Virus record (IMG/VR): IMGVR_UViG_3300022540_000923
Location: 1 to 42,693 of that record
Origin: a virus
Reading direction: 5' to 3' (one strand)
DNA: 42,693 nt
The position numbers were made by a program, and so were the translations under genes. Each line of letters opens with the position of its first letter. Position 1 is the stretch's first letter. Positions 1 through 42,693 of the stretch are shown piece by piece. The notes under the pieces were generated by a model that was given only the letters and a program-made list of their open reading frames with translations, was not told the DNA's origin and made no database searches.

Positions 1-121
1 CGCGAACTTGAGAGGCGCGTACTTGGAAGGCGCGTACTTGGAAGGCGCGAACTTGGAAGGCGCGAACTTGAGAGGCGCGAACTTGGGAGGCGCGTACTTG
101 GAAGGCGCGTACTTGGAAGGT
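1..121 (+). repeat. 15-bp tandem repeat coding pentapeptides (left part)
   Basis: There are eight tandem copies of a 15-bp unit GCG-(A/T)AC-TTG-(AGA/GAA/GGA)-GGC. Copies differ only in the second and fourth codons. This is the same array as at 42478-42693. The two ends have no exact sequence overlap. To keep the protein frame, at least 8 bases (or 8 plus a multiple of 15) must be missing between them. Confidence 0.95.
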
Positions 122-343
122 TTTAAAATCAGGTCTAATAAAATAGCACAGTATACCGGGTGTGACTACCATTGCATTATTTTTGATAGTTTTATTAAAA
201 TCGGTTGTGAGGTCCATCACGCAAAAGAGTGGCAGGATTTTACAAACAAAGAAATTCTTGCCATGGACGGGAAAAGGGCTTTAAGATTTTGGAAAAAAGA
301 AAAAGAAATTGTCATGGCAATTTCAAATAATTTACTTAAATAA
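1..343 (+). CDS. Pentapeptide-repeat protein, C-terminal part (partial, continues from 42406-42693)
   Basis: The reading frame is open from the first base. It holds eight pentapeptide units of the pattern A(N/Y)L(R/E/G)G (bases 2-121), followed by a non-repetitive domain of about 74 residues rich in His, Cys and Trp ([24 protein letters not shown]). The same repeat begins at the other end of the window behind a proper start codon, so this is the tail of one gene cut by the contig break. Pentapeptide repeats fold as a right-handed quadrilateral beta-helix; some such proteins mimic DNA and bind gyrase. Phage versions with this kind of C-terminal cap are common but uncharacterised. The repeat is certain; any function is inference. 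Confidence 0.85.
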
Positions 344-361
344 ATTAAAAGGGGATTAGAA

Positions 362-847
362 ATGACAGCATTGGCTGGAATGATAGATGATGTAAGAGTT
401 GCGTTCGAGGAATTCAAAGAAACGTCGATGGACCCCGATAAGTTGGCTAGATCGGATGTTAAAAGCTTGGCTGAGTTGTTCAGTTCCTTAAATGCGATCA
501 AAGATATTGCCAAGGAATTCACAACAACCTTGAACAAGTCAATTGACAACCTCAGATTGTCGGTCATTCCGGATAGAATGGATGAAGATTCGATCGAAAA
601 AATTTCGATTGCAGGGATTGGTACCATGTATTTAACCGATGATTTGTTGGCGTCTATCATCAAGGGCAAGAAAGAAGATGCTTACGAGTTTTTTCGTGAA
701 GCGGGCTTGGGTTCCTTAATTTCGGAAACTCTGAACGCCAGTACACTAAAAGCCCAGATAAAAGCGATGATCAAAAAAGGTGAAGTAGTGCCAGATGATA
801 TTTTCAAAGTGAATCCTTTTACCCGAGCGGCAATAAAAAGAAGCTGA
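362..847 (+). CDS. Conserved phage replication-module protein of unknown function (161 aa)
   Basis: ATG start 5 nt after the leader GGGGATTAG. The protein is acidic-helical, with no signal peptide or membrane segment. Its second half follows a pattern I recognise from small proteins beside phage polymerase and single-strand-binding genes: a V-P-D-R-M core around residue 60, a GIGTMYL stretch, an aromatic-rich helix (AYEFFREAGLGSLI), then ETLNASTLKA and a C-terminal DIFKVNPFTRAAI. The family has no known activity. It sits directly upstream of the putative single-strand-binding gene, so a role in replication or recombination is plausible but inferred. Confidence 0.7.
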   Translation: MTALAGMIDDVRVAFEEFKETSMDPDKLARSDVKSLAELFSSLNAIKDIAKEFTTTLNKSIDNLRLSVIPDRMDEDSIEKISIAGIGTMYLTDDLLASIIKGKKEDAYEFFREAGLGSLISETLNASTLKAQIKAMIKKGEVVPDDIFKVNPFTRAAIKRS

Positions 848-938
848 TTTTAATGGTCCGTCCCAGACCAGAGTGCACATAAATGGGAAAGTTGATGGCG
901 AGAGACGTGGACATTCGATCACCACCCTTGGGTTTTTA

Positions 939-976
939 CGCGAGGTAGCTCAGCTGGTTAGAGCACTCGCCACCAG
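939..976 (+). pseudogene. 5' half of a tRNA gene (remnant)
   Basis: Bases 946-965 match a textbook tRNA D region: U8-A9, D stem GCTC, loop AGCTGGTTA, closing GAGC, A26. They are preceded by a 7-nt acceptor strand (939-945) and followed by a possible anticodon strand CTCGC (966-970). After about 976 the sequence becomes AT-rich leader of the next gene, with no matching anticodon 3' strand, T arm or acceptor 3' strand. It cannot be a working tRNA. The rest of the 848-1023 gap holds no gene I can support. Confidence 0.5.
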
Positions 977-1023
977 CGCTAATTTAATGTTAAAATTATC
1001 AAATTTTAAATGGAGTAGTTGAA

Positions 1024-1791
1024 ATGGCAAAGAAAGACAAAACAACCAGAACAGATGTCGAAGTGGCCCAAGACGCGGCGGTTCCGGCGTATATTAAACA
1101 GGACTCCCAACGGGGGGCCGAGAATACCGGGATTGATGATGTTGAAATCCCCAGATTGATGTTGGTACAAGCCTTATCCAGTTGCAAAAAGAAAAACGAG
1201 CCTGATTATATTGAAGATTGCGAGGAGGGCGATTTATATAACAACGTCACCCGGAAAGTTTATGGGGCCGAAATTTACGCAATCCCAGTCATGTTCCAAA
1301 AGGAATATATTGTCTGGAAGGACATGAAGCAGGGTGGCGGGTTTGGGGGGGCATTTCCTACAGATGCCGAAGCGCAACAAGCTCTGACCGAGCAGGAAAG
1401 ACCTGATGATTGGGAATCCGTACCGACCAGCCAGTTTTATTGCTTGCTGATCACCAACCCCAATACCGTGAATGAAACCATCGAACAAATGGTGGTTTCA
1501 ATGGCCAAGTCTAAAAACAAGGTGGCCCGCCGTTGGAATTCCCTGATTCGGATGAACGGGGGTGATAGTTTCTCCAGGTTGTACAAAATCGAAGGTGTAG
1601 GGGACAAGAACCAGCAAGGGCAAGATTTCCAGAACCTGAAAGTTTCTGCCAAGGGTTTTGTTTCCGAAAAAGCGTATATGGAAGCGGAAAAGCTGTACGA
1701 GCAAATCAAAGCTGGGGCGGTCACGATTAATCGTGATGAAGAAAGCGCTTCCACTGCCCCCGAGGAAACAGAAGGCGACGAGCCGTTTTAA
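1024..1791 (+). CDS. Putative phage single-strand DNA-binding-type protein with SSB-like acidic tail
   Basis: 255 aa, ATG preceded by GGAG. The body resembles a broad phage family found beside polymerase genes: an early IPRLMLVQALS segment (about residues 42-52), then EEGDLYNNVT, a central domain with SQFYCLLIT and MVVSMAKSKNKVARRWNSLI, and a C-terminal region with NLKVSAKGFV. The protein ends in an acidic stretch finishing EGDEPF, which looks like the bacterial SSB C-terminal tail (DDIPF) that recruits replication proteins. No catalytic motif is visible. It is flanked by tRNA-like debris on both sides. Single-strand binding is inferred from the tail and position. Confidence 0.55.
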   Translation: MAKKDKTTRTDVEVAQDAAVPAYIKQDSQRGAENTGIDDVEIPRLMLVQALSSCKKKNEPDYIEDCEEGDLYNNVTRKVYGAEIYAIPVMFQKEYIVWKDMKQGGGFGGAFPTDAEAQQALTEQERPDDWESVPTSQFYCLLITNPNTVNETIEQMVVSMAKSKNKVARRWNSLIRMNGGDSFSRLYKIEGVGDKNQQGQDFQNLKVSAKGFVSEKAYMEAEKLYEQIKAGAVTINRDEESASTAPEETEGDEPF

Positions 1792-1800
1792 TTTTTGAAA

Positions 1801-1876
1801 GGGGCGAAGTGCGCTAAGTAGTTTTGGGAATGCGGCGTCTGGGGCGTGTATGTTGGTTCGAGTCCAACCCGCCCCT
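1801..1876 (+). tRNA. tRNA-like element, probably degenerate
   Basis: This is a 76-nt block. A perfect T arm (GTTGG-TTCGAGT-CCAAC, 1852-1868) is followed directly by CCGCCCC, which pairs with GGGGCGA at 1801-1807 in six of seven positions. The length and outer helices are those of a tRNA. The D arm does not form a normal stem, and the anticodon stem only forms with a bulge (1830-1836 with 1844-1849). That folding would give loop GTCTGGG and a CUG (Gln) anticodon. There is no encoded CCA; a T-run follows. Either a decayed tRNA or a tRNA mimic. Confidence 0.35.
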
Positions 1877-1906
1877 CTTTTTGAATAATACTATGTAGGA
1901 GAAACA

Positions 1907-2191
1907 ATGTACGAAATACTGAAAGCCCGCTTTAAATCTTTGAACGACAAGCAAACCTTTTCGGAAGGTGATATTGTGGAATGGAAACCCGGAATGAAGA
2001 ATCGCCGGTCGGAAAGTCCTATGATTGTCACAGAGGTTCTTGATGCGCCAATCACCGACACAAACAGAGACGCCGGTTCCCCATACTTCATGGAGTTATT
2101 GGACATCAAATTGGGGGTTACTGACCCCGACGGCGATTTTATTGAATTTCATTACGACAGCCGCCGATTTCAAAAAGCAACTGAGCAGTAG
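1907..2191 (+). CDS. Conserved small phage protein (94 aa), unknown function
   Basis: ATG start behind TAGGAGAAACA. The protein follows a pattern seen in many phage early regions: GDIVEWKPGMKNRR near residues 21-34, an IVTEVLDAPI segment, YFMELLDIKLGV, then GDFIEFHYDSRRF at the C-terminus. It is acidic and soluble, with no cysteines and no catalytic signature. It lies between the single-strand-binding candidate and the helicase/polymerase pair and is followed by a strong hairpin, so it probably ends a transcription unit. Function unknown. Confidence 0.75.
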   Translation: MYEILKARFKSLNDKQTFSEGDIVEWKPGMKNRRSESPMIVTEVLDAPITDTNRDAGSPYFMELLDIKLGVTDPDGDFIEFHYDSRRFQKATEQ

Positions 2192-2198
2192 AAATGCA

Positions 2199-2228
2199 AG
2201 GGCCATGCCAATTTAACAGCATGGCCCT
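2199..2228 (+). terminator. Ten-bp perfect hairpin, possible terminator or attenuator
   Basis: AGGGCCATGC (2199-2208) and GCATGGCCCT (2219-2228) are exact inverted complements around a 10-nt AT-rich loop. AAGTTTT follows, so the U-tract is weak. It lies between the stop at 2191 and the leader of the 2257 gene. It could lower transcription into the helicase/polymerase genes rather than stop it fully. Confidence 0.55.
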
Positions 2229-2256
2229 AAGTTTTAAAGGAAACAGGAGATTAGAA

Positions 2257-2571
2257 ATGAAAGTGATTGACAAATTGAAATGGTTTACCCAGAAAGACAA
2301 GGAATACGGGGACTTGAGGCACACCCTTTTTAATAGTAACGGTTCAGGTTATATCATAGCTCTACTGTCCCATTATTCAAACCCAAGATTCGCTGTATGG
2401 AAGGAAGGAAAATCCACCAGTTTGAGCGCTGATTTCGAATTAGTGGATGGGGTACTAAAAACCATCACCAGAGGGGAATATTTCGATGTTATTGACGAAA
2501 TAATATCGCTTTTGAACGAAATTCTCGTTTCTGAGTATGAAGAGGGGGCCCTAAGTGACCAATCCTTTTAG
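2257..2571 (+). CDS. Hypothetical protein (104 aa) coupled to the helicase gene
   Basis: I chose the ATG at 2257 because it follows the AGGAGATTAGAA leader used by most early genes here; in-frame starts further upstream lie inside the terminator-like hairpin. The protein is a mixed alpha/beta small protein with an acidic C-terminal helix (DVIDEIISLLNEILVSEYEEG). I recognise no family. Its 3' end overlaps the helicase start at 2555 by 17 bases, so the two are probably translationally coupled. Confidence 0.65.
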   Translation: MKVIDKLKWFTQKDKEYGDLRHTLFNSNGSGYIIALLSHYSNPRFAVWKEGKSTSLSADFELVDGVLKTITRGEYFDVIDEIISLLNEILVSEYEEGALSDQSF

Positions 2572-4021
2572 AAGGACTATTGTAGGCCCTCCTGGAACCG
2601 GAAAGACCACGAAAATTATCTCTTTGGTGCAAGAGTATGTATCATCGGGGACCGACCCCAAGAGAATTGGGTTGGTCACATTCACCAAAGTGGCCGCCAA
2701 GGTTCTGGCTAAAAGAGCCGGTATTGGGTCGGAATTTGTCGGCACCATCCATTCGATAGCCTTTAAACAAGCTGGGATCAACCGGTCTCAGGTCGCGGAT
2801 TACGAATTTTACCGCGATTTGTCCAAAAAAACCGGAATTGAAATCACCAACAGGAACGTTGAGGACAATGACCAGATTGAATTGGGCGATGAATTGTTAG
2901 CGATTTACCAGTATTCCAAAGCTATACTGGCCGAAGATGCCAAAATGGTTTATATGGAATCCCATAGGCCGGGAAGTTATTCCGTCTTCAAGTATTTTAT
3001 TGACAGCCTGGAGAGCTTCAAAAAAGGTTATGGAGTCATTGACTTCAATGACATGTTGGAAATGGCTGTAGGGGCTGGGGTTCCAGATTTGGATATCCTT
3101 TTTGTGGACGAAGCCCAGGACCTTTCCCCTCTTCAGTGGAAACTGATCAACTATTGGGCCACTGAAATCCGTACTGTCATCGTCAGTGGTGACGATGACC
3201 AAGCAATTTTCTCTTGGGGTGGGGCTGACCCACAAGGAATTTCCAAATGGAAAGAATTACACCAAGCAGAACAGGAAATCCTCGGGCAGAGCTACCGTGT
3301 ACCCGCGAAGGTACACAAAGCCGCTGAGTCTGTTATTCGAAGGGTGAAAGTACGGATTGACAAGGAGTACAAGCCCCGGCCCGAGGAAGGCACCGTCCGC
3401 ATGTTTGGGGACATTGGGCAACTAGAAATTGAACATGGCGAAAAATGTTCAATCCTGTATCGCAACCATTCATTGCGTGGGGACATCGAAGACCATTTGA
3501 TTGCGCTAGCGGTCCCGTACCGGGTTCTGAACGGGAAACCTGGAGTCAATGAATCTCCCATGGCCCAAGCGATTAAAAATTGGGTCACAGCCTTTGATGA
3601 TTTCAAAATGTTCGGAAATTTTAGATTAACCGATCCGGAAATCAATAAAATGAAAAGGTTCATGCACCCCGGTGCTTTCCGGGCGCTTAAGAATGGGGAT
3701 TTTGACATATATGACCATTGGGGGAAAGCGTTTACTGGAAGCACCAGAATTTTAAATTATTTGTCCAGAATTGAGGCCAAGTATGGGAGCATTCGTGGCA
3801 TTCCTACAATCCAACTTTCCACGATCCATGGCTTTAAGGGTGATGAAGATGACCGAATAATCCTTTTGGATGGCATGGGGCAGAAAACTAGTGAAAATTT
3901 CCACAAGGACCCCGATTCTGAATACCGGGTGTTTTATGTTGGTGTGACCCGAGCCAAACACCAACTGGATATTGTGACAGTGGACAACCCAGTATTGGTG
4001 GGGGTTTTTGATGGAATTTAG
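2555..4021 (+). CDS. UvrD/PcrA-like superfamily 1 DNA helicase
   Basis: 488 aa, GTG start inside the end of the previous gene. All SF1A motifs are visible in order: Walker A GPPGTGKTT (about residues 11-19), motif Ia VTFTKVAAKVLAKR, Walker B LFVDEAQDLS, motif III SGDDDQAIFSWGGA, motif IV LYRNHSL, motif V LSTIHGFKGDEDD, and motif VI VFYVGVTRAKHQL. It is shorter than UvrD (about 720 aa), lacking most of the 1B/2B insertions. It should be an ATP-driven 3'-5' translocase. It overlaps the polymerase gene by 11 bases, so the two are co-translated and probably work together at the fork, since no DnaB-type replicative helicase is present. Confidence 0.95.
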   Translation: MTNPFRRTIVGPPGTGKTTKIISLVQEYVSSGTDPKRIGLVTFTKVAAKVLAKRAGIGSEFVGTIHSIAFKQAGINRSQVADYEFYRDLSKKTGIEITNRNVEDNDQIELGDELLAIYQYSKAILAEDAKMVYMESHRPGSYSVFKYFIDSLESFKKGYGVIDFNDMLEMAVGAGVPDLDILFVDEAQDLSPLQWKLINYWATEIRTVIVSGDDDQAIFSWGGADPQGISKWKELHQAEQEILGQSYRVPAKVHKAAESVIRRVKVRIDKEYKPRPEEGTVRMFGDIGQLEIEHGEKCSILYRNHSLRGDIEDHLIALAVPYRVLNGKPGVNESPMAQAIKNWVTAFDDFKMFGNFRLTDPEINKMKRFMHPGAFRALKNGDFDIYDHWGKAFTGSTRILNYLSRIEAKYGSIRGIPTIQLSTIHGFKGDEDDRIILLDGMGQKTSENFHKDPDSEYRVFYVGVTRAKHQLDIVTVDNPVLVGVFDGI

Positions 4022-5855
4022 AAACATCAACAAATTTTGTGCCATTGATATCGAATCCACCGGCGTGGATTGGAACCGGGATAAATTGTTTGGTTTCTCG
4101 GTTTCGGATTCCCAAGGATCAGCTTATTATGATATTCGCGAAACCCCAAAATCCCTGGATTGGTTGCGGGACCAGCTTAAAACCAATATCAATCGTGTGG
4201 TGAACCACAATATCAAATTTGACATCCATATGCTTCGTGGAGCAGGGGTGGCCTTGGACCCCGCAATTTGCGATTGTACCATGATTCGGGGGGCGTTGAT
4301 CAATGAGCATTTGCACGAATACAATCTTGATGCCCTGGCCAAAAAATATTTGGGCATCCGGAAAGATTCAGACATTTACGTGGAGTTGGCCAAAATTTTT
4401 GGTGGCATGGCCACTCGAAACGCGCAAGTGAAAAATTTTCACAAAGCACCAGTTGAATTGATGGCCCGGTATGCCAAACAGGACACCAATGTGGCCATGG
4501 AGCTATGGAAATGGCAAGAGAAAGAAATAACCAAACAGGGGTTGGGGCAAATATACAATTTTGAACGGCGACTGTTTCCACACATCGTGGAAATGGAAAG
4601 GCGAGGAATTCGTGTGGACCCCGCCGCCGCTGAAATTCAAATAGAAGCCCTGACCAAAGAGGTTGATTTGCTTCGGAAATATTTGGATGATATCGCTGGA
4701 TTCCCGGTCAATCCGAATCCGTCCGGAAGCATTAAAAAATTGTTCGAGCCCAAGAAGAGGAAAGACGGGTTGTGGGAAACTATCGATGGCACGGTCATTG
4801 GGACGACCAAGAAAGGGGCACCGTCCCTGGCCAAAGAAAGTCTGGAGAAAATGAAACACCCAGCCGCCGCCGTGATCTTGAAAGTACGGAAATACATGAA
4901 AACCCGAGACACCTTTATTAAGGGACATATCCTGGGGCACGAATATCAAGGAAAAGTTTTTCCCACGATCAACCAGACCAAAGGTGATGAGGGTGGTACC
5001 GGCACCGGGCGATTGTCCTATGTAGAACCGGCACTCCAACAAATCCCTGCCCGCGACAAAGAAATCGCCGCTTTGGTCCGCCCGATTTTTATCCCAGATG
5101 AAGGGCAAGCTTGGGCATACGGGGATTTGGATCAACATGAGTATAGGGTGTTTGCACACTATGTCAACAACCCTAAGATCATTGAAGAATACCGCAGCAA
5201 CCCCAATTTGGACTTCCACACCAAGGTTGCTGATTTGACCGGGCTTCCAAGGAATAAACCGGCTAATGGTGGGCCAAACGCCAAGCAACTGAATCTTGGA
5301 ATGGTTTTCAATATGGGGTCTGGGGCTATGGCAGACGCGGTGGGACTCCCATGGACAGAAGACAAATTTACCACTAAATTTGGAGAAACGATTGTTTTCA
5401 AAAAGGCTGGTCCTGAGGCCTTAGCTATGGTGGAGAGCTACCACAAAATGGTTCCAGGAATCCGAGAAATGGCCCGCAAGGCCCAAAATGTGGCCGAGCG
5501 CCGGGGGTATATCAGAACCATTTTGGGCCGCCATATCAGGTTCCCCAAAGGGTATGGGGCGAGAAAGGCGTCTGGCCTGATTTACCAAGGTTCATCGGCG
5601 GATCTGAACAAACTCAATATCGCGCTCACTTGTGAATATTTAGCTTCCGAATATCCCGCCGCCCGACTTCTTTTAAATATCCACGATGAATATAGTTTAT
5701 CGCTCCCGGATAACGCGGAGTCCATCAAGCACTTGAAAGAAATCAGGCGACTGATAGAAGACAAGAAAGATTTACTCAAGGTTCCAATACGGATCGATTT
5801 TGGGAAACCGTCTAAAAATTGGTGGGAAGCCACCAAAGCGGAGAAAGCAACATGA
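4011..5855 (+). CDS. dpoZ: Family A DNA polymerase with 3'-5' exonuclease (DpoZ candidate)
   Basis: 614 aa. I chose the ATG at 4011 over the preceding TTG. The exonuclease is intact: Exo I AIDIESTG (D13, E15), Exo II NHNIKFDIHM (D71), Exo III YAKQD (Y154, D158). The polymerase shows TGRLSYVEPALQQIP, motif A YGDLDQHEYRVFAHY (D372), motif B AKQLNLGMVFN (K425) and motif C NIHDEYSL (H558-D559-E560). There is no 5' nuclease domain. By hand alignment to E. coli Pol I the O-helix is odd: the R754 position is Gly, F762 is Leu429 and Y766 is Phe433, while K758 is kept. With purZ, mazZ and datZ nearby, this is probably the polymerase that incorporates diaminopurine; that specificity is inferred. Confidence 0.9.
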   Translation: MEFRNINKFCAIDIESTGVDWNRDKLFGFSVSDSQGSAYYDIRETPKSLDWLRDQLKTNINRVVNHNIKFDIHMLRGAGVALDPAICDCTMIRGALINEHLHEYNLDALAKKYLGIRKDSDIYVELAKIFGGMATRNAQVKNFHKAPVELMARYAKQDTNVAMELWKWQEKEITKQGLGQIYNFERRLFPHIVEMERRGIRVDPAAAEIQIEALTKEVDLLRKYLDDIAGFPVNPNPSGSIKKLFEPKKRKDGLWETIDGTVIGTTKKGAPSLAKESLEKMKHPAAAVILKVRKYMKTRDTFIKGHILGHEYQGKVFPTINQTKGDEGGTGTGRLSYVEPALQQIPARDKEIAALVRPIFIPDEGQAWAYGDLDQHEYRVFAHYVNNPKIIEEYRSNPNLDFHTKVADLTGLPRNKPANGGPNAKQLNLGMVFNMGSGAMADAVGLPWTEDKFTTKFGETIVFKKAGPEALAMVESYHKMVPGIREMARKAQNVAERRGYIRTILGRHIRFPKGYGARKASGLIYQGSSADLNKLNIALTCEYLASEYPAARLLLNIHDEYSLSLPDNAESIKHLKEIRRLIEDKKDLLKVPIRIDFGKPSKNWWEATKAEKAT

Positions 5856-5971
5856 AAAAACCACGAGTAAATTTTTTGTTGGTCCTGCGGTGGTTTGTTA
5901 TGGGGAAACCAACACACAATTCTTCCCATACCCAAATGGTCTGGAGACGATCTTCCACGAATTTTACATAA
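5852..5971 (+). CDS. Possible 39-aa basic peptide overlapping the polymerase stop
   Basis: An ATG overlaps the polymerase stop codon (ATGA) and opens a 39-codon frame encoding a basic peptide that begins MKKPRVNFLLVLRWF. The overlap matches the coupling used elsewhere in this genome, and without it the 5856-6024 stretch has no gene. There is no recognised family and the composition is not clearly coding, so it may be a leader or a spurious frame. Confidence 0.3.
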   Translation: MKKPRVNFLLVLRWFVMGKPTHNSSHTQMVWRRSSTNFT

Positions 5972-6024
5972 AGAATGCGCAAAACGGTACAAGGAAAACC
6001 AACCCCAAAAGGAGAGAGAATAAA

Positions 6025-6270
6025 ATGGCGTACGATAACACAAATTCCGGGGCATTATTCAAAAACGATCGGAAAACGAAAGAAACACACCCGCTGTATA
6101 CTGGGACTCTAAATGTTGAAGGGGTCGAATATTGGATGTCAGCGTGGTTGAAGGACGGGAGGACGGGAAAGTTCATGTCGATTGCCCTAACTGCAAAGGA
6201 CGTGCCACCCCAACCGAAACCCGCGTCCGCCCCCGTTGGGGACGACGAACTTGATGATATCCCATTTTAA
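6025..6270 (+). CDS. Small phage protein with canonical SSB C-terminal tail
   Basis: 81 aa. The ATG at 6025 was chosen because it follows AAAAGGAGAGAGAATAAA; the frame is open further upstream but has no ribosome site there. The body (NSGALFKNDRK, HPLYTGTLNVEGVEYWMSAW, GKFMSIALTAKD) looks like the short OB-like 'GALFKN' proteins found in phage and mobile elements. A Pro-rich linker leads to a tail ending DDELDDIPF, practically the same as the bacterial SSB tip DDDIPF. That tip docks onto host replication and repair proteins. The protein could be the phage SSB or a decoy for host SSB partners. It sits directly downstream of the polymerase. Confidence 0.7.
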   Translation: MAYDNTNSGALFKNDRKTKETHPLYTGTLNVEGVEYWMSAWLKDGRTGKFMSIALTAKDVPPQPKPASAPVGDDELDDIPF

Positions 6271-6282
6271 AGGAGAAATGGA

Positions 6283-6624
6283 ATGAGTGGAGAAAATGAA
6301 TTTTTAAGCAACCTCAAAAGTTATGGGGTTGGAAATCTTTTGGATGAAATGACAGTCGAGCAGGAAAAAGTCATTGAGGCTGTGATGAGGACCGGGAGAC
6401 AAGGAAAACTGGTCATTGAATTACAGTACAAACGGACTGGGCAGAACAAAATCCAAGTGGGGTCGCAAGTCCGACCACAGGTCCCACGGGAAGCTTTGGA
6501 AACTGTCCAAATGTTTACCGATGATCAGAATCGGTTGCATGATGAAGACCCCACGATAGAAAAAGTGGACCCGGGGAATGTGACCCGGATTGAAGATCAC
6601 AAAAAAGTTGTGAACCGAGTTTAA
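6283..6624 (+). CDS. Conserved phage protein (113 aa), unknown function
   Basis: ATG start after AAAGGAGAAATGGA. It has an N-terminal helical part, then GKLVIELQYKRTG, KIQVGSQVRPQVPRE and a C-terminal LHDEDPT followed by a charged tail. This order is typical of a small phage protein usually found directly before DUF2303 genes, as it is here. There are no enzymatic motifs. The pairing with DUF2303 suggests a shared job that has not been described. Confidence 0.7.
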   Translation: MSGENEFLSNLKSYGVGNLLDEMTVEQEKVIEAVMRTGRQGKLVIELQYKRTGQNKIQVGSQVRPQVPREALETVQMFTDDQNRLHDEDPTIEKVDPGNVTRIEDHKKVVNRV

Positions 6625-6658
6625 ATTTTCTTTAACTTTTAATCGAAAAGGATAAAAA

Positions 6659-7534
6659 TTGAGCCAATCAGAACAGAATATTATCGAATCGGCGGTCGAA
6701 CTCGGGAAAGAAAGTGCCGAGTTCCAGGAGTTGTATGACGACGGGGAACTAACCCATTTTGCTATCCCCCAGGGGCAAAAGGTGGTGGAGATCCGCAACA
6801 ACGCCGCCTGCCCCAACAGAAAGTCTGGGGACCGAAATTTTACCGAAACCAAGAGTTTCTGCCATTATGTGAATCTACACAAAACCCCAGCAACTTTAGT
6901 GGTCGCCGATGAAAAAACGGCTAAGGCAAAGGCCATTTTTAACGCCCACGGCGAGGAGCCTGGATGGGGAGATTTCACAACCCACCTGGATATTGGGTTC
7001 TCTAAACAATGGCGAATTTGGTCTAGTGCCGAGGGAAATCGCATGGACCAGTCCGGGTTTGCGGAATTCTTGGAAAACAACCGGACAGATTTCATGGTGG
7101 GCAACATCCCAGACGGGGATGGAAAAGAAATTGAAAACATTTCTGCCCTGGAACTTTCTTCGATTATCGAAAATTTGGAAGCCACCTTCCAGGAAAAATT
7201 TACCTCCAAGGTGGACCGGGTGTCGGGTCGTCGGGTTCTGCACTACGAAAACGACGAAGTCGGGAAAGGCACCCTTTCAATCCCCCGCCAATTCATTCTC
7301 GCCATCCCAATTTACAAGGGTGGGGATATTTTCCAAATTACGATTCGGATGCTCCACAGACTCGGAAATGGCCAGGCTAAATTTTTCTTCATTATTGATC
7401 AAGCTGAAGTTTTGAAGGAAAAAGCGTTTGACATGATCTGCAGAAGAATCAACGGTGGAAATGTTGGTTCCGAAAAAGATCCCGAAAAAGTGTTCGAAGG
7501 GGTCGGTATTGAGGTTCTTAAGGGCGATTTGTAA
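6659..7534 (+). CDS. DUF2303 (YfdQ-like) family protein
   Basis: 291 aa. The start is TTG, placed after AAAAGGATAAAAA; no ATG or GTG fits the conserved N-terminus. The family pattern is clear along the protein: a His-Phe-Ala-Ile-Pro-x-Gly segment, KSFCHYVNLHKTPATLVV (about residues 65-82), GWGDFTTHLDI, a Gln/Glu-containing aromatic WRIWSS, SGFAEFLENNR, and a C-terminal beta-rich half (FILAIPIYKGGDIFQI). DUF2303 proteins occur in prophages and phages without a known activity. A UUCG hairpin follows the gene and separates it from purZ. Confidence 0.8.
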   Translation: MSQSEQNIIESAVELGKESAEFQELYDDGELTHFAIPQGQKVVEIRNNAACPNRKSGDRNFTETKSFCHYVNLHKTPATLVVADEKTAKAKAIFNAHGEEPGWGDFTTHLDIGFSKQWRIWSSAEGNRMDQSGFAEFLENNRTDFMVGNIPDGDGKEIENISALELSSIIENLEATFQEKFTSKVDRVSGRRVLHYENDEVGKGTLSIPRQFILAIPIYKGGDIFQITIRMLHRLGNGQAKFFFIIDQAEVLKEKAFDMICRRINGGNVGSEKDPEKVFEGVGIEVLKGDL

Positions 7535-7542
7535 TTAAACCT

Positions 7543-7561
7543 GCCGCCTTCGGGCGGCTTT
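7543..7561 (+). terminator. UUCG-tetraloop hairpin upstream of purZ
   Basis: GCCGCC-TTCG-GGCGGC (7543-7558) is a perfect 6-bp stem with an ultra-stable UUCG loop, followed by TTT. It lies 14 bases before the purZ start, so it would act as a partial terminator or attenuator between the replication genes and the Z cassette. Confidence 0.65.
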
Positions 7562-7574
7562 CAAAAGGAATGAA

Positions 7575-8618
7575 ATGGAGAAAGCTACTTTGATCTGCGA
7601 TTTGCAGTTTGGAAGCACTGGAAAGGGTTTGATTGCGGGGTATTTAGCCAAGCGCGATAAACCTGATACATTGGTTACGGCTTGGTCGGCCAACGCCGGA
7701 CACACCTATATTGATGAAACTGGAAGAAAATTTATCCACACCATGCTGGCCAATGGCATTGTAAGCCCTAATTTCGAAGTGGCTTTAATCGGGCCGGGAA
7801 GTCAACTGAATGTCGATAATTTAATGCGAGAAATCGACCAGAACCGCGACATTTTAGGAAAAGTGCCTCCCGTGTTTGTTCACGAAAACGCCTGTGTGAT
7901 CCAACAGGAGCATATTGACATTGAAGCCGGTCCAATGACTAAAATTGGTTCCACTAAAAAAGGTTGCGGAGCGGCTTTGATTGACAAAATCCGCCGCAAC
8001 CCGGACAAAAAAACGATTATTCGCGATTGGTTACCAAAAGGTGGGGCCTCTGGTTATTTTTCGGTGGTGACACACGCCCAATACATGGACATGTTAAACC
8101 AGGCCGAGAAAATTCAAATCGAAGGCGCACAGGGTTATTCATTGGGGATCAACAGTGGCCTTTATCCTTATGTGACTTCTCGTGAATGCACAACAGCACA
8201 AATTCTGTCGGACACCGTGGTCCCTATCAAAATGTTGGCCAAAGTGGTGGGTTCAGCGCGAACTTTCCCAATCCGGGTGGCGAATCGGCATGACGAAAAC
8301 GGAACGCAAATTGGATATTCTGGACCATGTTATGAAGACCAACACGAAATTGAGTGGGCACAAATCGGGATCAAACCGGAATTGACCACCGTAACCAAAT
8401 TGCCCCGTCGGATTTTTACTTTCTCCGAGCAACAAATTACCGAGGCCATCCAAATGTCTGGTGTGGACGAGGTGTTCCTAAATTTCGTAAACTATTTGCC
8501 TAACATCAATGAGCGGACCGCTATGATTGAAACTGTGAGCAGAATTGCGGATGAACAAGGTGGAAAATTGGCTTTCCTTGGTTTGGGGCCAAACCAAACC
8601 GCCGTGGTGGAGATTTGA
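7575..8618 (+). CDS. purZ: PurZ, 2-aminodeoxyadenylosuccinate synthetase (Z-genome key enzyme)
   Basis: 347 aa, shorter than PurA (about 430 aa). Family features: P-loop DLQFGSTGKGLIAGYLA (residues 9-25), NAGHT with His43, IGSTKKGCGAA, EGAQG (183-187), YPYVTSREC, TTVTK (271-275) and PRRI. In PurA the loop reads GDEGKG and its Asp is the catalytic base. Here it is Ser14, the replacement known from the PurZ proteins of Z-genome phages, which use dGMP instead of IMP. The expected reaction joins Asp to dGMP with ATP or dATP; host PurB then releases fumarate to give dZMP. The downstream mazZ start overlaps its stop (TGATG). Ribosome site AAAGGA. Confidence 0.93.
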   Translation: MEKATLICDLQFGSTGKGLIAGYLAKRDKPDTLVTAWSANAGHTYIDETGRKFIHTMLANGIVSPNFEVALIGPGSQLNVDNLMREIDQNRDILGKVPPVFVHENACVIQQEHIDIEAGPMTKIGSTKKGCGAALIDKIRRNPDKKTIIRDWLPKGGASGYFSVVTHAQYMDMLNQAEKIQIEGAQGYSLGINSGLYPYVTSRECTTAQILSDTVVPIKMLAKVVGSARTFPIRVANRHDENGTQIGYSGPCYEDQHEIEWAQIGIKPELTTVTKLPRRIFTFSEQQITEAIQMSGVDEVFLNFVNYLPNINERTAMIETVSRIADEQGGKLAFLGLGPNQTAVVEI

Positions 8619-9145
8619 TGAACGCGCAAAAATGTCACAAAAAAGGGTGTGGGGCCTATAATTCGAAAGTCCCAAACAACTGTGGGACTTTTCATTGTTT
8701 ACAAGATTGTATGGATTGGAGCCCGTTTAAGAATTGCGGATATCGTGAGTGTCCGTCGTGGAATGATGAATACCAACTTAATTGCGAACCGTTTCATGAT
8801 CCGACTGAATGTAACGCGTATACTCCGATTTCGGAAAAACCCCCGGATTTTCGGGAGTTGGTCAATGACATCATTTCATGGGCCGACGACGCGATCGGGA
8901 AAGATAGGACCGCTGAAAATGCTCTGACCAAAATGGTGATGGAAGAAATCCCAGAGCTTTTACACGCAGAACCTATTGATTTGCCGCTAGAGGCGGCGGA
9001 CATTGGGATTTTGTTCTTCGATTATTGCCACTTGAAAGGAATTGACATTTTTGAAGCCATGGCCAAAAAACATGCCATCAACAAAAAACGGTCCTGGGAA
9101 AGGGACCCTAACACAGGATTGATCCACCATGTTACCAAAAATTGA
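8618..9145 (+). CDS. mazZ: MazZ: MazG/DUF550-type nucleotide pyrophosphohydrolase with Cys-rich N-terminus
   Basis: 175 aa, ATG at 8618 sharing a base with the purZ stop. The C-terminal half (about residues 77-175) is an all-alpha NTP pyrophosphohydrolase: E110-x2-E113 (EEIPELL) and E125-x2-D128 (EAADIGILFFD) form the metal site. In Z-phages this enzyme cuts dGTP/GTP to the monophosphate and feeds PurZ. The first 65 residues hold nine cysteines (6, 11, 22, 27, 31, 40, 45, 56, 65) plus histidines, which looks like a small metal-binding or disulfide module. I do not recall this from described MazZ proteins. Assignment rests on the motif pair and on the purZ/datZ neighbours. Confidence 0.85.
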   Translation: MNAQKCHKKGCGAYNSKVPNNCGTFHCLQDCMDWSPFKNCGYRECPSWNDEYQLNCEPFHDPTECNAYTPISEKPPDFRELVNDIISWADDAIGKDRTAENALTKMVMEEIPELLHAEPIDLPLEAADIGILFFDYCHLKGIDIFEAMAKKHAINKKRSWERDPNTGLIHHVTKN

Positions 9146-9740
9146 AATACAAGATATTCATCGTCTCTCAAATGTGGCAAGGTGGCAAATCGTCCGTACG
9201 GAAAGACAAAGTGTTGCGGAGCATTCATTTAATGTTGCCTATATCGTGATCAATATGTTGGATCGCCTTAAAATAGGTTTTGGTTCCAAAGGTTTGACAT
9301 TTGACGGGTTTTCGGTAATAAAACACCACGCGGTGGAGTGGGCCATCTTTCACGACCTTTCAGAACTTTTTATTGGGGACATCCCGACTCCAATAAAAAA
9401 GAAAATGGCCAAACACGCCAGATCCAACAATTTTATGAAAAATTTTGAATCTGAGACTGTCCATGACAAGTTCCTGCAGATCCCGCCGGAAGTCAGGTAT
9501 AAAGTGCGGGACATAGTAAAAATTGCAGACATGATGGAGGCCATTTCCTTTTTAACTCGCCACAATAACGACAAAAAGCACTCCAGTATTATTTTAAAAG
9601 AAATCCATGATGATCTAAAGATTGCCGTGGCCGCGTTTATGGAGTATTTCCCGGAATACTCCTACCAAGGCGAGATTTTTAAAACCACTGTGGGTTCAAT
9701 GACTGGGAACATGAGTTTTAGCGACCAAAACTTTGTATGA
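9129..9740 (+). CDS. datZ: DatZ: HD-domain dATP triphosphohydrolase
   Basis: 203 aa, start inside mazZ (17-base overlap). It is an HD phosphohydrolase of the YfbR-like type: His32 in SVAEHSF, the His75-Asp76 pair in WAIFHDLSEL with Glu79, GDIPTPIK (83-90), and Asp134 in KIADMMEA. The segment ARWQI places Trp19 and Ile21 where, from memory, S-2L DatZ has Trp20 and Ile22, the residues said to stack on adenine and exclude a 2-amino group. The role is to remove dATP (to deoxyadenosine and triphosphate) so that the polymerase uses dZTP. The downstream nuclease gene starts with an ATGA overlap. Confidence 0.88.
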   Translation: MLPKIEIQDIHRLSNVARWQIVRTERQSVAEHSFNVAYIVINMLDRLKIGFGSKGLTFDGFSVIKHHAVEWAIFHDLSELFIGDIPTPIKKKMAKHARSNNFMKNFESETVHDKFLQIPPEVRYKVRDIVKIADMMEAISFLTRHNNDKKHSSIILKEIHDDLKIAVAAFMEYFPEYSYQGEIFKTTVGSMTGNMSFSDQNFV

Positions 9741-10213
9741 GCCGAATAACAAGGGAGCAAACCTTCAAAAACAATATCAAAATTGCCTTGCGCGGGCTTT
9801 GGAAATTAACCGAGATCGAAACCAGAACGGAAAATTTTGTTTCGGATTGGGCGTATACGGTCGGCCCCCAAGATTCTACGGGGATGCCGGGCGGCATTTC
9901 AGGTTGGATCGAGGTTAAAGCACTTCCGAAATGGCCCAAGAATCCAGAGTCCCCGGTAAAAGTCCCGCACCCCGAGCGGGTTGGGGGACAAGTCCGTTTC
10001 GCGTTAGGTGTACAAAAATTCCAAGGGCAATCGTGGTTTTTGGTGCAAATTGATGAGGACATTCTGTTGATTAGTCCGGCTGTAATGAAAATGTTTGCAT
10101 TGGGAAAATCGCCCAAAGAGGAGTGGTTTAGGTTGTGCAGATTGCGGTACGCGTCAATGGACCATTTCCGGAAAAACAATAGGGAATTTTTCAATGCTCT
10201 GTCTGGATTCTAA
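9737..10213 (+). CDS. PD-(D/E)XK-like nuclease, last gene of the Z cassette
   Basis: 158 aa, start overlapping the datZ stop by ATGA. The pattern is that of the restriction-enzyme/Holliday-resolvase fold: an N-terminal basic helix, Asp46 in PQDSTGMPG, then GWIEVKALP with Glu59 and Lys61, followed by a Gln/Arg helix (GGQVRFALGVQKF) and a hydrophobic strand (SWFLVQI). A D-x13-E-V-K arrangement is the catalytic signature of these nucleases. It could be a resolvase or recombination nuclease, or could degrade host DNA. Its tight coupling to datZ suggests expression with the Z pathway. The exact target is unknown. Confidence 0.6.
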   Translation: MSRITREQTFKNNIKIALRGLWKLTEIETRTENFVSDWAYTVGPQDSTGMPGGISGWIEVKALPKWPKNPESPVKVPHPERVGGQVRFALGVQKFQGQSWFLVQIDEDILLISPAVMKMFALGKSPKEEWFRLCRLRYASMDHFRKNNREFFNALSGF

Positions 10214-10214
10214 T

Positions 10215-10228
10215 GCAAATTTCGTGCC
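10215..10228 (+). promoter_or_regulatory. GCAA-N4-CGTGCC box (regulatory site copy)
   Basis: GCAAATTTCGTGCC matches the box found four times in the 35.78-36.04 kb control region. It lies just after the nuclease stop and upstream of the first copy of the duplicated promoter. Confidence 0.5.
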
Positions 10229-10247
10229 ACAAGGGTTTCCGTTAACG

Positions 10248-10339
10248 GAAATTGATCTTTGTCAATTCTGAATAAATTTCGTTGATTCGATATATTGACA
10301 GAATTGACAGGGTGTGGTAAATTGGGATCAGAAAACGGG
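10248..10339 (+). repeat. Duplicated 92-bp promoter/operator, copy 1
   Basis: Nearly identical in sequence and length to 10939-11030. It contains the inverted repeat TGTCAATTCTG (10260-10270) / CAGAATTGACA (10299-10309), a tandem TTGACAG pair and a promoter. Each copy ends in GAAAACGGG and is followed by a gene whose leader reads GATAAGGAGATAAA. Confidence 0.9.
10295..10323 (+). promoter_or_regulatory. Sigma-70-type promoter in repeat copy 1
   Basis: TTGACA (10295-10300), 17-bp spacer, TAAATT (10318-10323). The -35 box is inside the right arm of the 11-bp inverted repeat, so a protein binding the repeat would block polymerase. It would drive 10383-10966. Confidence 0.7.
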
Positions 10340-10382
10340 GAGAAGCCCCAAATGAAACAAACCAGAGATAAGGAGATAAAAA

Positions 10383-10718
10383 ATGAAAGTCTATAGCTAC
10401 GATTCAGCATTGTTGGAATTAGCGGAGCCATTCGAAGTCGATCAGGGGGCCACGATCAACGCAATCATGGTGGAACACGATGAAGTGTTCCAAATGGACC
10501 CGGATAGGAATGGATACGACATCGATCATTGCTTGCGGACAGACAAAGAATCCGGCGAGGAGGTTTTCGTTTTAATGATGGCGGATGGCGGATGGCGGGC
10601 GGATCTCTTTTTCTGCTCTACCGATGATGAAGCGGCGAAACGCGTTTGCCGGTCTTGGTTCAACGACCCTGAATATATGACTAAATTTACTGGCGGATCA
10701 AGCAAGAGTGGATTCTAA
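10383..10718 (+). CDS. Hypothetical protein behind repeat promoter 1 (111 aa)
   Basis: ATG start after ATAAGGAGATAAAAA. The protein is acidic, with no recognised domain. Features seen: many Asp/Glu in the first half (HDEVFQMDPDRNGYD), a central VFVLMMADGGWRADLFF hydrophobic block and a Ser/Gly-rich C-terminus. It is the first gene of a two-gene unit controlled by the inverted-repeat promoter. It may be an early host-takeover or regulatory factor, but nothing in the sequence identifies it. Confidence 0.6.
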   Translation: MKVYSYDSALLELAEPFEVDQGATINAIMVEHDEVFQMDPDRNGYDIDHCLRTDKESGEEVFVLMMADGGWRADLFFCSTDDEAAKRVCRSWFNDPEYMTKFTGGSSKSGF

Positions 10719-10741
10719 TAAACCGAAAGATAGGGGATGAA

Positions 10742-10966
10742 ATGAAACCGTATGGGGTGCCACGGGCACCGGAATTAGATGGCTGGCCCGATTTGGCTGA
10801 TATTCACAACTTTGGTTTGAAATCGTATTGGAATAAACTTCCGGGGAAGAATGGGGAGCGGAAAAACAGTTTCCGTAAACCAGCAGTAAAAGCCCGCCGA
10901 AGGAGAATTTGGAAAAAGAAAGCTAGAAGGGCGGGCAAGAAATTGATCTTTGTCAATTCTGAATAA
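10742..10966 (+). CDS. Small basic hypothetical protein (74 aa)
   Basis: ATG start after GATAGGGGATGAA. The C-terminal half is strongly basic (KARRRRIWKKKARRAGKK), suggesting nucleic-acid or ribosome binding. The last seven codons (LIFVNSE) and the stop are formed by the left edge of the second 92-bp repeat. Part of the protein end is therefore regulatory DNA, and the duplication probably landed in or rewrote this gene. No family recognised. Confidence 0.6.
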   Translation: MKPYGVPRAPELDGWPDLADIHNFGLKSYWNKLPGKNGERKNSFRKPAVKARRRRIWKKKARRAGKKLIFVNSE

Positions 10967-11030
10967 ATTTCGTGAATTCGATATATTGACAGAATTGACA
11001 GGATGTGGTAAACTGAAATCAGAAAACGGG
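10939..11030 (+). repeat. Duplicated 92-bp promoter/operator, copy 2
   Basis: Same 92-bp length and layout as copy 1: TGTCAATTCTG (10951-10961) and CAGAATTGACA (10990-11000), differing by a few substitutions. It overlaps the end of the 10742 gene. Confidence 0.9.
10986..11014 (+). promoter_or_regulatory. Sigma-70-type promoter in repeat copy 2
   Basis: TTGACA (10986-10991), 17-bp spacer, TAAACT (11009-11014), again with the -35 box in the inverted-repeat arm. It would drive the 11074 gene, after a leader containing ACAACCGGTC and a GATAAGGAG ribosome site. Confidence 0.7.
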
Positions 11031-11073
11031 ACAACCGGTCCCGTTAGTTGTAACATAGAGATAAGGAGATAAA

Positions 11074-11940
11074 ATGAAAGTTATCGAATCTGGAAAAGGC
11101 TGTACATTGAGCGTAGATGAGAATGGTTTCACTAAAGAGAATGACGGGAACCAGGAGCGAATCGACGCACAACAAGCCATGGCATTTTTAGTGGCCCGTT
11201 GTGGTTATTCTGAGGAGAAAGCCGTGGACACCATCGAATTCAACGCCTCCGAATTTGGAATTACGGAGGAGAAGACAGCCGAATTGGAACCGGTTAAACG
11301 CGCCGCCAAGGGAATGAGAATCCAATTCTATGATGACAAAGGTGGGGCTTGGGTGTCTGGTGTACTGGTCGCAAATGTTAAGGGCAAGATCACAGTCAAG
11401 ACCGACAGCGGCGACCGGGTTGTCGTTGCCAAGGCTGATTTATTTAAATTCAAGGGCGTGGTTGAGCCCCCACAAGAGACAGTCGGAGACATCATCGAGG
11501 AGGTTGTCAGCCAGCCAGAACCCGAGAATACCGATATCGAGTCGGAAGACGGAGAGGATACCCACGGGGACACACACTTGGTATTCCGCAAGCGAGATCT
11601 ATATGAGCATGCAACCGGCGCACGGACCAAGATATTGGACAACGCCGACCCCGTGGCCGAATTCATGCGGGATTTCCCGATCCACAAGGACGAGGACAAC
11701 GGATCTTTGTTGGATTTATTTGATATCGCGGCATGTATTCTGGGCAAGACCGGCGTAACCGAGATTGGCAAAGGTGCCAAGAAATTGGATAATATCACCC
11801 CCAGCACACTGACCAACCGGTATGGCCATTTGAATAACGGAATGGTCAGGATGAATTTGGGGAATTTGATGAGGGGCGCGATCAAGCAATCAGAAATGGA
11901 TGCTGACACTCTGTTGGCTGAATGCATGAAAGACACATAG
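11074..11940 (+). CDS. Hypothetical protein behind repeat promoter 2 (288 aa)
   Basis: ATG start after GATAAGGAGATAAA. Three parts are visible: an N-terminal region to about residue 75; a beta-rich KOW/Tudor-like stretch (about 80-130; GMRIQFYDDKGGAWVSG, KITVKTDSGDRVVV) with an acidic linker (135-165) rich in Glu and Asp; and a C-terminal part ending TNRYGHLNNGMVRMNLGN, a phrase I associate with C-terminal domains of unclassified phage and plasmid proteins. No catalytic residues are evident. It has a private promoter/operator copy and a GC-rich hairpin just after it, so it forms its own transcription unit. Confidence 0.65.
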   Translation: MKVIESGKGCTLSVDENGFTKENDGNQERIDAQQAMAFLVARCGYSEEKAVDTIEFNASEFGITEEKTAELEPVKRAAKGMRIQFYDDKGGAWVSGVLVANVKGKITVKTDSGDRVVVAKADLFKFKGVVEPPQETVGDIIEEVVSQPEPENTDIESEDGEDTHGDTHLVFRKRDLYEHATGARTKILDNADPVAEFMRDFPIHKDEDNGSLLDLFDIAACILGKTGVTEIGKGAKKLDNITPSTLTNRYGHLNNGMVRMNLGNLMRGAIKQSEMDADTLLAECMKDT

Positions 11941-11951
11941 CCGAGATAATT

Positions 11952-11969
11952 GGCCGCCCCAGGGCGGCC
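11952..11969 (+). terminator. GC-rich hairpin after the 11074 gene
   Basis: GGCCGCC-CCAG-GGCGGCC (11952-11969) is a perfect 7-bp stem with a 4-nt loop, 12 bases after the stop. No U-tract follows, so it is a weak terminator or an RNA-stability element. Confidence 0.5.
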
Positions 11970-11991
11970 CTACCCGAGATTAGGAGACAAG

Positions 11992-12201
11992 ATGAAATAT
12001 TACATAAGTTTGTTGGTTTTTGCTATTGTTTTTGTTGTTTCTTGTTCGCCACCCGAAGCCACGGGGGAACCAGAAGTAAAAGTCATCCCATATGAAATAA
12101 CTTGCATTGATGGAGTCGAGTATATAATAACTTTTGTAGGTTATGGTTACCACTTAACTCCGCACCTCGAAAGAGACGGGTCTGTTTATTTGTGTGATTA
12201 A
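11992..12201 (+). CDS. Small lipoprotein (69 aa)
   Basis: ATG at 11992 was chosen because it follows TTAGGAGACAAG and opens a signal peptide: MKYY, a hydrophobic core (ISLLVFAIVFVV) and the lipobox VVSC with Cys18 as the lipidation site. The mature 52 residues carry two more cysteines and an aromatic C-terminal part. Small phage lipoproteins act as superinfection-exclusion factors or outer spanins. The early-side position, away from lysis genes, favours exclusion, but this is inference. The gene is noticeably more AT-rich than its neighbours. Confidence 0.65.
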   Translation: MKYYISLLVFAIVFVVSCSPPEATGEPEVKVIPYEITCIDGVEYIITFVGYGYHLTPHLERDGSVYLCD

Positions 12202-12216
12202 CCTGGGGGAGGAGAT

Positions 12217-12459
12217 ATGAGATCTTTAACAATGGGAGCAATGTCGCAAATTAAAACACTGAGTGGTCGCCGGTTTCAAGTAACTAAAATGCGGTATGGG
12301 CGGGGTCAAAAAGTTTGGTGCCCACATAAACCCACCACTGTGGTGGGTTCGATGGCTTGCCGACAATGCCCAGACAAAATCAGCATTTTCCCGAATCTAA
12401 AATCGGTTATATGCAAAAAGAAACTCCCACCGGCTATTTTAGACCGGTTAGCCCCTTAA
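12217..12459 (+). CDS. Small Cys-containing protein, possible zinc ribbon (80 aa)
   Basis: ATG after GGGGGAGGAGAT. A central WCPH, then MACRQCPDK and a later ICKK give one Cys-His and three Cys that could bind one zinc ion. The rest is basic. It is the last plus-strand gene and its 3' end overlaps the last minus-strand gene by 26 bases. Function unknown. Confidence 0.55.
   Translation: MRSLTMGAMSQIKTLSGRRFQVTKMRYGRGQKVWCPHKPTTVVGSMACRQCPDKISIFPNLKSVICKKKLPPAILDRLAP
12429..12448. terminator. Hairpin at the convergence of the two gene blocks
   Basis: ACCGG (12429-12433) pairs with CCGGT (12444-12448), with CTA/TAG extending the stem. On the minus strand it is followed five bases on by TTTCTTTTT. 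It sits in the overlap of the two last genes, so it could end late transcription and slow read-through from the early side. Confidence 0.4.
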
Positions 12460-12688
12460 TTTTGTTCACTCCGCCTTCCAGGACCTTGGCCAATTCTTTT
12501 TTGCTCGGGTCCTGCACTACCCCCATATAAATTTCACGATTTGCTTTCTCAAAATCTTCGAAAATATCGACCGCCTGTTTGGCAGCCTTAGCCAAGAAAA
12601 TCGCTTTTTTGATGAAAATTGCGGCGGCAGTCGTTCCGCCAGCCGAAAATAGACCCAAAATCGCCAAAATGATATCCAATTGTTCCAT
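12434..12688 (-). CDS. Small membrane protein, holin candidate (84 aa)
   Basis: An N-terminal hydrophobic segment (about residues 5-29, ILAILGLFSAGGTTAAAIFI, with small residues) is followed by a charged amphipathic C-terminus (KQAVDIFEDFEKANRE). It is the last gene of the late operon, directly after another one-helix membrane protein. Two adjacent small membrane proteins at the late end, with no other holin in sight, make this a reasonable holin or antiholin. There is no family match I can claim. Confidence 0.45.
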   Translation of the reverse strand: MEQLDIILAILGLFSAGGTTAAAIFIKKAIFLAKAAKQAVDIFEDFEKANREIYMGVVQDPSKKELAKVLEGGVNKIKGLTGLK

Positions 12689-12689
12689 T

Positions 12690-13004
12690 TTATCTCCCCA
12701 CGGGTTTTACAGCCGCTAAAATACCACCCCGCCCGCGACTTTGGGCATCGGAGTTTGGACAACTTTTAATGTTGTCAGTTAAAACCTTTAGTGCTTCGGT
12801 TTGTTGTCCAGAAATCACGGTTTGAGCATGGATGTGCTCCAGGGTTGAAGTGTGGATTTCGTCCAGGCGTTTCACCTGCCGGTCGTACTTCTCATCCTGT
12901 TTTTTGATCATGTCCGTAAGGAAACTAAAACCGGCCCTCCCAAACACGACCAAAACTACCAGGGCACCACCCGGTCCCATCATTTGTGCCATCCAATCTG
13001 GCAT
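12690..13004 (-). CDS. Membrane-anchored coiled-coil protein, holin or spanin-like (104 aa)
   Basis: One transmembrane helix (about residues 13-32, GALVVLVVFGRAGFSFLT) is followed by a long polar helix likely to form a coiled coil (IKKQDEKYDRQVKRLDEIH) and a Gly/Arg-rich tail. This topology fits an inner-membrane spanin subunit or a class III holin. It is paired with the 12434 gene. Lysis assignment is by position and topology only. Confidence 0.45.
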   Translation of the reverse strand: MPDWMAQMMGPGGALVVLVVFGRAGFSFLTDMIKKQDEKYDRQVKRLDEIHTSTLEHIHAQTVISGQQTEALKVLTDNIKSCPNSDAQSRGRGGILAAVKPVGR

Positions 13005-13006
13005 GT

Positions 13007-13195
13007 CTATTCCTCCTTAGGGTTGGTTGGTACTATTTCCGATCGTTCGTTGCTTTCAACAAGCGATAGTTTTGACTGAACTTCCGGAAGTTTGGAAAGG
13101 GTAGCCACGCCCACTGCGACTTCCTGATACGGGCGAGTGACCAAGTAAGACAGCAACGTATTTACCTGTTTTTCTGTGATTTCAAAAGTCTTCAT
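13007..13195 (-). CDS. Small conserved phage protein (62 aa)
   Basis: The internal ATG at 13195 was chosen because it follows GAGGGAAA and overlaps the upstream stop (ATGA). The peptide reads FEITEKQVNTLLSYLVTRPYQEVAVGV, a pattern seen in tiny proteins at the end of tail modules. It is helical and soluble. Function unknown. Confidence 0.6.
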   Translation of the reverse strand: MKTFEITEKQVNTLLSYLVTRPYQEVAVGVATLSKLPEVQSKLSLVESNERSEIVPTNPKEE

Positions 13196-13446
13196 TTTCC
13201 CTCTGTTTGAGTGTCTATAAAGGTCTGCCAATTCTGTTTAACATCATCAGTCCAGACAACATTTGCAATTGCTTGGACTTTTAAATCTTGATCGGATAAA
13301 TCTGCATGATCTGGAGTGATTACGTGCCGATGAAAATATCTTGAAGTCTCAATACCATCTTCGATGATCTTTGTTGCTGTTCTAACCCAAATCTGCCCCA
13401 TTTCTAAGACTTCAATTTTATCTATTATTATTTGTTTATCAATCAT
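13192..13446 (-). CDS. Small protein downstream of the tail fibre (84 aa)
   Basis: It has an N-terminal basic/hydrophobic segment (IDKQIIIDKIEVLE), then IWVRTATKIIEDGIE, a His-rich FHRHVITPDH and a Trp-containing C-terminus. Proteins of this size with the 'RTATKIIEDG' phrase usually follow phage tail-fibre genes and may assist fibre assembly. It shares the AT-rich composition of the fibre gene. Confidence 0.55.
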   Translation of the reverse strand: MIDKQIIIDKIEVLEMGQIWVRTATKIIEDGIETSRYFHRHVITPDHADLSDQDLKVQAIANVVWTDDVKQNWQTFIDTQTEGK

Positions 13447-13467
13447 TTATTTACCTTTAGTATTATT

Positions 13468-14637
13468 TTAGTCTAGTGTGAAAGTGAATGACCAGTGCAG
13501 AATTACGGTAGTGGTTCCGTTTTGTGTTATTATAGAACCATCCCAATTAGCTTGGGTATACGTAGTATATGATACGCTCCCGAAGCTATCATCTGTAAAT
13601 AGACCAATACCAGATAGACCTACCATCGCGACAGGTCTATTTGTTGCACCAGCCGTTGCCCCACGAATATGCCCAACTGGTCCAAACCACTTTTCAGAAC
13701 CACTTACAGTAAAAGGCAATCCTGTAATTATAACTGGTCCAACAATTGAACCAGCTAGAATAGAGGTGGCTTTATCAATGGTTATAGTTAATTTATTTCC
13801 AATTTTAGTGTACTTTCCTGTGATTCCTGTACTATATCCATTAAATGAAGGTGTCCAAGTACCTTCTTCATAATCATCTAGGGTACTTGCATCAGCAGTA
13901 TCCGTACCAAAGAGGATGCCTGTAGACGCTCTAATTTTTCCTGCAACATCAAGTTTGGTCAGTGCGTTTGGTGCAGATGTGCCTATACCAACATTGCCAT
14001 CTGGGTCGATCCGTACTGCTTCAAAATCAGCAGACCCACCACCACCCCCAACATTAAGTCCTATATGTCCTTGTCCCGCTGTAGCACCGTAAGCTCGTAT
14101 TGCTGTTTTATTACCATTCTGTTCTAGTGCCCCAGATGATGTAAGATGGGCATTTATACCACCTGTAGTAATAATTCCGCCATTAACAGCTAATTTTGCA
14201 GAGAGAGGAATTGTCCCAATTCCAACATTACCATCACTGCCCTGTACAAACAGCGCATATATATTTGTATCACTTTCTACCCTAAAGTCAACATCAGCAC
14301 CGGATTCATTTATTACAACACTACCATCATTCTCTATCTCAACACGAGTAACGCCTTTTGTTTGCAGAGCGATGACCCCCACTCCGTCAATGTCGCTATC
14401 CGCACCGATGGTGGTAGAGCCTGTATTTATGATGCCGCCCGTCCCAGCCCCGATACCGGTTAAACCAGAGCCATCACCAATGAAATTGTCCGCTTTTATA
14501 TTCCCCGCAACTTCCAATGCTTCTACCGGGGACTCAGTTCCAATACCTACTTTACCTGCCACCACGGCCAATAGCGCGTTTATTTCTTCCGCTGTGAGTA
14601 TTTCGCCATCAGATTTCCCTAAATTTGTGGAACCCAT
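13468..14637 (-). CDS. Tail fibre / receptor-binding protein
   Basis: 389 aa. The middle contains spaced VGIGT motifs (four: VGIGTESP, VGIGTIPL, VGIGTSAP and related), a beta-helical repeat common in tail fibres and bacterial adhesins. Gly-rich stretches follow. Near residue 255 the phrase LDDYEEGTWTPS opens a C-terminal beta-sandwich of about 130 residues, a head domain widely exchanged between phage fibres. It is near the late end of the tail module. Base use (ATA, AGA and AT-rich third positions) differs from the tail genes before it, suggesting recent acquisition. It probably sets host range. Confidence 0.8.
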   Translation of the reverse strand: MGSTNLGKSDGEILTAEEINALLAVVAGKVGIGTESPVEALEVAGNIKADNFIGDGSGLTGIGAGTGGIINTGSTTIGADSDIDGVGVIALQTKGVTRVEIENDGSVVINESGADVDFRVESDTNIYALFVQGSDGNVGIGTIPLSAKLAVNGGIITTGGINAHLTSSGALEQNGNKTAIRAYGATAGQGHIGLNVGGGGGSADFEAVRIDPDGNVGIGTSAPNALTKLDVAGKIRASTGILFGTDTADASTLDDYEEGTWTPSFNGYSTGITGKYTKIGNKLTITIDKATSILAGSIVGPVIITGLPFTVSGSEKWFGPVGHIRGATAGATNRPVAMVGLSGIGLFTDDSFGSVSYTTYTQANWDGSIITQNGTTTVILHWSFTFTLD

Positions 14638-14638
14638 A

Positions 14639-15010
14639 TCAGACTATTGTGATTAGGTTTAAAACGCCACGGTAGGCGTAAAGATCATTTCTCATTTGTT
14701 GGAAAAATGGTTTCTGTATATTTGTTATTCTTACTGGGATTTCTGCCCTGGGCGATATCGTGAACCACAAGGGTGCATCCCCGGCCCACCAACTATTTAC
14801 GGCGGTGGCTTCCGCAACCCCAATGTATTCGATTGGTAGTGTAAAAGCGTCCACAGTATCAGTCAAAACAGTATATGTTGACATTTTACCGGCTTGTGCC
14901 CGCGTTCTTGTCCTGTTTAATAGTGCCCGTTCCAAATAATTGAAAGTTGGGTTGAGTCCCAAAGATTGTATCGAGTCCGTCAATACAAAATTGTCTAGAG
15001 TGTCTATCAT
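14639..15010 (-). CDS. Minor tail-tip protein (123 aa)
   Basis: The start overlaps the upstream stop by ATGA. It has aromatic beta-rich character (VNSWWAGDAPLWFTISP) and the same SWW-plus-aromatic pattern as the next gene upstream, so the two may be related tail-tip components. It lies between the tail hub and the fibre. No named family. Confidence 0.55.
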   Translation of the reverse strand: MIDTLDNFVLTDSIQSLGLNPTFNYLERALLNRTRTRAQAGKMSTYTVLTDTVDAFTLPIEYIGVAEATAVNSWWAGDAPLWFTISPRAEIPVRITNIQKPFFQQMRNDLYAYRGVLNLITIV

Positions 15011-15432
15011 ATAAATTCCAGATTGATCGTTCCATCTGCCTCGTTATTGTATGGACGTTTCATAGATTGAAATGGCTGTTCTGGATTCGATATAAAGACT
15101 GGACTTCCGGACCCCACCAAGGCAAACCCTAAAGGGTTGTATGGCTGTCCCAAAACACCCCAATGTGGGTCACCCACCACAAACGCTTCCGTATAGTCTC
15201 GATATGATACGAAAAGTTCGGTGTTGTCCTTCCACCAAGAATTGATTTGCTTTATATTTTCAATGTTTTCGTTTTCTACAATCGCAGAAAACCCATTCAA
15301 AAACCCCCATTGATATTCAAATTGGGTATTGTTTATTGTCTGGACAATGTCGGCTATCTTGGTTTCTGTTCCCGCACTCCCCCAAGCGGTGCCCAACTCT
15401 ACTAATGTTATGCAATCCGTGAGAGTGATCAT
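15007..15432 (-). CDS. Minor tail-tip protein (141 aa)
   Basis: The ATGA start overlaps the stop of the 668-aa tail protein. It contains INSWWKDNTELFVSYRD and HWGVLGQPYNPLG, both beta-rich. The INSWW/VNSWW phrase is shared with the downstream 123-aa protein, which hints at duplication. Structural role by position. Confidence 0.55.
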   Translation of the reverse strand: MITLTDCITLVELGTAWGSAGTETKIADIVQTINNTQFEYQWGFLNGFSAIVENENIENIKQINSWWKDNTELFVSYRDYTEAFVVGDPHWGVLGQPYNPLGFALVGSGSPVFISNPEQPFQSMKRPYNNEADGTINLEFI

Positions 15433-17435
15433 AAACTTAACAGTTCATTGGCCTTGATAGAAACGTTTCCAGATAAATAATCCGGTTCAATTCTGGTAAT
15501 TTGAAACAACGATTCCGAGTTTTGCAAAGCGGGATGTTGCACTTTCACCACATCATTAAGCTCCAACCCGAAAAACCTGGCCGGGAGATTCATTTGAACG
15601 ATCGTTTCGTCCTGCGTGGTCTGCCTAATCACATTCTGCAGATAAAGGCTTGCTGTATCGGATTCCAAAATATACTTGGACTGTAAACTGATTTCCCCGG
15701 AAATCCCGGAAGCATCCGCAGAATTACAAAACACATTGTTATTGCGATCAGCCGTTATGTTCCCATTAAAATTCCCAGTAGAAAAGTCGTATTTATAATC
15801 AATCTTCACCCGGCGGGTTTTCTGAGTCTCAAAAGTCGTAGTCCCTAAAGGGTTGTCCATGATTTCGAAGCTGTCTAAACTATAGTCGCAACTGGTAATG
15901 GTAGCATCAACCACAGCTGTGGCGCTCTCCTGATAAGACCGGTAATTCATAAAACCAGAGTCGCCCACCCACAAATAAGAGCCTGAAATACGCCCAAATT
16001 CGTCCACAATGCCGGTTATGGGCTCCCGTTCCCCAAAAAAACATTGAAGGTTATAAGACGACGTTTCTGTTCGCCCCTGCGAGAATTGGGACGTCACATA
16101 ATTTATGGACGACTGGTCGAACATGTCGCCCAGGATCGCCACTGGGTTTTCGGATATTGCAATTTCGGAACAGTTTACTTGGGCGGCGTACACGGAGTAA
16201 TTTTTAAAAGCCTCCGATTTCAGCCGGTAACTCATGTCGATACTGGTAGTCAATTGAATATCGGATTGTGTGGCTAAACTCCCAACGGCCAAGGCCTCAC
16301 GAACACTAAAACTCAAATAATTGTCCCGGTTGTTCAAGATCCCGTTAGCATGGCTCGATTTGACATCCACCTCTCCGATAAAGGTGCCACAATTGACAGA
16401 AAAAACGCTGGCGTCTGGCCCGTCGGGTATGATAGCAGTGGCTCCAAAGCGCGACACGTACCCAGTCCCAGCACGAACCAACGTTACGTTACTGAAACTC
16501 ATTTTTGTTACTGCTTGTACTTCTAAATTGAGAATTGCACTAAAATACACCCTAACTTCCCGGTCTACTTCTGGTGGCGGCCAAAATGGGACCGGGGATA
16601 AAACGTACCCCTTCCCGACCTCAGCCACCGCATAACCACCCACGACAGAATCATAAACAGACGCTGTAGAAAAATCGGACCAAGACAATTCCTGTGGGCC
16701 AGTGCGGGACCCGTCGATCGCAATTAATTTGGTTTCTGCCCCTTGCCCGTCTCGGAATTCAAAAGGTTCGCCGCCAGTGCATTCATTGGTACCGCCGGAT
16801 TGTTGGGACCAAGATTTGTTAAACAATAACTGTTCCAATGGGTTTTCAATGACACCAAAATTATACCACACACTAGAAACATGATTGGCACTTGAAACAT
16901 TACGTGGACCAAGAAGCGTCGCAACGTCACAATCCACCGGCGTCATGTAAAATGGCCTCGCGTGCTTCCCGTAATATACCGGATAACCAAAATCTGTATT
17001 CGAAATCTCGGGGTGCGGGGTGGAATAACTGTCCACGATTGATTCCACCGGGAAACTCGGGTTGTTATCCAACAGTCTGTCGTAAATCTGCAATTCAATA
17101 AGGTCTGGATTGTTCCCAAATCTTTTTATATCGCGGACCCTGCCCGCGTGTGGCGTAAAATTATCGGAGTTTACCGAGATTTTGAGGAATGTTTCGCCTC
17201 GGACCAATTGTTTGAGATTTGGTTTTATAAAATCTACGGAGGATTGCAGAGTTATCCGGTAATTTGACGGTCTACCAAAGCCCCCGGCAAACGATTGCTC
17301 CCATGATACTCTTCCAAGACTGACAATATCATTTTTGCCGAAAATCACGGTAGTGGATTGGTCCGCAAATTTTAGATGGAATTCGAGGTCCGCTATTATG
17401 TTGTTCGAGCTTTCTATTGATGTTAAATTTCTCAC
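15429..17435 (-). CDS. Large tail-tip / baseplate hub protein (668 aa)
   Basis: The start codon is GTG, overlapping the tape-measure stop (GTGA). The whole protein is beta-rich with many aromatic residues. An N-terminal part (about 1-130) resembles a tail hub scaffold (FGRPSNYRITLQS, IQIYDRLL-like), and the C-terminus (RFFGLELNDVVKVQHP, FQITRIEPDYLSGNVSI) resembles the phage hub family that positions the tail tip. Located immediately downstream of the tape measure, as in other siphoviruses. No peptidoglycan-lytic domain seen. Confidence 0.65.
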   Translation of the reverse strand: MRNLTSIESSNNIIADLEFHLKFADQSTTVIFGKNDIVSLGRVSWEQSFAGGFGRPSNYRITLQSSVDFIKPNLKQLVRGETFLKISVNSDNFTPHAGRVRDIKRFGNNPDLIELQIYDRLLDNNPSFPVESIVDSYSTPHPEISNTDFGYPVYYGKHARPFYMTPVDCDVATLLGPRNVSSANHVSSVWYNFGVIENPLEQLLFNKSWSQQSGGTNECTGGEPFEFRDGQGAETKLIAIDGSRTGPQELSWSDFSTASVYDSVVGGYAVAEVGKGYVLSPVPFWPPPEVDREVRVYFSAILNLEVQAVTKMSFSNVTLVRAGTGYVSRFGATAIIPDGPDASVFSVNCGTFIGEVDVKSSHANGILNNRDNYLSFSVREALAVGSLATQSDIQLTTSIDMSYRLKSEAFKNYSVYAAQVNCSEIAISENPVAILGDMFDQSSINYVTSQFSQGRTETSSYNLQCFFGEREPITGIVDEFGRISGSYLWVGDSGFMNYRSYQESATAVVDATITSCDYSLDSFEIMDNPLGTTTFETQKTRRVKIDYKYDFSTGNFNGNITADRNNNVFCNSADASGISGEISLQSKYILESDTASLYLQNVIRQTTQDETIVQMNLPARFFGLELNDVVKVQHPALQNSESLFQITRIEPDYLSGNVSIKANELLSL

Positions 17436-20317
17436 GCTACCCGCAGCCTCCCAGATAAAAATAACTCTTCCAGCAATTGTCTGATTTCATTTGTCTGCTC
17501 CCGTGGGTTGATAGACCGCACATTCATTGTAATACTGATTGCCCCACCGACCCCATTGGCTTCGCCAGCTGGGGTCACTACTTCCCCAACATGGGCTTTG
17601 ATCAGTCCCGATCCGACTTCCATCCCTGGAATTCTCAAAAGTTGGTCTTGTGTCAAACCATCCGAGCCGCCCGCGAAACCAAGAACACTGCCGATATCGG
17701 AGAGAAGATTTCCCGCTTCACTCGCCGCCCCACCAACTCCACCTGAAAGAGCATCGATCAAATCCGCAATAGGCTCCAGCAATGAATCCAGGGAATCTAT
17801 AAGGTCCTCTAAGAAACCAGCAACCCCTTCAAGTCCTTCTCCGAAACGCTCGAACGCAACCGACAAATCCTCTGCGACGTCCACAAAAAAATCAACTAAA
17901 GCGACAACCCCGCCAATCATAGTGGTAAAAATCGCGAGAAAAGCACCCAATAATGGCGCTAATTTTTTAAATATTGGGGCCATTGCTTTAGCCAATACCG
18001 TCAATTCTTTAATTATCGGTATGAACTCTACCAATAATGGCGCTATAACTTCCCCAATGGTTTTATTTAACTCCCCAAATGCCTCAGCAAATTGTTCATT
18101 TGCGAAAAGCAATTCCATGATTGCCCCGGCAATAGCCCCGGCAACCCCCCCTTGTGCGAATCCTTCAATAGCGCCACTTACGCCCGTGATTTTCTTAGCC
18201 GCCGAAATCCCGATGTCCCCCAACCCACTAAAATCGCCACTTGCTGACGCCTCAGCAAGAGCGGCACCAGCATCTTTTGCCTTTGCTGTTACATCATCTA
18301 ATTCATCCCCAGTATCCGAGATAGTCTTGTTCAATTCCTTAGACGCTTTGTTTGCTTCATCGGTGTCCAGCCCGTACTGTTGTAAACTTCTACCGGCCGC
18401 GATAAAAGCGTCACCTGTCACTTTAGCATCCACAGACAACGTGTTCCCTACCAATGTCCAACTAAGATCTTTGGAGGCTTCATCGGCACCAACAATTTTC
18501 TTTGTGAAATCCACTACCGCGTCCGCCCCAACTTTGAAACCGGCTTTTAATTTCCGATTGATGGTGTCATCAACTCCGTCCATGAATTGCTTGAACTTCC
18601 GGACAGGCTCCAGAGCGTCTTTGAATCCCTGGACAAACGAATCCCAAGTTTCTTTTACATTGGTTATTGTGGTGTTGATGTCTTGTAGTGTGTCATCGAT
18701 CATGTCCATGAAACTTTTCCAAACGCCAGTTATGGTTTTGACTGCGCCCCCAACAGCGTCAATTGAATCATTTACGAAATCGATTGCAGAAAGCATATCC
18801 TCGGTCATCACCCGGACCACTTTGACCAAAATATCAAACAACGGGCCGAAAGCGTCCGAAGCAACGCCAATTATGGCGGCTATCAATTGATAAGCCATTA
18901 CGGAAAGGTCAGAAATCACCCCCACTCCAATTCCAAACAATTTGAAAACATTTTCCAGTACAACTGACAAATCTTCATTCGAGGAAACAGTCTCGAAGAT
19001 CACCTCGATAAATTCTCTAATCTTCCCGACTAGAGGTAATATTCCCTCGGTATAAATTTTGGTAAAAGCTTTTTCAAGTTGGTCAATGAATTCCAGGACC
19101 GGTCCCGATGACAGCAATTGTCCGAACCCTTCCAGCAGGAAACCAAAACCGCGAACCATGGAAGCGATGACCTCTTTAACAGTGTCCATTTTATCGCCCA
19201 AGCCCTGAAAAAATGCAGTCATCGGCCCTTGGTTTTGTTTCAGAAACGCAGTAAAAGCCCCAGCCATGGCGGTGGATTGCTGTACTACTCCTCGAAGGAC
19301 GTCATCAAAAGTTTCAAAAATTTGGATTTTGATACCAGACATTGCGGAGTCAAATAAGGTAACATCCCCAGTCAAATTGTCCAGTCTGATTCTCGCCGCT
19401 TCCGCCGCTGTGTTGGATTCCTCCTGAGCTTTCGTAAAATCCCGGATGGAATCACCACCCTGGTCAATAACCTTGAAGAACTTTGGCCCGGCTTCTTGAC
19501 CCAAAAGAGTGAGCAAATCTTTCTGCTCAATTTCAGCATCTTTTAAAGTATCCAAGATATCCGCGAATTTTTGAGTAGTCGGGTTTACTTGGTCAAGCGA
19601 AATTCCGTATTTTGTAAGAACATCAGCCGCCCCCTTCGCGGGATTCAATAATCTTGCGATTGCACCATTTAAAGCAGTCCCGGCTTTTTCCCCACGAACA
19701 CCAGCGTTGGCCATCGCCCCCAGAATTCCAGTAAGCTCTTTAAAATCGATGCCCATTGCAGACGCGACACCCCCGGAAGTTTCCAAGGCGGCAGTTAATG
19801 CGGAAAAGTCTTGTGGTGAAGCTCCAACCGTTTGGACCATGAGGTCTACAGCTTTTTTTGCCTGGAGTGATTCTCCCTCAAACACTTTCATTTGAACAGC
19901 CACAACACGGGCGGCAGTGGCGAGGTCAGAACCCGTGGCGGCGGCCAAATCCATGGCTTGCGCCGTGGTGGTTAAGGTGTCTGCAGTATCCAAGCCAGCA
20001 CGCCTGAGTTCTTCCATGGCTTCCCCAGCCTGAATGGCGGTAAATGCTGTGGTTTCCCCAATTCGTTTGGCTTCGTCGGTGAGTTTTGAAAATTCGTCTG
20101 CAGTGGTTTTAGAAATAGCCGCAACTGCAGACATCTGTGCGGTGAATTGTGACCCCTCATCAATAACGGCGGCAAATGGGGCCACTAAAGCGTCCATGGC
20201 CTTGGACAACAATTCAATTCCTTGATTCAATTCCGTCAAATTCACAGAAAAGCTTTTAAAAGCTTTCCCCGATGTGTCTTTTCCGGTAATTATAGTTTCA
20301 ATCTTTCCGCTTGCCAT
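17432..20317 (-). CDS. Tail tape measure protein (TP901-type)
   Basis: 961 aa, the longest tail gene. The N-terminal third is the TP901-1 core: FTAQMSAVAAISKTT, AKRIGETTAFTAIQAGEAME, ATGSDLATAARVVA, and MGIDFKELTGILGAMANAGV with GEKAGTAL (about residues 60-220). A long helical middle with several hydrophobic stretches follows (about 360-530 and 740-860), then a Gly-rich end. At about 1.5 angstrom per residue the predicted tail is near 140 nm. The start overlaps the end of the chaperone extension by 20 bases. Confidence 0.92.
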   Translation of the reverse strand: MASGKIETIITGKDTSGKAFKSFSVNLTELNQGIELLSKAMDALVAPFAAVIDEGSQFTAQMSAVAAISKTTADEFSKLTDEAKRIGETTAFTAIQAGEAMEELRRAGLDTADTLTTTAQAMDLAAATGSDLATAARVVAVQMKVFEGESLQAKKAVDLMVQTVGASPQDFSALTAALETSGGVASAMGIDFKELTGILGAMANAGVRGEKAGTALNGAIARLLNPAKGAADVLTKYGISLDQVNPTTQKFADILDTLKDAEIEQKDLLTLLGQEAGPKFFKVIDQGGDSIRDFTKAQEESNTAAEAARIRLDNLTGDVTLFDSAMSGIKIQIFETFDDVLRGVVQQSTAMAGAFTAFLKQNQGPMTAFFQGLGDKMDTVKEVIASMVRGFGFLLEGFGQLLSSGPVLEFIDQLEKAFTKIYTEGILPLVGKIREFIEVIFETVSSNEDLSVVLENVFKLFGIGVGVISDLSVMAYQLIAAIIGVASDAFGPLFDILVKVVRVMTEDMLSAIDFVNDSIDAVGGAVKTITGVWKSFMDMIDDTLQDINTTITNVKETWDSFVQGFKDALEPVRKFKQFMDGVDDTINRKLKAGFKVGADAVVDFTKKIVGADEASKDLSWTLVGNTLSVDAKVTGDAFIAAGRSLQQYGLDTDEANKASKELNKTISDTGDELDDVTAKAKDAGAALAEASASGDFSGLGDIGISAAKKITGVSGAIEGFAQGGVAGAIAGAIMELLFANEQFAEAFGELNKTIGEVIAPLLVEFIPIIKELTVLAKAMAPIFKKLAPLLGAFLAIFTTMIGGVVALVDFFVDVAEDLSVAFERFGEGLEGVAGFLEDLIDSLDSLLEPIADLIDALSGGVGGAASEAGNLLSDIGSVLGFAGGSDGLTQDQLLRIPGMEVGSGLIKAHVGEVVTPAGEANGVGGAISITMNVRSINPREQTNEIRQLLEELFLSGRLRVA

Positions 20318-20552
20318 TTGCCTTTGCTTGTTTTGCCGCTTTATTGATTTCGGTTAAGATCAATTTGAAAATTTTAGACATATATGCGGGTTGTTCGAAA
20401 ACGCTTTTCCCGTCTGGCCAACACCACTGAATTACGCCACCGGTGCCGATGTTGTGACACGCCATGAACAGGTCAAACCACGTATTTACCAAAAACCCAC
20501 GGACCATGGGCCCGCCTTGGATTGTTATGCCTCTGGCAAGGCGGGCACTGCC
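20298..20552 (-). CDS. Tail assembly chaperone T-part, reached by -1 frameshift
   Basis: The frame -1 to the 20525-20938 gene is open from the slippery site to 20298 and adds 84 residues, giving a G-T fusion of about 213 aa. The frame has its own ATG at 20507 but a poor ribosome site. The extension contains WFDLFMACHNIGTGGVIQWCWPDG and a basic Lys-rich end (NKAAKQAKANGKRKD). In lambda-like phages the G and GT proteins load the tail tube protein onto the tape measure. Placement between tube and tape-measure genes fits. Confidence 0.75.
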   Translation of the reverse strand, partial: GSARLARGITIQGGPMVRGFLVNTWFDLFMACHNIGTGGVIQWCWPDGKSVFEQPAYMSKIFKLILTEINKAAKQAKANGKRKD

Positions 20553-20938
20553 TTTTTTATTACATCTTCCTCGCCTTTGGAAATAGCCGAGTTTGTAAAG
20601 ATTTTAACCATGATATTCACGCACATAGTTAAAAACACCCCATGGGACACAATGTCATCAATTGTTGCGATGCGCTCCACCCCATCAACGCGCAGGTTTA
20701 ATCCTTTAAGGTTCCTGCAATGTTTTGGAAGCAAATCCTTCAACAATTCATAAATTTCAGGGGAGGAAAAAGATTTCTGCAATTTCTCCGCCCGGATTTT
20801 TGCATCAACACTTTGATCAAACCCGCCACCACTAAGAAACCCCATGACACGCTGATAAGACAGCGTGTCTAATGATTTTATTTCCATCGTGATTCCTTCT
20901 TGTACTTCAAACTCTTGATAATCAAGATTTACAAACAT
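20525..20938 (-). CDS. Tail assembly chaperone G-part (137 aa)
   Basis: It lies between the tail tube and tape-measure genes. It is a mostly helical, acidic-basic protein of typical G length (DTLSYQRVMGFL, EIYELLKDLLPKHCRNL). The last nine codons follow the slippery heptamer A-AAA-AAG at 20552-20558; normal termination gives G and slippage gives GT. Start ATG at 20938 after a GGAGA-type ribosome site. Confidence 0.75.
   Translation of the reverse strand: MFVNLDYQEFEVQEGITMEIKSLDTLSYQRVMGFLSGGGFDQSVDAKIRAEKLQKSFSSPEIYELLKDLLPKHCRNLKGLNLRVDGVERIATIDDIVSHGVFLTMCVNIMVKIFTNSAISKGEEDVIKKAVPALPEA
20552..20558 (-). promoter_or_regulatory. -1 ribosomal frameshift site A AAA AAG
   Basis: Read on the minus strand, in frame, the codons are ATA-AAA-AAG, so the heptamer A-AAA-AAG (identical to the E. 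coli dnaX slippery site) is in the correct phase. Shifting -1 here joins the G and T frames without any intervening stop. Confidence 0.8.
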
Positions 20939-20946
20939 TTTCTCTC

Positions 20947-21897
20947 CTAATAATATTCCTGGGTGTTAACCAGGGTAATGGTCATGTCGGTATTGCTTGT
21001 GACCGAAAATTTAGCATCGGCGGTAAATGGGACCTCAATCATCCCAGGGCCACCAGCCACCGGTGTCACTTGCTTAAACCTCAATAACGGAAAATCGATC
21101 TTCAAAGTATTGGGGGCCTCTTGGCTTGCCCAATTGATTACAAAAGGTGCTTCTTGCCCTTCGGTGTAAGCATCATAAAAAATGTGGTCCTGGAAAATCA
21201 TGGTCCCCGCGATTTCAATGGAGTACATATTGTCGCGTTTGGTTTTCCTGGGGGTGTTGGTGTTCTGCATGGTGTATTTGTTCGACAAATTGTTGTTGTA
21301 ATTTATCGTCAAATCAACCAAATCCACCACCGCCACTCCGTTGTAGGACGCGCTCACTTGGTCCCATTTGAAAGGCTTGGCCACTGGGAAAATCGGAGTT
21401 GACCCAGCTTGTTTGGTTACGTTTCCACCCAACAAACCCAAAGTAACCGCCAACAATTCACCATTCGCGACGCTCAAACCCAAGGTGTTTCCGCACATAT
21501 CGCTATACAAAAAAGCACTCCCCTGGTCCCGGTAAATTTCTAGTGTCAGGGGGTCAGTTGCGGCTCTTTCGTCAAAATCCGCTTGTCTGGGCTGGAATAC
21601 ATGGGTTTGTGTCCCTGTGTCGCTCGTGGTACTCGTGAGGCCCACGGTGGACTTTAGCATGTGCCCCAATATTACGGGGTTGGCCTCTGCTTGAATGTCA
21701 CCTTCTATACTTCGGAGGCCAGCGTGGCTAGGCGATTGGGCAAATCTACTGTACATACTGGCTTCAATAATCTGCTCAATATTGTCGGTCAATGACTCAC
21801 TGACAAATGGCACCGCTTGAAAGGAGTCTACTTGAGACGCCCCGTAACTATCTTGAAAATTGAAAAGCGCGTGGCTTTTCATACCATATCCAGCCAT
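20947..21897 (-). CDS. Major tail tube protein
   Basis: 316 aa. The protein is beta-rich, beginning MAGYGMKSHALFNFQDSYG, with SLTDNIEQIIEASM, an alpha segment, SIEGDIQAEANP, and a C-terminal half of strands (YSIEIAGTMIFQDHIFYDAY, FSVTSNTDMTITL). This order fits the tail tube family of long-tailed phages. It is followed by the chaperone G/GT pair and the tape measure. Start ATG overlaps the preceding 54-aa gene (TAATG), with AAAAGGAG as ribosome site. Confidence 0.8.
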   Translation of the reverse strand: MAGYGMKSHALFNFQDSYGASQVDSFQAVPFVSESLTDNIEQIIEASMYSRFAQSPSHAGLRSIEGDIQAEANPVILGHMLKSTVGLTSTTSDTGTQTHVFQPRQADFDERAATDPLTLEIYRDQGSAFLYSDMCGNTLGLSVANGELLAVTLGLLGGNVTKQAGSTPIFPVAKPFKWDQVSASYNGVAVVDLVDLTINYNNNLSNKYTMQNTNTPRKTKRDNMYSIEIAGTMIFQDHIFYDAYTEGQEAPFVINWASQEAPNTLKIDFPLLRFKQVTPVAGGPGMIEVPFTADAKFSVTSNTDMTITLVNTQEYY

Positions 21898-22061
21898 TAT
21901 TTACTCCTTTTTTTGCTCGTTTCTGGCTCCGCTTGTCGCTCGACCAATTTTTCCGACTTCAACTTTTTAAATTGGGAATCAGAAAGCGGCAGTAAATCGC
22001 CTTTTTTCTTATACCCATATGGGGTCAAACCTTCTGGACCGGCCCAAACTGCTTGTATCAT
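21897..22061 (-). CDS. Small tail/head-completion protein (54 aa)
   Basis: The frame begins MIQAVWAGPEGLTPYGYKKKGDLLPL-type and ends in a Lys/Glu-rich stretch, 54 residues in all. The start overlaps the end of the 22058 gene and the stop overlaps the tail tube start, leaving no gap. The phrase PYGYKKKGD with following leucines is typical of very small proteins placed just before tail tube genes. Assembly role unknown. Confidence 0.6.
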   Translation of the reverse strand: MIQAVWAGPEGLTPYGYKKKGDLLPLSDSQFKKLKSEKLVERQAEPETSKKRSK

Positions 22062-22504
22062 GCGAAAACCTCAGCGAAAATATGAACTTCATTTGCATAA
22101 AAATAGTCTTGATTCGGGTCGTCCTCTCCACTTTGCCCAAGTGGAGTTACCGTGTACCCGATTATACTTTCCACGGTGTTTTTCAGATCACGGTTGCAAT
22201 CAACTGCAGTCATCACAATGCTTGTCACCCTTTCCAATTCGTCCTGCGCTCTTTCTAAAGCGCTTGCGTTCCCGGCAACTTGTATAAAGAGCGGGATATC
22301 AAGTCTTGCCATCCACGGGTTCGGCCCCTGTGCCCGTCTGGGTTCAATATCAATTTCTGGCCGATAAACCCCAATCCACGGAGACAAATTCGGGATCGTG
22401 TTGTATATTTCATATTTTTGGGCCTTGAACCCGCTATTGACGACGGTCTGGTCACTCGTAATAGCAGTGAATAAAGCGTTTGTGATCGAATTTATATAAA
22501 TCAT
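22058..22504 (-). CDS. Tail terminator-like protein (148 aa)
   Basis: The start overlaps the upstream stop (ATGA). It is a mixed alpha/beta protein with an N-terminal helix, a central PWIGVYRPEIDI strand, PWMARLDIPLFIQVAG, and a helical stretch ALERAQDELERV. Size and position, between the gpG-like morphogenesis protein and the tail tube, fit a tail terminator capping the tube. Homology is not provable by eye. Confidence 0.55.
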   Translation of the reverse strand: MIYINSITNALFTAITSDQTVVNSGFKAQKYEIYNTIPNLSPWIGVYRPEIDIEPRRAQGPNPWMARLDIPLFIQVAGNASALERAQDELERVTSIVMTAVDCNRDLKNTVESIIGYTVTPLGQSGEDDPNQDYFYANEVHIFAEVFA

Positions 22505-22956
22505 CGAAAAGCCTTCTTTACAAAATGTTCAAAAACAGGTCTAACAATCTTTTTCCCTTGTTTTTTGGTCGGGAAAATTCGCCGTTGAGGAACTGGCCCG
22601 GCCCCGTCTTGGTGGACACCGGAATAAAAGACCCCGGATTTTATCCTGCCCTTGTTGTTTGTAGCTGTCCGTTCCCAACGAAGCATCAAATTGTTAGTGT
22701 CTCTAAGTATCTGAGCACCACCACCACCTTTTTTGCGGGCGGCAATTGTTTTGGGCTTCAGCGGCTTCCAATGGAATTTTGCGTTGTCGTGCATTCTTCC
22801 AGAAGCTTCGAAATTTTTCTTTATCCATTTTTCGTACTCGATCACTGCCGCCATGAAAACCGGTCTTCGGTTACGCATTCGCCGCTGGATAACACCAGTT
22901 TTTTTGATTAGGGCATCAGCCCCTTTGGTATGGATGTTGAAAAGGGAGGCCGCCAT
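22501..22956 (-). CDS. Mu gpG-like virion morphogenesis / tail completion protein
   Basis: 151 aa, basic. It contains FHWKPLKPKTIAARKKG, ILRDTNNLMLRW, SGVFYSGVHQDGAG and RRIFPTKKQG. The pattern W-x-PL-x-T-x2-R-K then IL-x-T-x-L is the signature of the phage virion morphogenesis family (Mu gpG / P2 gpS type). It joins heads to tails. Its presence with a DUF935 portal, MuF and I-like protease points to a Mu-like head module on a long-tailed, non-transposing phage. Confidence 0.75.
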   Translation of the reverse strand: MAASLFNIHTKGADALIKKTGVIQRRMRNRRPVFMAAVIEYEKWIKKNFEASGRMHDNAKFHWKPLKPKTIAARKKGGGGAQILRDTNNLMLRWERTATNNKGRIKSGVFYSGVHQDGAGPVPQRRIFPTKKQGKKIVRPVFEHFVKKAFR

Positions 22957-23412
22957 CTAAACATCCTCTAACCAAATGTTGTCGATCAGATCTGGATCAA
23001 CCCTTTGATCTAACGGGTCCCGCATATCGAAAGTTGGTTTATAGTCCTGGGTGTTGCTCCACGCCTCAGCCCCCGCTGTATTTTCAGGGAAAAGGCTTGT
23101 GCCACTATTCGTTATCATTGGGGCATTCCCGCAGCAAATATCTGTCACTCTGAGTTGTAAATCTTTGCTCAACTCCTCAGAATCCGTTTGATTCCGGGTC
23201 TTGAGCAAATACCCCAGGTAAGCAAAATGGATGCTTAAATCCTTGGCAGTCAGATTGTCACTGGAAAAAGGGGTTGCATAACATTTCCCCAAAGATTCAT
23301 TGACCCTGAGCGCCCCGTACGGAAGGAAAGAACTGTTGATCTCGGCTTCCGACACAAACTGAATCGAATAAACCGCCGTAAATTCTAAAAAACTCGCGTA
23401 CGTGACAGTCAT
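22957..23412 (-). CDS. Head-tail connector protein (gp36-like, tentative)
   Basis: 151 aa, immediately upstream of the gpG-like gene without a gap. The first 80 residues are helical (FLEFTAVYSIQFVSEAEIN, AKDLSIHFAYLGYLLKTRN), as in neck/connector proteins such as Mu gp36. The C-terminus is extended and acidic. Assignment by size, position and helical pattern. Confidence 0.55.
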   Translation of the reverse strand: MTVTYASFLEFTAVYSIQFVSEAEINSSFLPYGALRVNESLGKCYATPFSSDNLTAKDLSIHFAYLGYLLKTRNQTDSEELSKDLQLRVTDICCGNAPMITNSGTSLFPENTAGAEAWSNTQDYKPTFDMRDPLDQRVDPDLIDNIWLEDV

Positions 23413-23838
23413 TTAAACTACCTTTTCTGTTTTTGCATATTCAAGGGCTGATGCATATGCGACATACTCGCCGCCAACCCGCCCCCATGAAGCCCGTTTC
23501 CCGCGGGTGTCCAAATGGAACCCAGGACTGTTCCATTCCGGATAAATCCCAAACCCAACCAAATCTACCAGTCCTGTTTTGTGCAGGAATTCAGAAATAA
23601 GGGTTTCGGCCACCAAAAAAGGAACACCGACAATATGGAAATCCACCGCTTTCGCCTTGTAGTGCATCGACTTCGAAGAATGCCCGACGGTTTTAAATCC
23701 ACAATGGATTTTGGCAACACACCCAGTGGGCAACTCATCAATGATCCGATCAAGAATGAACAACAATAACGGGTCCATTCTTTCGGGGTCGCCCCATGAC
23801 GACCCCCTTTTTAAATGTTTTAAAATTTTCCAAATCAT
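23413..23838 (-). CDS. Endolysin, M15-type peptidase
   Basis: 141 aa from the ATG at 23838, chosen for its AGGGG ribosome site; a start at 23871 would lie inside the upstream gene. The catalytic zinc motif is visible: SMHYKAKAVDFHI (His-x6-Asp, then His) and the downstream GFHLDTRGKRASWG (His). These fit the D-Ala/L-Ala metallopeptidase family used as phage endolysins. There is no signal peptide, so a holin should be needed. Its place inside the head-to-tail region, far from the holin candidates at 12.4-13.0 kb, is unusual. Confidence 0.8.
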   Translation of the reverse strand: MIWKILKHLKRGSSWGDPERMDPLLLFILDRIIDELPTGCVAKIHCGFKTVGHSSKSMHYKAKAVDFHIVGVPFLVAETLISEFLHKTGLVDLVGFGIYPEWNSPGFHLDTRGKRASWGRVGGEYVAYASALEYAKTEKVV

Positions 23839-23845
23839 GATACCC

Positions 23846-26737
23846 CTATAAATACTTTGCGTTTTCTTCAAAAGGTTTTGTTTTTTCTGAAACGAATTTA
23901 TTCATCAATAAAAGAAGGTCCTCTTTGGTTTCCAATTTCCCCGTGATGATGTTTCCGTTGCTTTTCCCGTCCACCAAATCCCCAAATCCCCGGTAGGACA
24001 TATCCAAGCAGAAATTAAACAGGTAACCGCCTCCTTCGGTGAGGATATCCACGGCCTCCGAAACATATGGTATGGAGTCCGAAACAATCCGAATTGGCGC
24101 ATCCTCCAGCAAACCCCGCCAAATTTTGATTGCTTCTTGTGCCCTGGCCTTAATTTCTGGCGTAATTCTTCCAAACCGTTCATATTCAAATTTGTTCAAG
24201 TGGGCCAAATCCCGAATCCACAAAAACTTTGACAACAAACGATCTGGGTGCTTTTTGATTTCCCGTTCCATCAGGGGGAAATTTCGTTGAAAGCGCTCCC
24301 GACGTGTGATTTCGGTATCATACCCATTATGACAAATAGCCACTTCATTGGCAGGGATCACAAAAGTTTTACCCGGCCCCTCATTGACTCCGACTTCCGG
24401 GTGTTCATGGACCACGCCGTAAAATTTAATCCCTTTGTGATTTCTAAAAATTCTGGCGGGCAAATCAGTTTTTAAAAGCCCTGCAGGTTCGGCGCTAAAA
24501 TGGTGTTGCGCGATACTGTAAGAGTCAAACTGGTTGTTTCTAAAATATTTCAACACCCTTTCTGGCCACTGAAACACTTCATCGTCATCAATCCACAAAA
24601 TCCAATCGCACCCCGCCTTTTCAATAGTTTCATTCCTGGCTTCATCAAATCCGATTTCTCGTGGACTTCCAGTCAAACAAAACACATCTGCCCCGTATTG
24701 TTTAGCAATTCGGAACGCTTCGGAATCCTCGGCCCCGTCAACTCCGATAATAAATTCTGAGGCGAAAGAGACAGAATCCAATGTCCTTTTCAGTGACCCG
24801 GTATTGCCGGAAACAACCATACAACAGGAAACCGTTTGAATCGGGTTTTGGAAAATCAGTTTTTTGTTATAGTCAATTTTTCCAAGTTTCTTCTGGCTTC
24901 GTTTCCACCACCACACAAAATTTCCGAGTTTATCACCTGTCTTCGAATCAAAATCGTTGATATAGACAACATTAAACCCATCTTGGTCCCCGATGATGTC
25001 CAATATATCCTGTTCCTCAAAGTGGTGTAAATGTTCGAGTGGGTGGTCCTCTTCACCCCGGAATGCTTCCACAGGCCCCGCTGGAGTGGATATGATAACC
25101 GGCGCACCCAATTTTAGGTGTTTCAACAGCCCAGCCAGAAAACCGCCAAAATCATGAATGTGTTCCAAGATTTCCAGAGCAACAACTGCATCAAAATCGT
25201 TGTCAATTTTCGGGTGGTTGACATCTGGACTGTTCATCAATTTGACGTTGGTCAATCCGTTAGCGTCAATAAATTTGTTCCCGATGTCGATTTGCAATTT
25301 CGAAATATCGACTCCAACAAACTGCAGATTTGGAAACCTGTCAGCTAAGGCGGTTGTGACATGCCCCACACAACAACCGTAATCCAACACCTTGGCCCCG
25401 TCTGGAAGGTCGGCCAACTGGTCAATCACAGGCTGTAACCTCGGCATTGACAAGATTCTGTCGTATTTACCCAGGGAATGTTTGTTCCCGATGTCAATGT
25501 TGTATTCCGCAATGTTTTCATAAAAACGCTCGGATTCTTTGGTGGATTGAGAAAAGGTAGGGGCATCGACGTCTGGAGGAACCCCAGTCAACTTCTCTGC
25601 CGCAACCAAGTCCGAATTTCGGATCAACCCAGCCGCCACCGCGTTAACGTTCCTAGACAGTCTTACAAAATCGTCTAGGATAAGCCCTTCAAGGTCGTCC
25701 ACTGCGGCTTCAATACAATAATTTTTGGCTTTTTTCAGGGCCAATTCATGTCTTTTGTACCATGTTTCGAAATTCGACAACAACCCTTCAATTGCGCCAG
25801 CGAAATTCTCGACATCGGCATCCCACATACCACCCCCGGCTAGAGTTTCAGGGAGTGCCCCAACATTTGTAATGACCACTGGGGTGCCGCTGGCTTGTTC
25901 TTCCATCATGGTAATACAACTAGTTTCCTCAAATTCGGTGGGGTACACATGCAACGCCGCTTTCCCCATTAATTCGTACAGCTGTTTTTTCCCAAGGGGG
26001 CCATAATTCTTTACGTTTGGGAGTTCTTCACACCTTCCCCACAGATAATTGTAAAATTGGGCCATTTGTTCGGTGGTATTGTCGTACCCAGCCACCACCA
26101 ACTGGATTTCGGGGTCCAGTTTATACAACTGTTCCATGATTCCGCCGGGCTTCACGAGATTTTCGAGTCCCCGTTCCGGTCTGGAGGTATACAACAAAGT
26201 CTTTGAATTAAATTTCAAGCGACCGGCCTCTGGACTGAAATCTGCAAGATTTATGCCGTTTCGTAAAACTGAAATGAAACCATCGTTCAAGTCGTAGATC
26301 TCGGACACTTGTTTTTTGTGCCATTCTGACACCCCCAAAATTCGATCTGTGTTCCAAAGCATACTTGCCATTGCCCCGGCGTGGCGTTTTAATGCAAGAT
26401 CATGAGTCCAAAAATAATTCAATTTGGAATTAAACTTTTTATGGAAAACCCCCGCCGCTCTTTGGGCCAGTAAAACATCATGTGGGATCTCTGCCGCGTA
26501 TCGTTCGAAATTGGCCCCAAAGGGGGTGTTATTATCTGCTGGGCCGATCGGTAAATATTCCACGTTGTCAGTAAACGACGGTCCGTTTGTGTTGCAAAAA
26601 CAAATTACACGATGCCCACGCTTTGCCAATTCTTGGGACACAATAAGTCCCATAGTCTCAGAGCCCCCGAGACTTTTACCTGCTTTCAAAGTGTTCCCAT
26701 CAAAGGCCATGCCTGGGACATATACGATAATTTTCAT
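23846..26737 (-). CDS. Giant three-domain glycosyltransferase-methyltransferase-glycosyltransferase
   Basis: 963 aa; the ATG at 26737 overlaps the upstream stop (ATGA). Domain 1 (about 1-400) is a GT4/GT-B enzyme: LGGSETMGLIVSQELAKRGH, LLYTSRPERGLENLV and the E-x7-E motif EETSCITMMEEQASG. Domain 2 (about 440-570) is a class I SAM methyltransferase: KVLDYGCCVGHVTTAL, FVGVDIS, LEILEHIHDF. Domain 3 (about 630-870) is a GT-A/GT2 enzyme with the metal motif IDDDEV. It could build and methylate a glycan on virion proteins or on the host surface. It lies in the late operon between capsid and connector genes. Confidence 0.85.
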   Translation of the reverse strand: MKIIVYVPGMAFDGNTLKAGKSLGGSETMGLIVSQELAKRGHRVICFCNTNGPSFTDNVEYLPIGPADNNTPFGANFERYAAEIPHDVLLAQRAAGVFHKKFNSKLNYFWTHDLALKRHAGAMASMLWNTDRILGVSEWHKKQVSEIYDLNDGFISVLRNGINLADFSPEAGRLKFNSKTLLYTSRPERGLENLVKPGGIMEQLYKLDPEIQLVVAGYDNTTEQMAQFYNYLWGRCEELPNVKNYGPLGKKQLYELMGKAALHVYPTEFEETSCITMMEEQASGTPVVITNVGALPETLAGGGMWDADVENFAGAIEGLLSNFETWYKRHELALKKAKNYCIEAAVDDLEGLILDDFVRLSRNVNAVAAGLIRNSDLVAAEKLTGVPPDVDAPTFSQSTKESERFYENIAEYNIDIGNKHSLGKYDRILSMPRLQPVIDQLADLPDGAKVLDYGCCVGHVTTALADRFPNLQFVGVDISKLQIDIGNKFIDANGLTNVKLMNSPDVNHPKIDNDFDAVVALEILEHIHDFGGFLAGLLKHLKLGAPVIISTPAGPVEAFRGEEDHPLEHLHHFEEQDILDIIGDQDGFNVVYINDFDSKTGDKLGNFVWWWKRSQKKLGKIDYNKKLIFQNPIQTVSCCMVVSGNTGSLKRTLDSVSFASEFIIGVDGAEDSEAFRIAKQYGADVFCLTGSPREIGFDEARNETIEKAGCDWILWIDDDEVFQWPERVLKYFRNNQFDSYSIAQHHFSAEPAGLLKTDLPARIFRNHKGIKFYGVVHEHPEVGVNEGPGKTFVIPANEVAICHNGYDTEITRRERFQRNFPLMEREIKKHPDRLLSKFLWIRDLAHLNKFEYERFGRITPEIKARAQEAIKIWRGLLEDAPIRIVSDSIPYVSEAVDILTEGGGYLFNFCLDMSYRGFGDLVDGKSNGNIITGKLETKEDLLLLMNKFVSEKTKPFEENAKYL

Positions 26738-27684
26738 AGTAATTTTTTCCAAAAGTTTTCATAGATTTGAGCCCAATCCATGGCCGGAACTGGCCGATTA
26801 GACTCTTTCAAAACGGGGTTCCCCCCTACAAATTCCGAATAATCGATAAAATCACCCACAGTATTTTCAAGTGCCCCAACTTTGTTGACGATTGGAATAC
26901 ACCCCAACACTCTGGATTTTATCGCATTCAGACAAAACAACTCAGAATCTGGGCGTTGCAATGGTAATACCCAATATTCCGCTTTGCGGTACTGCTCGTT
27001 CAATTCATCCTTGCTCAAAGTCCCCAGAAAAGAAATGCCGGGTTGTTTAGCCAAGTTCAAAATTGCCCGTTTAAATTCAAAACCATTAGTGCCCATAACC
27101 CTGTCGAACAAATCAAATCCGTAAGCCACTTTTAATTGCATTTCTGGAAAATGACTTCGGATAGTTTTCCAGTCCTGCAGTAACTCTATCAGGCCCCTGT
27201 CGGGGGAACTGCAATAAAGCATTGTCCCATGCTCGGTCTTTTCGCCTGGTTCGACATCTATTCCGTGCGGGATGACCCGCCGCTTGTCGGTCCGCACAAA
27301 AAAATTGCGGCGTTGGTGGTATTCGGTCAAATTAACAAAATGGTCTACCAACGAAGTATCCCACACGCCTTCTACATCCGATGACCAGTGAATCTTAATT
27401 CGGGCATTCACACCCCGAACCCAAGGCGTATAATCTTTAAAAGTGATTACGACGTCATCCGGATTCGGCACAAACTGCGCTCTTGGGGAGTATTCAACTC
27501 CCTTCCGAAAAGCCCCCATTTCATCATGCTTCGGCGTATGGTACACTTTGACTTCATGCCCACTGGCGGCCATCTGTTCTGCCAAAAGCACTACGCACTC
27601 CTCAGAACCGCCCAACATTTCTTCAATATCATGGGGGGACCAACCTCCAGCAACCTCATTGGTAAAGATCTTTACAGAACTCAT
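26734..27684 (-). CDS. GT-B (GT4-like) glycosyltransferase
   Basis: 316 aa, start overlapping the stop of the 27681 gene (ATGA). N-terminal LGGSEECVVLLAEQMAASGHEV and C-terminal LYCSSPDRGLIELLQDW are close cousins of domain 1 in the next gene, so the two arose from a common ancestor. The donor-site motif is degenerate: where E-x7-E is expected the sequence is SELFCLNAIKSR, with the second Glu replaced by Lys. It may be inactive, or an accessory subunit to the giant protein. Confidence 0.8.
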   Translation of the reverse strand: MSSVKIFTNEVAGGWSPHDIEEMLGGSEECVVLLAEQMAASGHEVKVYHTPKHDEMGAFRKGVEYSPRAQFVPNPDDVVITFKDYTPWVRGVNARIKIHWSSDVEGVWDTSLVDHFVNLTEYHQRRNFFVRTDKRRVIPHGIDVEPGEKTEHGTMLYCSSPDRGLIELLQDWKTIRSHFPEMQLKVAYGFDLFDRVMGTNGFEFKRAILNLAKQPGISFLGTLSKDELNEQYRKAEYWVLPLQRPDSELFCLNAIKSRVLGCIPIVNKVGALENTVGDFIDYSEFVGGNPVLKESNRPVPAMDWAQIYENFWKKLL

Positions 27685-27989
27685 AGAAGATCTTTGAACA
27701 AGATTTCAAAAATGTCTTTTAACAATTGGTCTTTGGGGCTTTTGGGGTCAAGGGCATCGAGCCCAACACCTTTCCCTTCTTCGACCAATTCTTTCTTTGT
27801 CAAATCAAAAAGTGGAAAGAATCCTTGAATCGCCACTGTTCCATCCGGAAGACCCAAACCGCCCTCTTTCAGATTTGACAATTCTTTCTCCAGCGATTTA
27901 ATTTCGGATTTTGCCGCATTCAGCTTCCCCGAGGGAGACATGATATTTGGGATTGGTGGTCGTGTAACTTTAAAACCTTTTAAAGCCAT
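27681..27989 (-). CDS. Small protein between capsid and glycosyltransferases (102 aa)
   Basis: It has a basic N-terminus, a coiled-coil centre (KLNAAKSEIKSLEKELSNLKEGG, about residues 22-44) and a C-terminal phrase of Asp/Lys-rich helices. The start follows the capsid terminator by 16 bases. It overlaps the glycosyltransferase start by four bases. A small virion protein, or an acceptor for the glycosyltransferases, are both possible; no family recognised. Confidence 0.5.
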   Translation of the reverse strand: MALKGFKVTRPPIPNIMSPSGKLNAAKSEIKSLEKELSNLKEGGLGLPDGTVAIQGFFPLFDLTKKELVEEGKGVGLDALDPKSPKDQLLKDIFEILFKDLL

Positions 27990-28004
27990 TATAAAACTCC
28001 ATTC

Positions 28005-28024
28005 AAAAGGCGGGTTGCCCCGCC
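28005..28024 (-). terminator. Intrinsic terminator after the major capsid gene
   Basis: On the minus strand GGCGGG-GCAA-CCCGCC (28024 down to 28009) is followed by TTTT. It sits 10 bases past the capsid stop, so it would lower expression of everything beyond the capsid gene relative to the capsid. Confidence 0.8.
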
Positions 28025-28033
28025 TGATTCAGA

Positions 28034-28999
28034 TTACTGGGAACAGTTGACCCAAGAAATCAAATACCCCAAATCGGTGGAAACGATTTTTTCGTCTTGG
28101 TAATACCCGAGTTCGATTTCGTCCGTTTTGGTCTTGGTATCAAATGGATGGCGTTCAACATTCATGTTGGCCAGTCCGGGCTTTCTCCACCTGAAACTGT
28201 ACATAAACGAAGGACGGTCAATGCTGGGTCGTTCTGCAACATACCCAACAAAAACATTTTCGGCCCACATATGAGAAAGGGTCAAGCCTTGTCCCTCATC
28301 CCCAGTGTTGTACTGAGCCCCACCAACCAGAATTTCAGGAACGTTGAACAGCTCTTTGAGTTGATTGATTGTGGCATTTTGCCCGCCCCCAGTCACACCA
28401 GTTTTGTTCGTCTTGTCAATGATAGACGCGTTCCGAGTAACATTCCGAAAGGCAATAGACGAGAAAACCAATTTATTTGGGCGATACCCGGTTTTATCTT
28501 CCTGCAGGTCGATCACACTATTGATATCCCCAAATGGATCAGAGTTGGTCAAATCGTTCCATGCGGAAGCCACCACCGTTTGTGTTGCCACATTAGTTGC
28601 AGTAGTCATCAAGGTCGCAACTCGAAGATCCTTTGCCAAAGACAATTTGTCTTTCAGGAATTCAACACGCCCAGACTCCAAATCACGAAAAAAAGCAGGA
28701 TCGGCATTTGCACGATCTTCAATCGTGACGTCAGCTTTCAATGCGAAGTTTTTCGCAAAATAACTACCAGAGCCTACCTGGAAGGCCACTTTATTGGCCT
28801 CAGTTCCTGGGCTTCTGTGGTCATTCTCGATCCGAAACAGATCGGCTTGGTTATACGTCTTGAACATCCCAGATTGGTGCATGACTGGAACAACCGGTGC
28901 CACCAAATCTGCAATAAACCCCAGCGGTTTATAATTGATAGCAACATTGGTCAAATGCTGGTCGACGTGAATTCCACGCCCTTGTAAATATCCACCCAT
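28034..28999 (-). CDS. Major capsid protein (HK97-fold expected)
   Basis: 321 aa. It begins MGGYLQGRGIHVDQHLTN, then FIADLVAPVVPVMHQSG, APGTEAN-like RSPGTEANKVAF, YFAKNFALKADVTIEDRANAD and RPNKLVFSSIAFRNV. This order matches a broad siphovirus capsid family. The ribosome site AAGGAGGAATAAA is among the strongest in the window and a strong terminator follows, as expected for the most abundant virion protein. The decoration protein gene lies directly upstream. Confidence 0.88.
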   Translation of the reverse strand: MGGYLQGRGIHVDQHLTNVAINYKPLGFIADLVAPVVPVMHQSGMFKTYNQADLFRIENDHRSPGTEANKVAFQVGSGSYFAKNFALKADVTIEDRANADPAFFRDLESGRVEFLKDKLSLAKDLRVATLMTTATNVATQTVVASAWNDLTNSDPFGDINSVIDLQEDKTGYRPNKLVFSSIAFRNVTRNASIIDKTNKTGVTGGGQNATINQLKELFNVPEILVGGAQYNTGDEGQGLTLSHMWAENVFVGYVAERPSIDRPSFMYSFRWRKPGLANMNVERHPFDTKTKTDEIELGYYQDEKIVSTDLGYLISWVNCSQ

Positions 29000-29010
29000 T
29001 TTATTCCTCC

Positions 29011-29430
29011 TTAGAAAATAGCGGCGGCATCACAACCGACGTATGTGGGTTTAGTAAAATCAAACATCCCGGTCCCGACGCTTCCAGAGGAGATCGCAAT
29101 TGCATTGTTGGTTCCGCCGAGATACCTCCCGACAATAAAAGTACCAGAAGTCGCTTCCACAAAATACCCAGAAGTCGTTACCGTCAACGCGACATCTTTG
29201 GAAGAAACAGCCGCACCCGCGACAAATTTCATGATTCCGGCATACCCAAAGGAGATATGCCCCCCGGACGGCCCACCTTGTTGCAAGATGCCTGAAGCCT
29301 TTCCATTCGCGGCGATGTCCCCAGCGCCATTGCTAACAGCTTTATACAAATGGCCAGTTCCCGCAGTCAAATTATCCAGGGCGTTGGACGCTTTAAACGT
29401 CCATGACATATATTTATTTTGAATTGACAT
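29011..29430 (-). CDS. Capsid decoration protein (DUF2190/gpD-like)
   Basis: 139 aa from the ATG at 29430, which follows GGGAGGGTGTAGGA. The protein is Gly/Ala/Ser-rich and beta-structured: GHISFGYAGIMKFVAGAAV, VALTVTTSGYFVEATSG, VGRYLGG. This is the pattern of small head-stabilising proteins encoded between protease and capsid. A start 12 codons further upstream lies inside the protease gene and was rejected. Confidence 0.75.
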   Translation of the reverse strand: MSIQNKYMSWTFKASNALDNLTAGTGHLYKAVSNGAGDIAANGKASGILQQGGPSGGHISFGYAGIMKFVAGAAVSSKDVALTVTTSGYFVEATSGTFIVGRYLGGTNNAIAISSGSVGTGMFDFTKPTYVGCDAAAIF

Positions 29431-29432
29431 TC

Positions 29433-29951
29433 CTACACCCTCCCGTAGCTGATGTCTTCGGTCCACTTCGCGTAGGCCTTAAACAGTTTTGGCTCTGTGG
29501 CCATAACGATATTGGAAGCCTCCGAATATGTCTTTTGGGAAGTTCCCATGACTTTTTGGATTGCCATATCCAAAGCCTTGTCTGGAGTCACACCAGAATC
29601 CCCGCCATCCCCATCAACGGCCCCAGTTTCTGAAAAATTGATTCTGGATTCATCCGCCATCAACTCTGTCAAAATGTTAATCGGCACTTGCAATTCCGAA
29701 CCTTCGGAAAAGTGCTTGGATTGAGCATCCAGGGAAGTCTCCAATTTTGTGAAGCTTGCGGGGGTCAGCTTCCCCACTTTTACCTGCTCGCTAAATGGCT
29801 TGAGCAATTCAGCTTTTTTTTCAGAAAATTGGGCAACCCGCTTTTCCTCTTTGAATTTCGCGGAATCCGCGTTGGACTTGGTTAAGTCACCCTCCAACTT
29901 AGTATTGGCGGCCTTTAATCTGTCCATTTCTGCTTTTTCTTCGGGCGTCAT
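29433..29951 (-). CDS. Nested scaffold protein (internal start)
   Basis: The ATG at 29951 is in frame with the protease (residue 167) and is preceded by AAGGAGG eight bases upstream, a near-perfect ribosome site inside coding sequence. It would yield a 172-aa free scaffold, as for Mu gpZ or lambda Nu3, which are also made from internal starts within a protease gene. Confidence 0.7.
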   Translation of the reverse strand: MTPEEKAEMDRLKAANTKLEGDLTKSNADSAKFKEEKRVAQFSEKKAELLKPFSEQVKVGKLTPASFTKLETSLDAQSKHFSEGSELQVPINILTELMADESRINFSETGAVDGDGGDSGVTPDKALDMAIQKVMGTSQKTYSEASNIVMATEPKLFKAYAKWTEDISYGRV

Positions 29952-30449
29952 TCCTATGACCTCCTTTTTTTTGTTAATTGTTGGTTCTGAAAAACAAAGC
30001 GCATTTTCACTTACGCCCGTGTTTGTGTCGCTTAAAAACATTTGTAAATCGTTCAGCGTTTTGACCGCTGGCAAATCCGCCCCCAATAAAGCGGCGGCTT
30101 GTATATACCAACCAAAATTTGGTATATGGTCCAATTCGACTGAAACACTTACAAAACGTTTTTTCTCAATCAAATTGAAAATGATATCTGGGAGATCGAT
30201 AAAGTCGGAAATTATCTTGTCACCCGATACCGCAAAATTAGACATGAAACCCAAAGCAGGGTCCCCATCTTCTTGTCCTTCTAAAATCTGGTTGTTCGAA
30301 TGCCCCAACTTTAGGCGAGGCTTGGCGTTCCCTTTCTTTTGAAGTGCTATTGTGTTTCTTACAATTTCATCCAGGTCTTCTTGTACGAATTTGAACCCGT
30401 TCCAAGTCCCAACCCCAAAGATTTCTACTTTTAAGATAATGTTTGCCAT
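29433..30449 (-). CDS. Mu I-like prohead protease with fused scaffold
   Basis: 338 aa. The N-terminal half is the protease: PRLKLGHSNNQILEG, RFVSVSVELD and LLGADLPAVKTL (about residues 40-135), characteristic of the Mu gpI family. The C-terminal half is a helical scaffold (about 167-338; EEKAEMDRLKAANTKLEGDL). Cleavage of the scaffold is expected during capsid maturation. The gene is next to the decoration and capsid genes. Confidence 0.85.
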   Translation of the reverse strand: MANIILKVEIFGVGTWNGFKFVQEDLDEIVRNTIALQKKGNAKPRLKLGHSNNQILEGQEDGDPALGFMSNFAVSGDKIISDFIDLPDIIFNLIEKKRFVSVSVELDHIPNFGWYIQAAALLGADLPAVKTLNDLQMFLSDTNTGVSENALCFSEPTINKKKEVIGMTPEEKAEMDRLKAANTKLEGDLTKSNADSAKFKEEKRVAQFSEKKAELLKPFSEQVKVGKLTPASFTKLETSLDAQSKHFSEGSELQVPINILTELMADESRINFSETGAVDGDGGDSGVTPDKALDMAIQKVMGTSQKTYSEASNIVMATEPKLFKAYAKWTEDISYGRV

Positions 30450-31265
30450 TTATAGCCCTGTTAAACCATGTAAATAAGTTGAGTTGACCAAAACAAAAGT
30501 TCCTTCCACAGACAAATCAGTCAACGTCGCTTTGCCACGCCCCTTAAATATGATCTCAGTTTTCGGACCAAAACACAACGGAATTTTCCGTTGAATCGGC
30601 AATGTTGTTTGAAAAATATCATAATGATTTTTGGCCTGAAATGTATTCCTCGCATTAGGGAAGCCTGAAAATACCTCCGCGTTTTCCCTCGCAAACATTT
30701 CTATGGAACCCTCTTTCCCCTCATTGGCGGTCAATATCATGTCATAAATCAGCATATGCTGATTGTTGGGAAGTGTGTAAAACGCTTGGTATGTTTGTCC
30801 GACCCCGGATTCAATATGGGTATATGCGCTTGATGGGACCCCCGCAGAGAAACTACCCGCCCCAGCCCATATCGGACCAGCATTTTTGGCATCGATATCA
30901 TCCGCCAATACTTTCGCCCGGTTGATAGTGTGCACTGGATGTGCCAGAGAAACTGGTGTTTGGCCATTAAGGCAGTGCACCTCCGTAAATTCATTAAAGC
31001 CAGATCCGACATAGTTTACTTTTATATAATTTACGCCACTACCGCCAGAGGTGTCATTCGGACTAGTGGAAGCAAAAGACATTGCAGTTGGCCCCGGCGG
31101 TGGGTTATACTCAAACCCCGCAGTCCAAATGGTTCGTTGAACAGTATCAAGTCCCGAAACTTTTCCAAATTTGTATGACCTAGACAGCCCAGGAATTTCA
31201 CCCAAGGACATATTGAATGGCAAATCTAAAATAGCGGTTCCAAATTTGTCGCGTCTGATACTCAT
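30450..31265 (-). CDS. Hypothetical virion-associated protein (271 aa)
   Basis: It sits between the portal-MuF fusion and the protease. It is a beta-rich protein with proline- and glycine-rich loops (YNPPPGPTAMSF, SGGSGVNYIKVNYVGSGF) and a strand-rich C-terminus (ATLTDLSVEGTFVLV), suggesting a head protein, fibre or decoration component. No family recognised. Its stop and the protease start are adjacent, so it is in the same operon. Confidence 0.5.
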   Translation of the reverse strand: MSIRRDKFGTAILDLPFNMSLGEIPGLSRSYKFGKVSGLDTVQRTIWTAGFEYNPPPGPTAMSFASTSPNDTSGGSGVNYIKVNYVGSGFNEFTEVHCLNGQTPVSLAHPVHTINRAKVLADDIDAKNAGPIWAGAGSFSAGVPSSAYTHIESGVGQTYQAFYTLPNNQHMLIYDMILTANEGKEGSIEMFARENAEVFSGFPNARNTFQAKNHYDIFQTTLPIQRKIPLCFGPKTEIIFKGRGKATLTDLSVEGTFVLVNSTYLHGLTGL

Positions 31266-31268
31266 ATT

Positions 31269-33608
31269 TTATACTCCAAATCCTGCCGCAGGCTGTACGC
31301 TTTTAATGGCTTTTGATTTTGTCCATTCGTCCAATACCGTTATTGGTATCATGACTGATCTGCAATTGAAATGGTTAGGCGGTGTTATCGTAGACCAAAC
31401 AGGGTCAGATAACAGAAATTTTCTGTTATGGTATGCTTTGCAAAAACTTGTAGTTCTGGAATCCACGATGGCTGAATAACTCATTCCTTCCACAAAATCT
31501 CCAAGCTCGGGGTCAGCATAAACTGCCAATTGGGCTTGATTAAATGCCGTGGTGATATTAGTACGGGCTATGGTAGTTAATCTCGCCCGACTTTCCTTAC
31601 TTTCTGGGGTCCCAACCAAAGTCGGGAGTAACCCTTCAAGCTCAGCCACCATTTCATCCACAGATTTGTCATCTCGGGCCCCATTCACAAAAATCCTGGC
31701 CGCCGCGTCTAACATGTCTGTGGCGATTTCACCCGTAATAAAAAACGCTTGCGATTCAAAATAGGAAACCACACTATCCAGACTTATACCATCAATGAAA
31801 TTTAGAACAGACCAATTCTGTTTTTTACAAGCCAACCTTTTTGAAAGCGAGGAAGACAATTTTACCCTTTGCCTGATATCTGCGGGGGCCGTTTTTACGA
31901 TGTCGTTCAGTGTGCCTTTGGCCTCGGATCTTCCAGAATCATATGCCGATTTTAAATTTTTTTGCGTATTCTTTTTGAGTTCCGCTTTGGCTGGGGCAGA
32001 AACTGATTTCATTATTGCTTCTTGAATCTCGGTATAGTCGATCTTGTCTTTGTCCTTCGGCAATTTCTTAAATTCTTCCGCATAGGCTGTGGTGATCTCG
32101 CCCATGATCCTGTCCACTGATTTGGACAGGTCTTCAAAAAAGACTTCTTCCAAAGTATCAAATGTGGTTTCCAGGGCGGCAAAGTCTAATCGTTTGTCGA
32201 AATCGGCTCCATCCTCTGCAAAATTCTTTACATGTATAGACATGTCCTCCTGGCTCCCCGTGGGTATTTCCTGGCCTTTTGAACTTTCCTCAGGTGCTTC
32301 AATATTCTCTTCCTCTTCTTGGTCTTCCGGGGTACTTCCTGTACCCTCTTCATCATCCTCTACCTCAGCGTCCATGTCCCGACGTTCATAGAGCAACAAT
32401 TCGCGGGTATGCTGTTCGTCCTCTTCCGTATTTACAACAACTTTGGACGCCACCGCTTCACCCCAAGCTTTTGCAATTTCACGCCGTTGGGCAATAGTAA
32501 AATCCTCAAAACGGAATCTCGGGAAATCTTTCACACCAAAATTCCACAAAGCAAGCTGGCTAAAAAACTGCTCATTCATGATTTCGGCCAAGTAATCACC
32601 CTGCTCTTTAACCACCATCATGAATGTTTCAAATTGGATGTCTCCCAGCGCCCTGGAACCGAATTTCCCATCCTCGGACAAGCCCAACAGATTCGGAACC
32701 AATAGTGACTTTGCAATGGCCCGGTTTTTTCCAGCAATAGCACTTTCAAATTCCGCTGTAGACTCCGACATCACCACTTCCGGCTTGTATCCCCTGGGAA
32801 ACAAAGCCCCGGTCATCTTCTGGACATTTCCAATAACACTCTTGAGGTCGGCCCTTTCTTGTGGTGTCAAAACAGGGGCGTCCTTGTCCGGTGTGACTGC
32901 TAAAAATCCACCCGCTAAGCGTTCTAAGTAAATATTGTGGAATTTGCCGATGATGTCCTTTTCCCAATACGGTCGGTATGCCGCCCGAAGGTCGGATTCA
33001 CCCCAAATAGGGTCTAACTCGGGGTTGGCCACATAAATGATAAATTTATCAGGGTCGAGCTTTTTACGGACACCGTTGGTGTCTTGGTACAAGGCTTTGA
33101 TGTTCCCGAAATCATCAATATCGTAGGTGAAACTTTCATACGGCTTCGGCTTAATGGAGTCCACTACCCAATATTCCTTACCATCTATGGTGTCCAATTT
33201 CCAATTTTTTTCAGAAATAGAAAAACCGTGGGCCTTACCGAGCAAAACCGCCCGAAGGGCACTTAACCACGTGCCTTTAATAGCGGTAGTGATGTTATAC
33301 TTGAAGAAATCGATTATTTCTTGTTGTTCTTCGGAGTCATCAGCAGGCGCAAAAACGATTTGGCGGGAAATAATGATGTTTACAAGCAGGTTGTAAACAG
33401 CTTTTACCTGGTCGTCCCTTAGCATTTTTCGGTAAATATCATACCCTTTACGGGTGGCTAACATATCTGGGTTGTATCTTTCGAACGAACCGCCCATGGT
33501 TAAAATCAGGGAGTCGGCCCAAAACGCAGTTTCCTGAGTAGGGACAGTCTCTTCCTTCTTTTCTTCTTGAAATTTTGTGGGCCGTTTCTTTTTTAAGAAT
33601 TCAAGCAT
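31269..33608 (-). CDS. Portal (DUF935) fused to MuF head morphogenesis protein
   Basis: 779 aa. Residues about 25-390 are a Mu gp29/DUF935 portal (YRKMLRDDQVKAVYNLL, GKAHGFSISEKNW, WGESDLRAAYRPYWE, LPNLLGLSE-like). An acidic linker (410-470) joins to a MuF domain (about 640-775): ARTNITTAFNQAQLAVY, SRTTSFCKAYHNRKF, PPNHFNCRSVMIPI. In Mu these are separate genes; here one polypeptide carries both. The start is poorly placed relative to a ribosome site (upstream stop TAG two bases before ATG), suggesting coupling to the terminase C-part. Confidence 0.88.
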   Translation of the reverse strand: MLEFLKKKRPTKFQEEKKEETVPTQETAFWADSLILTMGGSFERYNPDMLATRKGYDIYRKMLRDDQVKAVYNLLVNIIISRQIVFAPADDSEEQQEIIDFFKYNITTAIKGTWLSALRAVLLGKAHGFSISEKNWKLDTIDGKEYWVVDSIKPKPYESFTYDIDDFGNIKALYQDTNGVRKKLDPDKFIIYVANPELDPIWGESDLRAAYRPYWEKDIIGKFHNIYLERLAGGFLAVTPDKDAPVLTPQERADLKSVIGNVQKMTGALFPRGYKPEVVMSESTAEFESAIAGKNRAIAKSLLVPNLLGLSEDGKFGSRALGDIQFETFMMVVKEQGDYLAEIMNEQFFSQLALWNFGVKDFPRFRFEDFTIAQRREIAKAWGEAVASKVVVNTEEDEQHTRELLLYERRDMDAEVEDDEEGTGSTPEDQEEEENIEAPEESSKGQEIPTGSQEDMSIHVKNFAEDGADFDKRLDFAALETTFDTLEEVFFEDLSKSVDRIMGEITTAYAEEFKKLPKDKDKIDYTEIQEAIMKSVSAPAKAELKKNTQKNLKSAYDSGRSEAKGTLNDIVKTAPADIRQRVKLSSSLSKRLACKKQNWSVLNFIDGISLDSVVSYFESQAFFITGEIATDMLDAAARIFVNGARDDKSVDEMVAELEGLLPTLVGTPESKESRARLTTIARTNITTAFNQAQLAVYADPELGDFVEGMSYSAIVDSRTTSFCKAYHNRKFLLSDPVWSTITPPNHFNCRSVMIPITVLDEWTKSKAIKSVQPAAGFGV

Positions 33609-33610
33609 TT

Positions 33611-34444
33611 CTAGAAAAATTCAGATTCCATCGTTGCCCCAATACCGGGGGAGGTTACAATAATTTCTGCTTCATCGCCAAGGCCACCGACCAATAAAAT
33701 TTGTATGGCGTCCAAGGTCGGGTCTATCTGGTCGTCGTGTTTATGTGTCATTTGTGGAGAAAACCGACTAAATTCCGAAATATATTCTGTCATGAAATCT
33801 GCCGTGGGCACCACTTCCTTATTCGGCAGGAAAACCAACCCTGAAACCACATAGTTTATCAGGGCAAACACCCTGGAAGTCTTGTCCGTATCCCTAGGAA
33901 CTGCAATCACCGGGATGTAAACCCTACCCGCCATTTGATCCGAACCATCCCGCAAAGTTTGTATCAAGCCTATTCCACTTGACTTGTCTTCAATGTAAAA
34001 CCCATTTACGGGCTGTTCTGGCTGGTTGTGCTTTGTAAAAAAATCCCTGGCCGTTCTAATCAGTTCTGGTGCTTCCCATTTGCCCCTCTTCTGATCAATC
34101 AGGAAGATACCATCCCTGGTTTGGCCCCAACATTGAAAAACACTGAAATCATTTACGGTCTTGGTTTTTGATGCTGTGTCCGCCGTAATGATCTTCCGTA
34201 AAAACCCCTGCGGCAAAATGTCATAATATCTCCACCATTCAGTCTTAAAAATCTTTCCACCAACTGGGGCGGGATCTTGCATGTACTGCCCGTCGAAAAC
34301 ATACGGGTTGTTCTTAAGTGTTTCTATTTCCTCAAGGTTGTGTTTATACGGCCAAAGTGGACCGGGCAACAATCCATGCTCAATTGGTATCGCATATGGG
34401 TAATGTTTCACTTTATCAAAACCGGTAAATTCAGATGGTGCCAT
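33611..34444 (-). CDS. terL: Terminase large subunit, nuclease half (split gene)
   Basis: 277 aa. It covers the RNase H-like nuclease: a strand ITADTASKTKTVNDFS with two Asp (about residue 90), YIEDKSSGIGLIQTL, and HKHDDQIDPTLDAIQ with clustered Asp, the usual three metal-binding positions. The start (ATG at 34444) lies in the end of the ATPase half in the -1 frame; a GGTGA five bases upstream could serve as ribosome site. Either a true split terminase or an artificial frameshift. Confidence 0.75.
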   Translation of the reverse strand: MAPSEFTGFDKVKHYPYAIPIEHGLLPGPLWPYKHNLEEIETLKNNPYVFDGQYMQDPAPVGGKIFKTEWWRYYDILPQGFLRKIITADTASKTKTVNDFSVFQCWGQTRDGIFLIDQKRGKWEAPELIRTARDFFTKHNQPEQPVNGFYIEDKSSGIGLIQTLRDGSDQMAGRVYIPVIAVPRDTDKTSRVFALINYVVSGLVFLPNKEVVPTADFMTEYISEFSRFSPQMTHKHDDQIDPTLDAIQILLVGGLGDEAEIIVTSPGIGATMESEFF

Positions 34445-35157
34445 TTTTCACCGGAACCGCCATTCAAAAGCCAACCGCAAAAATCATCTTCGTGGAGCCT
34501 CTGCATAATGACTATGATCGGCGTTTCTCGATTATCCACCCGAGATTTTATTGTACTGGAGTACCTGTTTGGAAACCACATCCTCTTGGTATCCGAATAC
34601 ATATCATCTGGTTTTTGCGGGTCATCAATGATAATTGCACCTTGGAACCCTGGAAGTGACCTTCCAGCCCGAAAACCTATAATCTGTCCGCCACTGGAAA
34701 CTGCATAAAATGCCCCATTGGCATTCGTCTTCCAAAATCCTTTGGCCCTCGTATCATCTTTAGCCGAAAGCCCCCAAAGCAATTTGGAAATCGGATGGAT
34801 GACCTGTTCTTTCACTTTGGAAGAATTGTCCAAAGGTAAAACATCACCCCCTGAAACGTGTAAAAACCTGCACCCCGGATTCCTTACAAAAGCAAAGGAT
34901 GCCAATTGAATCACCCCAAGTTCTGTTTTGGTATAACTTGGTGGTATGTTTACTATCAGCCGCTTTATTTCTCCGTTCAACACCCGCAAAAACGTCTTTG
35001 CTAACAATGGGTGGTGCGGCCCTTCAATAAATGGTTGTTTTTCACGAAGCCCCAAAAAGAATTTGGTGTGGTCCATGAAATTGGTTTCTAGCCTATGCTT
35101 TAAAACAGCCAGTTGTTCTGGCGTAAAACCCTCGATTTTTTGTTCGAGATCAATCAT
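34408..35157 (-). CDS. terL: Terminase large subunit, ATPase half (split gene)
   Basis: 249 aa, starting at an ATGA overlap with the small terminase. A deviant Walker A (NIPPSYTKTE, about residue 70), an adenine/signal region (RFLHVSGGD), a Walker B AIIIDDPQKPDD (about 175-185) and the coupling motif TPIIVIMQRLHEDDF are visible. The frame ends at a TGA just after WHHLNLPVLIK, precisely at the ATPase/nuclease boundary, and the nuclease half continues in another frame. Confidence 0.8.
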   Translation of the reverse strand: MIDLEQKIEGFTPEQLAVLKHRLETNFMDHTKFFLGLREKQPFIEGPHHPLLAKTFLRVLNGEIKRLIVNIPPSYTKTELGVIQLASFAFVRNPGCRFLHVSGGDVLPLDNSSKVKEQVIHPISKLLWGLSAKDDTRAKGFWKTNANGAFYAVSSGGQIIGFRAGRSLPGFQGAIIIDDPQKPDDMYSDTKRMWFPNRYSSTIKSRVDNRETPIIVIMQRLHEDDFCGWLLNGGSGEKWHHLNLPVLIK

Positions 35158-35540
35158 CCTGTCAATTTATCAAATACCCCTTTCACCACTTCGGCGTCTT
35201 TCTCAGTAATTGCACCAACCTTTAACTCGCCCGAAACCTCCAGGGCTTTTACTTCACGCCAATTCGCAGGATCTTTTGCTTGTAAATACGCCTTTTTGGC
35301 CGCAACACTCCCTTTGGGGTCAATAGCCTCTTCATAAAGTGCCCTTGTTACATTTTCAATCCCGCGATTTAAACCGATCCTTATGGCATCTGAAATATCT
35401 GGGTATTTTCCCTTGGCCTCTTCCCACTGCGAAGCCGTATAACCCAGGTTAGCGGCCATGGTCAATTCACCAACACCCCATTCGGCCATATCTTGCACCG
35501 AATCCAAAATTTCAGGTTCGATCAATTGTCCTAAATCCAT
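35154..35540 (-). CDS. Terminase small subunit
   Basis: 128 aa from the ATG at 35540, chosen for the GGCGGAG site six bases upstream. A helix-turn-helix-like N-terminus (MAEWGVGELTMAANLGYTASQWEEAK, about residues 18-43) is followed by a helical oligomerisation part (RGIENVTRALYEEAI, VAAKKAYLQAKDPANWREV) and a mixed C-terminus. The KAYL-x3-DP-x2-W phrase is typical of TerS-like proteins. First gene of the late operon, promoter about 390 bp upstream. Confidence 0.75.
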   Translation of the reverse strand: MDLGQLIEPEILDSVQDMAEWGVGELTMAANLGYTASQWEEAKGKYPDISDAIRIGLNRGIENVTRALYEEAIDPKGSVAAKKAYLQAKDPANWREVKALEVSGELKVGAITEKDAEVVKGVFDKLTG

Positions 35541-35726
35541 TTCACTCCGCCTTCCTTTTTTTGTAAAGCCCAAAGAACAGTTAAGAAGGAAAGTCCCGTA
35601 AGACCTTCGCAGGTTGTTCTGTGTTACCCGTAGTGATACCGTAGTGATAGGAATTCATACATCTAGAATCCCGTTCTTGTTGTGTTGTGAATATGTGTGA
35701 TACTCGTAGTGTTCTTAACTTAATAT

Positions 35727-35740
35727 TGTCAAGCTTGACA
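35727..35740. promoter_or_regulatory. Perfect 14-bp palindrome TGTCAAGCTTGACA
   Basis: The palindrome places TTGACA on both strands. It resembles the operator arms of the duplicated promoters at 10.26 and 10.95 kb (TGTCAATTCTG). A dimeric regulator site is likely; no good -10 box follows on either strand. Confidence 0.55.
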
Positions 35741-35775
35741 GCTCCGTAAGCCTTACAAAAAAAGAGAACCCACAT

Positions 35776-35789
35776 GCAAAGATCGTGCC
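35776..35789 (+). repeat. GCAA-N4-CGTGCC box 1
   Basis: GCAAAGATCGTGCC. Second copy on the same strand at 35832-35845 (GCAATTTTCGTGCC), 56 bases away. Confidence 0.65.
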
Positions 35790-35831
35790 ACGGTTCTAGA
35801 TTACCAGCCCTTCAACCCCCGTCCACGCGTT

Positions 35832-35845
35832 GCAATTTTCGTGCC
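35832..35845 (+). repeat. GCAA-N4-CGTGCC box 2
   Basis: GCAATTTTCGTGCC. Fixed ten positions match boxes 1, 3, 4 and the copies at 10215 and 6193. Confidence 0.65.
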
Positions 35846-35926
35846 AAAACCGGGAAGGCCGTCCCACGACGCTTTTTCCGAGCCATCCATCCCAGGATGC
35901 TGGTCCATGTTTTGGCCTTATTTTTT

Positions 35927-35956
35927 ATTGTACCACAGAAGGCTTGAGTCTGTCAA
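35927..35956 (-). promoter_or_regulatory. Strong minus-strand promoter for the late operon
   Basis: On the minus strand TTGACA (35956-35951), 18-bp spacer, TACAAT (35932-35927). This is the closest consensus promoter upstream of the terminase genes. The -35 box is part of the inverted repeat AGTCTGTCAAG (35947-35957) whose partner is CTTGACAGACT (36059-36069). Confidence 0.75.
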
Positions 35957-35999
35957 GTACCAATTTTACTCGGGGTTTCAAAGCAATATTTTACCTAAT

Positions 36000-36013
36000 G
36001 GCACGCTTCTTGC
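36000..36013 (-). repeat. GCAA-N4-CGTGCC box 3 (minus strand)
   Basis: On the minus strand GCAAGAAGCGTGCC. It is the only copy in this orientation and faces box 4, ten bases away, forming an inverted pair. Confidence 0.6.
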
Positions 36014-36023
36014 TTGCCCGTAT

Positions 36024-36037
36024 GCAAATCTCGTGCC
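36024..36037 (+). repeat. GCAA-N4-CGTGCC box 4
   Basis: GCAAATCTCGTGCC, nearly identical to the copy at 10215 (GCAAATTTCGTGCC). Confidence 0.65.
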
Positions 36038-36198
36038 ACAATAACCAACTAAATCGGGCTTGACAGACTGACCCCAGGCATGATCTGATAAAGCTTTTCG
36101 AATCGCAACACTCAGTTGCTTATTAGTAAAATGATAGGTTGAGTATGTTGATGTCAGGTTCGTAATTCCTGTGTCTTTTATGGCGCAGACAGTGGGAG

Positions 36199-36227
36199 CC
36201 CCCGTCACTTAAAATTCGGGGGTTTCT
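36199..36227 (+). terminator. Terminator-like hairpin upstream of the early genes
   Basis: CCCCCG (36199-36204) and CGGGGG (36217-36222) form a 6-bp GC stem with a 12-nt loop, followed by TTTCT. It precedes the first early gene by about 25 bases and may be an attenuator. Confidence 0.5.
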
Positions 36228-36250
36228 AAAAACAAAGAGATGAGGAGAAA

Positions 36251-36481
36251 ATGCAGACTAAAACGACAGTGGTTTCCCGTCCCGATCCCAGGGATGCTAA
36301 TAGACACGGGTTCCTTACTCCGTACGTCTTACGCGAAGAGAACTTTAGGAAATTTTTTACCAGAACAAAAGTTCCAACCGCTGGAGGCTGGCAATATCAA
36401 TACTCCGCGAAGCCAAAACACAAAGATATTGTCCGGCGGGCACAATATGCCGCTGAGCACGGAAAATACCCTACTTTATAA
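36251..36481 (+). CDS. First early gene, small basic protein (76 aa)
   Basis: ATG at 36251 after GAGATGAGGAGAAA. The protein is basic and Arg/Lys/Tyr-rich (VVSRPDPRDANRHGF, REENFRKFF, YSAKPKHKDIVRRAQYAAEHGKYP) with no recognised family. As the first plus-strand gene after the control region it may be an immediate-early host-takeover factor or regulator; this is inference from position. Confidence 0.6.
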   Translation: MQTKTTVVSRPDPRDANRHGFLTPYVLREENFRKFFTRTKVPTAGGWQYQYSAKPKHKDIVRRAQYAAEHGKYPTL

Positions 36482-36508
36482 CCAAAAACAAAGAGATGAG
36501 AAGAGACG

Positions 36509-36613
36509 ATGAAATTTAAAGAATACGAGAAACAACTAAAAGAATTACGGGTGGCGGCTGATGTTCTTGAAAAACAACTTCACATCAAATATGCCACGGC
36601 CAATTCAAATTGA
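36509..36613 (+). CDS. Very small helical protein (34 aa)
   Basis: The ATG follows GAGATGAGAAGAGACG, nearly the same leader as the gene before it (AACAAAGAGATGA). It encodes one amphipathic helix (YEKQLKELRVAADVLEKQL). Short but with leader and spacing typical of a real gene. Function unknown. Confidence 0.5.
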   Translation: MKFKEYEKQLKELRVAADVLEKQLHIKYATANSN

Positions 36614-36686
36614 TCACCCTTATGCGTGTCAAACGAATTAAAGGACATTGGATTCCAAAATTGGAAAGTTGGTTGGAGGAAAGCAA

Positions 36687-38243
36687 ATGATAGAGCGGTT
36701 CATGGCATTATTCAAGGGGAACGACCGGAATTTTGGCCGCTTTATTCCAAACAAAGTTGAAAACAACACTTATACGGTGTTAGAACCCGTTACCAAGAAA
36801 GACTTCGAAAACCATTTTATAGGGACTGCTGGAGTCGCGGCGGTTCCTATCATGGACGATGGTTTTTGTTGGTTTGGGGCGATTGATATTGACGCCCATG
36901 GGGGCGGCGAGCCCGATATCGATCTTTTCGAATTGGATTTCAAGGTGCGGGAATTGGATCTGCCTTTGATGGTCTGTCGATCGAAATCGGGTGGTGCCCA
37001 CGTTTATTTCTTTGGGATCGAACCCGTTAAAGCCAGTTTGATTCGCAAGGCATTGACCAAATGGGCCGGGGCTTTGGGTTTCCCTAGGGCTGAAATTTTC
37101 CCGAAACAGGCGGTTTTGGCTAAAGATCACGAAGGTAAAATGGCCAATGGGAATTTTATCAACCTTCCATTTTTCGATTGGCAAGGAGACGAACCACTCC
37201 GTTATGGGGTGGACGGTGGCAAGAAGATAAGTCTTTTGGGCCATTTCTTGGATCTGGTAGCGGCTAAAAGGATTGCAGGACCCCGGTTGATTGAGATTAT
37301 AGATGATAGCCACGACGAGTCCCCCCCTTGTATCAGTAAAATGATTGCAAATGGGGTGCCGGGTGGACTTCGGAATTTGGCCCTGTACAACATCACCATT
37401 TATTTGAAAAAAGTCCACCCGGAAACCTGGAGGGACAAGGCATATGATCTTAACGCCAGAATTTTCGATTCGCCCCTGGATTTCGTAGAAGCCAAGAAAG
37501 TGGTAAGCTCGGCTGGCCGCCGCGATTATAAGTATAAATGCCAGGAGGAACCCTGTAAGGCCCTCTGTAATTCGGCACTCTGCATCACCAAGAAACACGG
37601 TATTACACCAGACGAGAAATCTGAATTGGACTTGGGTGTAATGCCCGAATTCAAAGGCTTGCAGAAAATCGAAACCGACCCTGTAAAATGGGTGCTATTG
37701 GTCAACGATTCCAAAATTTACTTGGGGACCGCCGAGGTCATGGATTTCAGGCGGGTGCGGGAAGCCGTAGCCGAGAAAATGACGATGCTGATCCCGGCCA
37801 TGAAAAACGAGCGCTGGCAAGTGCAACTCAATGCATTGATGTTGAAGGCCGAGAAAATTTCGGCACCCGAGGAGGCCAGTATCGCGGGGGTCATCCGGGC
37901 CAGGTTGGTGGAGTTTCTGAAAAAAGCAGATTTGAATTCTAAAGGGGACAAGACCGACGACCGGCAACAATTATTGCTTGGAATGCCGACGGTTCAAGCG
38001 GAATCCGAGGGGCGTTTCATTTACTTCCGGGGTGCAGATTTTGTGACCTTCCTGAAAAAAAACCGATCAGAGGAAATGAAAGGGGCCAATCTTTGGTTAG
38101 CGTTGAAGGAAATGAAGATCGGACACAAAAGGTGCCGTATTGGTTCCAACACCGTGATCCAAATTTGGACAGTCCCAATCGAGGGGTCACAATTTGGGGA
38201 AGACCTGGGTATTGCGCCCAAGGACCCTGAAATCGATTATTAA
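36687..38243 (+). CDS. Archaeo-eukaryotic primase (TOTE-type)
   Basis: 518 aa from the ATG at 36687, which follows GGAGGAAAGCAA. The catalytic core is FGAIDIDAHGGG (two Asp near residues 67-69), CRSKSGGAHVYFF (Ser/His of the nucleotide site, about 98-108) and AEIFPKQAVL followed by GNFINLPFF. These are the motifs of the AEP primase found in TOTE-type conflict systems. Four Cys near residue 285-300 (KYKCQEEPCKALCNSALC) could bind zinc. The C-terminal part (about 320-518) resembles primase-associated helical domains. It likely primes replication for the family A polymerase, as no DnaG-type primase is seen. Confidence 0.85.
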   Translation: MIERFMALFKGNDRNFGRFIPNKVENNTYTVLEPVTKKDFENHFIGTAGVAAVPIMDDGFCWFGAIDIDAHGGGEPDIDLFELDFKVRELDLPLMVCRSKSGGAHVYFFGIEPVKASLIRKALTKWAGALGFPRAEIFPKQAVLAKDHEGKMANGNFINLPFFDWQGDEPLRYGVDGGKKISLLGHFLDLVAAKRIAGPRLIEIIDDSHDESPPCISKMIANGVPGGLRNLALYNITIYLKKVHPETWRDKAYDLNARIFDSPLDFVEAKKVVSSAGRRDYKYKCQEEPCKALCNSALCITKKHGITPDEKSELDLGVMPEFKGLQKIETDPVKWVLLVNDSKIYLGTAEVMDFRRVREAVAEKMTMLIPAMKNERWQVQLNALMLKAEKISAPEEASIAGVIRARLVEFLKKADLNSKGDKTDDRQQLLLGMPTVQAESEGRFIYFRGADFVTFLKKNRSEEMKGANLWLALKEMKIGHKRCRIGSNTVIQIWTVPIEGSQFGEDLGIAPKDPEIDY

Positions 38244-38257
38244 AGGAGATTAGAAAT

Positions 38258-39184
38258 ATGAACGTATTGAGTTTGTTCGATGGAATAAGTTGCGGGTTGG
38301 TGGCACTTAAGCGCGCAGGAATTAAAGTTGATAATTACTATGCTTCTGAAATCGACAAATGGGCGATTCAGACATCAGAAAAGAACTACCCTGAAATTGT
38401 CAGGCTTGGAGATATCGAGAATTGCCCAGAATGGAATCTACCAAAGATTGATATGATTATCGGCGGCCCACCATGCCAGGGGTTTTCTATGGCCGGGAAG
38501 CGTTTGAATTGGGATGACCCGAGATCACAGTTGTTTTATAAAGCGATTGAATTAATTCATGATCTAAAACCGAAATATTTCTTGATTGAAAATGTCAGGA
38601 TGAAAAAGGAGATCAGGAAAGAACTTGATGATTTTTTGGGGGTTGAATCTATTGAAATCAATTCTGCTTTGGTGAGTGCCCAGTATAGAAACAGGCTTTA
38701 TTGGACCAATATTGAAGGAATTGAACAACCGAAAGACAAGGGTTTGGTGTTGAAGGATATTATTGAAGACGGGGCGGTAGATAGAGACAAGACGTTCTGC
38801 CTTGACGCGAATTACTTCAAAGGTGGGAACTTGAAAAGTTACTTTGAGAAGCACAGACGCCAATTGGTGTTTAGTGGTTGCGCACTAACGGGCGAGGCCG
38901 ATATTAAAACTTATGATTTAAATAAGAGGACATATGGCCAACTTGGGAAATGCCCCACAGTTAGAGCTGGGACAGGCGGCCATCATGAACCAAAAATGAC
39001 ATTGCCACCAAACAAATGGAGAAAACTCACGCCTTTGGAGTGTGAACGGCTCCAAACACTGCCGGACGATTATACTTTTGGTGTAAGTAACACACAACGG
39101 TACAAATCGATCGGGAACGGCTGGACTGTTGACGTTATCGTGCATATCTTTAACAGATTAAAGGAGATTAGAGATGGAAATTGA
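38258..39184 (+). CDS. DNA (cytosine-5) methyltransferase
   Basis: 308 aa with all core motifs in order: motif I LSLFDGISCGLVALKRAG, motif IV GGPPCQGFS (catalytic Cys near residue 73), motif VI FLIENV, motif VIII QYRNRLYW, a short target-recognition region, motif IX KLTPLECERLQTLPDDYT and motif X SIGNGWTVDVI. The start follows AAAGGAGATTAGAAAT. There is no partner endonuclease gene, so it is an orphan enzyme, probably shielding the phage DNA from host restriction in addition to aminoadenine. Recognition sequence unknown. Confidence 0.92.
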   Translation: MNVLSLFDGISCGLVALKRAGIKVDNYYASEIDKWAIQTSEKNYPEIVRLGDIENCPEWNLPKIDMIIGGPPCQGFSMAGKRLNWDDPRSQLFYKAIELIHDLKPKYFLIENVRMKKEIRKELDDFLGVESIEINSALVSAQYRNRLYWTNIEGIEQPKDKGLVLKDIIEDGAVDRDKTFCLDANYFKGGNLKSYFEKHRRQLVFSGCALTGEADIKTYDLNKRTYGQLGKCPTVRAGTGGHHEPKMTLPPNKWRKLTPLECERLQTLPDDYTFGVSNTQRYKSIGNGWTVDVIVHIFNRLKEIRDGN

Positions 39185-39239
39185 CATTGTTTTAGTAGTT
39201 TTTGCTTTGGTGGCCCTTTACGGAGTGATCGCCCAATAA
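39174..39239 (+). CDS. 21-aa hydrophobic peptide
   Basis: The ATG lies inside the end of the methyltransferase gene, behind AAAGGAGATTAGAG, the stereotyped leader. The peptide is one transmembrane helix (IDIVLVVFALVALYGVIAQ). The perfect leader argues it is translated despite its length. It may act with the next membrane protein. Confidence 0.5.
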   Translation: MEIDIVLVVFALVALYGVIAQ

Positions 39240-39274
39240 GTACTTGCATAGGCCAATTTTAAAGGAGATTAGAA

Positions 39275-39469
39275 ATGGTGATAGAGGAGTTTTGGGCGTA
39301 TGTCCAATTTTGCAGTGTTTTTGTTATTATGTTGAATGTCACAGACCGAAAAGGCAGTATTTACAAAAGACGTTGGTATCATAACAAAGCGTTAGTTGGC
39401 GCGGCCATGATTTTGGTATTGATCAATTCAATGGTTTATATTCGGCAAGAATTATTGGGTGGATTTTAA
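39275..39469 (+). CDS. Small membrane protein (64 aa)
   Basis: ATG after AAAGGAGATTAGAA. It has two hydrophobic segments (about residues 5-20 and 41-56) split by a basic loop (DRKGSIYKRRWYHNK). It could be an inner-membrane protein involved in exclusion or host interference. No family recognised. Confidence 0.6.
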   Translation: MVIEEFWAYVQFCSVFVIMLNVTDRKGSIYKRRWYHNKALVGAAMILVLINSMVYIRQELLGGF

Positions 39470-39481
39470 AGGAGATTAGAA

Positions 39482-40267
39482 ATGGACGAAGAATTTGAAT
39501 ACACAGACGAGCTTAGAAAGGACCTGCAGAGTTACCAAGATGCTATTGTGGCTAAAGTGGCATCCAAAGTGGTTGCGGGGCGCTGGGCTTTGGAGCAGGA
39601 AAACAAAAAATTGAAAGAGAAAGTAATTAAAAAAGAAAAGTTTTTGCAATTGTATGGGGGTTCAAGAACACATGGTGTTCTCCCCACTTTAAATGTAGTA
39701 GACGAACCTACGACATTTAAAGCTTCCGACATTGAAAAACCCCCCAAAATCCATTGGGTTGTGGTCAAAAATCATTATACCGACAAACACGAGCCCAAGA
39801 GGTTGGTGAACCCAACGCCAAGTATATTGGCGGCTTATCCCCAAAGTTGGAAGTGGAAACACATTGCCGACCACCACGCTGAGGACATGAATAAAAAAGA
39901 GGCTGTAAAAACGTGTCCTATTGGGTATGATCCTACTGGGGAATGGACTATTACAATGCATATTAATAATCATTATAAACCTATCTTAATGTCAACTGCT
40001 AATCTTGATCTAGTCTATTACATAAGAGCGAAAGGTTTATCATTCACAACAAAAGAACAGGCAGAAAAAGCAGCCGCAGGAAAGAACGCAAGGAAGGAGC
40101 TTGTTTTTGCGTTGGATGGGTTGGAAAAATCCCATATTAGAATTGGATACATTGAGATACAGATTGTCGCAAAAAATGGATTAAATATGTCTGTAAGCGT
40201 CCCAAAGATAATACTTGATAAATTAGGAGAAGAAAAGATCAAACTCGCTTTAGAGTGGGGGTCCTGA
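39482..40267 (+). CDS. Hypothetical protein with N-terminal coiled coil (261 aa)
   Basis: ATG after AAAGGAGATTAGAA. Residues about 8-55 form a charged coiled coil (LEQENKKLKEKVIKKEK). The middle (SWKWKHIADHHAEDMNKK) is His/Trp-rich and the C-terminal third is more AT-rich than the rest of the gene, perhaps a later addition. The stop touches the SNF2 helicase start, so the two are co-translated. No known family. Confidence 0.55.
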   Translation: MDEEFEYTDELRKDLQSYQDAIVAKVASKVVAGRWALEQENKKLKEKVIKKEKFLQLYGGSRTHGVLPTLNVVDEPTTFKASDIEKPPKIHWVVVKNHYTDKHEPKRLVNPTPSILAAYPQSWKWKHIADHHAEDMNKKEAVKTCPIGYDPTGEWTITMHINNHYKPILMSTANLDLVYYIRAKGLSFTTKEQAEKAAAGKNARKELVFALDGLEKSHIRIGYIEIQIVAKNGLNMSVSVPKIILDKLGEEKIKLALEWGS

Positions 40268-42034
40268 ATGATTATAGACTTTGATGGGAAAAATTTTCAA
40301 TTGGAGTGTTCATTTCGGGACAATGCCAAGCTCCATGCAATTCCAAACAAAAGGTTCAATAAAAGGACCTCGAAATGGGTGGTTCCGCCATACCGAAAGA
40401 ATGTTGAGGCGATTGTGCGCACGGTTCAAGATGCAAAGATCATGCCATTGGCCCAAATTGCTATTGACAACACACGGAAAATCAGGGTTTCAAATCTGAA
40501 ATTTCCGATTTGGTATAAACCAAAAACTACACCCATGATGCACCAGAAAGAGGGGCTTGATTTTGTTTACGGCAAAGACGCCGCCGCCCTTTTTATGGAA
40601 ATGGGGACAGGCAAAACCAAAATTGGGATTGATTGGGCGTCGGTGTTGTACATGGAAAGCACGATAGACCGCGTTTTGGTCATTTGCCCCTATTCCATTC
40701 GTGGAAACTGGGTGGACGAAATCAAAATCCATGGGCCATTGGAATACAGGACCCAGATTATTGCGACTTCCACGAAGAAAATGCAGAACGATTTCGCTAA
40801 ATTCATGGAGGACACGAGGTCTGCATCCAAAAAGGGGCGATTGCCTGTGGCCATCCTGGGTGTGGAGTCAGTCAGTCAGGGCTACAAGAAAGGGAAAGCA
40901 TTCGCCATGGCCGAGGATTTTGTGTCTGGTGGCAAAGTGCTGGTAGTCGTGGATGAATCCCACTTTATCAAGACCCATAATGCGAACCGGTCCGAAAACG
41001 TGGTTTGGTTGGGAAATTATGCCGTAAGGAAACTCATCATGACAGGGACGCCTTTGACGCAATCTCCCCTGGATCTTTATACGCAGTTTCAGTTCCTTGA
41101 TCCTGACATCATTGGCATAGGCTCCTGGTATGCTTTCCGCAATCAGTACGCCGTGCTGGAGGAAATGCGAACCTCGGCGGGAAGTTACCAGAAAGAAGTC
41201 GGATATAAAAACATTGAGGAGTTGGCCGAGAGCGTCGGAAAATTCGTGTTTCAATCCTTCAAAAAAGATGTCCTGGATTTGCCTGATAAAGTCTATGAAA
41301 CGGTCAAGATTGCGATGTCCAAGGAACAGTCCAAGATTTACAAATCCATGGCCCGTGAAAGGATAGCGTTTATTAAATCCAAAGTTCGGGATGGGGGCCC
41401 AATAGAAATCGTGGCCGACAATATTTTGGTCAGTTTAAATTTTCTACAGCAGATCGCGTCGGGGTTTGTTATGACGAAGGTTGAAGGACAAAAAACGCCG
41501 GACGTGGAGATGCTGATGGCCCCGAAATCAAACCCCAAAATCCGGGAAATGTTGCGGATTTTGGAAGAATTGGATCATTCGAAAAAAGTCATCATTTGGA
41601 CCAAGTACCGGCGGGAAAACCTGATGGTAGCGGACATTTTGCGAGAGAATTTCGGCCCGGAAACCGTTTCAGAATTCCACGGGGGCTTGACCGGGGACCA
41701 ACGCCAAGATAACATGAAATGGTTCAAACGCCATGATGGGACCAGGTTCTTTGTGGCTACCCTGCAGACAGGTTCAGTGGGCTTGACCTTAAATGAATCA
41801 GACTTGGTGATTTATTTTTCGAACAGTTTCAAATTCACCGACCGCATCCAATCTGAGGACCGTAACCACCGGATCGGGCAGAAGAATTCGGTGCTTTATA
41901 TTGATCTTTTAATCGAGAATTCGGTGGAAGAGCAGATCCGCCAAGCGATAAAAGACAAAAAATCGATGTCAGATTATGTTGCAGAGTTAATCGCTGAAAT
42001 CGGGATTGACAAGGCGGCGGCGACCATGCTATAA
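40268..42034 (+). CDS. SNF2-type DNA translocase (superfamily 2)
   Basis: 588 aa. The N-terminal 60 residues include a HARP-like strip (NKRFNKRTSKWVVPPYR). Walker A is MEMGTGKTKIG (about 111-119), motif II VDESH (about residue 228), motif III LIMTGTP. The C-terminal RecA domain carries VATLQTGSVGLTL and RIQSEDRNHRIGQ (motifs V and VI). It should be an ATP-driven DNA translocase working in fork restart or as a packaging/remodelling aid. No nuclease domain. A consensus promoter is embedded in its last codons. Confidence 0.92.
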   Translation: MIIDFDGKNFQLECSFRDNAKLHAIPNKRFNKRTSKWVVPPYRKNVEAIVRTVQDAKIMPLAQIAIDNTRKIRVSNLKFPIWYKPKTTPMMHQKEGLDFVYGKDAAALFMEMGTGKTKIGIDWASVLYMESTIDRVLVICPYSIRGNWVDEIKIHGPLEYRTQIIATSTKKMQNDFAKFMEDTRSASKKGRLPVAILGVESVSQGYKKGKAFAMAEDFVSGGKVLVVVDESHFIKTHNANRSENVVWLGNYAVRKLIMTGTPLTQSPLDLYTQFQFLDPDIIGIGSWYAFRNQYAVLEEMRTSAGSYQKEVGYKNIEELAESVGKFVFQSFKKDVLDLPDKVYETVKIAMSKEQSKIYKSMARERIAFIKSKVRDGGPIEIVADNILVSLNFLQQIASGFVMTKVEGQKTPDVEMLMAPKSNPKIREMLRILEELDHSKKVIIWTKYRRENLMVADILRENFGPETVSEFHGGLTGDQRQDNMKWFKRHDGTRFFVATLQTGSVGLTLNESDLVIYFSNSFKFTDRIQSEDRNHRIGQKNSVLYIDLLIENSVEEQIRQAIKDKKSMSDYVAELIAEIGIDKAAATML

Positions 42035-42035
42035 T
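42006..42035 (+). promoter_or_regulatory. Consensus sigma-70 promoter inside the end of the SNF2 gene
   Basis: TTGACA (42006-42011), 18-bp spacer, TATAAT (42030-42035): both boxes are perfect. It would start near 42042 and drive the 42080 gene and the pentapeptide protein. Confidence 0.85.
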
Positions 42036-42079
42036 TAGAACAGACAACGAGAAAAAGAGATAACTCAAACGGAGATCAA

Positions 42080-42403
42080 ATGAGCAAAGTTTATGTAACC
42101 CAAGAAAACCGGCGTATCAGTTTTTTCGATGCTGAGAGATTCGGAGACATCATTTTTATGTCGGACAAGGATTTTTCACCAATCAAGTCCAGCTTGATGA
42201 ATGTAAAAATTGTCCAAGACATTAAGAAGTGGATGCAAGATTTCGACCCTGACCAGGACTTCCTGTTACTTTCCGGGGACCCGGTATTGATTGGATACGC
42301 CTTCCATTTGGCCATCTGGAAGAAAGGGTATATCAGGATTTTGAAATGGGACCAAATCTCAAAATCCTACCATGAAGCACATTTCAACCCAAAAGGAGAT
42401 TAG
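42080..42403 (+). CDS. Conserved phage protein (107 aa), unknown function
   Basis: ATG after ACGGAGATCAA, 45 bases from the consensus promoter. The pattern [38 protein letters not shown] and [11 protein letters not shown] is common in a small family next to phage helicases (FLLLSGDP then KWD). It is a soluble alpha/beta protein. Function unknown. Confidence 0.7.
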
Positions 42404-42405
42404 AA

Positions 42406-42693
42406 ATGAATCAAATAGAAATTGGGGGAATATTAGAAAAGCACAAAAAATGGGTTCACGGCGGCGGCGGTGAACGCGCGAACTTGAGAGGCGCGAACTT
42501 GAGAGGCGCGTACTTGGAAGGCGCGTACTTGGAAGGCGCGAACTTGAGAGGCGCGAACTTGAGAGGCGCGAACTTGAGAGGCGCGAACTTGGGAGGCGCG
42601 TACTTGGAAGGCGCGAACTTGGAAGGCGCGAACTTGGAAGGCGCGAACTTGAGAGGCGCGAACTTGAGAGGCGCGAACTTGGGAGGCGCGTAC
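42406..42693 (+). CDS. Pentapeptide-repeat protein, N-terminal part (partial, continues at 1-343)
   Basis: ATG after AAAGGAGATTAGAA. A 24-residue N-terminal cap ([20 protein letters not shown]-type) leads into 14 complete pentapeptides plus a partial one, running off the window. With the left end this gives at least 22 repeats, then the C-terminal domain. Central Leu residues point inward and the variable positions point outward in this fold. It follows the consensus promoter at 42006. Confidence 0.88.
42478..42693 (+). repeat. 15-bp tandem repeat coding pentapeptides (right part)
   Basis: Fourteen complete 15-bp units and one broken one. Only codon 2 (AAC/TAC) and codon 4 (AGA/GAA/GGA) vary. 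It is the same array as bases 1-121, and the window was opened in it. Confidence 0.95.

Follow-up and report, generated by a model that had tools for sequence, protein, structure and literature searches.

Does an uncultured phage with a compact purZ-mazZ-datZ gene cluster build its genome with 2-aminoadenine (Z) instead of adenine, and has such a replacement left a trace in the genome itself? We addressed these questions for one virus record from IMG/VR, 42,693 bases long, the whole of which is referred to below as the window.

Composition and gene order of the Z cassette

An open reading frame check of the window yielded four overlapping genes at 7575-10213 (purZ, mazZ, datZ and a nuclease gene), with the polymerase gene dpoZ and an SSB gene upstream. 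The ATG of mazZ at 8618 overlaps bases of the purZ stop codon, and the dpoZ frame spans 4008-5855, with the likely ATG at 4011. The genes of the region are as follows:

2555..4021, plus strand: UvrD/PcrA-like helicase (PF00580, 2.2e-23; phrog_1967; homologues lie 5' of dpoZ in Z-phage loci)
4011..5855, plus strand: DpoZ, family A polymerase with a 3'-5' exonuclease domain (NF038380, structure 7PBK, clade residues)
6028..6270, plus strand: SSB, single-strand DNA-binding protein (phrog_18154, 4.1e-18; homologues adjoin dpoZ in many Z-phage loci)
6283-6624, plus strand: 113-aa protein with no assigned family, between SSB and purZ
6659-7534, plus strand: DUF2303 protein (PF10065, 9.1e-38), between SSB and purZ
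7575..8618, plus strand: PurZ, succino-2-amino-deoxyadenylate synthase (NF038379; S14, TTVT 271-274 and N306; tree)
8618..9145, plus strand: MazZ, with a DUF550/MazZ-1 domain at about residues 75-173 and a Cys-rich N-terminus at about residues 1-70 (7ODY, conserved metal ligands)
9129..9740, plus strand: DatZ, HD-domain dATP triphosphohydrolase (phrog_7076, 5.6e-28; 6ZPA, 2.8e-6; S-2L active-site residues)
9737..10213, plus strand: PD-(D/E)XK nuclease, Hjc/RecU Holliday-junction-resolvase-like (phrog_2165; E, D, E-x-K; model and fold search)

At the level of sequence, the identities of the cassette genes are backed by matches far beyond chance. Profile and structure matches bear out the four overlapping genes with PurA-, MazG-, HD- and PD-(D/E)XK-type identities that an earlier note on this DNA had described, and the family A polymerase that it placed upstream is DpoZ (NF038380, 862 bits against a cut-off of 500). 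The cassette had been called complete, and it contains all four known components (PurZ, MazZ, DatZ and DpoZ), whose catalytic residues and gene order match those of phages with proven Z-DNA. The system is less novel than the note implied: PurZ relatives are encoded in 205 annotated phage records, PurZ0 included, and in 373 IMG/VR stretches when an alignment served as the query (the window's PurZ as a single-sequence query gave no matches in IMG/VR). The Z system and its completeness are thus already known from hundreds of phages, and the window adds a new member.

The UvrD/PcrA-like helicase is the first gene of a conserved Z-phage replication block. In Acinetobacter phage SH-Ab 15497 (MG674163), the order is the same, UvrD-DpoZ-SSB-PurZ-MazZ-DatZ-nuclease, with PurZ about 56% and DpoZ about 58% identical to those of the window; the window, however, has two extra genes between SSB and purZ (6283..7534), for which no homologue was found among the Z-phage loci fetched for comparison. 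Salmonella phage PMBT28, Klebsiella phage K21lambda1 and Providencia phage Kokobel2, which have different hosts, also share the order of the window (PMBT28 from UvrD, Kokobel2 from DpoZ onward) and encode PurZ proteins 55-56% identical to that of the window. Cyanophage S-2L carries PurZ, MazZ-1 and DatZ, as in the window, in a single datZ-mazZ-purZ cluster, and its solved structures match, but it encodes PrimPol instead of DpoZ (PMC8065100). Vibrio phage phiVC8 is more distant (PurZ 45%, DpoZ 44% identical), with a polymerase of the same clade but with MazZ-2 where the window has MazZ-1. In PurZ0 systems (Arthrobacter phage Wayne, Gordonia phage Ghobes), dZTP is likewise made from dGMP by a PurA-derived enzyme (PMC12884076), but the nucleotide pools are controlled by DutZ, DmtZ and DUF5664. 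A megablast search with the first 25 kb of the window against 50,697 phage records detected no near relative.

Both ends of the record lie within one 15-bp tandem repeat, CGCGAACTTGGAAGG, present in about 22 copies in total (1-120 and 42476-42690), and the gene order runs on across the ends as in SH-Ab 15497. The shared repeat and the continuous order make it probable that little of the genome is missing and that it is circular or circularly permuted. Immediately downstream of the cassette, near-identical DNA stretches at 10210-10431 and 10775-11056 surround the starts of the genes at 10383 and 11074; they were noticed through alike translations of minus-strand frames (PHPVNSVNIS...RNLFRIDKDQF) and are possibly a repeated leader or regulatory element. 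Among the structural genes, 23846-27684 encodes a 968-aa glycosyltransferase-methyltransferase-glycosyltransferase protein and a second glycosyltransferase, for which virion glycosylation is a possible role. The large terminase may be split at 33611-35157, where a match to the Terminase_6C nuclease domain (33611-34444) overlaps a frame without a Pfam match (34408-35157); two separate genes, a frameshift or a misassembly could account for this.

PurZ, DpoZ and DatZ

The PurZ protein scores 374 bits against the NCBI curated model NF038379 (cut-off 300) and also matches PF00709 in Pfam, whereas PurA equivalog models score far under their cut-offs. In alignments with characterised members, S14 replaces the catalytic Asp of E. 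coli PurA, a TTVT loop occupies 271-274, and N306 stands where PurA and PurZ0 carry Asp. These residues correspond to positions among those named PurZ-specific in S-2L (S23, T273 and Q308; PMC8342488). In a quick maximum-likelihood tree of 99 proteins, the window's PurZ falls inside the PurZ clade, with SH-Ab 15497, PMBT28, Kokobel2 and related contigs as its neighbours, apart from PurZ0 and E. coli PurA. The earlier note had proposed PurZ phylogeny as a check, with branching inside cellular PurA as the refuting outcome; PurZ groups with PurZ proteins, outside PurA. Two other assignments were rejected: a PurZ0-type system, given T15 and N306 where PurZ0 has Glu and Asp and its separate clade in the tree; and an ordinary PurA, given the replacement of both PurA Asp residues (S14, N306), equivalog scores below cut-off and a tree position outside PurA.

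DpoZ matches structure 7PBK at 4.5e-159 and retains the exonuclease acids D14, E16 and D72, together with the Leu, Phe and Gly described for the phiVC8 clade (PMC8599892), to which its sequence assigns it. DatZ matches phrog_7076, annotated as dATP triphosphohydrolase, and the S-2L DatZ structure at the E values given above, and is 24-30% identical to characterised members. It keeps the Arg, Trp, Ile, Pro and Lys residues that contact dATP in S-2L DatZ (PMC8065100); because these are partly common to 5'-nucleotidases/5'-deoxynucleotidases, its dATP specificity is a prediction.

MazZ and its Cys-rich N-terminus

MazZ matches PF04447 (2.7e-5) and, more strongly, S-2L MazZ (7ODY, 3.6e-12). Its structural model superimposes on 7ODY with a TM score of 0.85-0.88, far ahead of other MazG proteins, and the metal-binding residues and an Arg are conserved in the alignment. 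The mazZ gene sits between purZ and datZ, and its product keeps the metal ligands.

The N-terminal part differs from those of the nearest relatives. MazZ-1 N-terminal fusions vary (PMC8342488), and in the nearest relatives MazZ-1 is fused to DUF5664 (PMC12884076): PMBT28, K21lambda1 and Kokobel2 all encode such fusions, and MazZ of SH-Ab 15497 combines DUF5664 with a long C-terminal part, whereas S-2L MazZ is unfused. In the window, residues 1-70 are instead rich in cysteine, with about ten such residues arranged in repeats of the C-x2-[YW] type. An N-terminal DUF5664 was considered and rejected: residues 1-76 have no Pfam match even at E 10, one spurious match aside. Searches of Pfam, PHROGs, annotated phages and IMG/VR gave no match to the stretch, and nothing like it occurs in the MazZ proteins of 80 IMG/VR loci; the fusion appears to be new. 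The structural model is unreliable here (pLDDT below 50), and a zinc-binding role for the Cys-rich part is a guess.

The fourth gene encodes a predicted resolvase-like nuclease

The nuclease encoded at 9737-10213 has no Pfam match but belongs to phrog_2165 (7.9e-16), as do the genes that occupy this place in SH-Ab 15497, PMBT28, Kokobel2, BUCT555, Bm1 and ZP6; the phiVC8 member lies one small gene further downstream. The alignment keeps E28, D46, E59, K61 and Q85, with the Asp column shifting in a second alignment. The AlphaFold model (pLDDT 82) found Hjc and RecU as its best Foldseek matches (E 6e-4 to 2e-3, TM about 0.4-0.6). By phmmer, the protein matches the nucleases of Z loci at 1.4e-6; a small HMM built from cassette nucleases without the window did not match it. 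The gene follows datZ in most named Z-cassettes compared. Among 73 IMG/VR loci with enough 3' sequence, a homologue was detected directly after datZ in 13 and elsewhere nearby in 14, and was undetected in 46, which makes the gene frequent but not obligatory. A tblastn search with two cassette nucleases matched Z-phages and phages of Pseudomonas, Stenotrophomonas and Bordetella; the two of the latter loci that were inspected belong to Mesyanzhinovviridae. In the Mesyanzhinovviridae phages LKO4 and FP1, the phrog_2165 nuclease adjoins a dCMP deaminase (L101:5998-6396, L102:7998-8396).

The PD-(D/E)XK assignment of the earlier note is upheld, but its plain label "nuclease" is better replaced: judging by the modelled fold, the fourth gene product is best read as a predicted Holliday-junction-resolvase-like enzyme. 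The PHROG label "DNA helicase" for phrog_2165 looks wrong, the modelled relatives folding like Hjc/RecU resolvases. A restriction-modification reading was considered and rejected. An improbable alternative is that the enzyme is no junction resolvase but attacks host A-DNA while sparing Z-DNA, by analogy with some T4 nucleases that spare modified phage DNA. The position of the gene after datZ in most named proteobacterial Z-cassettes compared would fit such a role, as would the tblastn matches in Z-phages or in the Pseudomonas, Stenotrophomonas and Bordetella phages, the two inspected loci of the latter being from Mesyanzhinovviridae, a family whose Yuavirus members reportedly hypermodify thymidine (PMC11946847). 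The fold, however, most resembles Hjc and RecU junction resolvases, many IMG/VR Z loci lack the gene near datZ, and the sharing with Mesyanzhinovviridae may reflect related replication modules, not function. Together with the helicase and SSB, the resolvase-like nuclease would most likely form a linked replication and recombination module.

Avoidance of GC-only palindromes

If Z replaces A, every restriction site that contains an A:T pair is chemically altered, and GC-only sites alone stay exposed. We counted 6-bp palindromes by their number of A:T pairs, with the terminal repeats of the window masked. Only 8 GC-only palindromes are seen in the window versus 47.2 expected, whereas palindromes with four G/C and one A:T pair are close to expectation (143 versus 159). 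As a control for coding, synonymous codons were shuffled 500 times within genes, preserving proteins and codon usage. Under this control, GC-only palindromes remain depleted (7 observed versus 49.5 plus or minus 7.1, z -6.0), with observed/expected ratios (O/E) of 0.83, 0.92 and 1.01 for one, two and three A:T pairs.

The same pattern was sought in other genomes, mostly in the first 40 kb of each record. For 0, 1, 2 and 3 A:T pairs, the median O/E values are 0.43, 0.80, 0.87 and 0.94 in 40 Z-phages and 0.81, 0.74, 0.84 and 0.94 in 35 control records, comprising 28 random IMG/VR contigs (checked for PurZ absence only), five canonical named phages and two Mesyanzhinovviridae. The sets were compared by the log2 contrast between classes 0 and 1, a statistic devised after the counts of the window had been seen and then tested on the other genomes. 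It separates Z-phages from controls with a Mann-Whitney p of 5e-9, and of 2e-7 once the Z-phages are collapsed into groups at 60% PurZ identity (22-23 groups). In a regression with GC content, the Z term has t -6.5 and the GC term t 2.4. The contrast of the window, -2.33, is below those of all 35 controls. The signature is not exclusive: AP22, a non-Z phage with no known Z genes, shows a Z-like but weaker contrast (-1.26), and several Z-phages, S-2L among them, show none. Acinetobacter phage Petty has the opposite contrast, with an O/E of 0.09 for palindromes with one A:T pair and 0.47 for GC-only ones. No previous description of this trace came up in a targeted full-text literature search, although such a search cannot prove that none exists.

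Depletion confined to GC-only palindromes is a signature independent of the cassette; it too points to Z-containing virion DNA and suggests that, in nature, A-containing restriction sites are shielded by Z. We consider it likely that host restriction selects only on the GC-only sites of Z-phages, which lose these palindromes and keep the rest, the window being among the strongest cases; the contrast could then allow a test for Z-DNA from sequence alone and would argue that restriction escape maintains Z in nature. A less probable cause, although one of some weight, is that the loss reflects the particular restriction enzymes of the hosts, or base composition, and not Z. The contrast in AP22 and the modest effect of GC content both lean that way. 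Nevertheless, the contrast holds across the 22-23 PurZ groups and after adjustment for GC, survives codon shuffling in the window, and differs from the controls, which avoid both palindrome classes or neither.

The window also encodes a C5-cytosine DNA methyltransferase (38258-39184; PF00145, 4.4e-50), which could protect some GC-only sites beyond the reach of Z. Such an enzyme is present in 4 of the 56 records searched, which makes it accessory to Z-phage biology.

Predicted pathway and extent of base replacement

With the gene identities, catalytic residues, synteny, tree position and palindrome signature observed here, analogy to characterised relatives in enzyme activity and virion DNA chemistry argues that the cassette very probably lets the phage build its genome with Z for adenine. 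This was the central proposal of the earlier note; the components, the PurZ tree and the palindrome signature support it, and it is from these that we infer the base composition. By the pathway worked out in S-2L, SH-Ab 15497 and phiVC8 (PMC8342488, PMC8065100, PMC12884076), MazZ would convert dGTP to dGMP, and PurZ would join dGMP and aspartate, with ATP or dATP, into N6-succino-2-amino-dAMP, which host enzymes would turn into dZTP. DatZ would destroy dATP and DpoZ would prefer dZTP, so that replication would yield Z:T pairs, and Z would render A-containing sites resistant to host restriction enzymes.

Two observations count against this explanation, namely the low identity of DatZ (24-30%), whose conserved residues overlap those of 5'-deoxynucleotidases, and the non-exclusive palindrome signature, weaker in AP22 and missing in S-2L. 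The divergence of DatZ would also fit a working cassette that still lets some dATP enter virion DNA, as would the S-2L triad, which gave only partial replacement when expressed in E. coli (PMC8342488); yet DatZ and a DpoZ-clade polymerase are both present, the combination of fully substituted phages, and A:T-containing palindromes are barely avoided, so that partial replacement has a slim chance of being correct. Even more remote is the reading that the genes feed ordinary purine metabolism, PurZ using IMP as PurA does, in a phage with unmodified DNA. PurZ does descend from the PurA superfamily, as the PF00709 match attests, but S14 and N306 replace two Asp residues of PurA, the PurA equivalog models score far below cut-off, the protein lies outside both PurA and PurZ0 in the tree, and a DpoZ-type polymerase would be purposeless.

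PurZ-like genes in bacterial genomes

A scan of bacterial genomes detected a PurZ-like gene with PurZ residues on a 994-kb contig of a Pseudomonadota MAG (L304:4968-6011). It lies between genes for a cytidylate kinase and a Ham1-family pyrophosphatase, followed by one for an S1-domain protein, probably ribosomal protein S1. One relative genome encodes a 63% identical protein between cytidylate-kinase-like and Ham1-like genes (L310:1498-2535). The motifs QFGSTGKG and LNFANY mark the PurZ-like genes of the two genomes. No PurA above cut-off was found in either genome, and the PurB superfamily gave distant matches only. These genes might stand in for PurA or provide a cellular route to Z.

Implications

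The window widens the set of Z-phages by a complete MazZ-1/DpoZ system with about 56% identity to the nearest described phages. To a specialist, the novelty would lie in the Cys-rich start of MazZ and in the palindrome trace. The resolvase-like gene, placed after datZ in most of the named Z-cassettes, offers a defined target for biochemical work on Z-DNA. Of greater weight than the cassette is the palindrome contrast, as an in-sequence trace of the role that Z plays for phages in nature; it is testable on hundreds of purZ contigs and might be adapted to other base replacements.
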